Source of the DNA: Geothrix terrae
Lineage (GTDB): Bacteria; Acidobacteriota; Holophagae; Holophagales; Holophagaceae
Assembly (NCBI RefSeq): GCF_022808775.1
Contig: NZ_JAKZLA010000004.1
Location: 62,001 to 126,000 of the forward strand
Reading direction: 5' to 3'
Length of the DNA stretch: 64,000 nucleotides
This document shows positions 1-64,000 of the stretch, one piece after another. Below the pieces are notes generated by a model that did no database searches, was not told where the DNA came from, and saw nothing but the letters and a program-made list of their open reading frames with translations. Both the position numbers and the translations under genes were made by a program. Within the stretch, counting starts at the first letter, position 1. Each line of letters starts with the position of its first letter.

Positions 1-223
1 TCTCCTCCGCGTGGCTGGTGTGCAGGCAGCGCTGGCCCGGCCTGCAGGTCTCCGGCGTGCAGTGGGGCATGCCGGGCAGCGCGCCGTTGAAGCCCGCCGC
101 AGCAATGCCGCCATCGCCCCGCAGCAGGACGGCACCCACCTGGAGGCGGCAGCAGGTCCCCAGCCGGCTCAGCTCCAGCGCCATGTTCATGAAGACTTCG
201 TCCTTCAGCTGGGATCGCGTCAC
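1..223 (-). CDS. Deoxycytidylate (dCMP) deaminase family protein, partial (C-terminus beyond window edge)
   Basis: Zinc-dependent cytidine/deoxycytidylate deaminase fold; such enzymes convert dCMP to dUMP for dTTP synthesis. Read on the minus strand, the visible N-terminal ~74 residues include the FMNMALELSRLGTC helix, the QVGAVLL strand, a GFNGALPGMPHC segment, and the catalytic HAEE motif (zinc ligand His and proton-shuttle Glu) right at the window edge; the PCxxC half lies outside. I chose a GTG start at 223 because GAGGGG sits 5-6 nt upstream and the protein then begins like family members; in-frame ATGs at 247 and 250 are alternatives. ComEB-type late-competence proteins belong to the same family, so competence annotation is possible but not supported by neighbours here. 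Confidence 0.85.
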   Translation of the reverse strand, partial: MTRSQLKDEVFMNMALELSRLGTCCRLQVGAVLLRGDGGIAAAGFNGALPGMPHCTPETCRPGQRCLHTSHAEE

Positions 224-345
224 GTCCGCCCCTCGGGAAACCTCCATCATCGCAAGAAGCGAGGGGTTCCGGGGCCCGTCGGGGCCTCTCAACAGATCTG
301 AATGTCTTTGGAATAAATCGTGCGCTTCGTCACAGGGAGATGGGT

Positions 346-374
346 TTGACTGAAGTCGCAGATAGGCATAATAA
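346..374 (+). promoter_or_regulatory. Sigma-70-type promoter for the 393-1481 gene
   Basis: TTGACT (346-351), a 17-nt spacer and TAATAA (369-374) form a near-consensus sigma-70 promoter. It lies 18 nt upstream of the start codon of the secreted protein gene, inside an AT-rich patch that contrasts with the surrounding sequence. Confidence 0.7.
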
Positions 375-392
375 AATATAGGCAGGTAATTT

Positions 393-1481
393 ATGAGACT
401 CCGCCTTCTGACCTTCTTTGCCACGCTGGCCCTCTGCGGCCCCCTTCCCCTGGACGCCCAGGCCCGGGCTTCGGCCCAGAGCTGGGATCCCGCCCGTGCG
501 ACGGGAGGATGGGCCTTCCAGGAAGTGGACGGCTCGCTGGTCTTCTTCGATCCGCCCACCCGCTCCCTGCGTTCCTGGATGAAGGGGAGCGGCCTCCTGT
601 CCACGCTCCAGATCACCCTTCCCGAAGTCCGGAAGGCCGCCGCGGCGCCGAAACCGGCACCGACGGCGAGCAGCCCCGTTGCCACCGACTATGACGCGGC
701 CGGCGCCCTCCTTTACGGGATTCCGCGCCACCGGCCCCACGCCGCAGCCGCGAAGCCCGCCGCGCAGCCTGCCCCGGAACCCGCTTGTGAAGCCGTGCCC
801 GAGCGCTGGGTGGTCGACTCCTACAGCCGGACCTGGATGGCCTGCGACGGCCGCCTGGTCATCCTCAACAAGGACGGCCAGATCGAGAACGCCCTGGCGG
901 TCCCCACCGCCATCGAGGACATGGCCGTGGGCCGCGAGGGCATCCTCGTCCTCTACCGGACCCTGAAGCCCTACCTCGAGAAGCGCGACCTGAGGACCGG
1001 CGCGGTGCTCTGGTCCTACGGCGACCGCACCCAGGTGAAGGACGCCGCGGCCCAGCCGCTGCTGGTTCCGCTCAACCGCATGGCGCTGGGAACGGATGGG
1101 ACGGTGTACCTCGCGGAGGGCCCCAGCCTGGCCTTCACGGTCCTCGATCCCGCCCGGGGTCCCAAGGAGCCCGGTCAGACCTTCTTCACCTGCCGTGACG
1201 CGCTGCCCGGCCGCGCCATGCTGGGCTCGGTGGGCCGCGGGCCCATGTTGTCATGGGCAGGCAAGGACGTGATCTTCAGCGTCTTCACGCCAAGCCAGAT
1301 CAGGTCCTGCGGCGCCCCTGAATCCAAGGGCCTCGTGCTCGCCCGCTTCGACCTGCTCAACGGCGCCCTGGAGTGGATCCCGACCGAGCTTCCCGAAGGT
1401 CACCGGCTGGTGGGCCTCCTCGATCACGAAGCCGTCTTCCTGGCCCCCGGCGGAGGGCTGGCCTACGCCCCCATCCGGTGA
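393..1481 (+). CDS. Hypothetical secreted protein, possible beta-propeller-like
   Basis: A 362-residue protein of unrecognised family. A typical Sec signal peptide (basic n-region MRLR, hydrophobic core, cleavage near residue 23-26 after AQA) predicts export. A Pro/Ala-rich linker spans about residues 70-125. The rest is rich in short beta-type segments with WVVDSYSRTW, LVILNKDGQ and GAVLWSYGD patterns, reminiscent of PQQ/WD-like propeller blades, though no repeat is clear enough for a family call. Four Cys occur in the mature part and could form disulfides in the periplasm. It is monocistronic, has its own promoter at 346-374, and ends before a hairpin at 1514-1544. Confidence 0.7.
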   Translation: MRLRLLTFFATLALCGPLPLDAQARASAQSWDPARATGGWAFQEVDGSLVFFDPPTRSLRSWMKGSGLLSTLQITLPEVRKAAAAPKPAPTASSPVATDYDAAGALLYGIPRHRPHAAAAKPAAQPAPEPACEAVPERWVVDSYSRTWMACDGRLVILNKDGQIENALAVPTAIEDMAVGREGILVLYRTLKPYLEKRDLRTGAVLWSYGDRTQVKDAAAQPLLVPLNRMALGTDGTVYLAEGPSLAFTVLDPARGPKEPGQTFFTCRDALPGRAMLGSVGRGPMLSWAGKDVIFSVFTPSQIRSCGAPESKGLVLARFDLLNGALEWIPTELPEGHRLVGLLDHEAVFLAPGGGLAYAPIR

Positions 1482-1513
1482 AGGGGCAGCGTTTCCCCCG
1501 TCGTCCTGGCCTA

Positions 1514-1544
1514 CGAGCAAAAGCTCCAATGGAGCTTTTGCTCG
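1514..1544. terminator. Perfect 14-bp hairpin between convergent units
   Basis: CGAGCAAAAGCTCC (1514-1527) and GGAGCTTTTGCTCG (1531-1544) form a perfect stem with a 3-nt AAT loop. It lies between the end of the secreted protein gene and the 3' end of the oppositely oriented tRNA-Arg, so it could serve both. No U-tract follows on either strand; the terminator role is inferred from position. Confidence 0.55.
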
Positions 1545-1578
1545 CTTTGGAAATGCCCGGGGCGGGCCTGGACAAGAG

Positions 1579-1655
1579 TGGTGGCCCCGATGCGATTCGA
1601 ACGCACGACCTGCTCCTTAGGAGGGAGCTGCTCTATCCAGCTGAGCTACGGGACC
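1579..1655 (-). tRNA. tRNA-Arg (anticodon CCU)
   Basis: The minus strand folds as a 77-nt cloverleaf. The acceptor stem pairs GGTCCCG with CGGGGCC, D-arm GCTC..GAGC, anticodon stem GCTCC/GGAGC around loop CTCCTAA (anticodon CCT), T-arm loop TTCGAAT, and a genomically encoded CCA. It reads AGG codons. A TAGACT -10-like hexamer lies at 1683-1678 upstream. Confidence 0.95.
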
Positions 1656-1849
1656 CACGCGGGTTTGCGAGTCTCCCAGTCTAGCAGTTGTGCCCATGTT
1701 GTGGCTCGGCCAGAGGCGCGGGCCTCCACCGCCAGGGCACCCGCGCGCCTCCATCCCCGGGAGGCGCCATGGCGGCACCCTGATCTCCCCGCGGAGCCCT
1801 GGGGAGATTCGGGTAGGCTCAACCCATACCCCCTCCCACAGGACCTTCC

Positions 1850-3178
1850 GTGCTGCGCGCCAAGATGCCTTTCCTCGCCTTGATCCTGCTGCTCGGAGGC
1901 CCCTTCCGGCTCGCCGCACAGGCGCCCCGGGCGACCCCCGGCCGACCGGTCCCGAACAAGCCGATCCCGACCAAGCTCATCCCGGCGCCCTGGGTCCTCG
2001 GGGCGGAGACCGTCGATCACTGGAAGGGACTGCTGCCCACGGTGAATGCGCCGAAACAGCGCACCCGGGCCTATCCGGGACAGCGCCTGACCCTCGCCAT
2101 CGCGGCCCAAGGCGCGGATCGCGACCTGCTGCTGAAGGGGGGGACCTATGCCTTCACTGTGACGTTCGGGGGTTCCGCGACGACCTTCAGCGACCTCCAT
2201 CCGTCGCAAATCCGGGGCATCAAGGCCGAAGGGGCCGACTTCGCGACATACGTCATGGAGCAGGCCAACGTCGAGGCGAAGGGCCTGGAGGATGCCTTGT
2301 CCATGGTGAGCCTCGCGCTCTTCGACCTGGATTGGCAGGTTCCCGCGGATGCCAAGGATGGCACCGCAGCCATCCAAGGCGCCATGACCACCCCCGGTGG
2401 AAAGGTCACGCAGCTCAAAACCGCTCATCTGGAGATCTGGTCCTCCGACCGGGCGGTCAAGGAGGGGGCCTTCCAGAACCAGGAGGAGGTCGGCGCGTGG
2501 ACCATGACCTACTACCAGGCTCCGGAGCCCTTCCGCCTCCTGCACGCCCTGAGGCTGTCCAAGGATGACAAGTCCGGCCCGCGGCCCAATGTGATCACGT
2601 TCTACGTCCAGGTCCTGAAAGCCGCCCCGCCGGCCGCCCAGGACCTGATGCGGCGGCTCGCCCGCGAGGACCGCGTCACGCGCATCTATGCCCTTCTCCT
2701 GCTGAGCGAGGCCGGCTACGACCTGTCTTCCTGCCTCACGACCCTCCCCGTGGAGGACCACCAGGCCTTCCAGCAGGTGCGGACCCAGGCGGTGGCCCTT
2801 CCGGATCCCTACGATTTCAGCGTCAACCTGGACGACCCGTACCAGATCACCACCCGCATGGACATGCTGTGGAGCATCTTCCTCGCCACGGGCGACCAGA
2901 AGCCCGTCCGCGCCATCGCGGACACCCTGGCCTGGCGGGAGGACGGCAAGGCGGTCCTGGACCTGCGCAGATCCGGTAAGAAGATCGAGAGCATCACGCC
3001 GGGCCTCCTCCATGGGCTGGCCTATGGGGCGGGCGGCTGGTCCCTCGGCTCCTTCGTGCGGAACCACGGGCTCGTGGCGGATTTCGTGGAGGCCTGGAAG
3101 CGGGATCCGAAGACGCCTGCCGTCATCAAGGAGGAGCTGGGGACGCTGATCACCAATGAGGCGTTCAAGGTCAAGTAG
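1850..3178 (+). CDS. Hypothetical secreted protein
   Basis: A 442-residue protein with no recognised family. It has an N-terminal Sec signal peptide (MLRAKMPFLALILLL core, cleavage near AAQA at about residue 25), so it is probably periplasmic or surface exposed. The mature part is mostly soluble, mixed alpha/beta; a central helical stretch (roughly residues 265-310) could be a short HEAT-like hairpin (DLMRRLAREDRVTRIYALLLLSEAG is split over two helices). The start is GTG at 1850; ATG at 1865 is an alternative but would remove the basic n-region. It stands alone between tRNA-Arg and tatD. Confidence 0.65.
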   Translation: MLRAKMPFLALILLLGGPFRLAAQAPRATPGRPVPNKPIPTKLIPAPWVLGAETVDHWKGLLPTVNAPKQRTRAYPGQRLTLAIAAQGADRDLLLKGGTYAFTVTFGGSATTFSDLHPSQIRGIKAEGADFATYVMEQANVEAKGLEDALSMVSLALFDLDWQVPADAKDGTAAIQGAMTTPGGKVTQLKTAHLEIWSSDRAVKEGAFQNQEEVGAWTMTYYQAPEPFRLLHALRLSKDDKSGPRPNVITFYVQVLKAAPPAAQDLMRRLAREDRVTRIYALLLLSEAGYDLSSCLTTLPVEDHQAFQQVRTQAVALPDPYDFSVNLDDPYQITTRMDMLWSIFLATGDQKPVRAIADTLAWREDGKAVLDLRRSGKKIESITPGLLHGLAYGAGGWSLGSFVRNHGLVADFVEAWKRDPKTPAVIKEELGTLITNEAFKVK

Positions 3179-3401
3179 GCTCCTCGGGTTCCGGCGATCT
3201 GGACGTGGCGGGGCTCCCCCACCCAGGTGTCCGGTTGACGATCGCCCCGGAAGCAGAGCAAATCGTGCCCTGTTTTTGACAACTGACCCTCAATCTGGCT
3301 GCACCGATGCAAGGACATCATTCCATCCATGTACTCGCGATCCGGCTTATCATGGAGGGAAGGAACCTGGATCGCCCCGATCCACCCGCCGAGCGAATGT
3401 C

Positions 3402-4115
3402 ATGCCCCCTCTCTTCGATGCCCACAGCCACCTGCCGAGGGTCGGCGCACCGGAGTCTGTGGTGTACGGCCGGGACCACCGGCGCGTGGTCTGCGGAACC
3501 TGCGAGGCGGACTGGCCCGCGGTGCTGGCCCACGCGGCCTCCCATGCGGAGGTTCTTCCGATGCTGGGCCTGCATCCCTGGTTCGTGAGGGAAGCGGGTC
3601 AAGGCTGGGAAGTGCGGCTCGAGTCCCTGCTCCGCTCCCATCCCGCCGGCGTGGGAGAGTGCGGACTCGACTTCGCGCGCAAGGAAGCGGACCGGACCGG
3701 ACAGGAAGCGGCCCTGCGCATCCAGCTGCGGCTGGCCCATACCCTGCGCCGGCCCGTGGCGATCCACGCGGTCAAGGCCTGGGGGACACTGCTGGAGGTG
3801 CTCCGGGAGGAGACGGTGCCTCCGGCCGGCGCCCTGGTCCATGCCTTCTCCGGAAGCCCGGAGACCGCCCGGGCGCTCCAGGCCATGGGTGTCTTCCTGT
3901 CGTTTTCGGGTGCCCTCCTGAAGCCTGAACAGGCGGGCGTGCGGGAGGCTCTGCGGTCCGCTTCACCCTCCCACCTGCTCCTGGAGACGGACGGCAGCGT
4001 GGAGCTGGAGCGGGTGATGGAGGCCGCCGCGACGATCCGCGGGATGAGCGTGACGGATCTCGAGCTCCTGGCCTGGGAGAATGGGGGCCAGTGTTTCAAG
4101 GAGCTCATGGCATGA
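3402..4115 (+). CDS. TatD family metal-dependent hydrolase
   Basis: A 237-residue TatD-type TIM-barrel hydrolase; family members act as metal-dependent 3'-5' exonucleases or D-aminoacyl-tRNA deacylase-like enzymes in the cytoplasm. Visible signatures are the N-terminal DAHSHLP metal-binding motif (canonical DxHxH), GLHPWF, GECGLDF, IHAVKAWG, VHAFSGS and the LLETDG motif near the C-terminus. The ATG at 3402 places DAHSHLP at residue 6, as is usual; the frame continues upstream but without family similarity. The stop overlaps the start of tcdA (ATGA), so the two are translationally coupled. Confidence 0.88.
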   Translation: MPPLFDAHSHLPRVGAPESVVYGRDHRRVVCGTCEADWPAVLAHAASHAEVLPMLGLHPWFVREAGQGWEVRLESLLRSHPAGVGECGLDFARKEADRTGQEAALRIQLRLAHTLRRPVAIHAVKAWGTLLEVLREETVPPAGALVHAFSGSPETARALQAMGVFLSFSGALLKPEQAGVREALRSASPSHLLLETDGSVELERVMEAAATIRGMSVTDLELLAWENGGQCFKELMA

Positions 4116-4839
4116 GGTGGTATTCCCGGAGTGAGCTGCTGCTCGGAGAAGCGGCCCTGGAGCGGTTGCGTGTCGCGCGCGTGACGGTCTTCGGCTTGGG
4201 CGGCGTGGGTTCCTTCGCCGTGGAGGCCCTGGCCCGGGCGGGGGTGGGGCACCTGCGCCTGGTGGACCACGATGTCGTCGGCCCCAGCAACCTCAACCGC
4301 CAGCTCTTCGCACTCCGTTCCACCATCGGCCAGCCCAAGGCCGAGGTGGCCGCCGCACGGGTGCGGGACATCAATCCCGACTGCGACGTGGATCCCCGCA
4401 TCACCTTCATCCACACGGACACCCTGCCGGAGCTGCTCACGCCGCGGCCCGACGTGATGATCGACGCCATCGACTCCATGTCCTGCAAGGTGGCCCTCAT
4501 GCGCACCGCGCGCGAGCAGGGCCTGCCCATCATCTCCGCCATGGGCGCCGGCGGACGCACGGACAGCAGCCAGCTCCGCGTGGGCGACCTCAGCCACACG
4601 CGCCTCTGCCCGCTGGCCGCCCGGGTGCGCAAGGAGCTCCGCAAGGTCGGCATCACCGAGGGCATCCGCTGCGTCTACTCGCTGGAACCCGCCGACAACA
4701 AGCGCCCCGCCAACCCCATCGACATCGAGCCCCACCGCGGCCCCGGCCGCCAGCGCCGTCCCGTGGGCACCATCTCGTACATGCCCGCCATCGTGGGGAT
4801 GAAGGTGGCCGAGGAAGCCCTGCGCCTCCTGCTGCTGGG

Positions 4840-4849
<10 letters not shown>
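4112..4849 (+). CDS. tcdA: tRNA threonylcarbamoyladenosine dehydratase (TcdA/CsdL, ThiF/MoeB/E1-like)
   Basis: This enzyme uses ATP to cyclise t6A37 to ct6A37 in ANN-decoding tRNAs. The 245-residue sequence has the N-terminal RSELLLGEAALERLR segment, the GLGGVGS nucleotide-binding loop (residues 29-35), the DHDVVGPSNLNRQ Mg/ATP region, DAIDSMSCK and the C-terminal GTISYMPAIVGM motif typical of TcdA rather than ThiF or MoeB. It overlaps tatD by 4 nt. The 3' end overlaps by 10 nt the 3' end of the convergent histidine kinase. Confidence 0.9.
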
Positions 4850-6456
<1,607 letters not shown>

Positions 6457-6595
6457 GTAGGGGCCTCTTCATCAGATCCGGAGCCGCTCAGACCAAGTCT
6501 CAATATAGACATTCTGATCCACTGGGCAAGATAGACCCAAAGCACTAGCGGCAGGCCTGGGGCCCGCCGCTGGTGTCTGCCCTTCGGAGTCTGGA

Positions 6596-8221
6596 TTACC
6601 GTCCCGTTGGGGCCCCGTACTCCGCGTAAGTCCCTTGGAAATCCTCGATGCCCTCGTCGGTGAGGTGCCAGATGCGAGTGGCCACCTCGTCGATGATGTC
6701 CTCATCGTGGGTCACGAAGAGGATGGTGCCCTCGTAGCGCTGGAGCGCGTCGTTCAGCGCGATGACCGCCTCCAGGTCCAGGTGGTTGGTGGGCTCGTCC
6801 AGCACCAGGATGTTGGGCTTCTGCAGCATCAGCTTGCAGAAGAGCAGGCGGCAGGACTCGCCGCCGCTCAGCACGTCCGTCATCTTGTTGCCTTCCTCGC
6901 CGCGGAAGAGCATCTGCCCCATGACGCCGCGGATCTGCTCCTTGGTGGCGTCGGGGTCGAACTGGTGCAGCCAGGTCACCAGCTCGTAGCCCTTGGGGAT
7001 GCTCTCGGCGAAGTCCTGCGAGAAGTAGCCCACATTGGCCTCGTGGCCCCACTTCACCTCGCCCGCGTCCAGCTTCAGGCCCAGCTCGGTCACCTGCGGC
7101 GCGTTGGCCAACAGGGCGTTCAGCAGGGTGGTCTTGCCGATGCCGTTGCGGCCCATGATGGCGATCTTCTCGCCGCGCTGCACCATGGCGGTGAAGCCCT
7201 TGATGACCTCGTGGCGACCGCCCGTCCCGTCCTTGTCGGTGTCGTAGCCCTTCCGGATGTTCTCGAACTCCAGCGCGTAGCGGCCGCCGGGCTTGCCGAG
7301 GTTGAACTTGATGAAGGGGCGCTGGATGTTGCTGCGGGCCAGATCGCTGGGCTGGAGGCGCTCCACTTCCTTGCGGCGGCTGTTCACCTGGCTGCTGCGG
7401 GTGCCCGCGGCGAAGCGCTGGATGAACTCGTTGAGTTGGGCGATCTTCTTCTCGCGCTGGGCGTTCTCCGACTCGATACGGCTGCGCACCTGCATCTTGG
7501 CCATGACCATGTCGTCGTAGCCGCCGGTGTACTGGATGATCGTCTGGTAGTCGATGTCGGCGATGTGGGTGCAGACGTTGTTCAGGAAGTGGCGGTCGTG
7601 GGAGATCACCACCACCGTGCCCTTGTAGCGGTCCAGGAACTCCTCCAGCCAGTGGATGGAATCGAGGTCCAGGTGGTTGGTGGGCTCGTCCAGCAGCAGG
7701 GCCTGCGGATTGCCGAAGAGGGCCTGGGAGAGCAGCACCCGCACCTTCTGGCCACCCTGGAGCTCGCCCATCTTGCGCTCGTGCAGGGCTTCGGGGACGC
7801 CGAGGCCATCCAGCAGGACCGCCGCGTCGCTCTCGGCCGTGTAGCCGTCCTCGTCGGCCACGATGCCCTCGAGCTCGGCCACGCGCATGCCGTCCTCGTC
7901 GGTCATCTCGGCCTTCGCGTAGATGGCGTCCCGCTCCTGCAGCGCCTTCCAGAGCCCCGCGTTGCCCATGATCACCGTGTCGATGACGCGGAACTCGTCG
8001 AAGGCGAACTGGTCCTGGCGGAGGATGCCCATCTTGCGGGGGCGGATGACGTTGCCCGTCTGCTGCTCCAGCTCGCCCGCGAGGATCTTCATGAACGTGG
8101 ACTTCCCCGCCCCGTTCGGCCCCGTCAGGCCGTAGCGCCGGCCCGGGTTGAAGGTGGTGGTGACGTCCTCGAAGAGGATCTTCGCGCCATAGCGCATGGT
8201 GACGTTCTGGACTGCAAGCAT
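6596..8221 (-). CDS. ABC-F family ATPase, YbiT type
   Basis: A 541-residue soluble ABC-F protein; the family binds the ribosome and modulates translation rather than transporting solutes. It has two nucleotide-binding domains, each with Walker A (GPNGAGKST near residue 36 and GRNGIGKTT), signature (LQGGQ and LSGGE) and Walker B (LLLDEPTNHLDLDS and LVLDEPTNHLDLEA), joined by the charged P-site linker (ENAQREKKIAQLNEF). The N-terminus AVQNVTMRYG and the LRQDQFAFDEF segment strongly resemble E. coli YbiT. ATG at 8221 follows GGGAG; an upstream in-frame start lacks an RBS. Confidence 0.9.
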   Translation of the reverse strand: MLAVQNVTMRYGAKILFEDVTTTFNPGRRYGLTGPNGAGKSTFMKILAGELEQQTGNVIRPRKMGILRQDQFAFDEFRVIDTVIMGNAGLWKALQERDAIYAKAEMTDEDGMRVAELEGIVADEDGYTAESDAAVLLDGLGVPEALHERKMGELQGGQKVRVLLSQALFGNPQALLLDEPTNHLDLDSIHWLEEFLDRYKGTVVVISHDRHFLNNVCTHIADIDYQTIIQYTGGYDDMVMAKMQVRSRIESENAQREKKIAQLNEFIQRFAAGTRSSQVNSRRKEVERLQPSDLARSNIQRPFIKFNLGKPGGRYALEFENIRKGYDTDKDGTGGRHEVIKGFTAMVQRGEKIAIMGRNGIGKTTLLNALLANAPQVTELGLKLDAGEVKWGHEANVGYFSQDFAESIPKGYELVTWLHQFDPDATKEQIRGVMGQMLFRGEEGNKMTDVLSGGESCRLLFCKLMLQKPNILVLDEPTNHLDLEAVIALNDALQRYEGTILFVTHDEDIIDEVATRIWHLTDEGIEDFQGTYAEYGAPTGR

Positions 8222-8346
8222 GGAATCTCCCGAACCCACCATTGTACGGGAGGAACCCTGTTTCTCCGAGAGCCTTGCTCCAATCGGCGCCTCGCGGGCC
8301 GCCGTTTGGAGCTACGACGGCTTCGCCGCCGGAAATCTTTCCCCCA

Positions 8347-8384
8347 GCTGCAACACGGCGCCCGTTCGGGCGCCGTGTTGCAGC
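8347..8384. terminator. Perfect 18-bp hairpin downstream of ssb
   Basis: An 18-bp perfect stem (8347-8364 with 8367-8384) is closed by a 2-nt turn within CCCGTTCGGG. It starts 12 nt after the ssb stop codon on the minus strand, so it is a likely terminator of ssb transcription. There is no U-tract. Confidence 0.6.
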
Positions 8385-8396
8385 CTTCCGAGCCGC

Positions 8397-8852
8397 TCAG
8401 AACGGGATGTCGTCGTCCGGGAAGCTGCCGCCAGCGGCGGGGCTGGGGGCGCCGTGGTCCTCGAAGTCCTGGGCGCCGCCGCGGCTGTAGCCGCCTTCCC
8501 GGCTGCCGCCGCCGTCCTCCATGCGGCCCAGCATGACGAAGTTGTCGCAGCGGATGTCGCAGGCGGTCTTCTTCACGCCAGCCTGGTCCGTGTACTCGCG
8601 GTACTGGATGCGGCCCTCGATCATCACCTGCTTGCCCTTGCGCAGGTACTTCTCGGCGATCTCGGCCTGCTTGCCCCACACCACGATGTTGTGCCACTCG
8701 GTCTTGCTCTGCTTCTCGCCGGCCTGGTTCTTCCAGGTCTCGGTGGTGGCTACGGAGAACCGCGCCACGCTCTGGCCCGAGGGCGTGGACTTCAGCTCGG
8801 GGTCGCGCCCGAGGTTGCCGATGAGCAGAACCTTGTTCAATGAACCGGACAT
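8397..8852 (-). CDS. ssb: Single-stranded DNA-binding protein
   Basis: Binds and protects ssDNA in replication, recombination and repair. The 151 residues comprise an OB fold at 1-110 (NKVLLIGNLGRDPELK, ARFSVATTETW, TEWHNIVVWGKQAE, YLRKGKQVMIEGRI), then a Gly/Ser/Ala-rich flexible tail, and the acidic tip DDDIPF that recruits partner proteins. ATG at 8852 follows a strong AAAGGAGG Shine-Dalgarno. Small dyads at 8871-8886 and 8897-8911 in the promoter region could be regulatory; no LexA-type site is obvious. Confidence 0.96.
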   Translation of the reverse strand: MSGSLNKVLLIGNLGRDPELKSTPSGQSVARFSVATTETWKNQAGEKQSKTEWHNIVVWGKQAEIAEKYLRKGKQVMIEGRIQYREYTDQAGVKKTACDIRCDNFVMLGRMEDGGGSREGGYSRGGAQDFEDHGAPSPAAGGSFPDDDIPF

Positions 8853-8950
8853 GATGTCCTCCTTTGTACCGGCGGAGCTCTCCGCCTCACCGTCGACTCA
8901 GACCATCTGAGGGGGTGGTAGGGTAATCACGATTCCCCCGGGGCCCAGGC

Positions 8951-9691
8951 ATGTCAAGCGGCAACTCAAATCTTCTGGTGAGCTGTAAAAACAAGTCCGG
9001 CGCCGAGAAGCATTACCTTCCGGCCCTGAAGGCGGCGGGCTGGACGGGGCCCATCCAGTTGGTGGCTCCGGGCGATCCCCTGCCGGATCTTGCAGGGATT
9101 GCCGGCCTCCTGCTGACGGGTGGCGACGACATCCACCCCCGGCACTGGGATGAGGCTGAGGCCATCCATCCCAAGGCCGACGTGGACGCCGGCCGCGATG
9201 CCTTCGAGATCCCCCTCATCCGGGCGGCCTGGGAGCGGCGCCTGCCCATCCTCGGCATCTGCCGGGGCGAGCAGGTCCTCAACGTGGCCCTGGGCGGCAG
9301 CATGATCCAGGACATCCCGGACCACTACGGCTGCGAGCCCACCCGCCACCAGCACGGCACGCCCGAGATCCCGGACATGCGCCACCGCGTGCAGCTCGCC
9401 CCGGGCTCGCGCCTGCGGGCCCTGCTGGGCGAGGACGTCTTCCTCGTGAACAGCCGCCACCACCAGGCCGTGAAGCGCGTGGCGCCGGTCCTGGCGGCCG
9501 TGGGCTGGCACCTCGACACCGTCCACGCGGCCACCGGCCCTCTGGTGGAAGCCGTGGAGGCCACCGATCCCGGCCGCTGGGTCTTCGGCGTCCAGTGGCA
9601 CCCCGAGAACCTTGTCGGCCTCAGGGGCCCCGCTGGCGACGCCGCCCGCGACCTCTTCGCGGCATTCGTGCAGACCGCCCTCCGCCTCTGA
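8951..9691 (+). CDS. Gamma-glutamyl-gamma-aminobutyrate hydrolase family protein (peptidase C26, PuuD-like)
   Basis: A class-I glutamine-amidotransferase-like hydrolase of 246 residues that cleaves gamma-glutamyl amide bonds; the best-known member, PuuD, releases GABA from gamma-glutamyl-GABA in putrescine degradation. The nucleophile Cys104 lies in LGICRGEQVLN, and the His217/Glu219 dyad lies in GVQWHPEN. LLLTGGDDIHP and NSRHHQAVK are also family hallmarks. No other putrescine genes are adjacent, so the true substrate is open. It is followed 15 nt later by an enoyl-CoA hydratase gene in the same direction. Confidence 0.88.
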   Translation: MSSGNSNLLVSCKNKSGAEKHYLPALKAAGWTGPIQLVAPGDPLPDLAGIAGLLLTGGDDIHPRHWDEAEAIHPKADVDAGRDAFEIPLIRAAWERRLPILGICRGEQVLNVALGGSMIQDIPDHYGCEPTRHQHGTPEIPDMRHRVQLAPGSRLRALLGEDVFLVNSRHHQAVKRVAPVLAAVGWHLDTVHAATGPLVEAVEATDPGRWVFGVQWHPENLVGLRGPAGDAARDLFAAFVQTALRL

Positions 9692-9706
9692 TCCTCTGGA
9701 GTCTCC

Positions 9707-10495
9707 ATGCCCTCTCCCATCCGCTTCGAGATCCGCGACCGCATCGCCACGCTGACGCTGGACCGGCCGGACAAGCTGAACGCGTTGGTACCCGAGATGC
9801 AGGAGGGCTTCGAGGAGGCGCTGGCGAAGGCCGCGGAGCCGGGCGTGAAGACGCTCTTCCTGCGGGGCGCGGGACGGGCCTTCTGCGCGGGCGGGGACCT
9901 CGGGTGGATCTCCGCGGCCCTGGCCGAGGGGCGCTGGACGGAGCTGGAATCCCTGCTGGACCTGGGCGCCGCGGTGGCCCACGGCCTGGCCACGCTGCCG
10001 AAGCCCGTGGTGGCCGTGGTCCAGGGCCCAGCGGCGGGCGCGGGCATGAGCCTGGCGCTCTGCGCGGACCTGCGGATCGCCACGCCCGTGGCCGCCTTCG
10101 GCATGGCCTTCGTGAAGATCGGCCTCCACCCGGACTGGGGTGGCAGCGTCATGCTCTCGCGTCTCGTGAATCCCGCCGTGGCGGCGGAGCTGATGATGAC
10201 CGGCGACACCCTGGACGCGGCCCGCGCCCAGACCCTGGGCCTCGTGAACCGCATCGTCCCCGCGGACCAGCTGGAGGCCGCCGTGGAGGCCCTGGCCCAG
10301 CGGCTGGCCGCCGGTCCCGCCGAGACCTTCACCCGCATCAAGGCCACCCTGCTCCGCAACCAGGGGCTGGATGCCGAGACGCTGCGGGCCCGGCTCCAGG
10401 CCGAGGGGGCCCAGATGAAGGCGGCCATGCGACACCCCGACGCCAAGGAGGGCCTGGCAGCCTTCTTCGAGAAGCGGGCGCCCCGATTTGCCTGA
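9707..10495 (+). CDS. Enoyl-CoA hydratase/isomerase family protein
   Basis: A crotonase-fold protein of 262 residues that probably hydrates or isomerises an acyl-CoA. The oxyanion-hole segments are AFCAGGDLGW and the GAAGAGMSLAL region. In the second catalytic segment, GLHPDWGGSVML has Asp where classical hydratases carry Glu, a pattern seen in isomerase-type members such as PaaG, so isomerase activity is likelier than simple hydration. ATG at 9707 follows CTGGAG. It shares an apparent operon with the upstream C26 hydrolase. Confidence 0.82.
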   Translation: MPSPIRFEIRDRIATLTLDRPDKLNALVPEMQEGFEEALAKAAEPGVKTLFLRGAGRAFCAGGDLGWISAALAEGRWTELESLLDLGAAVAHGLATLPKPVVAVVQGPAAGAGMSLALCADLRIATPVAAFGMAFVKIGLHPDWGGSVMLSRLVNPAVAAELMMTGDTLDAARAQTLGLVNRIVPADQLEAAVEALAQRLAAGPAETFTRIKATLLRNQGLDAETLRARLQAEGAQMKAAMRHPDAKEGLAAFFEKRAPRFA

Positions 10496-10545
10496 TCCTC
10501 CATCCGGGGTGGTGCAAACCGGCATTGTGCTAGATTTTATCGTCT

Positions 10546-10833
10546 ATGCCGCCCATCCTCACCATCTGTGCCGATTGCGAACGCCAGGCCCTCCGCAGTC
10601 CCCGGCGCGGCAAGGCCATGACCGAGGCCCTGACCTGCCTCACCCAGATGCTCCTCGGCCGCAAGCGGCTTCAGGGGCTCCAGATCGTCCGGGAATCCTG
10701 CCTGCAGAACTGCCCCTTCGGGCGGATCTGCGTCGCCCTCAGCCAGGGTGACCAGGAAATACGGCATCACCTCTCGCCGGAGGAGGACCTCAAGGCCGTG
10801 GCGGCGAAGCTCGCAGGCACCGCTCGCACTTGA
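10546..10833 (+). CDS. Small Cys-rich putative metal-binding protein (DUF1636/thioredoxin-like ferredoxin type)
   Basis: A 95-residue protein with a CADC motif at 8-11, a Cys near 30 (LTCLTQ), and ESCLQNCPFGRIC near 55-65. This spacing (CxxC, CxxxCP) resembles thioredoxin-like [2Fe-2S] or DUF1636 metal-binding proteins, whose function is not settled. It is short but starts just after a TAGATT -10-like hexamer (10531-10536) and is read by an open frame with consistent codon use. The stop lies 6 nt from the end of the convergent kinase gene. Confidence 0.6.
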   Translation: MPPILTICADCERQALRSPRRGKAMTEALTCLTQMLLGRKRLQGLQIVRESCLQNCPFGRICVALSQGDQEIRHHLSPEEDLKAVAAKLAGTART

Positions 10834-10839
10834 CCCGCG

Positions 10840-13644
10840 CTAGCGGGCCTCCGCCAGGAAGGTGGTCCGTGCGGCCTCGAGTTCGGCCCGGATCTCCGGA
10901 GCCTGACGGCTGGGATCCTCGGTCGCACGCACCAGCTCGGCCAGGGCCGCCTCGCGCTGGCCCGACCGGGCCGCCAGCCAGGCCTTGGCCCGGTGGACGT
11001 AGGGCGAGTCCGCGGACCCGGCCGGAATGGCGAGGAGCCACTTCCCGGCTTCCTTCAGATCGGGCCGGGGCTTGCGGACCAGGCATTCCGCGGCGGCCGC
11101 CTGGGCGTTCGCCCGGACATCCGGAGTCACCCCTTCCGGCAGGAGCTCGAGGACCTGCCGGTAGCCAGCCAGGGCCGGGCCGAACCGCTGCTGGAGGCGA
11201 TCCAGCTCGGCTGCGTAGAACCGGCACTCGGCCTCGATGGTCCGCAGCCCCGAGGTCTCCGCAAGGTCGAGCGCGCGGCGGTGGAAGCCCGCGGAGCCGG
11301 GCAGGTCCCCCTTCATCTGGGCCAGGATGCCGAGGTTCCGCAGGCAGGTGATGCGGCCCACCCGATCGCCCACGGACTCCCGGGTCGCCAGGGCGGCGGT
11401 CAGCCGCGCTTCGGCCGCCGGCAGGTCCCGGGCCATGAGCGCGACCACTCCCAGGTTGTTCTGGGCGAGGGCCTCGCCCCACCGGTTCCTCAGCCCCTGC
11501 TGGAGGTTCAGGTTGCTCTGGTAGAGGGCTTCGGCGGTCCCGAGATCGCCCTGCTTCAGCGCGAGGTTGGCCAGGTTGTTCTGGGCCAGGGATTGGTACA
11601 CCTTGTCTCCGGTCTCCTGGCTGAGCTGGAGCGAGCGCTCGTAGAAATCCCGGGCCGCCTTGGACTTCCCCCGCTCGGCCGCGATCAGACCCAGGTGGTT
11701 GTAGGCGATGATCTCCCCATCCCGGTCGCCGATGGCCTGGGCCAGAGCCAGGGTGGCCTCCCGGAGCTTCTCGGATTCATCGAGCTGGCCGAGATCCTTG
11801 GCCAGGTAGGCCTTCAGGCCCAGGGTCCGCCCCTCGGCCCACCGGTCCCCGGTGGCCTTCGCGGACATGAGCGCCCAGTTGGCGACCGCGGGCGCCTGAT
11901 CCCGGCCGAGGCGGCGGAGGCAGGCGGCATAGGCCGACACGGCGCTGGAGAAGGCCGGGGCCTTCATGGCGGCGTCCTGGAGATAGGGCTCGCTGCCCTT
12001 GAAATCCCCCTTCAAGAACAAAGCCTTTCCCTGGGCATAGGCGGCAAAGGCTTGCGGTGGCACAGGCGTGTTCTGGATCGTGCTCGCCCGAAGTGGATCC
12101 ACCTTCCGAAGCAGGTCGTTGGCGGCGGGATCCACCAGCTCGTAGGGGGCGAACGAACCCTGGCGGGGGGCCCGCGCCGCCCCCGAGAAGCGGATGCGTC
12201 CCGATCCGTCCACCAGCTCGTAGGTCAGCACGTTCACCTGCCCGGCGGGGTCCCGGCCCAGGGTTCCCCGGAGGAACAGCTGGGCGCCCAGGGCGTTGGC
12301 GATCCGGGGCTGGCTGGCTGGATCCAGGGCCTCTGAGGCGGAGATGCGGAGGGTGGACAGCACCCGGGCCACGGATTCGGGCTCCACCACGTCCATGTGG
12401 GGCGAGCCTCGCAGGGCCGTCGACAGGAGCTCCGTCATGCCCACGCCCACCTGGGCGTCGAAGGCCGGATCCCCCGTGGCGTTGCGGATCGGCATGACCG
12501 CCATCCGTGGCGGGCGTCCCCTGCCCAGGTCCCCGATGATGCTGCGTCCGAACAGGTAGTAGCCGCCCCCCGCCACCACGGCGAGACCGATCGCAAGGCC
12601 GGCGGCCCACCTGGCGGCCGGATTCCCCGCCAGGTGGCGGCCGATGGCATCGGCCACCTGGCGGCTCGTCGGCCGCTTGGCCGCCTCCCGCAGGAGCATG
12701 GTCCGCAGCAGGGCCCCCAGCCATCGGGGCAACCCCCGGCCGCGCAGCGGCCTGAGGTCGCCCTGGATGGTGGCCACCATCCTCTCCCGGCCCTCGCCCG
12801 GAAACGGGTGATCCCCCAGCAGAAGCTCCCAGGCGACCACGCCCAGGGAGAACACGTCGCTCGGCGGACCGGCGCGCTTCCCGCGCATCTGCTCCGGAGA
12901 CGCGTAGGTGGGACTGCCCATGAACACGCCGGCTTCCGTCATCTCACCCCAGTCGGAAGGTGACGGAGAGGGAGGCGCCGCGCCCACGCTCGTCCGTTCC
13001 TCCCGGGTCGGGCCCGGGACAGCCGCCAGCGTCGGTCCGCCATCCTGTGGGTGGTTCAGGCCCGTGAGATTGAGGGCGTTCCCGGTCGGATCCTCCCCCT
13101 CGGCCGAGGTTGAATCCACGAGTCTGGCCAGACCGAAATCCAGGACCTTGACCTGGCCGTCGGCATCCACCATCACGTTGCTGGGTTTCAGGTCCCGGTG
13201 GATGATCCCCTTGGCGTGGGCTGCCTCCAGGGCGTAGGCGATGGCGCGCAGAATCAAGAGCTTGCGCCGGAGATCCAGCCCCTTCGCCAGCTCGGCCAGG
13301 GTCTTCCCCTCGATGAACTCCATGGCGATGTAGGCACTCCCGTCCGTCTCCACCCAGTCGTGCACCTGGCACACATTCCGGTGGTTGAGCTGGGCCAGCG
13401 CCTTGGCCTCCCGGCGGAACCTGGCCTTGGCCATGGCCTTCCCGTCCTCGCCCAGGTGGATCGCCTTGAGAGCGACCCTCCGCTCCAGCACGGGGTCCCA
13501 GGCCAGGTACACCGCCCCCATGCCCCCCCGCCCCAGGAGGGCCTGCACCTCGAAGCGGCCGATCCTGGACCCCGCAGGCAGGACGCCGGCCCCGGAAGGC
13601 CGCCGGGACTCCGGATCGGGAGGCGCTGGCGTCGCTGGCGGCAT
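10840..13644 (-). CDS. Membrane-anchored Ser/Thr protein kinase with TolB-like and TPR C-terminal regions
   Basis: A 934-residue Hanks-type kinase. The kinase domain (about 30-335) has the GRGGMGAV loop (38-45), catalytic Lys60, HRDLKPSN (149-156), DFG (169-171) and GSPTYASPE (243-251). Roughly 60 low-complexity residues are inserted between DFG and the SPE motif. One transmembrane helix (about 346-366) puts the C-terminus outside the cytoplasm. MAVMPIRNATGD (381 onward) resembles the TolB N-terminal-like domain found on adenylate cyclases and kinases. The last ~400 residues are TPRs (AYNHLGLIAAERG, AQNNLANLALKQGD, AQNNLGVVALM). ATG at 13644 follows AGGGAAG. It is third in an operon with a PH-like gene and a transketolase subunit. 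Confidence 0.9.
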   Translation of the reverse strand: MPPATPAPPDPESRRPSGAGVLPAGSRIGRFEVQALLGRGGMGAVYLAWDPVLERRVALKAIHLGEDGKAMAKARFRREAKALAQLNHRNVCQVHDWVETDGSAYIAMEFIEGKTLAELAKGLDLRRKLLILRAIAYALEAAHAKGIIHRDLKPSNVMVDADGQVKVLDFGLARLVDSTSAEGEDPTGNALNLTGLNHPQDGGPTLAAVPGPTREERTSVGAAPPSPSPSDWGEMTEAGVFMGSPTYASPEQMRGKRAGPPSDVFSLGVVAWELLLGDHPFPGEGRERMVATIQGDLRPLRGRGLPRWLGALLRTMLLREAAKRPTSRQVADAIGRHLAGNPAARWAAGLAIGLAVVAGGGYYLFGRSIIGDLGRGRPPRMAVMPIRNATGDPAFDAQVGVGMTELLSTALRGSPHMDVVEPESVARVLSTLRISASEALDPASQPRIANALGAQLFLRGTLGRDPAGQVNVLTYELVDGSGRIRFSGAARAPRQGSFAPYELVDPAANDLLRKVDPLRASTIQNTPVPPQAFAAYAQGKALFLKGDFKGSEPYLQDAAMKAPAFSSAVSAYAACLRRLGRDQAPAVANWALMSAKATGDRWAEGRTLGLKAYLAKDLGQLDESEKLREATLALAQAIGDRDGEIIAYNHLGLIAAERGKSKAARDFYERSLQLSQETGDKVYQSLAQNNLANLALKQGDLGTAEALYQSNLNLQQGLRNRWGEALAQNNLGVVALMARDLPAAEARLTAALATRESVGDRVGRITCLRNLGILAQMKGDLPGSAGFHRRALDLAETSGLRTIEAECRFYAAELDRLQQRFGPALAGYRQVLELLPEGVTPDVRANAQAAAAECLVRKPRPDLKEAGKWLLAIPAGSADSPYVHRAKAWLAARSGQREAALAELVRATEDPSRQAPEIRAELEAARTTFLAEAR

Positions 13645-13655
13645 GATCTTCCCTG

Positions 13656-13958
13656 TTAGCGCATGCCCCGGCTCTGCGCGGCCTCGATGAGCTCCTTGAT
13701 GCGGCGGGCGTCGGCCTTGGTGTGGCCGTGGCTGGTCAGCGGGTCGCTGCCGCCGGTGCTCTCGACGGTGATGTCGGACCAAAGCAGGCCGGTCTCGATG
13801 CGGACGCTGGCCACCTTGGAGAGGTGGATGCTGATCTCGTTCACCGTGAACCAGGACCGCTTGCGGCGGATCACGGCGGTATCTGTCACCTCGATCACGG
13901 TGGTGAACAGGTGGTTGCCCTGGGTCCAGCGGCTGGCCTGGAAGGTCTCGGTGGACAT
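13656..13958 (-). CDS. Small PH-like (bacterial pleckstrin homology type) protein
   Basis: A 100-residue protein with no signal or membrane segment. The pattern of short beta strands (HLFTTVIEVTDTAVIRR, SWFTVNEISIHLSKVASVRIE, SDITVES) followed by a C-terminal helix (DARRIKELIEAAQ) fits a bacterial PH-type domain of about 100 residues. The assignment rests on fold pattern only. It overlaps the transketolase gene by 1 nt (TGATG) and ends 11 nt before the kinase gene, so the three are co-transcribed and probably translationally coupled. Confidence 0.65.
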   Translation of the reverse strand: MSTETFQASRWTQGNHLFTTVIEVTDTAVIRRKRSWFTVNEISIHLSKVASVRIETGLLWSDITVESTGGSDPLTSHGHTKADARRIKELIEAAQSRGMR

Positions 13959-14926
13959 CAGAGCGCCGCCTTCGCCGCGGCGGCCACGGCCTGGGGCGTG
14001 ATGCCGTAGGCCTCCAGCAGCTTCTCGGGCTTGCCGCTCTGGCCGAACTGGTCCTGCACGCCCACGCGCCGCACCGGCATGGGATGGGCTTCGGACAGGA
14101 TCTCCGCCACCACGCCGCCCAGGCCGCCGTGGGCCTGATGCTCCTCGCAGGTGACGACGGCCCGGTGGGCCTTCGCCAGCCTCACCAGCGTCTCGCGGTC
14201 GAAGGGTTTGATCGTGGGGCAGTGCAGCACCGTGGCCTCGATGCCCTCGGCGGCCAGCAGGTCCGCCGCCGCGAGGCAGAGGGAGGTGCCCAGGCCGCAG
14301 CCCACCAGCAGCACGTCCGTGCCGGGGCGCATCATCACGGCCTTGCCGATCTGGAAGCGGTAGTCCTCGGCATGGATGCGGGGGAACTTGTCGCGGGTGA
14401 GGCGGACGTAGACGGGCCCCTGGTGGGCGTAGGCGGCGCGGATGGCCTGCTTCGTCTCGATGCCGTCGGCGGGCGAGATCACGGTCATGCCCGGGATCAT
14501 CCGCATGAGGGCCAGGTCCTCCAGGCACTGGTGGGTGCCGCCGTCCTCGCCCACGGTGAGGCCGGCGTGGGTGGCCACGATCTTCACGTTCTGGTGGCCC
14601 ACGCCCACGGCCTGGCGGACGAACTCGTAAGCGCGGCCCGTGGCGAACATGGCGAAGGTGCTCACGAAGGGCACCACGCCCGTGGTGCTGGCCCCCGCGG
14701 CGGCGGCCACCATGCCCTGCTCGGCGGCGCCCATGTTGAAGAAGCGCTCCGGGAAGGCCTTGGCGAACTTGCTGGTGCGGGTGGAGCCGGCCAGATCCGC
14801 GTCGAACACCACGAGGTTGGCGCCTTCGTTCCCCAGCTCCACCAGGGTGTCCCCATAGGCGTCCCGCAGGCTGTCCATCACCACGCCCGCCTTGCCGCCC
14901 ACACCCGCCGTCTCCATGCCCGCCAT
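13958..14926 (-). CDS. Transketolase C-terminal subunit (split transketolase)
   Basis: A 322-residue protein matching the pyrimidine-binding plus C-terminal domains of transketolase; it needs an N-terminal partner subunit to bind ThDP fully and transfer two-carbon units in the pentose phosphate pathway. Signatures are FNMGAAEQGMVAAAAGAS (the catalytic Glu region), THAGLTVGEDGGTHQCLEDLALMR and YVRLTRDKFP. I chose ATG at 14926 because GGGAG lies upstream; ATG at 14950 has no RBS. The usual N-terminal half gene is not next to it and not elsewhere in the window. It is the first gene of the operon with the PH-like protein and the kinase. Confidence 0.9.
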   Translation of the reverse strand: MAGMETAGVGGKAGVVMDSLRDAYGDTLVELGNEGANLVVFDADLAGSTRTSKFAKAFPERFFNMGAAEQGMVAAAAGASTTGVVPFVSTFAMFATGRAYEFVRQAVGVGHQNVKIVATHAGLTVGEDGGTHQCLEDLALMRMIPGMTVISPADGIETKQAIRAAYAHQGPVYVRLTRDKFPRIHAEDYRFQIGKAVMMRPGTDVLLVGCGLGTSLCLAAADLLAAEGIEATVLHCPTIKPFDRETLVRLAKAHRAVVTCEEHQAHGGLGGVVAEILSEAHPMPVRRVGVQDQFGQSGKPEKLLEAYGITPQAVAAAAKAAL

Positions 14927-15050
14927 GCCTGCTCCCGTCGAAGGATCCATTCTACGCGAGCGGACCGGAGCACGTCTCCGCGGGGCGGCCGGAGCAGGCA
15001 GGTCGCCGGTGGACCCGCTGGTTTTGCCCAGAAGGCTTTAGGCTGGGGGC

Positions 15051-15962
15051 ATGGTCGCATTCTCGTCCCGGGCCTCGACCTGGATCCTGGCTGCCCTGCT
15101 CGGGCTGGTGGCCGTGCGCCTCGCCGTCCTGCTGGCCCGATGGCGCCGCGGCGCCCTCCCCGGCACGCGCCTGCTGCTTCCGGCCGTGGTGCTGGCCGAG
15201 GGGCTGGGCCTCCTGCTGTCCGGCGGCACGAGCTGGGTGCTGCGGCTCCGCCTGGGGACAGCCCTGGCCCTCGAGCTCCTCCTGGCCGCTCTGGCCATGC
15301 GCGCCTGGCGGCAGGCAGTCGCCCTCCCCGGCGTCTGGCCCGAGACCCGGATCGCCGCCGCCTTCGAGGCCTTCGTGCCCCCGCGGGCCGCCCGGCTCAT
15401 GGCCCTGGAGCTGGTGATGCTGGCCGGCGCCCTCCGCTTCCTGCTGGGCGGCTTCCGCGATCCCGCCCCCGTAGGGTTCAGCCACTACCGGGAATCCGCC
15501 CTCCGGAGCCTCCTCCCGGCCCTGCCCCTCCTGCTCCCCGGCGACGTCCTGCTGCTTCACGCCCTCTCCCCCCACCTTGCGCCCGGCCTGCGCTGGGTGC
15601 TCCACGCCTCCACGGCCTACGCGGTGCTCTGGCTCTTCGGCCTCTACGCCTCAATCAAGGCCCGCCCCCACCAGGTCCAGGATGGCGAGGTCCGCCTCCA
15701 CCAGGGCCTGGTGAAGTCCGTGGCCTTCCCGGCGGCCTCGGTGCGGTCCGTGGCGCCCCTGCCGGACTTCGACGACGACTGGGCCCGCCACGCCCACCTC
15801 CAGGGCGTGGCGAGGCTCGTCGCCACGGGGGCCCCTCAGCTGGAGCTGGCCCTGGCGGCCCCCGTCCGCGTGGACGGGATGCTGGGCCCCGGCCGGCCCA
15901 CGCAGCGGCTGCTGGTCTCCGTGGACGACCCGGCGGCGTTCCGCACGGCGCTGGGGTGCTGA
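15051..15962 (+). CDS. Hypothetical integral membrane protein
   Basis: A 303-residue protein with about six hydrophobic helices (around 10-30, 42-58, 68-88, 115-135, 155-175, 185-205) and a C-terminal soluble domain of about 90 residues with beta-type character (DGEVRLHQGLVKSVAFPAA...). The architecture of membrane helices plus a small beta-domain resembles many bacterial PH-domain membrane proteins; no specific family is recognised. It divergently neighbours the transketolase operon and its stop overlaps the hrpB start by 1 nt (TGATG), so the two form one transcription unit. Confidence 0.6.
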   Translation: MVAFSSRASTWILAALLGLVAVRLAVLLARWRRGALPGTRLLLPAVVLAEGLGLLLSGGTSWVLRLRLGTALALELLLAALAMRAWRQAVALPGVWPETRIAAAFEAFVPPRAARLMALELVMLAGALRFLLGGFRDPAPVGFSHYRESALRSLLPALPLLLPGDVLLLHALSPHLAPGLRWVLHASTAYAVLWLFGLYASIKARPHQVQDGEVRLHQGLVKSVAFPAASVRSVAPLPDFDDDWARHAHLQGVARLVATGAPQLELALAAPVRVDGMLGPGRPTQRLLVSVDDPAAFRTALGC

Positions 15963-18448
15963 TGCGCACGTCCCTTCCCATCGACCCCCTGCTGCCCCGG
16001 ATCGTCGCCAGCCTGCAGGGAAACCCGAACCTGGTGCTCCAGGCGGATCCAGGCGCGGGCAAGACCACGCGGGTGCCCCCGGCGCTGATGGAGGCGGGCC
16101 TGCTGGATGGCGGGGAAGGCAGGAACGGAGGCGAGTGCTGGATCCTCGAGCCCCGGCGCCTGGCCGCCCGCCTGGCCGCCACCCGCGTGGCGGACGAGCT
16201 GGGCGAGGCGCTGGGCGAGCGGGCGGGCTACGCCGTGCGCTTCGAGCAGAAGGTCTCCAAGGCCACCCGCCTGCGCTTCGTCACGGAGGGTCTGCTGCTG
16301 CGGCGCCTGCACGGCGATCCACAGCTGCGGGGCATCGCCGCCGTGGTGCTGGACGAGTTCCACGAGCGCCACCTGCACACGGACCTGGCCATCACGCTGC
16401 TGCGGCGCCTCCAGCGCGCCTCGCGGCCGGACCTGAAGCTGCTGGTCATGTCCGCCACCCTGGACCCCGGTCCCGTGGCGGCCTACCTGGACGCGCCCGT
16501 GCTGCGGAGCGAGGGCCGGGCCTTCCCCGTGGACACCACATTCCTGTCCCGCCCCGACGACCGGCCCATCGAGCAGCAGGTCGCCGACGCCCTGGACCGC
16601 CTCTACGGCGAAGGACTGAAGGGCCACACGCTGGTCTTCCTGCCCGGCGCGGCGGAGATCCGGGCCTGCCTGAGGGGCTGTGAGGCCGTGGCAGTCCGGC
16701 GGGGCCTGAGCCTGCGGCCCCTGCACGGCGAGCTGTCGCCGGAGGCCCAGAGCCACGCTCTGGAGGTGACCGATACGCCCAAGGTCATCCTCAGCACCAA
16801 CGTGGCGGAGAGCTCCGTGACGCTGGATGGCATCGGCGCCGTGGTGGATTCCGGCCTGGGCCGCGAGGCCTCGCACTCGCCCTGGTCCGGCCTCTCGGGC
16901 CTGCGCACGGTGCGCATCAGCCAGGCGCGCTGCGTCCAGCGCACGGGTCGCGCCGGGCGCACGGGACCGGGCCGCTGCCTGCGCCTCTACCCGGAGGCCG
17001 ACTTTCAGGCCCGCCCCGCCTTCGACACGCCGGAGCTGCAGCGGGCCGACCTCGCCGAGCCCATCCTCGCCCTGCACGGCATGGGCATCACACGGCTTTC
17101 CGATCTCCACTGGTTCGAGGCCCCACCCGAGGCCGCCGTGGCCGCCGCCGAGGGCCTGCTCGCGCGCCTGGGCGCCCTGGCGGACGGTGCCCTCACGACC
17201 GTGGGCCGGCGCATGGCGGACCTGCCCCTGCACCCGCGCCTGGCGCGGCTGGCCGTGGCCGGAGAGGACCTGGGCATCCCGCGGCTGGCCCTCCGCGCCG
17301 CGGCCCTGCTCGAGACCGGCAGCCTGTCGGCCCGGCAGGGTTTGGATCGGGCACCTGTGAAGACGGGCCATGGCGCCGATTCGGACCTGCTGCTGCGGCT
17401 GGACCAGTTCGAGGAGGCCGAGGCCGCGGGCTTCGGCGCGGGCGCCTGCCGGGCCGCGGGGCTGGACGCCTCTGCCGTGCACCGCGCGAAGCGGGCCGTG
17501 CAGTCTCTCGCGCGCCTGCTGCCGGCCGCGCCGGAGCCCCCGGATGCCGAGCCGCGCCTGCTGAAGGCCCTCCTCGCCGCCTACCCGGACCGCGTGGGCC
17601 AGCTCTCCGCCAACGGCACCTGCGCCTTCGCGGGGGGCGGCGGGGCGAAGCTGGATCCCGCCAGCCGCGTGCGGCGCCCCGGCCTCATCCTGGCCCTGGA
17701 GGCCGAGGCCCAGAAGCAGGGCACGGGCGGACAGACGCTCATCCGCCTGGCCTCCCGCTGCGAGGCGGACTGGCTGCTGGACGCCTTCCCGGAACGGCTC
17801 GAGGACGTGGACGAGCTGCGGTTCAACGCTTCGGCCGGGCGCGTGGAGCGGCAGTCGGAGATCCGCTACGATGGCCTCCCCATCGACAGCAGCCGGGGCC
17901 CCGCGGATCCTGCGGATCCGCGCGTGGCGGCCATGCTGGCCGAGGCCCTGCGCGGCCGCCCCCTGGACGAAGCGCCCACGAGTTACCTGGCCCGCCTCTC
18001 CTTCCTGCGGAAGCACCGGCCGGACCTGGACCTGCCGGAGGATCTGCTGGGTCCCCTGCTGGCGGGCGCCTGCGCGGGCCGCACGACCCTGCGCGAGGTG
18101 CAGGACGTGAACTGGCCCGCGGCCCTTCGCCAGGCCTTCCCCTCCGAGGTTCTGCGTCTCCTCGACACCTGGGCCCCGGAGGCCATCCAGCTGCCCAAGG
18201 GCCGGCCCACGAAGGTCCACTACGAGAACGATCCGCCCTGGATCGCTTCGCGGCTCCAGGACTTCTGGGGCCTCAAGAAGACGCCCGCCGTGGCCGGCGG
18301 TGCCGTGCCCCTGGTGCTGCACCTCCTGGCGCCCAACATGCGCGCCGTGCAGGTCACCACCGACCTCGCCGGCTTCTGGCAGCGGGCTTACCAGGAGCTG
18401 CGGCCGGGACTGTCGCGGCGGTATCCCAAGCACCACTGGCCGGAGTGA
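15962..18448 (+). CDS. hrpB: ATP-dependent helicase HrpB
   Basis: An 828-residue DEAH-box (DExH) helicase, the usual HrpB length. Motif I is DPGAGKTT (29-36), followed by LEPRRLAARLAA (Ia), DEFHERHLHTDLA (131 onward, motif II with DEFH) and MSATLD (motif III). Motif V is STNVAESSVTLDGI and motif VI QRTGRAGRTGPG. The helicase-associated HA2 and HrpB C-terminal domain ends with the conserved LRPGLSRRYPKHHWPE. The cellular role of HrpB is poorly defined; related HrpA rescues collided ribosomes. ATG at 15962 overlaps the upstream membrane-protein stop. Confidence 0.93.
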   Translation: MRTSLPIDPLLPRIVASLQGNPNLVLQADPGAGKTTRVPPALMEAGLLDGGEGRNGGECWILEPRRLAARLAATRVADELGEALGERAGYAVRFEQKVSKATRLRFVTEGLLLRRLHGDPQLRGIAAVVLDEFHERHLHTDLAITLLRRLQRASRPDLKLLVMSATLDPGPVAAYLDAPVLRSEGRAFPVDTTFLSRPDDRPIEQQVADALDRLYGEGLKGHTLVFLPGAAEIRACLRGCEAVAVRRGLSLRPLHGELSPEAQSHALEVTDTPKVILSTNVAESSVTLDGIGAVVDSGLGREASHSPWSGLSGLRTVRISQARCVQRTGRAGRTGPGRCLRLYPEADFQARPAFDTPELQRADLAEPILALHGMGITRLSDLHWFEAPPEAAVAAAEGLLARLGALADGALTTVGRRMADLPLHPRLARLAVAGEDLGIPRLALRAAALLETGSLSARQGLDRAPVKTGHGADSDLLLRLDQFEEAEAAGFGAGACRAAGLDASAVHRAKRAVQSLARLLPAAPEPPDAEPRLLKALLAAYPDRVGQLSANGTCAFAGGGGAKLDPASRVRRPGLILALEAEAQKQGTGGQTLIRLASRCEADWLLDAFPERLEDVDELRFNASAGRVERQSEIRYDGLPIDSSRGPADPADPRVAAMLAEALRGRPLDEAPTSYLARLSFLRKHRPDLDLPEDLLGPLLAGACAGRTTLREVQDVNWPAALRQAFPSEVLRLLDTWAPEAIQLPKGRPTKVHYENDPPWIASRLQDFWGLKKTPAVAGGAVPLVLHLLAPNMRAVQVTTDLAGFWQRAYQELRPGLSRRYPKHHWPE

Positions 18449-18464
18449 GGCTCAGCCACGCAGC

Positions 18465-19133
18465 TCAGCCACGCAGCTCCGCCAGCAGCGCCCTCGCCCC
18501 GGCCTCCAGCAGGGTGCTGTCCAGGCCGGTGGCCAGGAGGGTGAAGCCGGCGGCGGCGTGGGGTCGCATTTCGGCGGCGGTCATGCGGAAGATGCCAAGG
18601 GGCATGGCGGCTTCGCGGCAGGCGCGGGCGATGCGATCCACCGCCTCCAGGAAGACGGGATGGCCGAACTCCTCGGAGATCCCCAGGCTGGCACTCAGGT
18701 CGTAGGGGCCCACGAAGACGGCGTCCACGCCAGGCACCCGGGCGATGGCGCCGATATCCGCCAGGGCTTCCCTGGACTCAGCCTGCACCACCACCAGGCC
18801 CCGGCCCCGGACGGCGCGCACGGCCGCCTCCGCCTGGGCCGAGCTGTCCACGTGGGGCACGATGAGGCCCTCGGCGCCGACGGCGGCCGCGTCCGCGAGG
18901 ACCTCCGGATCCAGCGAAGGCACCCGCAACAGGCAGGGCACGGCGCCCTTCAGGGCCGCCAGGGTGCGGGAGGTTTCCGCCGGCCCGAAACCCCCATGCT
19001 CGCCGTCGAGAAACAGCCAGTCGAAGCCCTGTCGGGCCAGGGCCGCGGCCACCTCCGGCCGGGGGATCTGCACCAGGGTCCCCAGCAGTGGTTCGCCGGC
19101 GCGCAGGCGGTCGGGGAAGGGGGTCGGGGACAT
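18465..19133 (-). CDS. HpcH/HpaI aldolase/citrate lyase family protein
   Basis: A 222-residue (beta/alpha)8 class-II aldolase of the HpaI type that cleaves 4-hydroxy-2-oxo acids to pyruvate or glyoxylate-like products plus an aldehyde, using a divalent metal. GTLVQIPRPEVAAAL, FLFLDGEHGGF-like (FDWLFLDGEHGG), the QAESREALADIGAIARVPGVDAVFVGPYDLSASLG region (metal-binding Glu and Asp, split here into two motifs) and ATGLDSTLL are visible. ATG at 19133 follows GGAGG. It is slightly shorter than HpaI (about 260), more like the small 2-dehydro-3-deoxyglucarate aldolase subgroup. No aromatic degradation genes are nearby. Confidence 0.82.
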   Translation of the reverse strand: MSPTPFPDRLRAGEPLLGTLVQIPRPEVAAALARQGFDWLFLDGEHGGFGPAETSRTLAALKGAVPCLLRVPSLDPEVLADAAAVGAEGLIVPHVDSSAQAEAAVRAVRGRGLVVVQAESREALADIGAIARVPGVDAVFVGPYDLSASLGISEEFGHPVFLEAVDRIARACREAAMPLGIFRMTAAEMRPHAAAGFTLLATGLDSTLLEAGARALLAELRG

Positions 19134-19200
19134 GGGCACCTCCACATCCAAGATTGGACCAGATCGGATCCGGATGAGCCGGTTTGGTAACCTGGAACCC

Positions 19201-19686
19201 ATGCTGACCTTCCGCCCCATCCAGCCCCAGGACGACGCCGCCGTGGCCGCCATCATCCGCGCGGTAATGCCGGAATTCGGAGCGGACGGCCCAGGCTTCG
19301 CCCTCCACGATCCCGAGGTGGACCACATGAGCCGGGCCTATGCCGCCCCCGGCGCGGCCTACTTCGTGGTGGTGGACGAGGACGGAACGCTGGTCGGCGG
19401 CGGCGGCATCGCGGCCCTGGAGGGCGGCGAGCCGGGCGTCTGCGAGTTGCGCAAGATGTATTTCCTGCCCCGGGCCCGGGGGAAGGGTACGGGCGAGGCC
19501 CTGCTGCGCCACTGCCTGGCCGTGGCGAAGGACCTGGGCTACCGCACCTGCTACCTGGAGACCCTCACGGGCATGGACCAGGCCATGAAGCTCTACGGCA
19601 AGCTGGGCTTCCAGCCCCTGTGCGCCCCCCTGGGCCGCACCGGCCACGGCGGCTGCGACCGCTGGTACGCGCGGGAGCTCGCATGA
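19201..19686 (+). CDS. GNAT family N-acetyltransferase
   Basis: A 161-residue acetyl-CoA-dependent acyltransferase. The acetyl-CoA-binding motif A is visible as LRKMYFLPRARGKGTGEALL (R/Q-x-x-G-x-G/A), followed by LGYRTCYLET and the C-terminal MKLYGKLGFQPL motif B. The substrate cannot be inferred from sequence. Its stop overlaps the AcpS start by 4 nt (ATGA), so the pair is coupled. Confidence 0.85.
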   Translation: MLTFRPIQPQDDAAVAAIIRAVMPEFGADGPGFALHDPEVDHMSRAYAAPGAAYFVVVDEDGTLVGGGGIAALEGGEPGVCELRKMYFLPRARGKGTGEALLRHCLAVAKDLGYRTCYLETLTGMDQAMKLYGKLGFQPLCAPLGRTGHGGCDRWYARELA

Positions 19687-20051
19687 TCCTCGGACTGGGC
19701 ACCGACCTCTGTCCGCCGAGCCGCTGGCGGCACCTCACCGAGCGCTTCGGGGCTGAGAAGGGCGCGCGGCGGATCCTCCATCCCGAGGAGGCGGACTACC
19801 TGCTGGGGGGCAACCGGGAGCGGCTGCCCGAGCGCCTGGCGGGACGCTGGGCCCTGCGGGAGGCCTTCGGCAAGGCCCTGGGCACGGGTCTGGACGGCTG
19901 GTCCTGGAAGGAGCTGCGCTACGTGAACGGGCGCCTGTGGGCGGTGGGGGCCCTGGCGGACCTGCTGGCGGCACGCGGCATCCGGAAGCTTCACGGCAGC
20001 GTGAGCCACGACGGGGACCTCGCCGTGGCCGTGGTCATCCTCGAAGGCTGA
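19683..20051 (+). CDS. acpS: Holo-[acyl-carrier-protein] synthase
   Basis: Transfers 4'-phosphopantetheine from CoA to the conserved Ser of apo-ACP. The 122-residue length is typical. GLGTDL at the N-terminus carries the Mg-binding Asp, and RWALREAFGKALGTG holds the catalytic Glu and Lys. HGSVSHDGDLAVAVVI is the C-terminal SxSH motif. The segment after GTDL (CPPSRW) departs from the usual VxxxR, but Arg is kept. It overlaps the GNAT gene, and its 3' end is shared with a dyad at 20046-20068. Confidence 0.88.
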   Translation: MILGLGTDLCPPSRWRHLTERFGAEKGARRILHPEEADYLLGGNRERLPERLAGRWALREAFGKALGTGLDGWSWKELRYVNGRLWAVGALADLLAARGIRKLHGSVSHDGDLAVAVVILEG

Positions 20052-20068
20052 TCAGGGGCCGATCAGCC
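20046..20068. terminator. Compact dyad over the acpS and lpxD stop codons
   Basis: GGCTGATC (20046-20053) and GATCAGCC (20061-20068) form an 8-bp stem with a 7-nt loop. It covers the convergent acpS and lpxD stop codons, so it may end transcription from both sides. Short and without U-tracts. Confidence 0.4.
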
Positions 20069-21052
20069 CTTGCGCAGCTGCTTCATGAGCCGCGGCAGGC
20101 GGTTCAGGGCGGCCTGGGCCTCGGTCCACTCCTTGTGGGGCCGGGCGGGGAAGCCGGTGACGAAGCTGCCCTCGGGCAGGCTCTTGGCCACCACGCTGTT
20201 GCCGCCCACCACGCTGCGGCTGCCGATCTCGATGTGCCCCACCACGCCCACCTTGCCCGCCAGGGTCACATAGTCCCCCAGCTTCGTGGAGCCGCTGATG
20301 CCGGTCTGGCTCACCAGCAGGCAGTGGTTCCCCACCTGCACGTTGTGGCCCACCTGCACCTGGTTGTCGATTTTGGTGCCCAGGCCGATGCGCGTGGGGC
20401 CCAGCACGCCGCGGTCAATGCACACGCAGGCCCCGATCTCCACATCGTCGCCCACCTCCACCCAGCCCACCTGGGGGATCTTGGCGTGGCGGCCCTCCAC
20501 CAGCACGTAGCCGTAGCCGTCGCTGCCCACCACGGAGTTGGCGTGGATGGCCACGCGGTTCCCCAGCCGCGTGCGGCGGTAGAGCACGGCGCCGGGGAAC
20601 AACTCGCAGCCTTCGCCCAGCACGCAGTCGTCGCCCACGTGGGCGCCGGGGTGCAGCACGCAGCCCTTCCCCAGCACGGTGCGGGCCCCCACGGTGGCGC
20701 CCGGCGCGAGGCGGCAGTCCTGGCCGATCACGGCCGTGGGATGCACGGGGCGGTCGCTCCACTCGGGGGCCGGCTCCGGGTGCAGCCAGCCGATGGCCTG
20801 GGCGAAGGCCCAGTAGGGATGCTTCACCCGGAGGACGGGGTGGTCGCCCATGTCCGCCGTGGCGTCCACGAAGATCAGGCCCGCGGCACTTTCCCTGGCC
20901 TTCGCGGCATATTTGGGATTGGCCAGGAAAGATACCGACCCCGCCCCGGCCTCTTCCAGGGGCTTCACTTCGGAAATGGGCCGATCCGGGGGACAATGCT
21001 CAAGGCTGCCGCCCAGACGCTCCGCCAGGTCCCGGGCTGTGATGATCGGCAT
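20063..21052 (-). CDS. lpxD: UDP-3-O-acylglucosamine N-acyltransferase LpxD
   Basis: Third committed step of lipid A biosynthesis: transfers 3-hydroxyacyl from ACP to UDP-3-O-acylglucosamine. The 329 residues comprise an N-terminal uridine-binding domain (about 1-100, with SFLANPKYAAKA) and a left-handed beta-helix of hexapeptide repeats (VHPTAVIGQDCRLAPGA type), including the catalytic His region QVGHNVQVG, then a C-terminal helix bundle (WTEAQAALNRLPRLMKQL). Its presence is direct evidence for a lipid A-bearing outer membrane. It stands apart from other lpx genes. Confidence 0.95.
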   Translation of the reverse strand: MPIITARDLAERLGGSLEHCPPDRPISEVKPLEEAGAGSVSFLANPKYAAKARESAAGLIFVDATADMGDHPVLRVKHPYWAFAQAIGWLHPEPAPEWSDRPVHPTAVIGQDCRLAPGATVGARTVLGKGCVLHPGAHVGDDCVLGEGCELFPGAVLYRRTRLGNRVAIHANSVVGSDGYGYVLVEGRHAKIPQVGWVEVGDDVEIGACVCIDRGVLGPTRIGLGTKIDNQVQVGHNVQVGNHCLLVSQTGISGSTKLGDYVTLAGKVGVVGHIEIGSRSVVGGNSVVAKSLPEGSFVTGFPARPHKEWTEAQAALNRLPRLMKQLRKG

Positions 21053-21069
21053 GGCACCCTCCTCGTCAA

Positions 21070-21104
21070 TCTTCAGTCTTCAGCCTTCAGCCTTCAGTTT
21101 CCAG
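21070..21104 (+). repeat. Five tandem 7-bp units between lpxD and lgt
   Basis: Units TCTTCAG, TCTTCAG, CCTTCAG, CCTTCAG and TTTCCAG follow each other without gaps in the 71-nt spacer between divergent lpxD and lgt. A unit length of 7 and location 20 nt before the lgt start make copy-number changes that alter promoter or leader spacing conceivable. Confidence 0.75.
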
Positions 21105-21123
21105 TCTCCCGTCGGGATCCCGC

Positions 21124-21939
21124 ATGCATCCAGTTCTTTTCGAGATCGGTTCCTTCCCCCTGGGCACCTACGGGCTGCTGCTGGCCATCGCCTTCTTCGC
21201 GGGCACCGCCCTCGCCAAGCGGCAGGCGAAGCTGGACGGTCTGAACCCGGCCGCCATCACGGACATGGCCATCGCCGTCCTCATCGCCGCCATCGTGGGC
21301 TCCAAGCTGCTGATGATCGTCGTGGGCCTCTTCACGCCCGCCGGCCAGGAAGGCGCCATGACCTTCCGCGAGGTCTTCACGATGTCCACGCTGCGGGCCG
21401 GCGGGGCCATCCACGGCGGCATCATCGCCGCCACGGCCACCTTCTTCTGGAAGCTCCGGAAGGGTCAGGGCCTGCCTCTGCGCCTCACCGGCGACGCCCT
21501 GGTGCCCGGGGTGGCCCTGGGCCAGGCCATCGGCCGCCTGGGCTGCTTCTCCGCCGGCTGCTGCTACGGCACGGAGACCCACGTGGCCTGGGCCGCCACC
21601 TTCACCGACCCCATCGCCCACGCCTTCAGCGGCACCCCGCTCGACGTCCCCCTGCACCCCGTGCAGCTCTACAACAGCCTCGCCAACCTCACGGTGATGG
21701 CCATCCTCCTGCTGGCCCGCGGAAAGCGCCGGTTCCAGGGCCAGATCTTCTCCCTCTACTTCCTGGTGGAGGGGCTGGGCCGCATCGTCACGGAGACCTG
21801 GCGCGGCGATGTGGACCGCGGCACCGGCTGGCTGGGCTGGGCCTGGCTCAGCACCGGCCGCCTCACGGGCGTGGCCTTCATGATGCTGGGCCTGGGCCTC
21901 TGGCTGTTCTGGAGCCGCAGGAAGGAAGCGACCCGATGA
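21124..21939 (+). CDS. lgt: Phosphatidylglycerol-prolipoprotein diacylglyceryl transferase
   Basis: Adds diacylglycerol to the lipobox Cys of prolipoproteins in the inner membrane. The 271 residues have about seven membrane helices. Hallmarks are HPVLFEIGSFPLGTYGLLLA at the start, RAGGAIHGGI, the Lgt signature GQAIGRLGCFSAGCCYG, HPVQLYNSLANL, and LVEGLGRIVTETWRGD near the end. It overlaps the downstream pseudouridine synthase by 4 nt, so the two are coupled. Confidence 0.95.
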   Translation: MHPVLFEIGSFPLGTYGLLLAIAFFAGTALAKRQAKLDGLNPAAITDMAIAVLIAAIVGSKLLMIVVGLFTPAGQEGAMTFREVFTMSTLRAGGAIHGGIIAATATFFWKLRKGQGLPLRLTGDALVPGVALGQAIGRLGCFSAGCCYGTETHVAWAATFTDPIAHAFSGTPLDVPLHPVQLYNSLANLTVMAILLLARGKRRFQGQIFSLYFLVEGLGRIVTETWRGDVDRGTGWLGWAWLSTGRLTGVAFMMLGLGLWLFWSRRKEATR

Positions 21940-22916
21940 TCAGCCTCCGCGCCGAGGACGGCGCCCCCCGCCTGGACCGCTTCCTGGCGGACCGTTTTCC
22001 CGAAGTGCCCCGGGCTCGCTGGGATGCCCACGTGCGCACGGGCGAGGTGAAGGTGAACGGACAGCCGGTGTCCAAGGGCGGCGTGAAGCTGCGCCCGGGG
22101 GACCTGGTGGAGACGGAGCTGCCCATCCTCGCCGCCCCGGCCGCGCACCTGGAGGCCGAGGCCATCGACCTGCCCACGCTGTTCGAAGACAGCCAGCTCT
22201 GGATCGTGGACAAACCCGCGGGCATGGTGGTGCACCCCGGGCCGGGCCACGCCGGCGGCACGGTGGTGAACGCCCTGCTCCACCGGCTGAAGGCCCCCGT
22301 GGTGCTCGAAGGGGCTGACGACGAAGGCGAGGACGCCGAGGAACTGGCTTCCGGCTGGCCGGGCCTCGTGCACCGCCTGGACCGCTACACCACCGGCTGC
22401 CTTTGCCTCGCCAAGACTGCCGAGGCCCAGCGGGCCATCCAGGCCCAGTTCAAGGCCCGCACCGTGGAGAAGCGCTACCTGGCCCTGGTGCGCCACTCGC
22501 CGCGCCTGCCCCAGCTGGGCAGCCTCCTCATCGACGAGCCCATCGCCCGCCACAAGCAGGACCGCCTGCGCATGGTGGTGGCCGAGGGCGGACGTCCCGC
22601 GCAGACCCGCATCCGCGTGCTGGCCCGCACCACCAGCGTGGCCCTGGTGGAGTGCGAGCTGCTCACGGGCCGCACCCACCAGATCCGCGTGCACCTGGCG
22701 CACCTGCGGGCCCCGCTCATGGGCGATCCGCTCTACGGCGGACCGGGCCGCTGGAAGGATGTGGACGGCGGGGCCCTGCTGCTGCCCCACCCGGCCCTCC
22801 ACGCCTGGAAGCTGTCCGTGGACCACCCCCTGACCGGCGCCCGCATCGACGCGGTGGCGCCAGTCCCCGAGGCCTTCCGGGCCCTCGCGGCCGCTCTGGG
22901 CTTGCCGGAGGTCTGA
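21936..22916 (+). CDS. RluA/RluD family pseudouridine synthase
   Basis: Converts uridine to pseudouridine in rRNA or tRNA. The 326 residues have an N-terminal S4 RNA-binding domain (about 10-75: RLDRFLADRF, KVNGQPVSKGGVKLRPGD) and the catalytic domain with WIVDKPAGMVVHPG, the active-site VHRLDRYTTGCL (catalytic Asp), TVEKRYLALV and LLTGRTHQIRVHLAHL. The domain order matches RluD. An acidic insertion GADDEGEDAEEL sits before the active site. ATG at 21936 overlaps lgt. Confidence 0.9.
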   Translation: MISLRAEDGAPRLDRFLADRFPEVPRARWDAHVRTGEVKVNGQPVSKGGVKLRPGDLVETELPILAAPAAHLEAEAIDLPTLFEDSQLWIVDKPAGMVVHPGPGHAGGTVVNALLHRLKAPVVLEGADDEGEDAEELASGWPGLVHRLDRYTTGCLCLAKTAEAQRAIQAQFKARTVEKRYLALVRHSPRLPQLGSLLIDEPIARHKQDRLRMVVAEGGRPAQTRIRVLARTTSVALVECELLTGRTHQIRVHLAHLRAPLMGDPLYGGPGRWKDVDGGALLLPHPALHAWKLSVDHPLTGARIDAVAPVPEAFRALAAALGLPEV

Positions 22917-22949
22917 GGCCGGGGCATCATCCCCGTACCGGGAGGTGCC

Positions 22950-23414
22950 ATGTCTCCGTTCGCACAGGCCCTGACGACGCTGAGAGGCTGGATGGAGACG
23001 TACCCCTTCCTGCCGGGCCTGGTCTTCGCGGCCCTCTGCCTCCTCCTGCTCTTCGGGGTGGCCCTGCCGCGCCTCCGCTCCTGGCGCCGGGGCCAGGGGC
23101 GCCCCGTGCTCGATCCTCTCCAGGTCGAGGAACTCCTCCAGGGCCCCGGCGTGCTGCTGGTGGACCTGCGGGATGAGGCTGCCTTCCGGCAGGGCCACAT
23201 CCGGGGCTGCCTGCACGTGCCTTTCGCGGAGCTCACCCGGCGCTTCAGGGCTCCGGACCCCCAGGCCAAGCGGGCCCTCGTCCTCGTGGACGAGACCGAC
23301 GCCCTCTCCCACCGCGCCCTGCGCCTGCTCTTGGCCCGGGGCTTCGAGTGGGTCTATGTCCTCAAGGGCGGCATGCGCGCCTGGCGCGGAGCGAGCCGGC
23401 CGATCGTGCGGTGA
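22950..23414 (+). CDS. Membrane-anchored rhodanese-like domain protein lacking the catalytic Cys
   Basis: A 154-residue protein with an N-terminal membrane anchor (about 22-43, FLPGLVFAALCLLLLFG) and a rhodanese-like domain (about 55-150) carrying VLLVDLRDEAAFRQGHIRGCLHVPF and VLKGGMRAW. The loop that normally holds the nucleophile (CRxGxR) reads LVDETDALSHRA here: Asp replaces Cys. It is therefore probably not a sulfurtransferase and may bind or scaffold something. GGAGG precedes the ATG at 22950. It is downstream of the lgt-rlu pair and abuts ampG tail to tail. Confidence 0.75.
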   Translation: MSPFAQALTTLRGWMETYPFLPGLVFAALCLLLLFGVALPRLRSWRRGQGRPVLDPLQVEELLQGPGVLLVDLRDEAAFRQGHIRGCLHVPFAELTRRFRAPDPQAKRALVLVDETDALSHRALRLLLARGFEWVYVLKGGMRAWRGASRPIVR

Positions 23415-24629
23415 TCAGGCCCCTTCCCGCTCCTCCAGCCCCCAGCGGTCCCAGAGCAGCAGCAGCAGCAGGCCGGGGATGGCCGCGGCGGCGCAGACGG
23501 GGAAGTACAGCTTCCAGCCGTACCAGTCCGCCATGAAACCCGTGAGGCCCGCGAAGAGCGTGCGAGGCAGAGCCATGAGGGCGCTGAACAGCGCGTACTG
23601 GGTGCCGGTGTAGCTGCGGTTGCAGGCGCCCATGAGCAGGGCCGCGAAGGCGCTGCCCCCCATGCCGTAGGCCAGGTTCTCCAGCGTGTTCGCGGCCACC
23701 AGCAGGGGCAGGTGGCGGCCCAGCAGCGAGATGGTCCAGAAGCCCAGGATGCTGCCGGCCTGCACGAAACCGCAGATCCAGAGCGCCTTGCGCAGGCTCA
23801 TGCGCGTGAGCATCCAGCCGCCCAGCAGGCCGCCCAGGATGATGGCCACCATGGCCGTGGTCTTCTGCACGAAGCCGATCTCGGTCTTCGTGAAGCCCAT
23901 GCCCCGCAGCAGGAAGGGGATGGTCATGGACTCCGCCAGCCAGTCGCCCAGCTTGTAGAACACGGCGAAGGCCAGCAGGTAGACGATGCCCCGGCGCTGG
24001 AGCAGGTCCTTGAGGGGTCCGGAGATGGCCTCCCGCAGCGTGCGCGGGGCCCGGGCCACCGCATCGGTGTTCTCCGCCAGCCAGGTGCCGGCCATGCCCA
24101 GGACCGTGAGGCCGGCCATGGCCAGGTAGGTGGCCCGCCAGCCCAGCTTGTCCGCCAGGATGAGCGCCAGGCCGCCGCTCACCAGCATGGCCACGCGGTA
24201 GGCGGCGATGTGGATGCTGTTGCCCAGACCCAGGTGCTTCTGGTCCAGGGCTTCGGCCCGCCAGGCATCCACGGCGATGTCGAAGGTGGCGCTGGTGACG
24301 GCCACGGCCAGGGCCAGGACCACCACATGAAGCAGCTCCAGATGCGGCTGGGTGAGGGCCAGCCGGGCCAGCGCGAGGGCCATGCCCGCCTGCATGACCA
24401 GCATCCAGCCCCGCCGCCGGCCCAGTCCCGGCAGGGAGAAGCGGTCCAGGAAGGGCGCCCAGAATACTTTCAGGCTGTAGGGCAGCGTCACGAAGCTGAA
24501 GAGGCCGATGGTGGCCAGGCTCAGCTTCTCATCCGTCATCCAGGCCTTCAGCGTCGAGCCCGTGAGGAACAGCGGGAGCCCCGACGCGAAGCCGAGGAGC
24601 AGGAGGACGGCATACTGGCGGGGCTTCAT
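23415..24629 (-). CDS. ampG: AmpG-family muropeptide MFS permease
   Basis: Imports anhydro-muropeptides released by cell-wall turnover from the periplasm to the cytoplasm for recycling. The 404 residues have about twelve membrane helices. LLLLGFASGLPLFLTGSTL followed by KAWMTDE near the start, the FWAPFLDRFSLPGLGRRRGW segment (MFS motif A-like) and the SGGLALILADKLGWRATY region match AmpG closely. Neither ampD nor a beta-lactamase gene is adjacent. Gene ends abut the rhodanese-like gene. Confidence 0.88.
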   Translation of the reverse strand: MKPRQYAVLLLLGFASGLPLFLTGSTLKAWMTDEKLSLATIGLFSFVTLPYSLKVFWAPFLDRFSLPGLGRRRGWMLVMQAGMALALARLALTQPHLELLHVVVLALAVAVTSATFDIAVDAWRAEALDQKHLGLGNSIHIAAYRVAMLVSGGLALILADKLGWRATYLAMAGLTVLGMAGTWLAENTDAVARAPRTLREAISGPLKDLLQRRGIVYLLAFAVFYKLGDWLAESMTIPFLLRGMGFTKTEIGFVQKTTAMVAIILGGLLGGWMLTRMSLRKALWICGFVQAGSILGFWTISLLGRHLPLLVAANTLENLAYGMGGSAFAALLMGACNRSYTGTQYALFSALMALPRTLFAGLTGFMADWYGWKLYFPVCAAAAIPGLLLLLLWDRWGLEEREGA

Positions 24630-24654
24630 CCCACCAGCCTACCCGGTCGCGGGC

Positions 24655-25128
24655 TCAGGGCTCTCCGCCGTGGGTGTGCAGGTCGTGGACCATGTGGCCG
24701 CCCAGGTGGCCCGTGCGGAGCAAGGCCGCGACCCCCACGGCGCTGGCCAGCAGCCAGAGGATGAACAGGATCCGGGCCAGGCGCGGCGGCAGGTCCCGAT
24801 GGAGGAACCGGGACGCCCCCAGGTGAAGGACCCAGGTCCCCGCCAGAATGCTGAAGATGGCCACGGTCCACTCGGCCGCCTCCTCATGCTGCTCCAGCGC
24901 TGCCCGCAGCGCCGGCGTCCGGTGCGCGAGGTTCTCCGCGGCGTCCCCGGTGGCCAGGGCCAGCAGCGCCCCGGCGAGCCCGAGCAGCAGCAGGAGCAGC
25001 GCCATGGCGTGGATGCCCCGGCGCTGGGCGGGCCAGAGCCCGCCGATGAGGAAGAGGAGCGGCGCCATCATCAGCAGCGCGATGGGGAAGTGGACGATGG
25101 CGGGATGGAGGTGGTTGAAGGGAGGCAC
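24655..25128 (-). CDS. DUF2231-type membrane protein
   Basis: A 157-residue protein with four hydrophobic helices. The N-terminus FNHLHPAIVHFPIALL is the DUF2231 hallmark, with conserved His at helix one; several more His (EQHEEAAEW, HLGASRFLH, HLGGHMVHDLHTHGG) suggest metal or haem contacts, but no function is established. The start is GTG at 25128 after GGAG; the frame extends upstream without similarity. It sits divergently from the Rieske lipoprotein gene. Confidence 0.75.
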   Translation of the reverse strand: MPPFNHLHPAIVHFPIALLMMAPLLFLIGGLWPAQRRGIHAMALLLLLLGLAGALLALATGDAAENLAHRTPALRAALEQHEEAAEWTVAIFSILAGTWVLHLGASRFLHRDLPPRLARILFILWLLASAVGVAALLRTGHLGGHMVHDLHTHGGEP

Positions 25129-25305
25129 GGGAGCTCCGGGGCGGAATCGGCGGGATGTCCCGAACAGGATGCGCCCACGGCCGGGGCGGACGCCAGACCG
25201 GAGGGGCCGGTTTCTGCCATCCGGATCTGGGACCGCTGCGGGCGGCGCCGCATCCTCGCCTGCAGGTCCCGTGGCCACGGCCGCGGTCACCGCTGAGGAG
25301 GTTCC

Positions 25306-25857
25306 ATGTCCCGCCCCGAACCATCCACCCCCACCTCCACCTCGTCCAGTGGCCTCGACCGCCGGGAGTTCTGCGCCTGCGCCCTCGCCGTGGCTGCCGC
25401 GGCCGCGGTCGTCTCCTGTGGAGGAGGCGGGGGGGGGTCCGCCTCGGCGCCACCGCCGCCTCCTCCACCCCCGCCCAGCACGGTCACCACCTCGGAGACG
25501 AAGGCCAGCATGCTGGCCCAGCCGTCGGGGACGGTGAAGGACTACACCACCACCGCCTCCGGCAGCTGCCCGCTGGTCTTCGGAGCCGCCCAGGGCTACT
25601 ACCTCGTCCGGGACAGCGCCGGCATCTACGCCTTCAATGCGAGCTGCCTGCACCAGGGTGGGCGCCTCGGTCCGACGCAGACCGGCTTCAGCTGCCCCTG
25701 CCACGGCAGCCAGTACGATCTCAACGGCACCGTGACCCAGGGACCGGCTCCGGTGGGGTCGACCCTCCAGCACTACGAGGTCAGCGAAGCCACGCCGGGC
25801 GGGGCCCTGGTGATCGATCCCTCCAAGCCCGTCTCCGCCGCCACGCGGCTGACCTGA
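25306..25857 (+). CDS. Rieske [2Fe-2S] protein, probable Tat-exported lipoprotein
   Basis: A 183-residue electron-transfer protein. The N-terminus has a twin-arginine-type motif (DRREFC), a hydrophobic stretch and a lipobox-like AVVSC followed by a Gly run, then a Pro-rich linker (about 48-60), suggesting a folded periplasmic cofactor protein tethered to a membrane. The Rieske ligands are CLHQGG and CPCHGS (two Cys, two His). The second Cys of each box allows the stabilising disulfide. It has TGAGGAGG before ATG 25306 and lies 17 nt before a barrel protein gene, so the pair may form one electron-transfer unit. Confidence 0.88.
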   Translation: MSRPEPSTPTSTSSSGLDRREFCACALAVAAAAAVVSCGGGGGGSASAPPPPPPPPPSTVTTSETKASMLAQPSGTVKDYTTTASGSCPLVFGAAQGYYLVRDSAGIYAFNASCLHQGGRLGPTQTGFSCPCHGSQYDLNGTVTQGPAPVGSTLQHYEVSEATPGGALVIDPSKPVSAATRLT

Positions 25858-25874
25858 CCCGGCCGGTGCCACCC

Positions 25875-26666
25875 ATGACACTCCGGTCGATCCTCCTGTT
25901 CCTCTGCTTACCCCTGCTCCTTCCCTCCGGTTTGTCGGCCCAGGATCCAGATCTGCCCCTGGGCCTCAACCTGCCCACGGCAGACCACCTCGAGGGCTGG
26001 CAACCCGCCATCCGCTTCACGCACCGCTTCACCGAATCCGCCCGGGGGAACTCGAAGGATCTCTATGGCCTGGATGGCGGAAACTTCCCGGGCCTGGGCT
26101 TCGATCTCGGCATCGCCGCGGTGCCCGGGCTCAACGCCCAGGTCTATCGCACGGCGGATGGCAAGACCGTCACCCTGGCCCTCCAGGAGCGGATCCTGAA
26201 CCGTCCCCATGTCCGCCTGGCGGTCCGGGTGGAGCGCTTCGACGAGACCATCCAGCGAACCACCTACGCCTTCGGGACCGTGGGCCTCACCGGCGCGGCC
26301 GTGCAGCTCCCCGCGGAATTCACGGCGGGCCCCTTCACGGTCAGCCTCGTGCCCACCTGGCTGTCCCGCACCACCACCCGGGACCAGGCGCTCTTCACCG
26401 CCGGTGCCGGCCTCCGCTGGCGCTTCCTCGAACGCCAGTCCCTTCTGGCCGAGTACTACCCCCGCCCCTCGCGCCTGGACAGTGCCAACTACGAGCAGGG
26501 CTTCGCCGTGGGCTACCGCTTCCAGACCAAGGGCCATCGCTTCACCCTCCTGGCCACCAACGTCCAGGGCACCACCGCCCACCAGGTGCTGAGCGGCGAC
26601 TACGCCGGCGGCCCCAGGCCCCCCGGCCGCTGGGCCCTGGGGTTCAACCTCGTTCGGATTTTCTGA
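25875..26666 (+). CDS. Outer-membrane beta-barrel protein, DUF5777 type
   Basis: A 263-residue protein with a signal peptide (cleavage near LSAQ, residue 23). LPTADHLEGWQPAIRFTHRFTES is the DUF5777 opening (read as LPTADHLE then IRFTHRF), and GFDLGIAAVPGLNAQVYRT, alternating hydrophobic strands, and terminal GFNLVRIF (aromatic C-terminus) fit an outer-membrane barrel. DUF5777 members commonly neighbour Rieske or cytochrome proteins, and here it follows the Rieske gene by 17 nt. The function is not known. Confidence 0.78.
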   Translation: MTLRSILLFLCLPLLLPSGLSAQDPDLPLGLNLPTADHLEGWQPAIRFTHRFTESARGNSKDLYGLDGGNFPGLGFDLGIAAVPGLNAQVYRTADGKTVTLALQERILNRPHVRLAVRVERFDETIQRTTYAFGTVGLTGAAVQLPAEFTAGPFTVSLVPTWLSRTTTRDQALFTAGAGLRWRFLERQSLLAEYYPRPSRLDSANYEQGFAVGYRFQTKGHRFTLLATNVQGTTAHQVLSGDYAGGPRPPGRWALGFNLVRIF

Positions 26667-26865
26667 AGACACGAGCCTGGAGGCACTGCTTCCCGATGCG
26701 CCGCCCACCGGAGGGCAGGAGAAGGCCCGGGGGGTGCGCGCAGCGCGGGACCCCCGGAAGGTGGAAGCTCGGCGCCCGGGGGGAGGCTCCACCTCCGCGA
26801 GCCGCCGGCGAGCGGCAGCCACGCGCAGCATGGCGTCAGGTGGAGGCGCGCAGCGCGACCTTAGA

Positions 26866-26891
26866 TCCCCGCGGCGCACGCGCCGCGGGGA
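26866..26891. terminator. 11-bp GC hairpin between convergent genes
   Basis: TCCCCGCGGCG (26866-26876) pairs perfectly with CGCCGCGGGGA (26881-26891) across a CACG loop. It is 17 nt beyond the acs stop codon, so likely the acs terminator; no U-tract. Confidence 0.55.
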
Positions 26892-26907
26892 GAACCCCCG
26901 GAGAGGA

Positions 26908-28839
26908 TCAATCCGCCAGCGTGCTCAGATCTCCCGGATCCTGCCCCAGGGCCCAGGCCTTGAGGGCGCGGCGGACGATCTTGCCTGACCGCGTCTTGGG
27001 CAGGCTGGCGCGGATCTCGATGTCCGAAGGGGTGGCGATGCCGCCGAGATCCTCGCGAACGTGGTCCTTGAGGCTGGCGATGAGACCGGGACCCGCCTCG
27101 ATGCCCGCCTTGACCACCACGTAGGCCTTGATGCTCTCGCCCTTGATGGGGTCGGGGATGCCCACCACGGCGCTTTCCGCCACCGCGGGATGGCGGATGA
27201 GCGAGCCCTCCACGTCGGCGGTGCCGATGCGGTGGCCCGCCACGTTGAGCACATCGTCGGAGCGGCCCAGCACGGCGATGTAGCCATCGGCATCCCGCAC
27301 GGCCACGTCCCCCGCGCTGTAGCAGCCCGGGATGTCCCGCCAGTAGTCCTCGTAGCGGTTGGGATCGTTCCAGACTGTCCGCAGCATGTAGGGCAGCGGG
27401 AACTTGATGACCAGCAGGCCGCCCTGGCCATCCGGCACCGCGCTGCCATCGCGGTTCACCACCGCCAGCTGGGCCCCGGGCATGGGCTTGCCCGCCTTGC
27501 CGGGCCGGGCCTCGAAGGTGGGCAGGGTGCCGATGACGGGCCCGGCGATTTCGGTCTGCCACCAGTTGTCCACCACCATGCCGTTGCCCTGGCCCACCAG
27601 GTGCTGCTGGGCCCAGCGGTGGGCCTCGGGGTTCAGGGGCTCGCCGGCGCAGGCCAAGAGACGCAGCTTGCTCAGATCGAACTTCCCGGGGGCCTCGGCC
27701 CCGTGGCTCATCCACATGCGCACGGCCGTGGGGGCCGTGAACATGACGTTCACCCCGAAGCGCTCGCAGAGCTCCCAGGTGACTTCCGGGCTCGGATAGT
27801 CCGGCGCGCCCTCCCGGCACAGGACGGTGGCACCGATGCTCAGGGGACCGTAGACGATGAAGCTGTGGCCCACGATCCAGCCGATGTCGGAGGTGCTCCA
27901 GTAGATGTCCCGCTCCTGGATCTGGTAGAAGGCCTTGCTCAGGTAGTTGACGCCCACCATGTAGCCGCCGGTCGCATGCACCACGCCCTTCGGTTTCCCG
28001 GTCGTTCCGCTGGTGTAGAGGATGAACAGCGGGTGTTCGGCGTCCACCATCTCGGGCTCGCAGTGGATGTCGCGGCCCTGCTGGATGTCGTAGAAGTCCT
28101 TCTCGCGCTCGCTGGCGAAGGTGACGGGGGCGTCGCCCGGCCGCGAGCCACGGCGATGGACGATGACGTGATCCACGGTGGTCAGGTCGCGCACCGCCTC
28201 GTCCACGATGGGCTTGAGGGCGATGGCCTTGCCGCGGCGGTAGGTGAAGTCGGAGCACACAACGACCTTGGCGCCGGCGTCCTCGATGCGGGTGCGCAGC
28301 GCCAGCGCGCCCATGCCCGCGTAGACCACGCTGTGGATGGCGCCGATGCGGGCGCAGGCCAGCATGGAGATGATGCCTTCCGGCGTGAGGGGCATGTAGA
28401 GGATCACCCGGTCGCCCTTCTTCACCCCCAGTCGCTTGAGCGTGTTGGCGAAGCGGTTCATCTCGCGGTAGAGGCGGTTGTAGGTGTAGGAGCGCTCGTC
28501 GCCGTCCTCGCCCACCCACAGCAGGGCGGCCTTGTTGCGGCGGTCGCTGTGCACGTGGCGGTCGATGCAGTTCACCGTGGCGTTGAGCTTGCCGCCCAGG
28601 AACCAGGCGTGGTTGGGGGCGTTGAACCGGAAGACCTCCGTCCAGGGCTCGGCCCAATCCAGGCTCCGGGCCTTGTCGGCCCAGAAGGCCGCGGGATCCG
28701 CCTCTGCCAGGGTCCGCTCCACCTCGTAGTCGATGGCCGCCTGCTTGGCCAGCCAGCCCCTCATCGGAATGGGGGCCTCCCCCTTCTGCAGCGCCTGGAT
28801 GGTCTTCTGCTGGGTGATGCTGATTTCCACGTCGCTCAT
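26908..28839 (-). CDS. acs: Acetyl-CoA synthetase (AMP-forming)
   Basis: Activates acetate to acetyl-CoA with ATP via acetyl-AMP. The 643 residues span the family length. The P-loop-like YTSGTTGKPKGVVH, the acetate-pocket region DNWWQTEIAGP, and the C-terminal PKTRSGKIVRR holding the Lys acetylated by Pat-type enzymes are visible. ATG at 28839 follows GGAGTC; the frame extends upstream without similarity. It is divergent from the 28961 gene and appears monocistronic. Confidence 0.95.
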   Translation of the reverse strand: MSDVEISITQQKTIQALQKGEAPIPMRGWLAKQAAIDYEVERTLAEADPAAFWADKARSLDWAEPWTEVFRFNAPNHAWFLGGKLNATVNCIDRHVHSDRRNKAALLWVGEDGDERSYTYNRLYREMNRFANTLKRLGVKKGDRVILYMPLTPEGIISMLACARIGAIHSVVYAGMGALALRTRIEDAGAKVVVCSDFTYRRGKAIALKPIVDEAVRDLTTVDHVIVHRRGSRPGDAPVTFASEREKDFYDIQQGRDIHCEPEMVDAEHPLFILYTSGTTGKPKGVVHATGGYMVGVNYLSKAFYQIQERDIYWSTSDIGWIVGHSFIVYGPLSIGATVLCREGAPDYPSPEVTWELCERFGVNVMFTAPTAVRMWMSHGAEAPGKFDLSKLRLLACAGEPLNPEAHRWAQQHLVGQGNGMVVDNWWQTEIAGPVIGTLPTFEARPGKAGKPMPGAQLAVVNRDGSAVPDGQGGLLVIKFPLPYMLRTVWNDPNRYEDYWRDIPGCYSAGDVAVRDADGYIAVLGRSDDVLNVAGHRIGTADVEGSLIRHPAVAESAVVGIPDPIKGESIKAYVVVKAGIEAGPGLIASLKDHVREDLGGIATPSDIEIRASLPKTRSGKIVRRALKAWALGQDPGDLSTLAD

Positions 28840-28960
28840 GGAAGACTCCGAGAACGGGGTGAGGTGGATTGGATGGGAAGGTTGGGAGGGAAGGTAGCAC
28901 GGTCGTGGAACCTGGAACCCATGACAGGGATCACAGCTAGACTTCCGGGCAGGAGCCTCC

Positions 28961-29602
28961 ATGGCCGTTCAATCCCAAGTCCCCTGTCCCTACGACCTAC
29001 ACCCCAGCGTGGCCCACATCCAGGCCATCCTCGCCAACCTCGAGCGGAGCTCGGGCCGTGGCCTGGCGGCCTGGGTGGCCTTGGCCCGGAAAGAGGCCCC
29101 GGCGGATCTCAAGGGCTGCGCCGCCTGGCTGAGGGCCCAGGGCCTCGGCGGCAACCAAGCCAGCCTGGTGGCCCAGAGGGCCTGCGCCGCCCACGGCCAC
29201 CCCTTCGACGACACCCCGGAAGGCTACCTCGCGGCGGCGCCAGGCTACGTGGACGCCCAGTACGCAGGGAGGAAAGCCGCCCTGCGGCCGCTCTTCGAGG
29301 CAGTCTCCGCGCTGGCCCGAAGCCTCGGACCGGACGTGAAGGTCTGTCCTTGCGAGACCATCGTCCCCTTCTACCGGCATCACGTCTTCGCCGAAGTGAA
29401 GCCCTTCGCGTCGCGCCTGGACCTGGGCCTGGCCCTGGGCGATCCCGCCACCGTCGAAGACACCTCCGGGCGACTCAAGGACACCGGCGGCTTCCGGAAG
29501 AAGGACCGCATCACGCACAAGCTGGAGATCACGATGGAAGGGGACCTCGAAGAGGCCCTGCCCTGGCTCCGGCGCGCCTATGAGCGGGATGCCAAAGCCT
29601 GA
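28961..29602 (+). CDS. DUF4287/DUF5655-domain protein
   Basis: A 213-residue cytoplasmic protein of unknown function. The N-terminal ~75 residues (IQAILANLERSSGRGLAAWVALARK) match DUF4287. The C-terminal ~110 residues (FEAVSALARSLGPDVKVCPCETIVPFYRHHVFAEVKP, split here) resemble DUF5655, a domain of ~110 residues often fused to DUF4287. AGGAG precedes ATG 28961, and a TAGACT -10-like hexamer lies at 28938-28943. Confidence 0.7.
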   Translation: MAVQSQVPCPYDLHPSVAHIQAILANLERSSGRGLAAWVALARKEAPADLKGCAAWLRAQGLGGNQASLVAQRACAAHGHPFDDTPEGYLAAAPGYVDAQYAGRKAALRPLFEAVSALARSLGPDVKVCPCETIVPFYRHHVFAEVKPFASRLDLGLALGDPATVEDTSGRLKDTGGFRKKDRITHKLEITMEGDLEEALPWLRRAYERDAKA

Positions 29603-29623
29603 CCGCCGGGCCTCCGGCACAAC

Positions 29624-30577
29624 TCAGTACCGGCTGGCGGTCTCCAGCGCGGCCATGTCCTCGGCGTTCAGCGTCAGCGACGCCGCGCGGATCAGGCTGT
29701 CCAGCTGCTCCAGGCTGGTGGCGCTGGCGATGGGGGCTGTGACGCCGGGGCGCGCCATGAGCCAGGCCAGGGCCACCTCCGCGGGCCGGGCCCCGTGCCG
29801 CGCGGCCACGGTGTCCAGCGCGCCCAGGATGCGAAAGCCGCGCGCGTCGAGGTAGCCCTTGACGCCCTTTCCCCTCGGGCTCTTCCCGAGATCCGCCTCG
29901 CTGCGGTACTTTCCGCTGAGGAAGCCCTTGGCCAGGCTGAAGTAGGTGATGACGCCCAGCCCCTCGGCCATGGCGAGGTCCCGCAGCGCCCCGTCGTAGC
30001 TCTGGCGGTCATACAGGTTGTACTCGGGTTGCAGCACCTCGTAGCGGGGGAGGCCCTTGGCGGACGCGCTGAGGGCCGCGCCCAACTGGCCCGCGTCGTA
30101 GTTGGAGGCCCCGATGGCCCGCACCTTCCCGGCGGCGATCAGCTTCTGGTAGGCGGCGAGACTGGCTTCGTGGGGCGTGTCCGGGTCGAACTTGTGGGAC
30201 AGGTAGATGTCGACGTGGTCGGTCTGGAGACGTCGCAGGGAGTCCTCCACGGCGCGTTCGATCCAGGCCGCGGACAGGCCCTTCCGGTCCGGCCCCATCT
30301 CCATCCCCACCTTGGTGATGAGGACGATCCGGTCGCGGCAGCGGCGGTCCCGCATCCACTCGCCGATGATCGTCTCGGATTCGCCGCCCTGGTTCCCGGG
30401 CTTCCAGATCGAGTAGACGTCGGCCGTGTCCACGGTCTCGAAGCCCGCCCCCACGAAGCGGTCCAGGATCTCGAAGGAGGTCTTCTTGTCGATGGTCCAG
30501 CCGAACACATTGCCGCCGAAGACCAGCGGCGAGATGGAGAGGCCTGTCCGGCCGAGGGGTCGCTTCATGTGCGTCAT
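29624..30577 (-). CDS. Aldo/keto reductase
   Basis: A 317-residue NADPH-dependent oxidoreductase of the (beta/alpha)8 AKR superfamily. Asp and Tyr of the catalytic tetrad lie in TVDTADVYS, Lys in VLITKVG, His in IYLSHKFDPDTP. Cofactor contacts are visible in GASNYDAGQLG and GVTAPIASATSLEQLD. It resembles YajO/Tas-type AKR11-13 members, with unknown physiological substrate. ATG at 30577 follows TTCGGAGG; ATG at 30568 is also in frame. Convergent with the DUF4287 gene. Confidence 0.88.
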   Translation of the reverse strand: MTHMKRPLGRTGLSISPLVFGGNVFGWTIDKKTSFEILDRFVGAGFETVDTADVYSIWKPGNQGGESETIIGEWMRDRRCRDRIVLITKVGMEMGPDRKGLSAAWIERAVEDSLRRLQTDHVDIYLSHKFDPDTPHEASLAAYQKLIAAGKVRAIGASNYDAGQLGAALSASAKGLPRYEVLQPEYNLYDRQSYDGALRDLAMAEGLGVITYFSLAKGFLSGKYRSEADLGKSPRGKGVKGYLDARGFRILGALDTVAARHGARPAEVALAWLMARPGVTAPIASATSLEQLDSLIRAASLTLNAEDMAALETASRY

Positions 30578-30649
30578 CGGAACCTCCGAAGGTCCGTGGC
30601 GAGGCGGACCAAGATAAAGATAAGGCTCAACCGCCAGATGTATGGACGT

Positions 30650-31132
30650 CTACGGGATCGCCACGTACACCCGGACGATCTTCAGCACCCGCTCCAGGTC
30701 CTTCGGATCCAGCCCCACGAGGAAGCCGCGGCTGCCGCCGTTGAGGTAGATGCGCGGCAGCTCGAAGATGCTCGCCTCGGCATGGATGGGCATGACCTTC
30801 TTGGTGCCAAGGGGGCTGGTGCCGCCTACCAAGTAGCCGCTGTGCCGGTTGGCCGCCTCGGGCTTGCAGGGCTGCACGGACTTCGCGCCGATCTGGCGGG
30901 CCAGCTCTTTCGTGCTCACCTCGCGATCGCCGTGCATGAGGATGATGAGCGGCACGCCCTTTTCGTCCTCCATCACCAGCGTCTTGATGACCGCGTGCTC
31001 GTCCACGCCCAGCTCCCGGGCGCTCACGGCCGTGCCGCCATGGTCCTCGTAGCGGTAGAGGTGCTCGGTGTAGGTCACGCCCGCCTGCCTGAGCAGCCGC
31101 GTGGCGTTGGTGGATGGCGCCTTGGCGCTCAT
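30650..31132 (-). CDS. ybaK: Cys-tRNA(Pro)/Cys-tRNA(Cys) deacylase YbaK/EbsC
   Basis: Hydrolyses mischarged Cys-tRNA(Pro) in trans. The 160 residues have TNATRLLRQAGVTYTEHLYRYEDHG, the VIKTLVMEDEKG segment with the key Lys, CKPEAANRHSGYLVGGTSPLG, and GSRGFLVGLDPKDLERVL, all of the YbaK signature. ATG at 31132 was taken since the protein then starts just before the conserved TNATRLL. It is upstream-divergent to the hemerythrin gene by 51 nt. Confidence 0.9.
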   Translation of the reverse strand: MSAKAPSTNATRLLRQAGVTYTEHLYRYEDHGGTAVSARELGVDEHAVIKTLVMEDEKGVPLIILMHGDREVSTKELARQIGAKSVQPCKPEAANRHSGYLVGGTSPLGTKKVMPIHAEASIFELPRIYLNGGSRGFLVGLDPKDLERVLKIVRVYVAIP

Positions 31133-31183
31133 GGCGCAACCTTGGTCATGGCACCATGATCCCACGCTCCGGCAGGAGACTCC

Positions 31184-31885
31184 GTGTCCATCTCGCCGCC
31201 CGACCCCCTCCTGGCCCTCGCCCTCGTCGTGGTGGCCCTGGGCCTGCTGGACCGGCTGGGGCTCTGGATGGAGGCCCGCGGCTGGATCTACTGGCGACGG
31301 CGGCGGGCTCAGGGCTCCGCCCTGGGCGCCACCCTCCTTGAGCTGCAGAAGATCTTCGAATCGGAGAAGGCCGAGCACCTCATCGCCGCCCGGGAGGCCG
31401 CTGGGAAGGAGAGCCCGGATCCCATCGCAGCCCACCTGGCGGCGGACCATGCCGAGATCGATGCGCTCTTCGGAGAGGCCCGGATGGCCATGGATCGTGG
31501 TCTCCAGCCGGAGGCGCACCGCGCCCTGGACCGGATCTGGATGCGCCTGGCCGTGCACATCCGCGCGGAGCACAAGGCGCTGTTCCCCGCCGTGGCCGAG
31601 GCCCGCCCGGACCTGGCGGAGGCCCTCCGGACCCTGCGCGAGGATCATGACTTCTTCATGGCCACCCTGGCCACGGCCGTGAACGCCCTGAAGGGGTCCG
31701 GATTGGACTGGGCCGCGGCCCGGGTCGCGGCGGAGGCCGTGCAGCAGCGCCTGGCCGCCCACAACGCCTTGGAGGAGGAGCGGGTCTACCCCGTGGCCGA
31801 CCGGTTCCCCGAGGCCCAGAGGCGGCATCTGGCCGGCGAAGTGTCCCGGGAGCTGGCGGCACTCCCCACGCGCTACGGGGATTGA
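31184..31885 (+). CDS. Membrane-anchored hemerythrin domain protein
   Basis: A 233-residue protein with a single N-terminal hydrophobic helix (about 8-28), a short basic linker (YWRRRRAQGSALGATLLELQKIF) resembling the DUF6191 type, and a C-terminal hemerythrin/HHE domain (about 80-225). His/Glu ligands are seen in HLAADHAEID, HIRAEHKALF, LREDHDFFM and HNALEEERVYP, giving a di-iron or cation site. The domain is known for O2, NO or iron sensing or storage. The start is GTG at 31184 after AGGAG. Confidence 0.82.
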   Translation: MSISPPDPLLALALVVVALGLLDRLGLWMEARGWIYWRRRRAQGSALGATLLELQKIFESEKAEHLIAAREAAGKESPDPIAAHLAADHAEIDALFGEARMAMDRGLQPEAHRALDRIWMRLAVHIRAEHKALFPAVAEARPDLAEALRTLREDHDFFMATLATAVNALKGSGLDWAAARVAAEAVQQRLAAHNALEEERVYPVADRFPEAQRRHLAGEVSRELAALPTRYGD

Positions 31886-31891
31886 GCGGGG

Positions 31892-32689
31892 TCAGCTCTC
31901 GAAGGCCCGGAAGCTCGCCCCCTCGGGCACGTCCAGCCCGAAGACCTCCCGCAGGAGGGGGATGACCTCTTCCGGCGCCAGCTCACGCCCCTCAATGGCG
32001 TCGCCTCGGATCTCGGCGTAGGCGCGGTTGCGGAGGATCCGTCGCACGTCGGGGCCTGGAAGCTGCGCCGTGAGGGTGGCCACGAAGCGGGACTCGGGAT
32101 AGGTGCTGGTGTAGTGGTTGGCCATCTCGTAGTCCACCGGGAACCGCTCCTCGGCCCGGAAGGCATAAAAGTCCACCCAGGCGCCGTTCTGGAGGCACTG
32201 GAGCACGTTCAGGGGTTCCCCATCCGTGTCCTCAACCACGCGGTAGCGGTGCAGGAACTGGACATGGGGCTGCCCATCAAGCGGCAGGGGTTGCAGCAGC
32301 CCCTCCCCCCCGAAGCCCACGTCGCAGAGCCAACGGCGGCCCTCCAGCAGCACCAGCAGCAGCATGTGGGTGCGGGGAAGCAGCGCGGTCGCGCCCCGCC
32401 GCACCCGGGCCTCGCAGGGGATGACCTCGAAGCCCACCCGCCGCAGCACCGCCAGGAACAGGCCGTTCTGCTCGAAGCAGTAGCCGCCTCGGCGGCGCTG
32501 CACCAGCTTGGCCTGGAGCGAAGCCAAGTCCAACCGGATGGGCAGCCCCATCTGGATGTCCAGGTTCTCGAAGGGGATGGTGGAGGCGTGGGCCAGATGC
32601 AGGGCCCGCAGCGTGGCCAGGTCTGGCCGTGGCTCGCCTGCGAAGCCGATGCGCCGCAGGTAGGCATCCAGGTCGAGATCAGCGGACAT
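31892..32689 (-). CDS. Arylamine N-acetyltransferase
   Basis: Transfers acetyl from acetyl-CoA to arylamines, hydrazines or related amines. The 265 residues have the catalytic triad: Cys in RRGGYCFEQN, His in RTHMLLLVLL, Asp in CDVGFGGEG. FENLDIQMGLPIRLD in the N-terminal helix region is conserved too. ATG at 32689 gives the typical MSADLDLDAYLRRIGF start; an in-frame GTG at 32701 is an alternative. It overlaps the upstream tautomerase gene by 11 nt, so the two are co-transcribed. Confidence 0.88.
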   Translation of the reverse strand: MSADLDLDAYLRRIGFAGEPRPDLATLRALHLAHASTIPFENLDIQMGLPIRLDLASLQAKLVQRRRGGYCFEQNGLFLAVLRRVGFEVIPCEARVRRGATALLPRTHMLLLVLLEGRRWLCDVGFGGEGLLQPLPLDGQPHVQFLHRYRVVEDTDGEPLNVLQCLQNGAWVDFYAFRAEERFPVDYEMANHYTSTYPESRFVATLTAQLPGPDVRRILRNRAYAEIRGDAIEGRELAPEEVIPLLREVFGLDVPEGASFRAFES

Positions 32690-33059
32690 ACTGGGCTTCA
32701 CCCTTCCCGAAGGACCAGTCGGCCAGCTCGTTCTCCACCAGGCAGATCATCACGTCCTCGGGACGGAGACCGGGATCCTTCGCCAGGTTCTCCACGATCC
32801 GGCGGTACAGCGCCTGCTTCATCTCCACGGTGCGTCCCTTCCGGAGCGTGATCTGGATGGCCACCCATTCCGGCGATCGTTCGATGCCCAGGTAATGGGG
32901 ATCGAAGATCAAGCCCGAGGCGTGCTCCGTGAGGATGTGGAAGCGATCGTCGGCCGGCGCGTTCACCGTCGCGGTGAGCGCCTCCTGGACGCCATCCGAC
33001 AGGGCCTGCCGATAGGCGTCACCCACGCCGGAACGATGGGAAATACGTACGAGAGGCAT
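32679..33059 (-). CDS. Tautomerase family protein
   Basis: A 126-residue beta-alpha-beta protein of the 4-oxalocrotonate tautomerase superfamily (Tautomerase_2 type). The catalytic N-terminal Pro (MPLVRI) is present after Met removal. The two-beta-alpha-beta pattern is seen in HILTEHASGL and AIQITLRKGRTVEMKQALYRRIVENL. Substrate unknown. The gene runs into the arylamine acetyltransferase gene with 11 nt overlap. Confidence 0.8.
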   Translation of the reverse strand: MPLVRISHRSGVGDAYRQALSDGVQEALTATVNAPADDRFHILTEHASGLIFDPHYLGIERSPEWVAIQITLRKGRTVEMKQALYRRIVENLAKDPGLRPEDVMICLVENELADWSFGKGEAQYVR

Positions 33060-33131
33060 GAAATCTCCTTCTGCGAGTCGCTCATTCTAGCCATGGCCGA
33101 CGAGGGTGTCGCGACACTTGCCGATGGAGGT

Positions 33132-33617
33132 TCAGCGATTGTTCCAGGCCGCCACATTCCGCTGGATCTGGGCGACGTGGAGCTCCAGGTGGGCCGCGTA
33201 GTTCCGGAGCCAGTCATCGGTGCCGTAAGTACCGCTGTGCGTGTGGCGCCCCACGCGGCCCCAGGCCGATTCCGGCAGCCGCTCGAGCGTGGCGATGGTG
33301 TGCGCCCTCGCCGCCTCGATCAGCCGCAGGGCCAGCTCCGGGTCCGAAGCGTGGTAGTCGAAGCGCTGGGCCCACGCGTTCTCGTCGTAGCCCACGATGA
33401 GGGGCTCGGGATCCGCCAACAGGAGCCGGATGCGGATGGCCGAGTAGGTCTCGGAGTCCGCGCAGTGGACCACCACCTCGTGGGCGCTCCACTTCCCCTC
33501 GGCGGGCCGCCAGGTGCGGGCCTCCGCCGGCACCTCCTCCCAGGCCCGGCGCAACAGGGCGGGGCCCGTGCGGTAACGCAGGAGATGGGCTTCCCGGGTG
33601 GCAGCATCGAACGTCAT
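33132..33617 (-). CDS. DinB family protein
   Basis: A 161-residue four-helix-bundle protein of the DinB/YfiT superfamily, metal-binding proteins with mostly uncharacterised hydrolase or thiol transferase roles. Characteristic features are WRPAEGKWSAHEVVVHCADSE (helix with the first metal-ligand His, shown in short parts), FDYHASDPELAL and NYAAHLELHVAQI with two His. ATG at 33617 follows AGGTG. It is divergent from the gamma-glutamyltransferase gene. A second, different DinB protein occurs at 59517-60038. Confidence 0.8.
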   Translation of the reverse strand: MTFDAATREAHLLRYRTGPALLRRAWEEVPAEARTWRPAEGKWSAHEVVVHCADSETYSAIRIRLLLADPEPLIVGYDENAWAQRFDYHASDPELALRLIEAARAHTIATLERLPESAWGRVGRHTHSGTYGTDDWLRNYAAHLELHVAQIQRNVAAWNNR

Positions 33618-33715
33618 GGGACACCTCGACACCAGCATGCCGCAGCGGGCCCCGAAATGAAGCCTCGACTTGCGAGGCAACCGTGATTTCATTAAGGGCC
33701 ATCGTAGGAGGTTCC

Positions 33716-35410
33716 ATGCGCATCCCGTCGGCATGCCTCGCCCTTCCCCTGGCCGCCCTCTCCCTGTTGGCCGGCGACCGCGTCACGGGCCGGGCCTTCG
33801 CCACGCGCTCCGAGGTGGCCGCCCAGCACGGCATGGCCTGCACCAGCCAGGCCCTGGTCACCCAGATCGCCCTGGACATCCTGAAGCAGGGCGGCTCCGC
33901 GGTGGACGCCGCCATCGCCGCGGACGCGGCCCTGGGCCTCATGGAGCCCACGGGCAGCGGCATGGGCGGCGACCTCTACGCCATCGTGTGGGACGCGAAG
34001 GGCAGGAAGCTCCACGGCCTCAACGGCAGCGGGCGCTCGCCGAAGTCGCTCACCCTCGACCACTTCAAGAAGCTGGGGCTCAAGCACATTCCGCCCCAGG
34101 GCCCCCTGCCCGTGAGCGTGCCCGGCTGCGTGGACGGCTGGTTCGAGCTGCACCGGAAGTTCGGCAAGCTGCCCATGGCCCAGGTGCTGGCGCCGGCCAT
34201 CAAATACGCCAGAGAAGGGTTCCCGGTCAGTGAGCTCATCGCCTACTACTGGGACCGCAGCGTGCCCGTGCTGGGCAAGTATCCGGGCTTCCTCGAGACC
34301 TTCACCGTGGATGGCAAGCGGGGCCCCGTGAGCGGCGAGGTCTTCCGCAATCCGCGCCTGGCCAAGACGCTGGAGCTCCTGGCCAGGGATGGCCGCGACG
34401 CCTTCTACAAGGGCGAGATCGCCCGGAAGATCGACGCATACATGAAGGCCAACGGCGGCTTCCTCAGCTACGAGGATCTGGCCGCCCACCACTCGGACTG
34501 GGTGGAGCCGGTGAGCGTGAACTACCGCGGCTACGACGTGTGGGAGCTGCCTCCCAACGGCCAGGGCATCGCGGCCCTCCAGATGCTGAACATCCTCGAA
34601 GGCTACGACTTCTCGAAGATCCCCTTCGGCAGCCCGCAGCACGTGCACCTGTTCGCCGAGGCCAAGAAGCTGGCCTTCGAGGACCGGGCCAAGTTCTATG
34701 CTGACGCGGCCTTCATGAAGGTGCCGCTCTCCTGGCTGCTGTCGAAGGACTACGCGGCCCAGCGGCGGGCCCTCATCGGCGACCGCGCCTCGCGCCGCCT
34801 GGAGGCGGGCCACCCGCCCCTCAAGGAAGGCGACACCGTCTACCTCACCACCGCCGACGGCGAGGGCAACATGGTGAGCCTCATCCAGAGCAACTACCGC
34901 GGCATGGGCAGCGGCATGACGCCCGGCGACCTGGGCTTCTGCCTCCAGGACCGCGGCGAGCTGTTCAACCTCGAAGAAGGCAACGCCAACACCTACGCCC
35001 CCGGCAAGCGGCCCTTCCACACCATCATCCCGGGCTTCATCACCAAGGACGGCCAGCCCTTCCTCAGCTACGGCGTCATGGGCGGCGAGTTCCAGCCCAT
35101 CGGCCACGTGCAGATCGTCATGGGCCTCATCGACTTCGGCATGAACGCCCAGGAGGCCGGCGATGCCCCCCGCATGAGCCACGACGGCTCCCCGGAGCCC
35201 ACCGGCGAGAAGGAGAAGCTGCCAGGCACCATCCAGCTGGAGAGTGGCTTCCCCTACGAGACGGTCCGCGAGCTGATGAACCGCGGCCACGGCGTGGGCT
35301 GGATGTTCGGCGGCTACGGCGGCTACCAGGCCATCCGCTGGGATCCCAGGCAGAAGGTCTACTTCGGGGCCAGCGAGTCGCGGAAGGACGGCCAGGCGGC
35401 AGGCTACTAG
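33716..35410 (+). CDS. Gamma-glutamyltransferase
   Basis: A 564-residue periplasmic Ntn-hydrolase that cleaves or transfers the gamma-glutamyl group of glutathione and similar amides. A signal peptide ends near LLAG (about residue 21). The large subunit includes GGSAVDAAIAADAALGLMEPTGSGMGGDLYAIV (shown in short parts), GRSPKSLTL and the NGQGIAALQML motif. Autocleavage would occur before Thr in GDTVYLTTADGEGNMVS. The small-subunit motif GSGMTPGDLGF is present. TAGGAGGT precedes ATG 33716. It is one of two gamma-glutamyl-acting hydrolases in the window (the other at 8951). Confidence 0.9.
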   Translation: MRIPSACLALPLAALSLLAGDRVTGRAFATRSEVAAQHGMACTSQALVTQIALDILKQGGSAVDAAIAADAALGLMEPTGSGMGGDLYAIVWDAKGRKLHGLNGSGRSPKSLTLDHFKKLGLKHIPPQGPLPVSVPGCVDGWFELHRKFGKLPMAQVLAPAIKYAREGFPVSELIAYYWDRSVPVLGKYPGFLETFTVDGKRGPVSGEVFRNPRLAKTLELLARDGRDAFYKGEIARKIDAYMKANGGFLSYEDLAAHHSDWVEPVSVNYRGYDVWELPPNGQGIAALQMLNILEGYDFSKIPFGSPQHVHLFAEAKKLAFEDRAKFYADAAFMKVPLSWLLSKDYAAQRRALIGDRASRRLEAGHPPLKEGDTVYLTTADGEGNMVSLIQSNYRGMGSGMTPGDLGFCLQDRGELFNLEEGNANTYAPGKRPFHTIIPGFITKDGQPFLSYGVMGGEFQPIGHVQIVMGLIDFGMNAQEAGDAPRMSHDGSPEPTGEKEKLPGTIQLESGFPYETVRELMNRGHGVGWMFGGYGGYQAIRWDPRQKVYFGASESRKDGQAAGY

Positions 35411-35563
35411 GAATTAGCCTCGAAGACGGCGCCGATGGGCGCTCCCCCAGGGCCGCCCATGTAGAATGGACGTGGCGGGAGTCTATGCCTGCCCTCCGCG
35501 GGGGATGGTGCCCCGCCAAAGCCATATCGTTCGCGCCGAGCGGCGTTTCCAGGGGAGTTGACC

Positions 35564-38140
35564 GTGCTGCAAGCCTATCGCCAACACGTTGCCGAGCGTG
35601 CCGCCCTCGGGATTCCGCCCCTGCCGCTCACCGAGGCGCAGACCGACGAGCTCACCCATCTGCTGGCCAATCCCCCCAAGGGCGAAGAGGCCTTCCTCCT
35701 CGACCTGCTGACCCACCGCGTTCCCGCCGGCGTGGATGACGCCGCCCGCGTGAAGGCCGCCTTCCTGGCGGCCGTGGCCAGCGGCCGGGAGAAGGTGGCC
35801 CTGGTCTCCCGCGAGAAGGCCACGGAGCTGCTGGGCACCATGCTGGGCGGCTTCAACGTGAAGCCCCTCATCGACCTGCTGGACGACGCCACCGTGGGTG
35901 GGATCGCCGCCGAGGGCCTCAAGAAGACGCTGCTGGTCTTCGACGCCTTCGCGGACGTGAAGGCCAAGGCCGACAAAGGCAACAAGAATGCCCAGACCGT
36001 GCTGACGTCCTGGGCCGAGGCCGAGTGGTTCACCAGCCGGCCCGAGGTGCCCCAGAGCCTGACCCTGACGGTGTTCAAGGTGACCGGCGAGACCAACACC
36101 GACGACCTCTCTCCGGCGCCGGACGCGTGGAGCCGGCCCGACATCCCGCTCCACGCCCTGGCCATGCTGAAGAACGCGCGCCCCGGCATCAACCCCGACG
36201 ACCCCGGCAAGGTGGGCCCCCTCAAGCAGCTGGAGGCCCTCAAGGCCAAGGGCAACCTCGTGGCCTACGTGGGCGACGTGGTGGGCACGGGATCGAGCCG
36301 CAAGTCCGCCACCAACTCCGTGCTGTGGTTCACGGGCGAGGACATCCCCTTCGTGCCCAACAAGCGCTTCGGCGGCGTGTGCCTGGGCACCAAGATCGCG
36401 CCCATCTTCTACAACACCATGGAAGACGCCGGCGCCCTGCCCATCGAGCTGGACGTCAACAGCATGGAGATGGGCGATGTCATCGAGCTGCGCCCCTACG
36501 AGGGCAAGGCCCTGAAGAACGGGAAGGTCATCGCCGAGTTCAAGGTGAAGTCCGACGTGATCTTCGACGAAGTGCGCGCCGGCGGCCGCATCCCCCTCAT
36601 CGTGGGCCGGGGCCTGACCACCAAGGCCCGCGCGGCCCTGGGCCTGCCCGCCTCCACCGTCTTCCGCCTGCCGGCCGTGCCCAAGGACACTGGCAAGGGC
36701 TTCAGCTTGGCCCAGAAGATGGTGGGCCGCGCCTGCGGTGTGACGGGCATCCGCCCCGGCACCTACTGCGAGCCCAAGATGACCACTGTGGGTTCCCAGG
36801 ACACCACGGGCCCCATGACCCGCGACGAGCTGAAGGACCTGGCCTGCCTCCAATTCTCCGCCGACATGGTGATGCAGTCCTTCTGCCACACCGCGCCCTA
36901 CCCCAAACCCGTGGACGTGAAGACCCACCGCGAGCTGCCGCCCTTCATCACCAACCGCGGCGGCGTGTCCCTGAAGCCCGGCGACGGCGTCATCCACAGC
37001 TGGCTGAACCGCCTGCTCCTGCCCGACACCGTGGGCACTGGCGGCGACTCCCACACCCGCTTCCCCATCGGCATCTCCTTCCCCGCGGGCTCGGGCCTGG
37101 TGGCCTTCGCCGCCGCCACAGGCGTCATGCCCCTGGACATGCCGGAATCCGTACTGGTGCGTTTCAAGGGCGAGCTGCAGCCCGGCGTCACTCTGCGCGA
37201 CCTGGTGAACGCCATCCCCTACTACGCCATCCAGCAGGGGCTGCTCACCGTCGAGAAGAAGGGCAAGAAGAACATCTTCAGCGGCCGCATCCTCGAGATC
37301 GAGGGCCTGCCCAAGCTGAAGGTGGAGCAGGCCTTCGAGCTGACGGACGCCTCCGCGGAGCGCTCCGCCGCCGGCTGCACCGTGCGCTTGGACAAGGAAC
37401 CGATCATCGAGTACATGACCTCGAACATCACGCTCATGAAGTGGATGATCGCCAACGGCTACGAGCACCGCGAGACGCTGGAGAACCGCATCAAGGCCAT
37501 GCAGGCCTGGATCGCCAAGCCCGAGCTGCTGGCCCCCGATGCGGACGCGGAGTACGCCGCCGTCATCGAGATCAACCTCGCGGACGTGAAGGAGCCCATC
37601 GTGGCCTGCCCGAACGATCCGGACGACGTGAAGCTGCTGTCCACGGTGGCCGGCGACACGATCGACGAGGTGTTCATCGGCTCCTGCATGACCAACATCG
37701 GCCACTTCCGCGCCGCCGGGAAGCTGCTGGACGGCAAGACCGACCTCTCCACCCGGCTCTGGATCGCCCCGCCCACCAAGATGGACGCCTACATCCTCAC
37801 CCAGGAGGGCTACTACGGCATCCTCGGCCGCACCGGCGCCCGCATGGAGATGCCCGGCTGCTCGCTGTGCATGGGCAACCAGGCCCAGGTCCGCAAGGGC
37901 AGCACGGCCATGTCCACCTCCACCCGCAACTTCCCGAACCGCCTGGGCCTCGACACCCGGGTGTACCTCGGCTCCGCCGAGCTGGCTGCCATCTGCGCCC
38001 TCCTTGGGAAGATCCCCACGGTGGAGGAGTACAAGGCCCAGATCGGCATCGTGGACGCCAAGGCGAAGGACATCTACCGCTACATGAACTTCGACCAGAT
38101 CGCGGACTTCCGCGAAGTCGCGGACACCGTCACAGTCTGA
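35564..38140 (+). CDS. acnB: Aconitate hydratase B (bifunctional aconitase/2-methylisocitrate dehydratase)
   Basis: TCA-cycle enzyme interconverting citrate and isocitrate; also dehydrates 2-methylisocitrate. The 858 residues contain the N-terminal HEAT-like domain ([17 protein letters not shown]), the swivel domain with [15 protein letters not shown] and [15 protein letters not shown], and the catalytic domains. The [4Fe-4S] ligands are Cys in [11 protein letters not shown] and in [13 protein letters not shown]. It is strikingly like E. coli AcnB along its length. GTG at 35564 follows GGGGAG; a TTG at 35558 in frame is less likely. Monocistronic. Confidence 0.95.
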
Positions 38141-38216
38141 CGGCAAGCCCTCCTGCCAAGATCCCCGGGTCCTCTCCCCCGGGGGGCCTTGGTCCACTCA
38201 GAGATACCCCTCGCCT

Positions 38217-38777
38217 TCACGCCCTCCCGAGAAACCCCTCGCGGAGCGCCTGGAGGGCCCGCATAAAGGGACCCGTCTCGCCCAGGCCCCGCGCCAGGAC
38301 AAGGCTGCCCTGGAGGGACACGAGCGCCGCCTCGGCCCGCGCCCGGGCCGTCCCGGCGGGCAGCCCCCCATCCAGCGCCAGCTGCTCGAACCCGGCCAGG
38401 AGCCGCTGGAGGATGGCCTTCACGGCGGCCCGCACCGCGGTCCCCCCGGTGAGTGGCATGACATCGAGCAGGCAGGACTTGGAGCCGCCTGCGTAGAAGC
38501 CCTCGAGGGCGTCCAGCACCGTCGCCAGGCGGGTCGCGGGGTCCGCCCCGCCTTCCAGCGGTCCGAACACGTGGCCCTCCAGCCAGCTGGCCGCCAGGTC
38601 CATCACCGCCTCCGCCATCTCCCCCTTCCCGCCGGGGAAGTGATGGTAGAGGCTGGCCTTCCCCAGCCCGGTGACCTCCGAGATGCGACTGAGGGAGACG
38701 CCGTCGAACCCGCACCCGCGGAATTCCTCCAGCAGGGTCAGAAGGATGCCTTCACGGTTGGATCGCTCACTGACCAT
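38217..38777 (-). CDS. TetR family transcriptional regulator
   Basis: A 186-residue repressor. The N-terminal helix-turn-helix is visible: EFRGCGFDGVSLSRISEVTGLGKASLYHHFPGGKGEMAEAV, shown by GVSLSRISEVTGLGKASLYH (recognition helix). The C-terminal ligand domain has a Cys in SKSCLLDVMPL, echoing TetR regulators of reactive-electrophile or sulfur responses. ATG at 38777 is the likely start; an upstream in-frame GTG lies inside operator one. Two near-identical palindromes (38791-38804 and 38851-38864) separate it from the divergent DsrE gene, implying autoregulation and control of that operon. Confidence 0.88.
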   Translation of the reverse strand: MVSERSNREGILLTLLEEFRGCGFDGVSLSRISEVTGLGKASLYHHFPGGKGEMAEAVMDLAASWLEGHVFGPLEGGADPATRLATVLDALEGFYAGGSKSCLLDVMPLTGGTAVRAAVKAILQRLLAGFEQLALDGGLPAGTARARAEAALVSLQGSLVLARGLGETGPFMRALQALREGFLGRA

Positions 38778-38790
38778 GGCGAAAGCATAC

Positions 38791-38804
38791 ACCGAACGAT
38801 CGGT
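38791..38804. promoter_or_regulatory. Operator palindrome 1 (TetR-type)
   Basis: ACCGAACGATCGGT, nearly self-complementary (one central A/T step differs from copy two), sits 13 nt upstream of the tetR-like ATG. It is the same half-site ACCGAAC as copy two, and 60 bp (about six helical turns) apart from it. Confidence 0.75.
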
Positions 38805-38814
38805 TCAAAAACGG

Positions 38815-38842
38815 TTGACACCCCGGGATTGAGCTTCATGAT
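38815..38842 (+). promoter_or_regulatory. Promoter of the DsrE-PNPOx operon
   Basis: TTGACA (38815-38820), 16-nt spacer, CATGAT (38837-38842). It is framed on both sides by the operator palindromes, with copy two just downstream of the -10, so repressor binding would block polymerase or elongation. Confidence 0.65.
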
Positions 38843-38850
38843 GGGCCAAT

Positions 38851-38864
38851 ACCGAACGTTCGGT
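38851..38864. promoter_or_regulatory. Operator palindrome 2 (TetR-type)
   Basis: ACCGAACGTTCGGT, a perfect 14-bp palindrome, lies at the expected transcription start downstream of the -10 hexamer and 19 nt before the DsrE-gene ATG. It matches copy one at 13 of 14 positions. Confidence 0.8.
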
Positions 38865-38882
38865 ACACATCACGGAGCTCCC

Positions 38883-39260
38883 ATGACCAAGACCGCCATC
38901 GTCCTCTTTTCCGATCCCAAGGCCGGATCCGAGGAGGCCCTGGGCCGCCTCTTCAACGCCCTCTTCCTGACCTACGATCTGAAAGAGCGGGGCCAGGAGG
39001 TCGCGCTCATCTTCCAGGGCGCGGGCACCCGATGGGCCGCCGAGCTGGTCAAGGCCGACCATCCCGCCGGCCCCCTCTTCCGCGCCGTACAGGACCGGGT
39101 CACTGGTGTCTGCGGCGGCTGTGCCGACGTGTTCGGCACCGCGGAGGAGGCCAAGGCGACTGGCCTACCCATGGGCCGCGACCTGCAGGTCCCCGGGGTG
39201 GGCGGCGTCATCAGCCTCGGCGACTACCTCGTCAAGGGCTACAGCCTCGTCACCTTCTGA
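38883..39260 (+). CDS. DsrE family protein
   Basis: A 125-residue alpha/beta protein of the DsrE/DsrF-like sulfur-relay superfamily. KTAIVLFSDPKAG and a C-terminal GVISLGDYLVKGYSLVTF frame fit; the middle has VCGGCADVFG with a CxxC that could carry a persulfide. GGAG lies before ATG 38883. It is the first gene of the TetR-controlled operon, followed after 107 nt (containing a G/C-only stretch) by a PNPOx-fold protein. Sulfur-related detoxification is inferred, not shown. Confidence 0.8.
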   Translation: MTKTAIVLFSDPKAGSEEALGRLFNALFLTYDLKERGQEVALIFQGAGTRWAAELVKADHPAGPLFRAVQDRVTGVCGGCADVFGTAEEAKATGLPMGRDLQVPGVGGVISLGDYLVKGYSLVTF

Positions 39261-39367
39261 GCCTCCCCCGCCCACCCGGACGGCTCCCCCACGACACCAC
39301 CGGCCCCGGGCCCCCCCCCGGGCCCCCGGGCCACCCGCGGGGGGCGCCGGGCCTCCCGGAGGACGGC

Positions 39368-40294
39368 ATGACCCACCAGGATCTGTTCCACGAAGGCGAG
39401 CGCGCGGTCCAGGTTCGGGCCGGGGAGGTCCACACCGCCCTGCTCAATGCCCGCATGATCTCCCCGAGCATCATGCAGGGCGCCATCCCGTTTATCGCCC
39501 GGCAGCCCTGGGTGATCCTCGGGGGGGAGGACGCGGCGCACCGCCTGTGGTGCTCCGCCCTCATCGGAGAGGGGGGCTTCGCCCAGGCCGAGCCGGACGG
39601 CTCGGGGGTGACCCTGGACCTGGACCGGGCCCCCGCCCATCCTGCCAACCCGCTGCTGGCCACCCACCTCGAGGGTCGCCCCACCGGGGCGCTCTTCATC
39701 GAACCCGCCACCCGGCGCCGCCTGCGGGTGAACGGACGCATCGCCACGGCGGGACTGCGCCGGCTTCGCCTGACCGTGGAGGAATCTTTCCCGAACTGCT
39801 CGAGGTTCATCCAGAAGCGCAGCTTCGACGGCATCCAGAGTACCGCAGTTCCCCTCTCTGCCCCACGTAGCGGCACCAGCCTCGGCCCCGACGAGCTGGC
39901 TCTCATCGCCGCCGCCGACACCCTCTTCTTGGCCACCCGGCATCCGGACCGGGGGGTCGACGTCTCGCATCGGGGCGGCCGACCGGGCTTCGCGCAATGG
40001 CTGGACGACCGCACGCTTCGCCTGCCGGACTATCCCGGCAACGGGCTCTTCCAATCCTTCGGGAACCTGGCGGTGGACAGCCGAATGGGGATCCTGGTTC
40101 CCGACTTCGACTCCGGGGCGCTCCTGCACCTGACGGGCTTCGGGCAGGTGCTGTGGGATGTCCCCGGCACTGAGGCGGAGACGGGCGGAACCTCACGCTT
40201 CCTGGTGTTCCAGGTGGCGGGCTGGGTGCTCACGCCGCCAGCTGAGGGAGCCCCGCGCTGGTCCTTCGTGGAGGCCTCGCCCACTAACCCCTGA
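39368..40294 (+). CDS. Pyridoxamine 5'-phosphate oxidase-fold protein
   Basis: A 308-residue flavin-binding split-barrel-type protein (PNPOx-like). Two barrel-like halves are visible: FIARQPWVILGGEDAAHRLWCSALIG and TLFLATRHPDRGVDVSHRGGRPGFAQ, the second carrying the xDRGxDVSHRGGxPGF motif of this family, in which members bind FMN or F420. LDDRTLRLPDYPGNGLFQSFGNLAVDSRMGILVPDF follows (given in short parts). ATG at 39368 follows CCGGAGG. It likely belongs to the TetR/DsrE operon. Oxidoreductase substrate unknown. Confidence 0.82.
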   Translation: MTHQDLFHEGERAVQVRAGEVHTALLNARMISPSIMQGAIPFIARQPWVILGGEDAAHRLWCSALIGEGGFAQAEPDGSGVTLDLDRAPAHPANPLLATHLEGRPTGALFIEPATRRRLRVNGRIATAGLRRLRLTVEESFPNCSRFIQKRSFDGIQSTAVPLSAPRSGTSLGPDELALIAAADTLFLATRHPDRGVDVSHRGGRPGFAQWLDDRTLRLPDYPGNGLFQSFGNLAVDSRMGILVPDFDSGALLHLTGFGQVLWDVPGTEAETGGTSRFLVFQVAGWVLTPPAEGAPRWSFVEASPTNP

Positions 40295-40359
40295 GGACAG
40301 GGCTGCAGCGCCCGAACAACGCGGCGGTCCTGCCGGAGCCGGGGTGGAGGGATTCGGGC

Positions 40360-40387
40360 TTGGCTCAACCTCAGGCCGTGCTAGACT
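40360..40387 (+). promoter_or_regulatory. Promoter of the ribH operon
   Basis: TTGGCT (40360-40365), 16-nt spacer, TAGACT (40382-40387), 33 nt before the ribH ATG. Its -10 is identical to several others in the window. Confidence 0.65.
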
Positions 40388-40420
40388 TTTTCCTCTTCAA
40401 CCACCTTTCGGGGGGTTCCC

Positions 40421-40903
40421 ATGGGGATCTTTGAGGGCCACATCCGCGTCCACGACGGCGACCGTTTCGCGCTGGTGGCCTCGCGTTGGAACGACTTCAT
40501 CGTGGACCGCCTCATCGAGGGCGCGAAGGACTGCATCCTCCGCCACGGCGGCACCGATGACCAGATGGACCTCATCCGCGTCCCCGGGAGCTTCGAGCTG
40601 CCCCAGGCGGCCAAGCTGGCGGCCCAGAGCGGCCGCTACGCCGGCGTCATCGTGCTGGGCTCGGTGATCCGGGGCGGCACCCCCCACTTCGACATGATCG
40701 CCGCCGAGGTCACCAAGGGCGCCGCCCAGGTGGCCCTGGACACGGGCCTGCCGCTGTCCTTCGGCGTGCTGACCACCGACAGCGTGGAGCAGGCCATCGA
40801 CCGGGCCGGGGCCAAGATGGGCAACAAGGGCTGGGAGGCCGCCCAGAGCGTCCTCGAGATGGCCGACCTCGCGCACACCCTCAAGGGTTCGAAGGGAAAG
40901 TAG
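40421..40903 (+). CDS. ribH: 6,7-dimethyl-8-ribityllumazine synthase
   Basis: Penultimate step of riboflavin synthesis: condenses 5-amino-6-ribitylaminouracil with 3,4-dihydroxybutanone phosphate; forms icosahedral or pentameric shells. The 160 residues show [46 protein letters not shown] (catalytic His), [18 protein letters not shown] and the C-terminal [15 protein letters not shown]. Its TAG stop at 40901-40903 is the first three bases of an inverted-repeat element that separates it from nusB. No FMN riboswitch is seen in the short leader. Confidence 0.96.
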
Positions 40904-41173
40904 GACCTGCCTTCAAATTGGGGCGCGTCCGCGCAAGTGGCGCCGCCCAAGCGAGACAAGGAAAGCGACGATGGCCATAGCGGCACTATTGACGAGGAGC
41001 TTGACGCGGTATCGCGCCGGGCGCCGCCACTTGCCCTCCGGGACAAGGCCAGCCGCACCCCTGGCTACGTTGGCGGCCTTGAACGATGTGCCGCATCGCC
41101 CTGCGGCCGCCGCCTGCCCAGGTGCGCGGCTGGCCGCCGTCGCGGGCACGTCCCAATTTGAAGGCAGGTCCTA
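40901..41173. mobile_element. MITE-like element with 22-bp perfect terminal inverted repeats, inserted between ribH and nusB
   Basis: The ends 40901-40922 and 41152-41173 are perfect inverted repeats, TA followed by GGACCTGCCTTCAAATTGGG on each strand; similarity continues inward for 11 nt with 8 matches. It is 273 bp, too small for a transposase. TA at both ends is consistent with a TA target-site duplication as for IS630/mariner-type elements. Internally there are two further dyads: 40934-40948 with 41019-41033 (14 of 15 pairs), and 41047-41056 region with 41126-41135 region. Open frames inside it are short and unconvincing. Removing it joins AAG-TAG-ATG, giving ribH stop next to nusB start. 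Confidence 0.8.
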
Positions 41174-41174
41174 G

Positions 41175-41642
41175 ATGGGTGTTCGCCGCCGGGGGCGCGA
41201 GTACGCCCTTCAGATGCTGTACGCCATGGACCTCACCGGCTACCAGCCGGACCAGGTGTTCGCCGGGTTCTACGCCATCCAGGACTTGAACCGGGATGCC
41301 TTCTACTATGCCCGGCGCCTGGTGGACGGCGTGTACGGCCACCTGGAGGAGATCGATGATGTGCTGGCCAAATACGCCGAGCACTGGAAGATCCACCGCA
41401 TGGCGGCCGTGGACCGCAACCTGTTGCGCCTGGGGCTCTTCGAGCTGATGTACGTCAAGGAAGTGCCCTTCCCCATCGTCATCAACGAGGCCCTGGAGAT
41501 CGTGAAGGAATTCAGCGACCAGGAAGGCACGCAATTCCTCAACGGCATCCTGGATGCCGCGCGCAAAGAATTCCGCCCCGAAGAAACCGGCCCCCGGCTG
41601 CGCAAGAAAACCGTGGCCGCCGATCCCCCGGATGAATCGTGA
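41175..41642 (+). CDS. nusB: Transcription antitermination factor NusB
   Basis: Binds boxA RNA with NusE/S10 for antitermination of rRNA operons. The 155-residue all-helical protein has RRRGREYALQMLYAMDLTG at the N-terminus, VDRNLLRLGLFELMY and PFPIVINEALEIVKEFSD near the middle and GTQFLNGILDAARKEFRP at the end (each typical). The Lys-rich C-terminal tail is extra. ATG at 41175 lies 1 nt after the terminal repeat, so its Shine-Dalgarno (AAGGCAGG) comes from the mobile element. ribH-nusB adjacency is common in bacteria. Confidence 0.95.
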   Translation: MGVRRRGREYALQMLYAMDLTGYQPDQVFAGFYAIQDLNRDAFYYARRLVDGVYGHLEEIDDVLAKYAEHWKIHRMAAVDRNLLRLGLFELMYVKEVPFPIVINEALEIVKEFSDQEGTQFLNGILDAARKEFRPEETGPRLRKKTVAADPPDES

Positions 41643-41711
41643 CCTGACCCTGTCCGGCTGGTTTGCTATGCTCGTTCCCTTCCCCAGCCTGATCCGATCG
41701 TTGGAGCATTG

Positions 41712-42305
41712 ATGAGCACCTCACGCAAGAAATCCCCTGCAGCCAAGAAGCCCGCCCCGGCCCCCAAGCCCGCTCCCTCGAAGCCCGCCTCCAAGGCCGC
41801 GGCCCCCCGCACCGCCCCCGGCGCCCCCCTGGGTCTGGAGGAGATCAAGGCGCTCATCGCCCTGGTGGGCCGCGAGCCCTTCCAGGAGTTCGAGTTCGAA
41901 GCCGGCGACATGCGCTTCCGCATCCGGAAGGACGGCCCGGCCCCCGTGGTCCAGGCCGCCCCCATGCCCGCCCATCAGATGGTGATCGCCGCTCCCGCGT
42001 CCCAGCCCTCCCCCGCCGCGGCGGCCTCCACGGCCCAGCCGGCCGCGCCCGCGGATGAGCCCGGCATCCACTACGTCACCAGCCCCATCGTCGGCACCTT
42101 CTATCGTGCCTCCAACCCCACCGCCGCGCCCTATGTGTCCCCCGGTGATTTCGTGAAGCCCGGCCAGACGCTCTGCATCGTCGAAGCCATGAAGCTCATG
42201 AACGAGATCGAGTGCGACGTCTCCGGCGAGGTCGTGAAGGTGCTGGTGGAGAACGGCACCCCCGTCGAGTACGGCGAGCGTCTCTTCGCGGTCCGGATCG
42301 GTTAG
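41712..42305 (+). CDS. accB: Acetyl-CoA carboxylase biotin carboxyl carrier protein
   Basis: Carries the biotin that shuttles CO2 between biotin carboxylase and carboxyltransferase in malonyl-CoA synthesis. The 197 residues start with a long Ala/Pro/Lys-rich segment (about 1-40), then [23 protein letters not shown], an Ala/Pro linker (about 80-115), and the biotinyl domain with the EAMKLMNEI site (biotinylated Lys). TTGGAG precedes ATG 41712. The accC gene starts 3 nt after its stop. Confidence 0.95.
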
Positions 42306-42307
42306 CC

Positions 42308-43738
<1,431 letters not shown>

Positions 43739-43759
43739 CGGGTCGAAGCGGATGCGGGT

Positions 43760-43794
43760 CAAATTTCAGGCGACTGAATGTCGCCTGAAATTTG
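43760..43794. terminator. Perfect 15-bp hairpin after accC
   Basis: CAAATTTCAGGCGAC (43760-43774) pairs fully with GTCGCCTGAAATTTG (43780-43794) around TGAAT. It starts 22 nt after the accC stop; likely terminator before tRNA-Thr. No U-tract. Confidence 0.6.
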
Positions 43795-43888
43795 GGGCCC
43801 CGCACCGCTGAGAATAATGTCCAGGTTAGCCACCGCCTTCCCCGGCACCATTCGGGAAAGCCACCAAATCCGATAGACTGAATCTCGT

Positions 43889-43964
43889 GCCGCTATAGCT
43901 CAGTTGGTAGAGCGCCCGCCTTGTAAGCGGATGGTCGTTGGTTCAATTCCGACTAGCGGCTCCA
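43889..43964 (+). tRNA. tRNA-Thr (anticodon UGU)
   Basis: A 76-nt cloverleaf with acceptor stem GCCGCTA/TAGCGGC, D-arm GCTC..GAGC, anticodon stem CCGC/GCGG around CTTGTAA (anticodon TGT), T-arm GTTGG-TTCAATT-CCGAC, and genomic CCA. It reads ACA codons. TAGACT at 43874-43879 is the probable -10. Confidence 0.96.
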
Positions 43965-44005
43965 GTCTCAGGGAACCTCATGGTCCACTCCATCCCGATC
44001 CAACC

Positions 44006-45607
44006 GTGAGCGACCCCACCCCCACCCGCCCCAGCCTGCTCCGCTCCGCGGGAGTCGTGGGGTTCATGACCCTGCTGAGCCGCCTCACGGGGCTGCTCCA
44101 GACCTTCTTCCTCAGCCACGTGCTGGGAGCGGGAGCCGCGGCGGACGCCTATTTCGTGGCCTTCCGCCTGCCCAACCTCCTGCGTCGCTTCACGGCCGAG
44201 GGCACCATGACGGCCGCCTTCCTGCCCACTCTGGCGGAGGCCGAGGCGGCGGAGGGCGAAGCCGCCGTGCGGGCTGTGGCCGCCCGCTTCCTGGGCACCC
44301 TCCTGGCCATCCTCCTGATCGGCGTGGCCCTGGTGCTGATCTTCATGGGCCCCCTGGCGGGCCTGCTGACCCTGGGGCGGCCCGAGGTCCAGGGCGAGCT
44401 CACCACCCGTCTGGGCCGCATCATGTTCCCCTACCTGGCCCTGGTGAGCCTCACGGCGGGCTTCGGCGGCCTGCTGAACCTGCGGCACCGCTTCGCGCTG
44501 GCGGCCTCGGTCTCCATCTTCTGGAACGTCGCCTTCATCGCCTTCGGCTGGACCTCGCTGCGCGTGCTGGAGCGGTCGGGGCGCGTCCCCTACGAGACGG
44601 TGGCCGTCGTCTGCGCCCTGGCCGTGCTGGCGGGCGGCGTGCTGCAGCTGCTGGTGCTGCTGCCCGCCATCCGCAAGGAGAGCTTCGGCCTCTCCTTCGG
44701 CCTCCACCTGCGGGATCCCTGGGTGCTCAAGGCCCTCAAGCGCATGGGCCCCGGCCTGCTGGCCGCGGGCATCTACCCCATCAACGCCCTCGTCAGCACC
44801 ACCCTGGCCTCGAAGCTGCCCAACGGGGCCCAGACCGTCCTCTTCAACAGCGGCATGATGAGCGAGATGGTCATGGGCCTCTTCGCCATGAGCCTCGCCA
44901 CCGCAAGCCTGCCCGCGCTGTCCCGCCAAGCCGAGGCCCGGGACTGGTCCGGCATGAACCGCAGCCTCACCCAGTCCATCTCCGCATCGGCCCTGCTGGT
45001 GCTGCCCGCTTCCGTGGGCCTGGCCGTGCTGTCGCGGCCCATCTGCGCCCTGCTCTTCCGCACCGGCGCCTACACGCCGGCGGCTTCGGACTGGACGGCC
45101 CTGACCCTGGTGTTCCAGTCCGTGGGCCTGGTCTTCGTGGCGGCCCAGCGGCTGGGCAACCAGGCGCTCTATGCCCTCAAGGACTATCGCGGTCCCGCCG
45201 CCCTGGCCGCCGGCACGCTGCTGCTGAACGTGGCCCTGAGCCTCGCCCTGCTGCGGCCCCTGGGCACCGGCGGCCTGGCCCTGGCCAATGGGGTGGCCAG
45301 CCTCGCGGGCCTGCTGGGCGTCCTGCTGCGTCTGCGCCCACGCCTGCCGGGCCTGGATCTCCGCCCCCTCCTGAACGCCACCGCCCGCGCGCTGGCCGCC
45401 TCGATCCTCATGGGCCTGCTGGCCTGGGCCGGGGCGGGCCTTCTGGGGATGGACGCCCCTCATGGGTTCCGCCGGGCGGGCTTGGCCCTGCGGTTGCTGC
45501 CCCTCATCGGCGCCTGCGCCGCGGCGTATGGACTGGCCGCCGTGGGCCTCGGCCACCCGGAAGCCCGGCAGCTATCCGGCAAGATCCTGCAGAAGCTGAG
45601 GCGATAG
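44006..45607 (+). CDS. murJ: Lipid II flippase MurJ (MviN)
   Basis: Flips the peptidoglycan precursor lipid II to the periplasmic side of the inner membrane. The 533 residues have about fourteen membrane helices. Typical segments are FMTLLSRLTGLLQTFFLSHVLGAG (in two parts), DAYFVAFRLPNLLRRFTAEG, a segment ending AFLPTLAEAE, and the GMMSEMVMGLFAMSLATASLPALSRQAE region. GTG at 44006 is taken as start because the frame upstream runs through tRNA-Thr. No clear Shine-Dalgarno is seen, so the true start is not fixed. Confidence 0.93.
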   Translation: MSDPTPTRPSLLRSAGVVGFMTLLSRLTGLLQTFFLSHVLGAGAAADAYFVAFRLPNLLRRFTAEGTMTAAFLPTLAEAEAAEGEAAVRAVAARFLGTLLAILLIGVALVLIFMGPLAGLLTLGRPEVQGELTTRLGRIMFPYLALVSLTAGFGGLLNLRHRFALAASVSIFWNVAFIAFGWTSLRVLERSGRVPYETVAVVCALAVLAGGVLQLLVLLPAIRKESFGLSFGLHLRDPWVLKALKRMGPGLLAAGIYPINALVSTTLASKLPNGAQTVLFNSGMMSEMVMGLFAMSLATASLPALSRQAEARDWSGMNRSLTQSISASALLVLPASVGLAVLSRPICALLFRTGAYTPAASDWTALTLVFQSVGLVFVAAQRLGNQALYALKDYRGPAALAAGTLLLNVALSLALLRPLGTGGLALANGVASLAGLLGVLLRLRPRLPGLDLRPLLNATARALAASILMGLLAWAGAGLLGMDAPHGFRRAGLALRLLPLIGACAAAYGLAAVGLGHPEARQLSGKILQKLRR

Positions 45608-45609
45608 AC

Positions 45610-45637
45610 GAAGGGCCGGGCGAGGGCCCGGCCCTTC
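45610..45637. terminator. 11-bp hairpin between convergent murJ and S9 peptidase genes
   Basis: GAAGGGCCGGG (45610-45620) and CCCGGCCCTTC (45627-45637) pair with a 6-nt loop. It lies between the murJ stop and the 3' end of the peptidase and probably ends both transcripts. Confidence 0.6.
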
Positions 45638-45657
45638 TCAGTGCATCGTGCCTTCCT

Positions 45658-48378
45658 TCAGGGCTGCAGTTCCACCGTGACCACCGCACCGCCCATCCGG
45701 GGGCTCGTCTCCACGGTCTTGAGCAGCCTGCGGCTGGTGGTGTCCAGCCACAGCGTCTTGCTGCCGGGATCGCCCTCGGCGGAGGTGAGCTCCACCTTCC
45801 AGGCCCTGAAGCTGCCCGCAGGCACCTTCAGGTCCTCCTGGCCCAGCACCTTGGCCTGCTTGAGCTGGACCTTCTGGCGTTGGATGTCCACGTTGCGGAA
45901 GGTGACGGTGTAGCCCTCCGCCAGAGGCAGACAGGCCAGGGCGTCCTCGGCGCCAGAACCTTCGGCGTAGGCGCCGCCGCCCAGCTCGATGCTGAAGGGC
46001 TTGGCGTTGCCGCCCATGGCCATGGTCCCGGTGGCCTTGGCGCCCTCGAAGGCCATCTCGATGACCACGGGGCCCTGCTTCACCTGGCGCTTCAGGGGCG
46101 CCAGGGTATCCAGGGCCATGGTGGTGGTGTCCATCGCTTCACCTCCCGGCAGCTTGGTGGCATCGGTCACCACCCAGGAACCACCCTCCTCTTTCACCGT
46201 CCGGACCATGGTGATGGCCATGGAGCGCGGTCCCATGGCGAAGGTGCCCGCGTAGGTGAAGGTGCCGGCCGTGGGCTTGGCGACGGGCTTGGGAACGGTC
46301 ACGGACGCCGCGTCGGCCTTCTTCGCCAGCACCACGGTCTTCGGATCGACGGTGATCTCCGGCAGGCGCTTCATGACATCCGGCTTGCCGCCTTCCTGGT
46401 AGCGGCCCTTGAGGTACTTGGCCAGGAAGGTCTCCGCGGCGGCGAACATGGCCTGGTTGTTGACAGGCCGGGCGAAGCCGTGGCCTTCGTCCGGCGCGCA
46501 GAGGTACTCCACCGGGAAGCCCCGGTCCCGCAGGGCGACGACGATCTGGTCGCTCTCCGCCTTCTTCACGCGGGGATCGTTGGCGCCCTGGATCACCATG
46601 AGCGGCGTGTGGATCTTCGCCGCGGAGTTCAGCGGAGACTGGCGCTCCAGCTGCTTCTTGCCCTCGGGCGTGTTGGGGTTGCCCATGCGTTCGTGGAAGA
46701 TGATGCGGCCGGCCTCCCAGTAGGGCGGGATGGTCTCCAGCAAGGTCAGCAGGTTGGACGGCCCGACGATGGACACGGCGGCGGCGTAGAGGTCCGGCGT
46801 GAAGGCCACCCCGGCCAGGGTGGCATAGCCGCCGTAGGAACCGCCCAGGATGCCCACGCGCTTGGGATCGGCGATGCCCTGGGCCACCAGGTGCTTCACG
46901 CCCCAGGTGAGGTCATCCTGCATGAGGTCGCCCCACTGCTTGTTGCCGGCGTTCAGGAACGCCTTGCCATAGCCCGTGGAGCCTCGGAAGTTGGGCTGCA
47001 GCACGGCGTAGCCGCGGTTGGCCAGGAACTGGGCCAGGTTGTTGAAGCCCCAGCCGTCCCGGGCCCAGGGGCCGCCGTGGGGTACCACCACCAGGGGCAG
47101 CCCCTTGGCGGGCACACCCTTGGGCAGGCTCAAGTAGGCGGGGATCTCCAGGCCATCGCTGGACTTGTAGCGGATGGGCCGCATGGGAATCATGTCCTTC
47201 CGGGGCAGGTCCTCCCTGGACACGTACTCCAGGCTCAGCTTCTTGGTGCGGCGGTCGAAGAGGTAGCGGCTGCCGGGATCCTGGTCGCTGTAGGCGGCCA
47301 CCATCACCAGCTGCTCATCGTTCGTCATGGAGGCCAGGCCGATCTCGCGCCCGGGGAGCTTGGCCTGGATGCGCTTGAAATCCGCCTCCCAGGCCTTGTC
47401 CTTCCAGTAGATCCGGGTGCGGTCGTCCTGGTAGGTCGTGGCGATCAGCTCGTCCGTCAGGTCCGAGAACAGGGCCGAGCCGAAGTCCACGCGATCTTTG
47501 GGATCGGATTCGAGCTTCTCCTCCTTCCCGGTGGCGGGATCGAAGAGCACCAGCTCCGTGAGATTCCGGGCGCCCTTGTTCGTCTCGAGGTAGACCCGCT
47601 TGCCGTCCTTGTGGAAGTTCACCGGTGCCGCGGACTCGAAGACCGAGCACTCGTAGACCTTGGTGAAGCCCTCGGGGTCCACGCGGAGGATCTCGGTGTC
47701 GCCCTTGTCGGTGGTGCGCAGGGCCAGGCGCAGGTTCGCCTGCTTGTCGAAGACCCAGCCGGCGATGCGCTCGGTGTTCTTGCGGAGGAGGGTCCGCTCG
47801 CCCGTGGAGATCTTCACCTTGTAGACGTCATGCCAGGCGGCGTCGCGGTCATTGAGGCCCACGTAGATCGTGTCGGGATCGGCCTTGGGCACCGCGTAGA
47901 TCATGGCGCGGGCGCCCTTGGCCGCCGTCAGGTTGCGGGCCTCGGGCACCTCATGGCCGGCCGCCGCGGGAGCTGCCGGGTCCACGGCGTAGACGTTGAA
48001 GTTCTCGTCGCCGTCCTTGTCCTGCACGAAGAGGATCTGCTTGCCGTCCCGGCTCCAGAAGAAGGCCGGAATGGGGCGCTTGGGGTCCGCGGTGATCAGG
48101 TGTCCCTTCGCGTAGGACTCACCCACCTTCTTGACCCAGATGTTGCGGGTCTCCTTGTACGGCTTGAGGAAGGCGATCCACTTCCCGTCGGGAGAGATCT
48201 GGGCCGCGGCGATCTCGGGATTGCCGAAGAACTTATCCCGGTCGATGAGAGGCGGCAGCTGGCTCTTCTTGGCTGCGGCGGCGGCCGGAGCCTTGGCCCC
48301 CTGGGCGGCCAGGGGCAGCGCCAGAGCCAGGACAAGGCCAGACCACAGGAGGCTGGACAAGGACACATGACGTTTCAT
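45658..48378 (-). CDS. Secreted S9 family (prolyl oligopeptidase type) peptidase with extra C-terminal domain
   Basis: A 906-residue exported serine peptidase. Signal peptide to about residue 25 (ALPLAAQGA). A beta-propeller domain runs about 40-410. The alpha/beta-hydrolase domain has Ser514 in GGSYGGYA, Asp in IQGANDPRVKKAE and His in DEGHGFARP. After about 680 there is a linker followed by some 200 residues with beta-rich segments (TFTYAGTFAMGP, WVVTDATKLPGG, FRAWKVELTSAEG, LLKTVETS), resembling DUF3108-like domains, not found in ordinary S9 enzymes. AAGGAG precedes ATG 48378. Amino-acid supply or wall turnover is plausible. Confidence 0.9.
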   Translation of the reverse strand: MKRHVSLSSLLWSGLVLALALPLAAQGAKAPAAAAAKKSQLPPLIDRDKFFGNPEIAAAQISPDGKWIAFLKPYKETRNIWVKKVGESYAKGHLITADPKRPIPAFFWSRDGKQILFVQDKDGDENFNVYAVDPAAPAAAGHEVPEARNLTAAKGARAMIYAVPKADPDTIYVGLNDRDAAWHDVYKVKISTGERTLLRKNTERIAGWVFDKQANLRLALRTTDKGDTEILRVDPEGFTKVYECSVFESAAPVNFHKDGKRVYLETNKGARNLTELVLFDPATGKEEKLESDPKDRVDFGSALFSDLTDELIATTYQDDRTRIYWKDKAWEADFKRIQAKLPGREIGLASMTNDEQLVMVAAYSDQDPGSRYLFDRRTKKLSLEYVSREDLPRKDMIPMRPIRYKSSDGLEIPAYLSLPKGVPAKGLPLVVVPHGGPWARDGWGFNNLAQFLANRGYAVLQPNFRGSTGYGKAFLNAGNKQWGDLMQDDLTWGVKHLVAQGIADPKRVGILGGSYGGYATLAGVAFTPDLYAAAVSIVGPSNLLTLLETIPPYWEAGRIIFHERMGNPNTPEGKKQLERQSPLNSAAKIHTPLMVIQGANDPRVKKAESDQIVVALRDRGFPVEYLCAPDEGHGFARPVNNQAMFAAAETFLAKYLKGRYQEGGKPDVMKRLPEITVDPKTVVLAKKADAASVTVPKPVAKPTAGTFTYAGTFAMGPRSMAITMVRTVKEEGGSWVVTDATKLPGGEAMDTTTMALDTLAPLKRQVKQGPVVIEMAFEGAKATGTMAMGGNAKPFSIELGGGAYAEGSGAEDALACLPLAEGYTVTFRNVDIQRQKVQLKQAKVLGQEDLKVPAGSFRAWKVELTSAEGDPGSKTLWLDTTSRRLLKTVETSPRMGGAVVTVELQP

Positions 48379-48523
48379 GGGCTCGAGCTCCTTGGAAAGA
48401 ATGGGTGAGAAACCCAGATTACGCCGAAGCAGACCTGAAGGTGGAGCATGAATGCGGCCGGCTCCGGATCCACCCGATGACCCAGCCTCCTCCGTCATGG
48501 CACAGTTCGGAGGGGGGCATCCC

Positions 48524-48958
48524 ATGAAGACCGTCATCCAGCGCGTGAAGCGGGCCTCGGTCCGGTGCGGAGCGCTGGAGGCCACCATCGGCCCCGGCCT
48601 CCTCGTCCTCACGGGTCTCGAGGCCGGGGACACGGAGGAGACCTGCGCCTGGGCCGCGGCCAAGATCGCCTCCCTGCGCGTCTTCGGCGACGCCGACGGG
48701 AAGATGAACCTCGGCCTCCAGGAGGTGGGCGGCGAGATCCTGGCCATCAGCCAGTTCACGCTGGCGGGGAGCATCGCGCGGGGCCGGCGCCCCTCCTTCG
48801 ATCAGGCCATGGCGCCGGAGGCGGCGCGGGTGCTCTTCCGCAGGTTCCTCGACCTGCTCAAGGCCCAGCATCCCCGCGTGAAGTCCGGCTTCTTCCAGGA
48901 GCACATGGAGGTGGAGCTGGTGAACGACGGGCCCGTGACCTTCATCCTTGAGCGGTGA
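48524..48958 (+). CDS. dtd: D-aminoacyl-tRNA deacylase
   Basis: Removes D-amino acids from tRNA. The 144 residues have MKTVIQRVKRASV, FGDADGKMNLGLQE, the SQFTLAG motif and the NxGPVT motif (NDGPVTFILE). The GGRRPSFDQAM segment is conserved. ATG at 48524 follows AGGGGGG. It is divergent from the S9 peptidase gene. Confidence 0.95.
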   Translation: MKTVIQRVKRASVRCGALEATIGPGLLVLTGLEAGDTEETCAWAAAKIASLRVFGDADGKMNLGLQEVGGEILAISQFTLAGSIARGRRPSFDQAMAPEAARVLFRRFLDLLKAQHPRVKSGFFQEHMEVELVNDGPVTFILER

Positions 48959-48983
48959 AGGGACGCAGCTGGATTCGCCACAG

Positions 48984-49769
48984 TCAATGCAAGAGGAAGT
49001 GGCCTTCCAGCACCTTCACGGCCCGGCCTCCGATCCGGACGCGATCCCCGGCAAGTTCGCAGGCCAGTTCTCCACCGCGGAGCGACGCCTGGAAGGCGCG
49101 CAGACGTGTCTTCCCCAGGCGCTCGGCCCAGTAGGGAATCAACGTGCAGTGGGCGCTGCCGGTGACGGGGTCCTCCGGCACCCCATCCCCGGGAAAGAAA
49201 CATCGGGAGACAAAATCGTAGGCCTGGCCGGGAGCTGTGATGAGCGTGCCCATGGCGGGAAGCGCCCTGAGGGCCTCGTAGTCAGGGCGCACCTCACGAA
49301 CCGCGGCTTCGTCATCCAGGACCACCATCGCATCCCGGGCGAGGCGCACCTCGCGGGGACGGACACCCAGGGCCTTCGCAAACGCATCCGCCAACTCAGG
49401 TGCGGGCCGGCCGGGACGGGACGGAAAGTCCAGGACCAGTTCCTCTCCCTCGCAGTTCACCGTCAAGGAACCGCTGCGGCTATGGAACGACACGCTTCTC
49501 GCCTCGGGTTCGAGTTCGTGGAGGATGAGCCAGGCGCTCGCCAGGGTGGCATGACCGCAGAGATCCACCTCAGAGACAGTGGTGAACCAACGGATACGCC
49601 ATCCTGTGGCTTCCTTCACCAGGAAGGCCGTCTCAGAAAGGTTGTTCTCCGCCGCGATGGACTGCATGAGGGCATCTGGCAACCAGCTATCCAGCGGCAT
49701 CACGGCCGCAGGGTTCCCCTCGAAGGGACGGGAGGCGAAGGCGTCGATCTGGTGCAGGGGCAGGCGCAT
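48984..49769 (-). CDS. PhzF family phenazine biosynthesis-like protein
   Basis: A 261-residue diaminopimelate-epimerase-fold protein, likely an isomerase of unknown substrate. LPLHQIDAFASRPFEGNPAAV is the family start, Glu in ENNLSETAFL is catalytic, and VDLCGHATLASAW and EDPVTGSAHCTLIPYW are typical. ATG at 49769 follows AGGAG; an upstream ATG at 49787 is less likely. Only a phenazine operon would make a phenazine role credible, and none is here. Confidence 0.9.
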   Translation of the reverse strand: MRLPLHQIDAFASRPFEGNPAAVMPLDSWLPDALMQSIAAENNLSETAFLVKEATGWRIRWFTTVSEVDLCGHATLASAWLILHELEPEARSVSFHSRSGSLTVNCEGEELVLDFPSRPGRPAPELADAFAKALGVRPREVRLARDAMVVLDDEAAVREVRPDYEALRALPAMGTLITAPGQAYDFVSRCFFPGDGVPEDPVTGSAHCTLIPYWAERLGKTRLRAFQASLRGGELACELAGDRVRIGGRAVKVLEGHFLLH

Positions 49770-49851
49770 GGGGGCTCCTGCCCACATGTTGGGCAGTCAG
49801 ACTCCGGATCGGAAGGGCCCCGCAGGCGGACCACAGACCGGGCGCTGAGGT

Positions 49852-50730
49852 TCATTCCGAATCGGTGAAAAGGCCGGTGGCGGCTCCCATCCAGCGCGAC
49901 AGCGGAGCGGCCAAGGCCAGGGTGATTCCCGCCAGCAGGAGGCCCGCGGCCACATCCACCACGTAGTGGACGCCGATGTAGACCGTGGCGAAGACCACGG
50001 CCAGAGCCCAGACCCAAAGCAGCGGCGCCAACCTGGGGAAGGGACGCGTCGTCAGCAGGGCCGGCAGCACCGAAAGGGCCGTGTGGCCGCTGGGGAAGGC
50101 GTCCAGGGTGGTGGATTCGGCCCCGTGGAGGAAGGCCCGGACCGCTTGGGAGACGGCGCCGCCGCCCAGCTTCGCCGCCGCGAGCGCTTCAGGCACCCGC
50201 GGCCCCTCCGCAGGCCACAGGAAGTACCCCAGGAAGGACAGGTAGAAGCCCAGGAGGATCCGGAAGGCGGTCCGCTCGAAGGCCTCGGGCCCGAGGCGGA
50301 GCCGTGCGAGAACCGCCGCGGTGATGGGCAGGAAGTAGAAGCTGGCGTAGGCGAGGTAGATCAGGTCCGTGAAGGCCGCGGGCCGGCCGAAGGCGCCGTG
50401 CCAGGCCGCGGCGAGCTGGCCGAACCAGCGGGCGTCGGCGGCGGCGAGCGCCGTATCCCAGCGGTGGGTGTTGACCGCCACCACCAGCGGCTGGAGGAGC
50501 AGGAACACCAGGAGCACCACCAGGATCGGCAGGAAGTCGCGCAGCACTGCGCCCGCCCTCCCCTTCGCCCGGCCCACCAGCAGGACGGCCAGGAGCAGCC
50601 CCGCGAACGTGGCGCCACGGGAGATGCCCCCTTCGGGCCGCGCCAACACGATGAGCAGCAGCAGGCCCGCCAGGACCAGGGCCGTCAGCCGCTCGGAGGG
50701 CCGTAGGCTCGCGACAGTCGCGGCGATCAT
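49852..50730 (-). CDS. PAP2 family membrane phosphatase-like protein
   Basis: A 292-residue protein with about seven membrane helices. The PAP2 motifs are visible: FPSGHTALSV (central Ser-Gly-His) and HYVVDVAAG (catalytic His/Asp). The preceding KxxxxxxRP-like box is weak (GYFLWPAEGPRVPEAL instead), which fits the inositolphosphotransferase-type PAP2_3 branch. Substrates may be lipid phosphates or a lipid headgroup. ATG at 50730 overlaps the upstream acyltransferase-like gene by 4 nt, implying linked function. Confidence 0.85.
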   Translation of the reverse strand: MIAATVASLRPSERLTALVLAGLLLLIVLARPEGGISRGATFAGLLLAVLLVGRAKGRAGAVLRDFLPILVVLLVFLLLQPLVVAVNTHRWDTALAAADARWFGQLAAAWHGAFGRPAAFTDLIYLAYASFYFLPITAAVLARLRLGPEAFERTAFRILLGFYLSFLGYFLWPAEGPRVPEALAAAKLGGGAVSQAVRAFLHGAESTTLDAFPSGHTALSVLPALLTTRPFPRLAPLLWVWALAVVFATVYIGVHYVVDVAAGLLLAGITLALAAPLSRWMGAATGLFTDSE

Positions 50731-51605
50731 GGCTTGTGCGCGTCCGCTTCCAGGCCCTTCCACTGGGGCGTCCCCTCCGGCGGGCCCAGCCACCGCGCGG
50801 GGTCCTCGAGGATCTGCGACACCAGCGCCAGGGAGCGGGCGCAGGAGAAGGCGTCGTCGATGCGCTCGTCGAAGGTCCAGCGCACGGACAGCGCCTCTTC
50901 CGACGTCACCCCGTCCCGGGCGGCGAAGACCGCGCGCCGGGGCGCGGAGACGGCCCCGAAGATGGAGACGGTGCCGTACTCGTAGAGGTGGTGGAACACG
51001 TCGGAGACGCCCACGGAACCCAGATTGGCCAGGAAGATCGTCGCGTACATGGGGTCGTCGCGGATCATGAAGCCCGGGAAGAGGTTCCAGCGGTCCAGCC
51101 CCCGCGCGAGGGCCACCAGCCCGCGCACCAGCGGGCCGGGCAGCCGCATGATCAGCGCCACTTCCTTGTCCACGGCGCAGTCCTTGTCCCGGGCCTCGTC
51201 CACCCGGATCGAGATGCGCCGGGAGAAGTCCGGAAAGCTCTCGCCCTTGGGGCACGCCAGCTTCACCGTGACATCGGCCCCGTCGTCCGTGAACTCCCGC
51301 TTGGCCACGAAGGAGATGGACACGCCCCGGCGCTGGTAGGTCCGTCCGCCCGAGACGAACCGGTTCAGGCGCGGGCGGGTCTCGAGCGCCACCGCGGTGG
51401 CGTAGGCCACCAGGTGGAAGAGCGTGGCGCGGGGATGGTGGGTGCGGTTGTAGGCCTTGAGCCAGACGCGCGCGGCCGCGATGCGGTAGACGGATTCCTG
51501 GTAGACGCAGCTCTCGTTCCGGCCCCGCATGAGGTAGGGCATGATGCGCCGCACAGGATCCTCGCCGCGGATCAGATCACCATCGGGACGGGAGAAGAGG
51601 GGCAT
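50727..51605 (-). CDS. E2-like (2-oxoacid dehydrogenase) acyltransferase domain protein with altered catalytic motif
   Basis: A 292-residue protein covering only the catalytic domain of E2/chloramphenicol-acetyltransferase fold; no lipoyl or peripheral-binding domain. YQESVYRIAAARVWLKAYN and FHLVAYATAVALETRPRLNRF match the early fold, NLGSVGVSDVFHHLYEYGTVSIFGAV the later core. The active-site motif DHRxxDG reads DERIDDA: Glu replaces catalytic His and Ala replaces Gly. It is therefore probably not a normal acetyltransferase. Coupled by overlap to the PAP2 gene; a lipid-related or structural job is only inference. Confidence 0.75.
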   Translation of the reverse strand: MPLFSRPDGDLIRGEDPVRRIMPYLMRGRNESCVYQESVYRIAAARVWLKAYNRTHHPRATLFHLVAYATAVALETRPRLNRFVSGGRTYQRRGVSISFVAKREFTDDGADVTVKLACPKGESFPDFSRRISIRVDEARDKDCAVDKEVALIMRLPGPLVRGLVALARGLDRWNLFPGFMIRDDPMYATIFLANLGSVGVSDVFHHLYEYGTVSIFGAVSAPRRAVFAARDGVTSEEALSVRWTFDERIDDAFSCARSLALVSQILEDPARWLGPPEGTPQWKGLEADAHKP

Positions 51606-51665
51606 GGACCAGGGTTGTCGTCCATGCCCCTCCTGTCAAGACGACCAGCAAATCCTCTTTTCGCA

Positions 51666-51694
51666 TTGACACCCGGGGGAGTCGGGATTATCCA
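51666..51694 (+). promoter_or_regulatory. Promoter for the barrel protein gene
   Basis: TTGACA (51666-51671), 17-nt spacer, TATCCA (51689-51694), 24 nt before the ATG at 51719. It lies between divergent genes, in a slightly AT-richer patch. Confidence 0.55.
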
Positions 51695-51718
51695 TGGGGC
51701 AACCTCTCCGGGGATCCC

Positions 51719-52468
51719 ATGCCGACGCCTTCCGCACGGTTAAACCTGCCTGTTTCCGGTCTGCTTGCCGCAGCCCTCCTCCTGGCCTGGGCCCCGGGCA
51801 GGGCCCAGGAGGCCCGGCCCTGGACCATGACCGCCTACCTCCAGCAGAGCTGGCCCAAGCAGACGGAGACCAACCGCCAGATCAAGGACATCAACGCCGC
51901 CATGGGCACCTCGTTCAAGACCTGGGACGACGTGGCCAACCTCAACCTGGGCCTGCAGGCCTTCCGGGACCTGGACCCCCGCTGGAAGGTGGGCCTCGAG
52001 CTGGATTACTCCCGGGGGAAGATCGATGGCTCGGCCACCGTGGACACGCCCGCCGGCCCCGCCACCCTGGCCTTCGAGCAGAAGTACACGGTCTACGCGG
52101 ACCTCCTGGCCCTGGTCCAGTTCCGGCCCCTGGGCACCGACCGGCGCTGGATCCCCTTCCTCCAGGGCGGGCTGGGCGTGGCCTACGAGAAGGACCGCAC
52201 CCTCCTGACGCTGCGCAATCCCTACCTCGACGAGACCCTGCTCCACGTGGACAACGACGGCTGGTTCCCCATGTTCACGGTAGGTGTGGGCGTGGATGTG
52301 TACTTCTCGGAGAAGCGCACCTGGTACGCCGAGGCCGGCGTCAGCTACTCCTGGGCCCGCCTCAAGCACGATGTCGCCGCCAGCGGCTCCCTGGCCCCGC
52401 CCACGGTCACCGCCGACACCGATTCCACCGGCCCCAATGTGTGGCTGGGCATCGGGCGGAGGTTCTAG
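51719..52468 (+). CDS. Outer-membrane beta-barrel protein
   Basis: A 249-residue protein with signal peptide (cleavage near GRAQ, about residue 29). Amphipathic strands alternate through the mature part (WKVGLELDYSRG, FTVGVGVDVYFSE, WYAEAGVSYSWARL) and it ends NVWLGIGRRF, the aromatic C-terminal signature of outer-membrane barrels. An eight-strand OmpA/opacity-like barrel of small size is likely. No specific ligand or function can be claimed. Confidence 0.7.
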   Translation: MPTPSARLNLPVSGLLAAALLLAWAPGRAQEARPWTMTAYLQQSWPKQTETNRQIKDINAAMGTSFKTWDDVANLNLGLQAFRDLDPRWKVGLELDYSRGKIDGSATVDTPAGPATLAFEQKYTVYADLLALVQFRPLGTDRRWIPFLQGGLGVAYEKDRTLLTLRNPYLDETLLHVDNDGWFPMFTVGVGVDVYFSEKRTWYAEAGVSYSWARLKHDVAASGSLAPPTVTADTDSTGPNVWLGIGRRF

Positions 52469-52488
52469 GGCCTGCTTCCCGAACGCAG

Positions 52489-52520
52489 CGGCGCCCCAGA
52501 AAACGATTCCCGGGGCGCCG
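52489..52520. terminator. 9-bp dyad between barrel and metalloprotease genes
   Basis: CGGCGCCCC (52489-52497) and GGGGCGCCG (52512-52520) pair over a 14-nt loop, between the convergent barrel gene and metalloprotease gene. Confidence 0.4.
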
Positions 52521-52537
52521 GATGTCCTGCGGGTGGT

Positions 52538-55183
52538 TCAGAGCGTCATGCGCTGCAGGCTGGCCTTCAGACTCTCGTCGACGATGGCGAGGCAGTCGGC
52601 GAAGTGGGCCTTGGTCTCCTTGCTGAAGCCGGGCTTCAAGGGCGCGGACTTGAGGGCGGGCTGCAGGGTGCGCAGGGCCTCCCGGGCCAGGGCCCGGGCG
52701 TCCGCAGGCGTGAGGGGATTGGCCTTCAGCACCTGGGCGCTGAGCTGGCGCAGGTGCTCCCGCTGCAGGTTGCGCCGCATCACCGAGACCTCGCGACCAC
52801 TCTTGAGCTCGGTCCAGATGGCGCCCTGGAGGGCATCGTAGAGCTCGGACAGGCGGAAGGCCCCCTTGGGATCCGCCAGCTTGTCCGGCGCGTCCAGGAT
52901 GCGCTGGGCCACGGCGGGCTGGAAGAGCTGGGCCAGCACTTGGGTCTGGGTCCGCAGCACCCACTGGGCGGGCGAGGGATCGGCGTTCACGGGACCTCCG
53001 AAGCGGTCCGTGGTGAGCCGCGAGAGGAACTCGGGCTTGAAGCGGAAGGCGTCGACGGAGAAGATCCCCGTCTCCAGCAGCTTCAGGGCCTGGCGCTGGC
53101 GGGCGGCGGGGACGGGCGTGATGGGCGCCCGGCCGGTGCCAGCGTGGTCGCGCAGGTGCACCACGCCGCCGATGTACTTGGCGCTGAGGTTGGCCGAGAG
53201 GCCCACCTGCCCCAGGGCCCGGAGCAGGCCCCGGCGCAGGGGCTGGTATTCCTCGCCGTCCTGGAAGGTCTTGGCCTGCAGGCGGTCCCAGAGCTCCTTG
53301 GAGAGGCTCAGGCGCTTCTGGTAGAAGGCCAGCGGATCCGAACCCAGGTCCCGGCGGTTCACCTCCGGGTCCATGCCCTCGAGGCCCATGAAGCCCAGCG
53401 CCTCCTCATCCGTGCCGTAGGCCAGCTGGGGCTCGGAGCTGCGCGCGGCGATCTTGGCGAGGGCCGCCTTCTCCTCCGCGGGGGCCAGCGGCTTGTAGCC
53501 GTACTCGATGACCCAGTGGTCGTAGGGGCCCAGGGTGCTCATCACGTACTCGCCCTGGCGCTGGCCCTTGAGCGCCAGGTTCAGGGCGTTGTAGTCCATG
53601 ACGGACCCGGTCAGGCCGTGGGACTTGGTGAACTCCGGATCCGAGACCTGGTCCAGGGAGTAGATGGTCGAGGCCCGGAAGTTGTGGCGCAGGCCCAGGG
53701 TGTGGCCCACCTCGTGCGTGATCACATCCTTGAGCACCGCGGCCACATAGGCGTCCTCCTCGGGGCTCCCCGGGGCGATCTCGCCGCGGGTCTCCAGGAG
53801 GTCCAGGGCGAAGCCCATTTCCTGCTGGGCCTCGGCCGCGTAGGTGCAGAGGTCCTGGTCGCGCCGGAAGAGGAAGGGCTCCTGGGCCCGGGGCGGCAGG
53901 GTCTCCCGGGCATCCGTGCGGGTGCCACGGGCCCAGACCTCGCCGATGCCGATGTCCGCGTCCAGGATCTCGCCGCTGCGGGGATCCACCTGGCTGGGCC
54001 CGATGGCGAAGCCGATGTCCGTGCCCGTAAGCCAGCGCAGGGAGGCGTGCCGGGCGTCGTGGGTGTCCCAGTCCGCGTCGGCGGGCTGCACCTTGACCTG
54101 GATGGCGTCCTTGAAGCCCTGCTCCTCGAAGGCCTTGTTCCAGGCCAGCACCCCCGCCGTGACGGCCGGGCGGTACTTCTCGGGGATGTTCCGGTCCAGC
54201 CAGAACACGATGGGCTGCTTCGGTTCGGAGAGCGGGGCGGCGGGGTCCTTCTTCTCGAGGCGCCAGCGGTGGATGTAGTGCACCTTGGGATCCACCCTGG
54301 TGTCGTCGCCGAAGTCCCAGCGGGTGGTGGCGAAGTAGCCCAGCCGGTCATCCGCCAGGCGCGGGGTCATGGGCTGGTCCGGCAGCTTGGCGAAGGAGAC
54401 ATGCCAGCCCAGGAACAGGCTGCGGATGTCCTCCAGGGTGGCCGGGGGCGGCGTGAAGGGCATGGGCGGGGCGCCCGGCATCTGCGGCGGCGGCAGGATC
54501 ACGCGCGCCAGGGAGTAGTGGGCCTGGATCCGGAAGGCGGCCTGGTCTTCGGTGCCGCGGACCTTCTCGAAGAAGCTGTTGGCGGCATCGAAGCCGTAGG
54601 GCTGCCGGAAGGCCGCCTCCAGCCGGGTGGCGCCCATGGGGATGTCCTTCAGCAGGAGGGCGTTGGCCTCCACCAGGAAGGACTTCCGCTCGGGATGGGG
54701 CTGGCTGAGCACCGGCGCGCTGGAGAGCAGGCTGTCGGTGAAGCCCTCCGCCACGGCCCGCGCCGCCGCCGAGCCCTCGGGCGCGGTGAAGGTCGTGTTC
54801 TTCGCCAGCAGCTGGAGGGAATTCCCCACGCGGCGGAAGCTGGCGAGGTAGCTGGCATCCATCATGCCGCCGTAGAGGCCGCGCTCCCCCAGGCCGCGGG
54901 TGCTGCTGATCGCGAGGAAAAAGGGCGCGTCCAGCTGCTCGGGCTTCACCTCGATCCAGACCTTCTCGTCCTTGGTCCAGAGCGTGAAGAAACCCTTCTG
55001 CTCCTTGGCGTCCTTGATGACCTCGGCGAAGGGCTTCAGGGCCCCGGGCGCCGGGGCCGCCGCAGACGTGGCAGGCGTGGCGGCCGCCCCCACCGGAGCC
55101 TTGGCACCGTTCGAAGGGGCCTGAGCGGCGAGGCTCAGGCAGACCAGGGGCAGGAGCGCGGCGAGGCGCGGATGATGGCACAT
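52538..55183 (-). CDS. Secreted zinc-dependent metalloprotease, DUF5117/DUF5118 type
   Basis: An 881-residue exported protein of a family common in Bacteroidota and Acidobacteriota. Signal peptide ends near LAAQA. After an Ala/Pro linker, FAEVIKDAKEQKGFFTLWTKDEKVWIE-type N-terminal domain (DUF5118; short parts) and a DUF5117 region come first. The zinc motif HEVGHTLGLRH has His490, Glu491, His494 and His500. PNSxS-like inserts are absent. ATG at 55183 was chosen since AGGAGGAGG stands right upstream; in-frame ATGs at 55207 and 55219 are possible. Substrate unknown. Confidence 0.9.
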   Translation of the reverse strand: MCHHPRLAALLPLVCLSLAAQAPSNGAKAPVGAAATPATSAAAPAPGALKPFAEVIKDAKEQKGFFTLWTKDEKVWIEVKPEQLDAPFFLAISSTRGLGERGLYGGMMDASYLASFRRVGNSLQLLAKNTTFTAPEGSAAARAVAEGFTDSLLSSAPVLSQPHPERKSFLVEANALLLKDIPMGATRLEAAFRQPYGFDAANSFFEKVRGTEDQAAFRIQAHYSLARVILPPPQMPGAPPMPFTPPPATLEDIRSLFLGWHVSFAKLPDQPMTPRLADDRLGYFATTRWDFGDDTRVDPKVHYIHRWRLEKKDPAAPLSEPKQPIVFWLDRNIPEKYRPAVTAGVLAWNKAFEEQGFKDAIQVKVQPADADWDTHDARHASLRWLTGTDIGFAIGPSQVDPRSGEILDADIGIGEVWARGTRTDARETLPPRAQEPFLFRRDQDLCTYAAEAQQEMGFALDLLETRGEIAPGSPEEDAYVAAVLKDVITHEVGHTLGLRHNFRASTIYSLDQVSDPEFTKSHGLTGSVMDYNALNLALKGQRQGEYVMSTLGPYDHWVIEYGYKPLAPAEEKAALAKIAARSSEPQLAYGTDEEALGFMGLEGMDPEVNRRDLGSDPLAFYQKRLSLSKELWDRLQAKTFQDGEEYQPLRRGLLRALGQVGLSANLSAKYIGGVVHLRDHAGTGRAPITPVPAARQRQALKLLETGIFSVDAFRFKPEFLSRLTTDRFGGPVNADPSPAQWVLRTQTQVLAQLFQPAVAQRILDAPDKLADPKGAFRLSELYDALQGAIWTELKSGREVSVMRRNLQREHLRQLSAQVLKANPLTPADARALAREALRTLQPALKSAPLKPGFSKETKAHFADCLAIVDESLKASLQRMTL

Positions 55184-55270
55184 ACGGACCCTCCTCCAAG
55201 GAGACATGTGCCATACCATACGCGGACATCCTCATCCCCGTTTAGGGATTTTCCGATGCCGGGGGGCCCT

Positions 55271-55966
55271 TCAAGCGGCTCCGGCCAGCCCGCCGATCCA
55301 GGCGAGGACATCGGCCCGCATCTCGGGGCTCAGGGTGTGGCCGGCGCGATACATCCGCGTGATGTGGGGGATGCCGAGGTCGGCCAGCCACTGGTCTGAC
55401 CGCTGGGCCCAGGCCACGGGCAGCGTGGGGTCCTGCTCGCCGTGGCTGATGAAGGCGCGCAGGTGCGCCAGCCACTCCCGCTTGGCGATGCGGGGCTCGA
55501 GCTCCGGGAGGATGCGGCCCGAGAGGATGGCGAAGCCCCCCACGCGCTCGGGCGCGCTGAGGGCCACGCTGGCGCTCAGGATGCCGCCCTGGCTGAAGCC
55601 GGCGAGGACGGTCCGGCGAGCCTCCACGCCGTGGTCGGCCTGCAGGCGGTCGACGAGCCGGATGAGCGCGTGGCGGCTGTCCTCGGCTTCGCCCGCGGCG
55701 ATCTTCGGGCCCTCCGCGGTGAACGCCACGCGGAACCAGCCGAACTGGTCGGGTCCAAGCTGGAGGCGGCTGCGGACCAGCACCACCAGGGTGTCCGGGC
55801 CCACGCCGGCCGCGAGGTCGGCGAGGTCCGTCTCCCGGCCCCCCACACCGTGCAGGAGCACCACGAGGGCCCGGGGATGGGCGGGCTGCGGCAACCTCAC
55901 GCGGAAGGCCAGACCCGACGAGGCGTCCTGCCGCAACTCACTGAAGGATCGTATGGATGGAGCCAT
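55271..55966 (-). CDS. Alpha/beta hydrolase (carboxylesterase/phospholipase type)
   Basis: A 231-residue serine esterase of the acyl-protein thioesterase/phospholipase family. The oxyanion segment is LLHGVGGRETDL, nucleophile Ser in LAGFSQGGILSAS, Asp in SHGEQDPTLPV and His in YRAGHTLSPEM. Substrate unknown. ATG at 55966 follows CTGGAGG. Confidence 0.88.
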   Translation of the reverse strand: MAPSIRSFSELRQDASSGLAFRVRLPQPAHPRALVVLLHGVGGRETDLADLAAGVGPDTLVVLVRSRLQLGPDQFGWFRVAFTAEGPKIAAGEAEDSRHALIRLVDRLQADHGVEARRTVLAGFSQGGILSASVALSAPERVGGFAILSGRILPELEPRIAKREWLAHLRAFISHGEQDPTLPVAWAQRSDQWLADLGIPHITRMYRAGHTLSPEMRADVLAWIGGLAGAA

Positions 55967-56060
55967 GGGTGCCTCCAGAAATGGGCCACTCCAGAATGTG
56001 GAAGCCTCCGGTCGCCCAGGGAACGGCCGGAGGCAGGTGCGAACCACAGGTCCGGCGGGA

Positions 56061-56654
56061 TTACTTCTTGGCGGCCGGAGCGACCTTGCCGGCTTCGGCG
56101 TTCAGGCTGACGGCGACGGTCTCGCCGATGACGCCAGGGAAGGTCTTGATGCCGTACTCGTTCCGGTTGAGGCTGAGGGCGCCGTCGATGAAGCCTGCCA
56201 CCACGCTGCCGGGCGTCATGCCGGGCTGGGTCCCCGCGTTGGTGATGGGGAAGGTGATCCGCTTGGTCACGCCGTGCAGGGTGAAGTCGCCGGTGATCTC
56301 CAGCTTGCCCTTGGCCACTTCCTTCACCGCCGTGCTCTTGAAGGTGATGGTGGGGTACTTCGCCACGTCGAAGAAGTCGGGGGACTTGAGGTGCTTGTCC
56401 CGGGCCTCGTTGTCCGTGGTCAGGCTGGCGGCGTCGATGGTGACATCCACGCTGGACTTGCTGATGTCGGCGGTGTCCACCTGGATGGTGCCTTCGAACT
56501 TCGTGAAGCGGCCGCTGACCTTGGCGAGCAGGTGGCTGACCTTGAAGCTCACCTCGCTGTGGACGGGGTCGATCTTGTAGGTGTCCTGACCGGCCAGGGC
56601 GGGCACGGCCGCCAGGGCGAAGGTGGCGAGCAGGGTGCGGAAGGGGTGTCGCAT
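56061..56654 (-). CDS. YceI family periplasmic protein
   Basis: A 197-residue exported lipocalin-like protein that binds a polyisoprenoid-type ligand in the periplasm; YceI homologues are stress or acid induced. Signal peptide cleaves near ALAG (about 21). YKIDPVHSEVSFKVSHL at the start, SPDFFDVAKYPTITFKST, and GDFTLHGVTKRITFPI are family motifs. ATG at 56654 follows CTGGAGG. A good promoter lies upstream at 56692-56719 within an AT-rich region. Confidence 0.92.
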   Translation of the reverse strand: MRHPFRTLLATFALAAVPALAGQDTYKIDPVHSEVSFKVSHLLAKVSGRFTKFEGTIQVDTADISKSSVDVTIDAASLTTDNEARDKHLKSPDFFDVAKYPTITFKSTAVKEVAKGKLEITGDFTLHGVTKRITFPITNAGTQPGMTPGSVVAGFIDGALSLNRNEYGIKTFPGVIGETVAVSLNAEAGKVAPAAKK

Positions 56655-56691
56655 GGAACCTCCAGAGATTAGGTGTTTCACCATGCAATTC

Positions 56692-56719
56692 AGTCTAGGC
56701 GCTTCCAATGAAGTTGCAA
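56692..56719 (-). promoter_or_regulatory. Promoter of yceI with AT-rich upstream region
   Basis: On the minus strand TTGCAA (56719-56714), 16-nt spacer, TAGACT (56697-56692), followed by the yceI start about 40 nt on. Directly upstream are A-runs and an imperfect dyad (56747-56772: GTTGCGTAAA against TTTACAAC), which could be an UP element or operator. Confidence 0.6.
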
Positions 56720-56872
56720 CACCTTTTTTAACGTTCTCCTCTTTTTGTTGCGTAAACTTATTTATTTACAACATATATAGTAATAGCACCCGACCCCCGC
56801 GGCCCCGGCTAGCGGGGTGACACGGGGGTTGGGCGCTCTGAGCCTTGCCGGGCCGGGAGCTCGAGTCCGGCC

Positions 56873-58444
56873 TCAGGCCGGTTCCTCCTGGATGGACTCG
56901 GGCAGGACGGTCCTGGGTCGCTCCGGCCGGGCGGCCCAGGAGCCTCCCGGGTCCTGCCCTTCGACGCGGAAGAAGGCGATGGTGGACTGGAGCTGCTCCG
57001 CCTGCGCGGAAAGTTCTTCGGCGGTGGAGGACATCTCCTCCGCCGCCCCGGCGTTCTGCTGGATCACCTGGCTGAGCTGCTGGATGGCGCCGTTGATCTG
57101 CCCCGCCCCGGTGGCCTGTTCGCGGGAGGCGGCGCTGATCTCCTGGACCAGTTCCGCCGTCTTCTGGATGTCGGGCACCAGCCGGGTCAGCATGCGGCCT
57201 GCCCGTTCCGCCACCTCGACGCTGGTGCCCGACAGCTCCCCGATCTCGCCCGCCGCGGTCTGGCTCCGCTCAGCCAGCTTCCGGACCTCGGAAGCCACCA
57301 CGGCGAAGCCCTTCCCGTGCTCTCCCGCCCGCGCCGCCTCGATGGCCGCGTTGAGCGCCAGGAGGTTCGTCTGCCAGGCGATGTCGTCGATGATCTCGAT
57401 CCGGGCGGCGATGTCCTTCATGGCGGCCACGGCCTCCGCCACGGCGCCGCCGCTCTTCCGGGCGTCCTCCGCGGACTTGATCGCCATGCGCTCCGTCTGG
57501 GTGGCGTTGTCCGCGTTCTGCCGGATGGTGGCGTTCATCTCCTCCACGGAGGAGGCGGCCTCCTCCGCCGAGGCGGCCTGCTGGGAGGTGCCGCTGGACA
57601 GGTGCTCCGAGCCGGTCGAGATCTGCTGGCTGCCCGCCGCGACGTTGTTCGCGGCGCCCTTGATCTGGACCACCACCCGGTTCATGTTCTCCACCATCTT
57701 CTTCATGGCGGCGAGCAGCTGGCCGGCCTCGTCGGTGCTCGTCGCCCCGATCTTCAGCCGCAGGTCGCCCTGGGCGAGCTGGTTGGCCACGGCCAGGCCC
57801 TCCCGCAGCGGCTTCGTGATGCTGTGGGCGATGACCATGGCGAGGAGGATGAACGCGAGGCCCGCCAGGCCCAGCGTGGCCACCAGGAAGCCCCGGTCCC
57901 TCGCCATTCCGGCGAGGCCCGCCTCCTTCTTCGCGGCGAAGGTCTTCTGGTGCTCCGCGATGAGGAGGAGCAGGAGCCCCTTGGCCTCCCGCCACTTCGG
58001 CTTCTCCTTCTGGACCAGCAGCGCGGTGGCGGCCTCCTTCCGGCCCTCCGTGGCCGCGGCCTGGACTTCGACCTGGAGGGCATGATCTTCGGCCCAGAGG
58101 GTCGTGACGGCCTTCAGCCGCCCCCGCAGCTCCTCCGGCGCCTCGCGCCCGGCGCGATCCAGGGCCTCCACCGAATTCCGGAAGGCCTCGTCGTAGTTCT
58201 GCTTCGCCTTGAGATCCGAGGGATCGATCAGGACGTTGCGCGTCGCCTGCCCCATCTGGAGCCCCTCGGCGTGGATCCGGTCGAGATCGATGAGCAGCGC
58301 CAGGTCCTTGTCGACCATGACCGTGATCATGTCCGCCAGCTTCCGGCTGTGGAGGAGCGACATGACCCCGACCACGCCGAGGCTGAGGATGATCAGCCCG
58401 ATGAGCAGGTTCAGCTTCCATCTGATCGTCATGTTCTTGAACAC
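56873..58444 (-). CDS. Methyl-accepting chemotaxis protein
   Basis: A 523-residue transmembrane chemoreceptor. Helix one about 12-32, periplasmic four-helix bundle-like sensor (about 35-185), helix two about 187-207, HAMP (about 208-260, [20 protein letters not shown]), and a cytoplasmic signalling domain with the hairpin tip [35 protein letters not shown] (in short parts) ending in ESIQEEPA. No CheR-docking pentapeptide. The start is GTG at 58444 after GGAGGGG. No che genes lie in the window, so its pathway is elsewhere. Confidence 0.93.
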
Positions 58445-58669
58445 CGGGGGCCCCTCCGGGATCGTCGCGGAATGATGTTGGAAAGCGCGTACCGGTACTA
58501 CCTAGCAACAGGAGGGCCAATTAACTGCAGATGGATCAAATGATCGAAACACGAGGCATGGGTCATCTTAACTTTTGCGTGGAGGTGGCCGGCGCAAGAT
58601 CAATATCTATCCACCCGGTCAGTCCTTGACCGGATACTCGCCCAGACCGGGGTCGCCTACAGTGGGGCC

Positions 58670-59512
58670 ATGGATTCGGATGCTCTGGCACTCCGGCATG
58701 CCCTCCGGCCCCCTGGAATGGCAGCCGAGGAGGTGCTGCTTCGCGCCGAGTACTTCCAGGGCCAGATCGACTACCGCGCCTTCTGCGCCCGCTACCCCCA
58801 CTACCGGGTGCTGTCCACCAACCCCCTGGTGCTGGAGCCGGAGACGGGAACCTGGGTCTACCTCGCGCGCTTCGGCGCCGCCGTGCTCTGGAACGCCTCT
58901 CCCGCGGTGGTGGCGTCCCTGCTCCACGACCTGACGGAGCTGCCGGGCACCGGGGCCCGGGTCGAGGCAGCCCGGGACGACCTGCGCGTCCGGCTGGGCG
59001 CCGAGGCCGACCGGGTGGACTTCGCCGAGGTCTGGCTGCGCGAGCTGACCCTGGACAAGCTCAAGATCATCTCCCTGGCCCTGGCCCAGAGCGTCGCCCT
59101 CGATTCGGTCGAGGCCGAGGTGAGCCAGGCCATGGCCCGGTTCGGCCCCGTGGTGACGGCCCTGCGCGAGGAAGGACGCCTGGTGCCCGGCCAGAAGGAG
59201 CTGCTGCGGACCGTCGGCTTCGCCATGGCGGTGCGCGCGGCGGTGCTGGACACCCTCACCCTCTTCGACGATCCGCCGGAGACCTGGGAGAGCGAGGCGC
59301 TGGCGCACCTGGACGGAGCCCTCTTCGACCAGTTCGACCTGGAGGAGCGTCTGTCCGCCGTGAACCAGAAGGTGGCCTACCTCCAGGACGCCGGCGCCAC
59401 CGTGCTGGACGTGCTGGCCCACCGCAAGGACCAGCGGCTGGAGTGGATCATCATCGTGCTCATCCTGGTGGAGGTGGTCCTCTTCGTCTGGAAGGAGTTC
59501 CCCCTGAAGTGA
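58670..59512 (+). CDS. RMD1/DUF155 family protein
   Basis: A 280-residue protein of the RMD1/YagE family (DUF155), proteins of poorly known function that in fungi affect meiotic nuclear division or mitochondrial translation. LLRAEYFQGQIDYRAF and VYLARFGAAVLWN match the core, and the C-terminal single membrane helix RLEWIIIVLILVEVVLFVW is a hallmark. A tail anchor with cytoplasmic N-terminus is expected. Divergent from the MCP gene. Confidence 0.8.
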   Translation: MDSDALALRHALRPPGMAAEEVLLRAEYFQGQIDYRAFCARYPHYRVLSTNPLVLEPETGTWVYLARFGAAVLWNASPAVVASLLHDLTELPGTGARVEAARDDLRVRLGAEADRVDFAEVWLRELTLDKLKIISLALAQSVALDSVEAEVSQAMARFGPVVTALREEGRLVPGQKELLRTVGFAMAVRAAVLDTLTLFDDPPETWESEALAHLDGALFDQFDLEERLSAVNQKVAYLQDAGATVLDVLAHRKDQRLEWIIIVLILVEVVLFVWKEFPLK

Positions 59513-59516
59513 AGGC

Positions 59517-60038
59517 CTACACCTTCGGCGCCGACATCCCGAACTGGGCCCAGCCATCCTTCGTCGGTCCGTAGATGCTGGGCACGTGGAGACCGGCCTG
59601 GCGCATGAGGACCGTCATCTGGCCCCGGTGGTGGGCCTGGTGGCTCACGAGCACGTAGAGCGCGAAGGCGCCGGTCCAGGTCTCCCCGTAGAGCGTGAAA
59701 TTCCGCCCCAGCTCCGTGTTGCTCCAGCTGCCCATGTGATCGAGCAGGGAGTCGCTCACGGCGCGGTAGGTGTCGATGATCTCGGCCATGGTGGGCGGCG
59801 GCGGCGTGGCGATGAAGCCGTCGGGCCCCAGCCCCACGGGACCCTTCACCTTCAGGCCCAGGTTCTGGGGCAGCTCCAGGATGGTCTCCACCAGGTGCCA
59901 GGCCATGCGCCGCAGGTCCCGGTGCTGCTCATCCACGGCCTGGTGGGCCGCGGCATCCGGGATGGCCTCGAAGACCGCCAGGGTCTTCTCCGCCTCCTGC
60001 TGCCAGATGGTCTTGAAATCGTCCACGCGACGGAACAT
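59517..60038 (-). CDS. DinB family protein
   Basis: A 173-residue helix-bundle protein. MAWHLVETILELP includes the first His, and HQAHHRGQMTVLMRQAGLHVPSIYGPTKDGW the last His pair (QAHHRGQ, DinB hallmark) with its extended C-terminus. ATG at 60038 follows GGAGG, giving MFRRVDDF; an upstream ATG at 60068 also fits. Convergent with the RMD1-family gene by 4 nt. Confidence 0.82.
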   Translation of the reverse strand: MFRRVDDFKTIWQQEAEKTLAVFEAIPDAAAHQAVDEQHRDLRRMAWHLVETILELPQNLGLKVKGPVGLGPDGFIATPPPPTMAEIIDTYRAVSDSLLDHMGSWSNTELGRNFTLYGETWTGAFALYVLVSHQAHHRGQMTVLMRQAGLHVPSIYGPTKDGWAQFGMSAPKV

Positions 60039-60093
60039 GCGGGCCTCCGGAAAGATCCCCGGAAGCATAGCGCAAACCGGCGCGAAAAGAGGG

Positions 60094-61617
60094 TCAGACG
60101 GGCGTCACGCCGCGACGCTTGGCGGGCCAGACCTCGCGCCTGCGGGCGCGGGCCAGGCGGGTGATGAGCTCGTGGCGCAGTTCGGCCGGGTCCACGATGG
60201 CGTCCACGTGGAGATCGGCGCCCAGCTTCTTCAGATTGATGTCCTCGTTGTACTCGTCGCGGAGCTGCTGGACATAGGCGGCGCGCTCTTCCTCCGGCTT
60301 CTCGGCGATCTTGTTGGCGAAGACGGCGTTCACCGCGGCCTCGGCACCCATGACGGCGATGCTGGCCGTGGGCAGGGCGAGGGTGGCGTCGGGATCGAAG
60401 CCCGGCCCGCTCATGGCGTAGAGGCCTGCTCCATAGGCCTTGCGCACCACCACGCAGATGCGCGGCGTGCTGCAGGAGGCCATGGCGCTGATCATCTTGG
60501 CGCCGTGGCGGATGATGCCCTGCTTCTCCACGGCGCTGCCGATCATGAAGCCCGGCACGTCGCTGAGGAACACGAGGGGGATGCCGAAGGCGTCGCACAG
60601 CGTCATGAACCGCGTGGCCTTGTCGGCGCTGTCCACGAAGAGCACCCCGCCCTTCACCCGGGGCTGGTTCGCCAGGATGCCCACGGGCTTGCCGTCGAGG
60701 CGGGCCAGGCCGGTGATGATCTCGCCCGCGAAGAGCTTCTTCACCTCCAGGAAACTGCCCTCGTCCACCAGGCCCTCGATGAAGTCCTTCATCTGGAAGG
60801 GCGAGTTGATGTCCTTGGGCACCAGCGTCTGCAGGTCCTTGGCCTTCACGGAGACACCCTTGGGCGTGGCCTGGGGCAGCGCGTCCTCGCAGTGCTGGGG
60901 GAAGTACGAGAGGTACTGGCGGCAGAGCGCGATGGCCTCCTGCTCCGTCTTGCAGAGGAAGTCGCCGCAGCCGCTCACGGCGCAGTGCATGCGGGCGCCG
61001 CCCAGGTCCTCCAGGCTGATCTTCTCGCCGATGACCATCTCCGCCATGCGGGGCGAGCCCAGGTACATGCTGGCGTTCCCTTCCACCATCATCACCACGT
61101 CGCAGAAGGCGGGGATGTAGGCGCCACCGGCGGCCGAGGGCCCGAAGAGCAGGCAGACCTGGGGCACCAGGCCCGAGAGCGCCACCTCCATGTGGAAGAT
61201 GGTGCCGGCATGGCGGCGGCCAGGGAACATGTCGAGCTGGTCCGTGATGCGGGCCCCGGCGCTGTCCACCAGGTAGAGCATGGGGATCTTCATGCGCATC
61301 GCCACTTCCTGGATGCGGATGATCTTCTCCACCGTGCGGGCGCCCCATGATCCGGCCTTGATGGTGCTGTCGTTGGCCATGAGCGCCACCGGACGGCCGT
61401 CCACCGTGGCCGTGCCCGTGATCACGCCGTCGGCCGGCAGATCCTTGTGCAGCGCGTTGGCGAAGAGGCCGTCCTCCACGAAGCTGCCTTCGTCCACCAG
61501 CAGGCGGATGCGCTCGCGGGCGAAGAGCTTCCCGGCCTCGGTGTTCTTCTCATGGGCCTTGGGCGCACCGCCCTTCTTGATGCGGTCGACTTCCGTATGG
61601 AACTGATCCAGCTGCAT
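60094..61617 (-). CDS. Acyl-CoA carboxylase carboxyltransferase (beta) subunit
   Basis: A 507-residue carboxyltransferase of the propionyl-/acetyl-/methylmalonyl-CoA carboxylase type that moves CO2 from biotin to acyl-CoA. MLYLVDSAGARITDQ, LFGPSAAGGAYIPAFCDVV (in short parts), GARMHCAVSGCGDF, LFLSDVPGFMIGSAVEK and AYGAGLYAMSGPGFDP are typical. Full-length single-chain form, unlike the split AccA/AccD. It has no adjacent biotin subunits; the accBC operon at 41712-43738 may supply them. ATG at 61617 follows GAGG. Confidence 0.92.
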   Translation of the reverse strand: MQLDQFHTEVDRIKKGGAPKAHEKNTEAGKLFARERIRLLVDEGSFVEDGLFANALHKDLPADGVITGTATVDGRPVALMANDSTIKAGSWGARTVEKIIRIQEVAMRMKIPMLYLVDSAGARITDQLDMFPGRRHAGTIFHMEVALSGLVPQVCLLFGPSAAGGAYIPAFCDVVMMVEGNASMYLGSPRMAEMVIGEKISLEDLGGARMHCAVSGCGDFLCKTEQEAIALCRQYLSYFPQHCEDALPQATPKGVSVKAKDLQTLVPKDINSPFQMKDFIEGLVDEGSFLEVKKLFAGEIITGLARLDGKPVGILANQPRVKGGVLFVDSADKATRFMTLCDAFGIPLVFLSDVPGFMIGSAVEKQGIIRHGAKMISAMASCSTPRICVVVRKAYGAGLYAMSGPGFDPDATLALPTASIAVMGAEAAVNAVFANKIAEKPEEERAAYVQQLRDEYNEDINLKKLGADLHVDAIVDPAELRHELITRLARARRREVWPAKRRGVTPV

Positions 61618-61672
61618 GGGGGCCTCGGAATGGATCCTTCAGCATAGCGGGGCGGCATGCGATCCTGGAGGG

Positions 61673-62872
61673 ATGCAAGACGCAGACGAGTCGCGGCAAA
61701 CCGGGTTCCTGACGGTGCCTTTTTTCGTGGTCTGCACGTTCTACTTCCTGGTGTTCGCCGCCGGCTACCAGCTGTTTCCCGTGGTGCCCCTGCGCCTCCG
61801 GGAGTTCGGCGCCAGCCTGGCGGAGAGCGGACGATTCCAGACGGCCTTCATGCTGGGTTCGGGCTTCGGCGCGCTGGTGACGGGCCCCCTGGGCGACCGG
61901 CTGGGGCCGCGCCGCGTGCTGCGGGTGGCCACGCTGGCGGTGGTGGGCATCCTCCTCATCTACGCCCTGCTGCGGGTCCGCTGGGTGTTCTACCTGCTGG
62001 CGCCGCTGCACGGCCTGCTCTGGTCGGCCCTGCGCACCGCCTCCGTGGCGAAGGTCGGCGGCATCCTGCCCCTGGCGCACCGGGCCCAGGGCCTGTCGAT
62101 CTTCGGCCTGACGGGCCCTGGCGGCGTGGCGGTGGGCCCACTGGTGGGGCTCTGGCTGATGCCCCACCTGGGCTTCTCCTGGATGCTGGTCCTGCTGGCG
62201 GGCGTCTTCGTGGCGCTGCACCTGCTGATCGGCTTCCTGCCCCGCGAGGAGTCCCGCGAGATCGAGTCCGTGGGCCTGTTCCAGTGGCCGGACCGCAGCG
62301 TGTGGGGGGCGGTGGCGGTCATGGGGCTGGTGGGCCTGAGCTTCGGCCCCATGCCGCCCTACAGCGCCCAGGAGGCGAAGGCCCTGGGAATGGCCTGGCC
62401 ATCCGCCTTCCTGACCTGCTTCGCCCTCGGGATGATGGCCATGCGCGGCCTGCTGGCGCTGACGGGCATGGGCCGGCGGCCGGTGGCGCTGCTGCCCTGG
62501 ATGGCCGCGCTCACCGCCCTGGGCTACGGGCTGCTCGCGCTGCTGCCAGGGGGCCTGGTCCGGCACCTGTCCTCGGGTCTTGTCTACGGCGCCGGGTACG
62601 GCATGGTGCACACCCTCATGCTCACCCACGTGATGGAGACCACGCCGCCCCACCGCCGGGGCGCGGCGACCGGTGCCTTCTTCTTCGCGTTCGACGCCAC
62701 CACCGCCCTCGGCGCCCTGGGCCTGGGCTGGGTGATGCAGCGCGCCGGCTTCCGCTGGGGCTGGGCCATCGGCGCCGGGTTGATCGCCCTGTGCATCCCC
62801 GTGGCGCACCGCGTGGTCCGCAGACCGGCCGTGACATCCCTGTCCGCGCCCTCTGTCATCGTGGATGGATGA
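61673..62872 (+). CDS. MFS transporter
   Basis: A 399-residue transporter with about twelve membrane helices. MFS motif-A-like GPLGDRLGPRRVL lies between helices two and three; a second copy of the fold after a loop near residue 205 is consistent with twofold MFS structure. Substrate cannot be inferred. GGAG precedes ATG 61673. Its stop overlaps the start of a paralogue by 4 nt, so the pair is one coupled transcription unit. Confidence 0.88.
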   Translation: MQDADESRQTGFLTVPFFVVCTFYFLVFAAGYQLFPVVPLRLREFGASLAESGRFQTAFMLGSGFGALVTGPLGDRLGPRRVLRVATLAVVGILLIYALLRVRWVFYLLAPLHGLLWSALRTASVAKVGGILPLAHRAQGLSIFGLTGPGGVAVGPLVGLWLMPHLGFSWMLVLLAGVFVALHLLIGFLPREESREIESVGLFQWPDRSVWGAVAVMGLVGLSFGPMPPYSAQEAKALGMAWPSAFLTCFALGMMAMRGLLALTGMGRRPVALLPWMAALTALGYGLLALLPGGLVRHLSSGLVYGAGYGMVHTLMLTHVMETTPPHRRGAATGAFFFAFDATTALGALGLGWVMQRAGFRWGWAIGAGLIALCIPVAHRVVRRPAVTSLSAPSVIVDG

Positions 62873-64000
62873 CGGATCTTTCGAGCCCTCGGCCGCGTCT
62901 GATGACGCGGCAGTTCGCCCTCGTCTGGGCCATCACGTTCGTGACCTTCTTTGCGGCCTTCCAGCTCTTCCCCACGGTGCCGCTGCGCCTGCGCGCCCTC
63001 GGGGCCAGCCTGGCGGAAAGCGGCCGGTTCATGAGCCTCTTCACTGCGGGAAGCGCCCTGGGCGCGCTCTTCACGGGCCCCCTGGGCGACCGTGTGGGCC
63101 ATCGCCGCCTGATCGTCCTCTCCGCCTCCCTCTACGCGCTCTTCCTGGGCGCCTACGCCGTGATGCCGGTGCGCGGCGGCTTCTACCTGCTGGCCTTCCC
63201 CCACGGCGTCGTGTGGTCGGGCCTGCTGACGGCCACCATGGCCTCGCTCTCCCACGTCCTGCCGGAAGACCGGCGGGCGGATGGCCTCAGCCTCTACGGC
63301 CTCGCCAGCCCGGGCGGGGTCATCGTGGGACCGCTGCTGGGCCTGTGGATCCACCAGCACTGGGGTTTCGCGCCCATCGGCTGGTACCTGGCCGTGATGT
63401 TCCTGGCCCTGGCCGCCCTGGGCACCACCCTGCCGAAGGATCAGCCCCACCGCCGGCCCGAGGGGTTCCAGTGGCCGGACGCATCGGCGCTCGGCCCCAG
63501 CCTCGTGCTCTTCTGCGTGGCCCTGGGCTACGGCGCGCTGGGGAGCTACACGGCCCAGGAGGCACTGGCCCTGGGCATGTCCCTGCCCTCCGCCTTCCTC
63601 TCCTTCATGGCCGTGGGCATGGTGCTCATGCGCATCGCCATGCTGCGGCGCGGCTTCGGGAGGCGCCCCATCCGCAAGCTGCCGGCCATGCTGGCGGGCG
63701 CCCTGGCCGGCATGATCCTGCTGGCCGCGCTGCCCGGCGGCACGGCCCGCCACATCGCCTCGGCCGTGCTGTACGGGGCGGGCTACAGCATGGTGCACAC
63801 CCTCCTCAATGCAAAGCTGCTGGAGACGGCCGATCCCAAGCGCCGGGGCGCGGCCTTCGGCGCCCTGCTCTTCGCCTTCGACTCGGGCATCGGCCTCGGC
63901 AGCTTCAGCCTGGGCTGGATCATCGGCGGCTACGGCTACCGCATGGGCTGGGCCCTGGGCGCCGTCGCCGTGCTGGCCTCCCTGCCCATGGCGATGCGAC
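62869..64000 (+). CDS. MFS transporter, paralogue of the upstream gene (cut by window end)
   Basis: The frame from ATG 62869 stays open to the window edge, giving at least 377 residues. The protein parallels the upstream transporter: LRALGASLAESGRF, FTGPLGDRVGHRRL, SPGGVIVGPLLGLW and GAGYSMVHTLL correspond to LREFGASLAESGRF, VTGPLGDRLGPRRV, GPGGVAVGPLVGLW and GAGYGMVHTLM. It is a tandem duplicate. Its start overlaps the upstream stop by 4 nt. The C-terminus is missing from the window. Confidence 0.88.
   Translation, partial: MTDLSSPRPRLMTRQFALVWAITFVTFFAAFQLFPTVPLRLRALGASLAESGRFMSLFTAGSALGALFTGPLGDRVGHRRLIVLSASLYALFLGAYAVMPVRGGFYLLAFPHGVVWSGLLTATMASLSHVLPEDRRADGLSLYGLASPGGVIVGPLLGLWIHQHWGFAPIGWYLAVMFLALAALGTTLPKDQPHRRPEGFQWPDASALGPSLVLFCVALGYGALGSYTAQEALALGMSLPSAFLSFMAVGMVLMRIAMLRRGFGRRPIRKLPAMLAGALAGMILLAALPGGTARHIASAVLYGAGYSMVHTLLNAKLLETADPKRRGAAFGALLFAFDSGIGLGSFSLGWIIGGYGYRMGWALGAVAVLASLPMAMR

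Follow-up and report, generated by a model that had tools for sequence, protein, structure and literature searches.

A mobile, structured MITE with insertion sequence-like ends and a conserved folded core between ribH and nusB of Geothrix terrae

The ribH-nusB junction and its insertion

In the 64-kb window, i.e., the whole stretch of Geothrix terrae DNA that was analyzed, the gene for 6,7-dimethyl-8-ribityllumazine synthase (ribH; PF00885, E 4e-53) is separated from nusB (PF01029, E 5e-32) by a GC-rich non-coding element with inverted ends. A sequence-only reading of this locus had described a 273-bp element with perfect 22-bp terminal repeats; the span holds, and the element proper measures 269 bp (40903-41171), the TA pair around it being a target duplication, with the site reading AAG-TA-[269 bp]-TA-GATG. 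The perfect repeat and its extension by 8 matches in the next 11 nt are both present (arms 40901-40933 and 41141-41173; 30 of 33 pairs, 91%). The features of the locus are the following:

40421-40903, forward: ribH, 6,7-dimethyl-8-ribityllumazine synthase (Pfam PF00885, sequence)
40901-40903, forward: ribH stop codon TAG, formed by the target TA and the first G of the element
40901-40902, no strand: TA target-site duplication, left copy (empty site AAGTAG-ATG in 29 relatives)
40903-41171, forward: element, 269 bp, terminal inverted repeat (TIR) class A, non-coding (R1 covariance model; absent from relatives)
40903-40922, forward: left TIR GGACCTGCCTTCAAATTGGG, class A, class consensus GGGYCTGTTTTCAAAGTGG (sequence)
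40933-41034, forward: fold arm 1, element positions 33-134 (covarying pairs)
40959-40961, forward: arm 1 AGG, unpaired, invariant, mirroring CCT at 41113-41115
40982-40983, forward: arm 1 apical-loop GG, invariant, mirroring CC at 41091-41092
41004-41006, forward: arm 1 ACG, unpaired, conserved (A and C invariant), mirroring CGT at 41068-41070
41034-41042, forward: CCC...GGG mini-hairpin, invariant, at the arm junction; extra hairpin inserts lie here in ~339-nt copies
41042-41141, forward: fold arm 2, element positions 142-241 (covarying pairs)
41068-41070, forward: arm 2 CGT, counterpart of arm 1 ACG
41091-41092, forward: arm 2 CC, counterpart of arm 1 GG
41113-41115, forward: arm 2 CCT, counterpart of arm 1 AGG
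41152-41171, reverse: right TIR, same sequence on the other strand (sequence)
41172-41173, no strand: TA target-site duplication, right copy (empty sites in relatives)
41175-41642, forward: nusB, directly downstream of the element (Pfam PF01029; in relatives its ATG abuts the ribH stop)

Neither a promoter-like nor a terminator-like site is predicted in the window copy. As had been noted from the sequence, it lacks a coding frame: no frame is conserved across copies and none is open in most of them. Within the window, the 20-mer of the repeat occurs at these two sites only, even with up to 3 mismatches (shuffled expectation 0.00), and the exact 20-mer is found just at the same two places in the whole 3.43-Mb genome. 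The suggestion that further copies could be located through this 20-bp repeat is accordingly borne out not for the exact 20-mer, which is unique, but for the element as a whole, which is multicopy both in this genome and in its congeners.

The ribH-nusB junction could be read in 29 relatives, the nearest of which have a 98-99% identical NusB, and it is uninterrupted in every one of them, with the TAG of ribH directly followed by the ATG of nusB. The insertion is therefore private to the window genome among the genomes examined and is accompanied by a 2-bp duplication of TA, in agreement with the TA observed at both edges. Thus, the element is far from being single-copy and positionally fixed across relatives, and the window copy is a recent mobile insertion. 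With G as its first base, the element gives ribH back its TAG stop codon. Elsewhere, in three Geothrix genomes (L004, L005 and L007), one and the same insertion site is apparently occupied in three species, which points to vertical inheritance of some older copies, whereas the window copy is recent.

Distribution, terminal classes and partner insertion sequences

BLAST identifies diverged copies in the genome itself and in the majority of 36 congeners. R1, a covariance model trained on 28 copies from Geothrix, scores the window copy at 280 bits (E 5e-73). It finds the family in 41 of 47 genomes of the genus and in 37 of 199 sampled Acidobacteriota genomes, representing 21 of 119 genera; outside the family, E-values go down to 1e-46 and the matches are nearly always full length. 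At least 10 unique places with the element are listed for the window genome; copy numbers per genome are upper values because the match counts include antisense matches to the same copy. The typical length is nearly constant at ~270 nt, full-length copies dominate, and the flanking genes vary. A pattern scan of named genomes gave matches only in Holophagaceae/Acidobacteria records. Plasmids yielded no match, phages a single trivial match of 47 bp, and none of the 15 viral contigs with the core pattern carries the full element. No Rfam 15 covariance model matches at the gathering score, and a search of the open-access literature found no description of such an element. The family appears to be phylum-wide and undescribed. 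In another Acidobacteriota genome, a fluoride riboswitch (RF01734, 58 bits; L119:1356-1416) lies directly beside a copy.

The comparison of insertion sites used heuristic gene calls and 39 different sites that have flanking sequence and clean TA boundaries. The insertion falls exactly in a stop codon at 26 of the 39; the corresponding counts are 15 of 119 for background YTAR sites and 32 of 1377 for TA sites. Since the element begins with G, TA followed by this G again reads TAG. Two probable contributors to this preference are the availability of targets in a GC-rich genome and selection against the disruption of genes.

At least 11 TIR classes are found on the common core, the outer 16-20 bp being the part shared with autonomous insertion sequences (IS) of the genus. 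Of 57 copies with class A ends (GGGYCTGTTTTCAAAG), 35 have TA at either edge. Duplications of 3 bp, usually TNA, mark 15 of 37 copies of class B (GAGTGCCTAACAAAAC) and 5 of 8 of class P, which comes from outside Geothrix; some class C copies show a TA duplication. On a tree built from the core only, at least 19 changes of end class are required for 12 labels (class A being split in two), the minimum possible being 11. Class C is nested within a B/E clade (95-96% support) and also forms a separate, distant clade (100%). The left and right ends switch together. The ends of B and E are alike, and part of the switches between them could be drift.

For several classes, autonomous partners were identified. 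Class A ends match an 861-bp IS5-family element with CTA and TAG on its two sides, present in many copies in another genome (G019), and class B ends a ~869-bp IS5 element (L050) with a 3-bp TTA duplication, with one mismatch at one end and three at the other. The class C partner is a 1537-bp IS1182-family element (L056; NF033551, 383 bits), and a 1618-bp DUF772 element (L068) is an approximate partner of class F. Together with the empty orthologous sites, these matching autonomous elements uphold the earlier proposal of a non-autonomous TIR element that targets and duplicates TA. The expected full-length, transposase-bearing partner exists in G019 and is missing from the element's own genome, where neither PF01609 nor NF033580 has a match and none of the partner IS is found; the helper there is absent, lost or unassembled. 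Another IS5-family element (824 bp; L072, G033:C337), with ends GGGCCTGTTAACACTA, has no structured non-autonomous partner that we could see. An integron attC-like origin of the class B ends (GCCTAAC/GTTAGGC) was considered and dropped, given that the duplications and the matching IS5 element explain these ends.

The folded core and the nature of its conservation

The predicted fold is strong (z -8.6). RNAalifold yields 74 pairs, 53 of them with two-sided changes, and another Watson-Crick pair also occurs at 82 of the 98 predicted pairs that are alike on both strands. Alignment A4 is fitted to the model; for the cross-genus test, the Geothrix-derived structure was placed instead on a sequence-only alignment of 20 non-Geothrix copies and the window copy. 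In this alignment, the structure is 90.8% paired (81.1% after shuffling, 36-44% when the structure is slid), with 45 two-sided pairs compared with 21.7 in shuffled alignments, and on four of five measures none of 500 shuffles reaches the observed value. Conservation of the interior at the level of a structural RNA had been named in the sequence-only reading as an argument against a transposable element; such conservation, with covariation, is indeed found, and yet the element is mobile. Copies of ~339-399 nt, such as L036/L144 (G000:C7:371098-371436), carry a GC-rich, hairpin-rich insert of at least ~66 nt between the arms, in place of the small CCC..GGG hairpin region.

Among 88 copies, 21 of the 71 unpaired core positions are at least 95% conserved, most strongly A59 G60 G61, G82 G83 and A104 C105; mirrored about the center (p+q=274), these fall exactly on C213 C214 T215, C191 C192 and G169 T170. 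The mirror-paired loop bases are exact complements. Across the center, 54% of the unpaired positions are complementary, compared with 22-35% in any other register tried, whereas stem positions give no mirror signal (36% vs 24-39%). Hence arm 2 is the reverse complement of arm 1 in its loop motifs and not in its stems. This loop dyad can be read in two ways, as the same recognition motif presented on either strand or as two arms that dock via their loops.

The mismatches bear on the molecule under selection. Where the core pairs well, the ratio of G·T to A·C mismatches is 52:55 (27:25 among representatives); on sequence alignments it is 29:29 and 21:23. A control set of 30 RNase P RNAs from Acidobacteriota, treated identically, yields 25:6, so the procedure can detect selection on RNA; the tolerance of G·U over A·C in helices that characterizes single-strand structured RNA is not observed in the element. 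The equal rarity of both mismatches implies that pairing is kept strand-symmetrically, at the DNA level or on both strands. Overall, we lean toward a core that works at the DNA level or on both strands.

Selection on an RNA from both strands, after insertion in either orientation, might likewise make G·T and A·C equally frequent. The core might then act as RNA on either strand within operons, limiting polarity (e.g., through Rho loading) or setting RNase III cleavage, and pairing would be needed on both strands because copies lie in both orientations inside operons. The location of copies at gene ends inside operons, as at ribH-nusB, and the lack of a terminator-like signal in the window copy fit this possibility. 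When mismatches are oriented by the direction of the flanking genes, which were called heuristically, the G·U:A·C ratio is 52:42, a small skew. On balance, we consider such a role rather improbable.

It is likewise unlikely that this is an ordinary MITE in which complementarity is kept by a mutational process only, namely template switching between the arms, and the core has no selected function. Equal rarity of the two mismatches and the concerted change of both ends would fit such a process, but the stem interruptions, with their invariant unpaired bases, are kept across genera rather than corrected to perfect palindromes, and the length is nearly constant although much shorter forms occur. 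These short forms, of class A and devoid of the core, comprise six exact elements of 51-53 bp, one of them in the window genome, and a 50-bp near-match (L344 at G000:C7:372945-372996, L155-L159 and L343). They keep both TIR/subterminal stems and have lost the two arms. Their junctions, of several kinds, fall near the hairpin base, and the forms look like products of hairpin deletion by slippage. The existence of these 50-53-bp copies means that the core is not strictly needed for persistence; even so, full-length copies dominate, which suggests that carrying the core is worth its cost.

Very improbable, too, is a regulatory RNA (leader, riboswitch or sRNA) that is structured and has inverted repeats at its sides by chance: the strong fold, deep covariation and invariant loop residues would suit it, but it is at odds with the lack of an Rfam match, the dispersed copies with target duplications and varying flanking genes, and the absence of the G·U preference seen in RNase P, and the junction is empty in all readable relatives, which largely rules out a conserved RNA leader. 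Finally, the IS630/Tc1-mariner type to which the sequence-only reading had assigned the element shares the TA duplication but can hardly be correct, given that the TIR-matched autonomous elements encode transposases of the IS5 (DUF4096 and DDE_Tnp_1, NF033580) and IS1182 (NF033551) families and that related copies give 3-bp TNA duplications.

A proposed mode of propagation and relation to known systems

We conclude that the element is almost certainly a mobile, structured MITE. A non-autonomous, IS-mobilized element combining IS-like ends with a folded core is, with high probability, the best explanation of the observations as a whole, and mobilization in trans by the IS5 and IS1182 families appears very likely from the sequences of the ends. 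In sequence terms, the element consists of two modules, the IS-like outer ends and a conserved core of ~220 nt predicted to fold into a pair of hairpin arms, with the TIR stem closing them. Judging from the ends, duplications and partners, a resident IS5- or IS1182-family transposase would cut and insert the element in trans, and core lineages would survive the loss of one helper by taking on ends that fit another. The conserved fold suggests that what is selected in the core is a folded nucleic acid rather than a coding sequence; a candidate form is a strand-symmetric DNA hairpin or cruciform recognized by a protein, or a pair of arms docking through their loops. Given the symmetric mismatches and the mirror reverse-complement loops, the folded unit most likely functions alike on whichever strand is extruded or transcribed. 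The benefit might lie in harmless insertion at gene ends, where the leading G restores TAG, and in full-length copies being better retained or transposed. Taken together, we tentatively propose a selfish folded DNA module that is phylum-wide and derived from no single IS, strand-symmetric with loops that may dock, that takes the ends of whichever IS5 or IS1182 elements are available, and that inserts in stop codons and restores them. The element offers a testable system for the role of hairpin structure in DDE transposition or in tolerance inside operons, and the R1 model could reveal relatives elsewhere.

Compared with known systems, the element resembles IS5-family elements in its 17-18-bp ends, its TA duplication and CTAG/TTAA targets (class A) and its TNA duplication (class B), but unlike them it has no transposase and its interior is unrelated to IS. 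The IS5 subgroups with TA or TNA duplications are IS427 and IS1031. RAYT enzymes recognize REPs as folded single strands. REPINs and REP elements are small, mobile, palindromic extragenic DNAs, and REPs, at 20-40 bp and without DDE-type TIRs and TA duplication, differ from the element (PMC3116915, PMC3733652). The Correia, ERIC/RU and Chunjie elements are, like it, palindromic MITEs, mostly intergenic (PMC10969869). No single structured core that is common to unrelated TIR classes is known for them. Type II bacterial MITEs are shorter than 500 bp and have TIRs, a target duplication, similarity to IS at the ends only and transcripts predicted to fold, all of which applies to the element as well; unlike these AT-rich MITEs, it is GC-rich, its core is conserved phylum-wide with covariation, and its ends vary across several IS families (PMC10969869). 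In the usual account, a MITE is the decaying remnant of a single IS and its interior is meaningless. Here it is the interior that is conserved and the ends that are swapped, suggesting a hyper-parasite not bound to one helper and implying that a folded core, of DNA or RNA, is under selection.

Follow-up and report, generated by a model that had tools for sequence, protein, structure and literature searches.

We describe a variant of the E2/CAT fold, namely a large, unnamed family of standalone proteins in which the active site has been rewired. The His of the DHRxxDG motif is a textbook catalytic residue of this fold. The family, carried by 122 of the 282 genomes sampled in one phylum, has consistently given up this His and gained an invariant His pair elsewhere. 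It is probably catalytic and linked to lipids, and an inactive ligand-binding protein is a serious rival reading. The member studied here comes from Geothrix terrae and is encoded in a stretch of 64,000 nucleotides (the window), where its gene is followed by that of a membrane protein of the PAP2 type.

The E2-like gene is located on the minus strand at positions 50727–51605 and encodes 292 amino acids. Its assignment to the E2/CAT fold relies on Pfam and on an AlphaFold model. The 2-oxoacid_dh model (PF00198) scores 40.1 bits (cut-off 23) with the best match over residues 187–273, and it was the sole match in the Pfam scan; neither lipoyl and peripheral subunit-binding domains nor the WS/DGAT catalytic domain (PF03007) were detected in the protein. 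The preliminary description, which had proposed a catalytic fold without a lipoyl domain, is thus confirmed in this point. As the generic PF00198 model alone catches the family, it also hides it. No E1- or E3-like reading frames were recognised by inspection between positions 44000 and 58000 of the window. One ordinary E2 besides the E2-like gene is encoded separately in the same genome, on contig 11. A WS/DGAT search of the genome gave no match, and its controls were without any match as well.

The AlphaFold model has a pLDDT of 81.3 and a pTM of 0.84, with values below 50 for residues 195–207. It is matched by E2 cores, with 3l60 as the best (Z 19.8, rmsd 2.8, 197 aligned residues), and by CAT (1cia: Z 17.1, rmsd 3.1, 204 aligned residues, about 10% identity). 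The protein shares with the E2 catalytic domain the fold and the D-x-R-x-x-D frame with its flanking Asp and Arg, but differs by the missing lipoyl and subunit-binding domains, Glu in place of His, Ala (in most of the family) in place of Ser/Thr, a new HHxxE motif, a hydrophobic insertion and the lack of E1 and E3 genes alongside. With type A CAT it shares the fold and the standalone size, at an identity of only about 10%; natural CAT keeps its His (PMC12549896). The insertion comprises about 40 residues (approximately 142–185, positions 51050–51180) and contains a hydrophobic LPxxL helix. It is common to the Glu-bearing family and to a set of His-bearing standalone relatives and is absent from true E2. 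This helix could touch membranes.

E247: The segment FDERIDDA corresponds to residues 245–252. Its DERIDDA part (residues 246–252, positions 50850–50870, minus strand) takes the place of DHRxxDG, with Glu247 at the position of the catalytic His, as the preliminary description had noted. We aligned 150 family members, 121 from the phylum of genome G352 (the genome of locus L048) and 29 from other sources; a partial member (G924) and a second copy of the L048 gene (L089) were left out of the counts. Position 247 is Glu in 149 members and Asp in one. The exception is a planctomycete protein (L047:6001-6906) with the motif VDDRVADG. The flanking Arg248 is invariant (150/150), and Asp246 is kept in 144 members and replaced by Glu in the other six. 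Position 251 is Asp in 141 members, His in eight and Thr in one. At position 252, Gly is found in 126 members and Ala in 24. The preliminary description had asked whether Glu and Ala are conserved in homologues: this applies to the Glu, while the Ala is lineage-specific; the change from Gly to Ala is a clade trait, most relatives having DERxxDG, and needs no special explanation. Nor does the term "mutated" active site fit, as the swap goes back to the origin of a large family and is accompanied by an invariant His205-His206 pair.

H205, H206 and E209: The HHLYE segment (residues 205–209, positions 50979–50993, minus strand) brings in two new His residues, each present in 150/150 members, followed by an acidic residue at position 209 (Glu in 143, Asp in six, Asn in one). 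In the model, HHxxE is predicted to lie in a short helix (residues 202–209) that places His205 and Glu209 one turn apart, in a segment that is partly below a pLDDT of 50.

A193: Ala193 (positions 51027–51029, minus strand) is found at the place of the oxyanion Ser/Thr of E2. Ala is present in 147 of the 150 members, Ser in two and Thr in one. Three further Kribbellaceae members, which were obtained after these statistics and are not counted in them, keep Glu247, His205 and His206 but have Ser193, as do all four Kribbellaceae; in one Kribbella relative, position 209 is Gln.

The His-bearing standalone proteins form a sister set of 17 sequences (12 rows singled out when the family was aligned, and five low-scoring rows of the profile search in the G352 phylum). 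They resemble the Glu-bearing family in fold, in the insertion and in the lack of a lipoyl domain, but show the opposite states at the active site: His247, Thr/Ser193, Ala/Val205 and Pro206 in 17/17 each, and no HHxxE. Only 22 columns are at least 95% conserved in the Glu-bearing family. Among them, columns 205, 206, 209, 211, 216 and 247 have practically no residue in common with the sister set, and columns 83, 148 and 193 almost none. In a tree of 97 rows, a chosen subset, the two groups were split with a support of 100/100. Hence, a number of residues where the active site is expected have changed jointly and have since remained fixed. An Acidobacteriota standalone E2-like reading frame (L021:1501-2388) has the motif DTRVLNA, which perhaps marks an independent event in which the catalytic His was lost.

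Known structures allow the position of the new residues to be estimated. In E2, these catalytic residues meet deep in an interface channel, to which one subunit contributes the His and Asp of DHRxxDG and the next one the Ser, and D-H-R is stated to be conserved in all E2 sequences (PMC8421416). In CAT, the substrate pocket is lined by the residues that follow the catalytic Ser at distances of 12, 14 and 16; they belong to the same protomer as this Ser and face the His of the neighbour (PMC12549896). Assuming no gap, His205 and Glu209 follow position 193 by 12 and 16 residues. As this spacing matches the CAT pocket positions, it suggests that HHxxE faces Glu247' of the next subunit across the interface. 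In the profile alignment to a solved E2, the HHxxE segment is placed against the FTPVIN stretch with one gap. The preliminary description had considered that a nearby His might replace the lost one; two invariant His residues do map to the opposite wall of the pocket, a placement obtained by sequence mapping.

Substitutions in E. coli E2o help to judge these changes. With the catalytic His replaced, about 59% activity was retained for Trp, about 13% for Gly and about 2% for Ala, and the oxyanion Thr to Ala variant retained 45%, as given in PMC5986005. Hence, the loss of His and Ser/Thr alone need not mean inactivity. As the His is not strictly needed in E2o, however, Glu247 could also be tolerated without being a base. 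The nearest biochemical precedent is an engineered CAT in which the catalytic His was replaced in order to examine Glu as a general base (1cia; cited in PMC5986005 and PMC12549896). The family may serve as a natural test of whether Glu can stand in for His in the E2/CAT fold, as the engineered CAT suggested, or else of how an enzyme fold is repurposed.

Our main reading, to which we assign a probability of roughly 40%, is that the E2-like protein is still an enzyme. The preliminary description had considered a non-acyltransferase role, which may also apply. The enzyme would form trimers whose substrate pocket is located between the subunits, with Glu247' acting as the general base or orienting the nucleophile. 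The new HHxxE is probably presented on the pocket wall by the neighbouring subunit, and His205 and His206 may assume some of the proton transfer or of the oxyanion stabilisation. An acyl group would be moved to or from a lipid or another amphiphilic acceptor, and in Geothrix the co-translated partner, an Aur1-like PAP2 protein, would make or use the same lipid. The near-invariant Glu247 with a single Asp, the invariant His205, His206 and Arg248, and the opposite states in the sister set argue for this reading, as do the full separation of the two groups in the tree, the low dN/dS, the fold matches to E2 and CAT, the CAT-like spacing of His205 and Glu209 and the lipid genes nearby in two lineages. 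The diverse and mostly non-lipid gene neighbours in the G352 phylum (M28 peptidase, AraC, HAD, WD40/RCC1) argue against it, as do the low pLDDT at residues 195–207, the dispensability of the His in E2o and the absence of the gene pair from 29/47 genomes of the genus.

Two other ways of using the pocket have to be weighed. A conserved pseudoenzyme would have kept the pocket for a ligand (CoA, acyl-CoA or a lipid) without acyl transfer and would serve as a sensor, a carrier or a scaffold for PAP2. E3BP is part of a dehydrogenase core and contains lipoyl and E3-binding domains. Mammalian E3BP (PDHX) provides the precedent as an inactive relative of E2, an E2 core that has lost the His and has no working catalytic site (PMC8626477); the Geothrix protein differs from it in being standalone, located beside lipid genes and devoid of lipoyl and E3-binding domains. 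The E3BP core 6h60 is among the structural matches of the model, and the complete loss of the catalytic His (150/150) together with the loss of the oxyanion Ser/Thr in 147/150 is what a pseudoenzyme would lead one to expect. The invariant ionisable residues His205, His206, Glu247 and Glu209 in the presumed pocket exceed the needs of a scaffold, however, and position 247 allows only the conservative exchange of Glu for Asp. We give this alternative a real, if minority, chance. The active site may also have acquired new chemistry, with HHxxE of one subunit and Glu247' of the next forming a site for metal binding or acid-base chemistry, such as that of a lipid hydrolase or thioesterase instead of a CoA acyltransferase. 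The near invariance of all four positions and the predicted helix, in which a single turn separates His205 from Glu209, are in line with such a site, but the stretch 195–207 is modelled at a pLDDT below 50, and a strict metal site would poorly tolerate the Asp, Asn and Gln found at position 209; we regard it as unlikely. We also consider it somewhat doubtful that this widespread bacterial family has rebuilt the E2/CAT site at the trimer interface so that His205, His206 and Glu209 of one subunit and Glu247' of the next make up a new catalytic, possibly metal-binding, centre that acts on lipids, with an Aur1-like PAP2 enzyme as its partner in Geothrix.

The idea that a normal E2-type acyltransferase has recently decayed in the Geothrix genome can be dismissed almost entirely. 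The only point in its favour is the departure of the motif from the textbook form. FDERIDDA is present in all 19 of 19 orthologues found in 77 family genomes, and Glu is kept throughout the wider family as described above, so the homologues have not retained a His that this copy has lost. For eight pairs, dN/dS is about 0.14–0.41 in the E2-like gene and 0.21–0.37 in the PAP2 gene, well below 1, and a normal E2 is encoded separately. Purifying selection and the joint change of residues indicate a rewired site and not a decaying one.

The partner gene occupies positions 49852–50730 on the minus strand (ATG at 50730, stop at 49852) and encodes 292 amino acids. Stop and start codons overlap as ATGA at positions 50727–50730, and the same overlap is present in 18/19 orthologues and at loci L034 and L020, which bears out the coupling noted in the preliminary description. 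The PAP2 domain was confirmed (PAP2_3, PF14378, 2.1e-21). AUR1 is the best PDB match of the partner profile (4.2e-6), and Aur1 is also the best fold match (Foldseek 1e-4) of a model with a pLDDT of 90, at 18–19% identity. The partner thus shares with Aur1 the PAP2_3 domain and the motifs PSGH (residues 213–216, positions 50083–50094) and HxxxD (residues 255–259, positions 49954–49968), both kept in 18/18 PAP2 orthologues, but is likened to it by fold and profile, not by close sequence identity.

A PAP2 orthologue is present in 18 of the 77 family genomes. All 18 are among the 19 genomes that encode the E2-like protein, and PAP2 never occurs without it; only one genome (G061) has the E2-like gene alone. 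The overlap persists down to 51–61% PAP2 identity (L020, L034). These findings make it quite improbable that the two genes are coupled by mere chance and to no functional end, although no PAP2 neighbour was found in the loci opened outside the Geothrix-like clade and the PAP2-bearing rows of the tree form one clade that includes three rows without PAP2 (L042, L043, L017). PAP2 as a general partner of the family is therefore rejected: the proposed fixed partnership holds within the Geothrix clade, and elsewhere other neighbours are found.

In the Kribbella family, 4/38 genomes carry the E2-like protein, and in all four the order on one strand is neutral ceramidase, E2-like protein, WS/DGAT. This order was established by Pfam for L049 and by tblastn for the other three (71–83% identity). 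The Kribbella WS/DGAT scores above the cut-off of TIGR02946. An ATGA overlap joins the stop codon of the E2-like gene to the next start codon in L049 and L236. Upstream of the ceramidase operon, L049 also encodes a second standalone E2-like protein (L049:2080-2883; PF00198, 64 bits) with the motif DHDIVDG; no counterpart was observed around the operon of the other three Kribbellaceae.

Since an Aur1-like PAP2 protein in Geothrix is joined by a ceramidase and WS/DGAT context in Kribbellaceae, a role of the E2-like family in lipids is likely, and it may act on lipids that resemble ceramide or diacylglycerol. The neighbours in these two lineages hint at an unrecorded step of bacterial lipid metabolism. 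Of the lipid or envelope setting suggested earlier, the lipid part has become likelier through the independent Kribbellaceae context (4/4 carriers). In the G352 phylum, however, no recurrent neighbour was found among 20 loci opened and no repeated lipid neighbour was seen, which weakens the claim. Ten neighbours were scanned (nine from this phylum, one from G565) and comprised two M28 peptidases, an AraC regulator, a HAD hydrolase, a WD40 protein, an RCC1/FGE-sulfatase protein, an HpnA-like epimerase (below cut-off) and three proteins without matches. Gene calling for neighbours was crude (longest reading frames weighted by GC3) and missed the focal gene in 5/33 loci.

Close relatives with names belong to Geothrix (up to 94% identity). 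The 19 orthologues comprise 18 from 47 genomes within the genus and one from 30 outside; the E2-like/PAP2 pair is missing in 29/47 genomes of the genus. A scan of genome contigs yielded 24 loci, with labels including Myxococcales, Gemmatimonadetes, Deltaproteobacteria, Planctomycetaceae and Kribbella; one of its two patterns was RWTFDERI, so these loci are biased to Glu, a bias from which the profile searches are free. In the G352 phylum, 126 of the 282 genomes had a profile match at 1e-30. The Glu-bearing family is present in 122 of them (a count that includes the partial G924 and G905), and four have only His-bearing relatives. The scores are either at least 240 bits or at most 114 bits, and L230, a truncated family member, falls into the low group. 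This phylum is probably Myxococcota, as the Myxococcota-labelled rows L045 and L046 branch among its members in the tree.

In the phylum of Kribbella, 10 of 296 genomes pass the 1e-10 threshold, of which eight have His-bearing relatives and two the family. In the window's own phylum outside the Geothrix family it is rare, with one clear case in 297 genomes (G309), which could be a binning error. No relatives were confirmed in viral contigs, and the literature searched, in which subscription papers were mostly beyond reach, contained no paper on the Glu-bearing family. Plasmid records gave one hit, from Clostridia: a Vescimonas replicon (L080:5004-5837) that encodes a distant member with 26–28% identity (28% in the plasmid search), annotated as hypothetical protein.

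Between an S9-peptidase-like gene and the PAP2 gene, the window contains reading frames that by inspection resemble D-aminoacyl-tRNA deacylase and PhzF (positions 48452–49787). In G. paludis (L026), the gap at this place is only 438 bases, so these reading frames were either gained in the window genome or lost in G. paludis.
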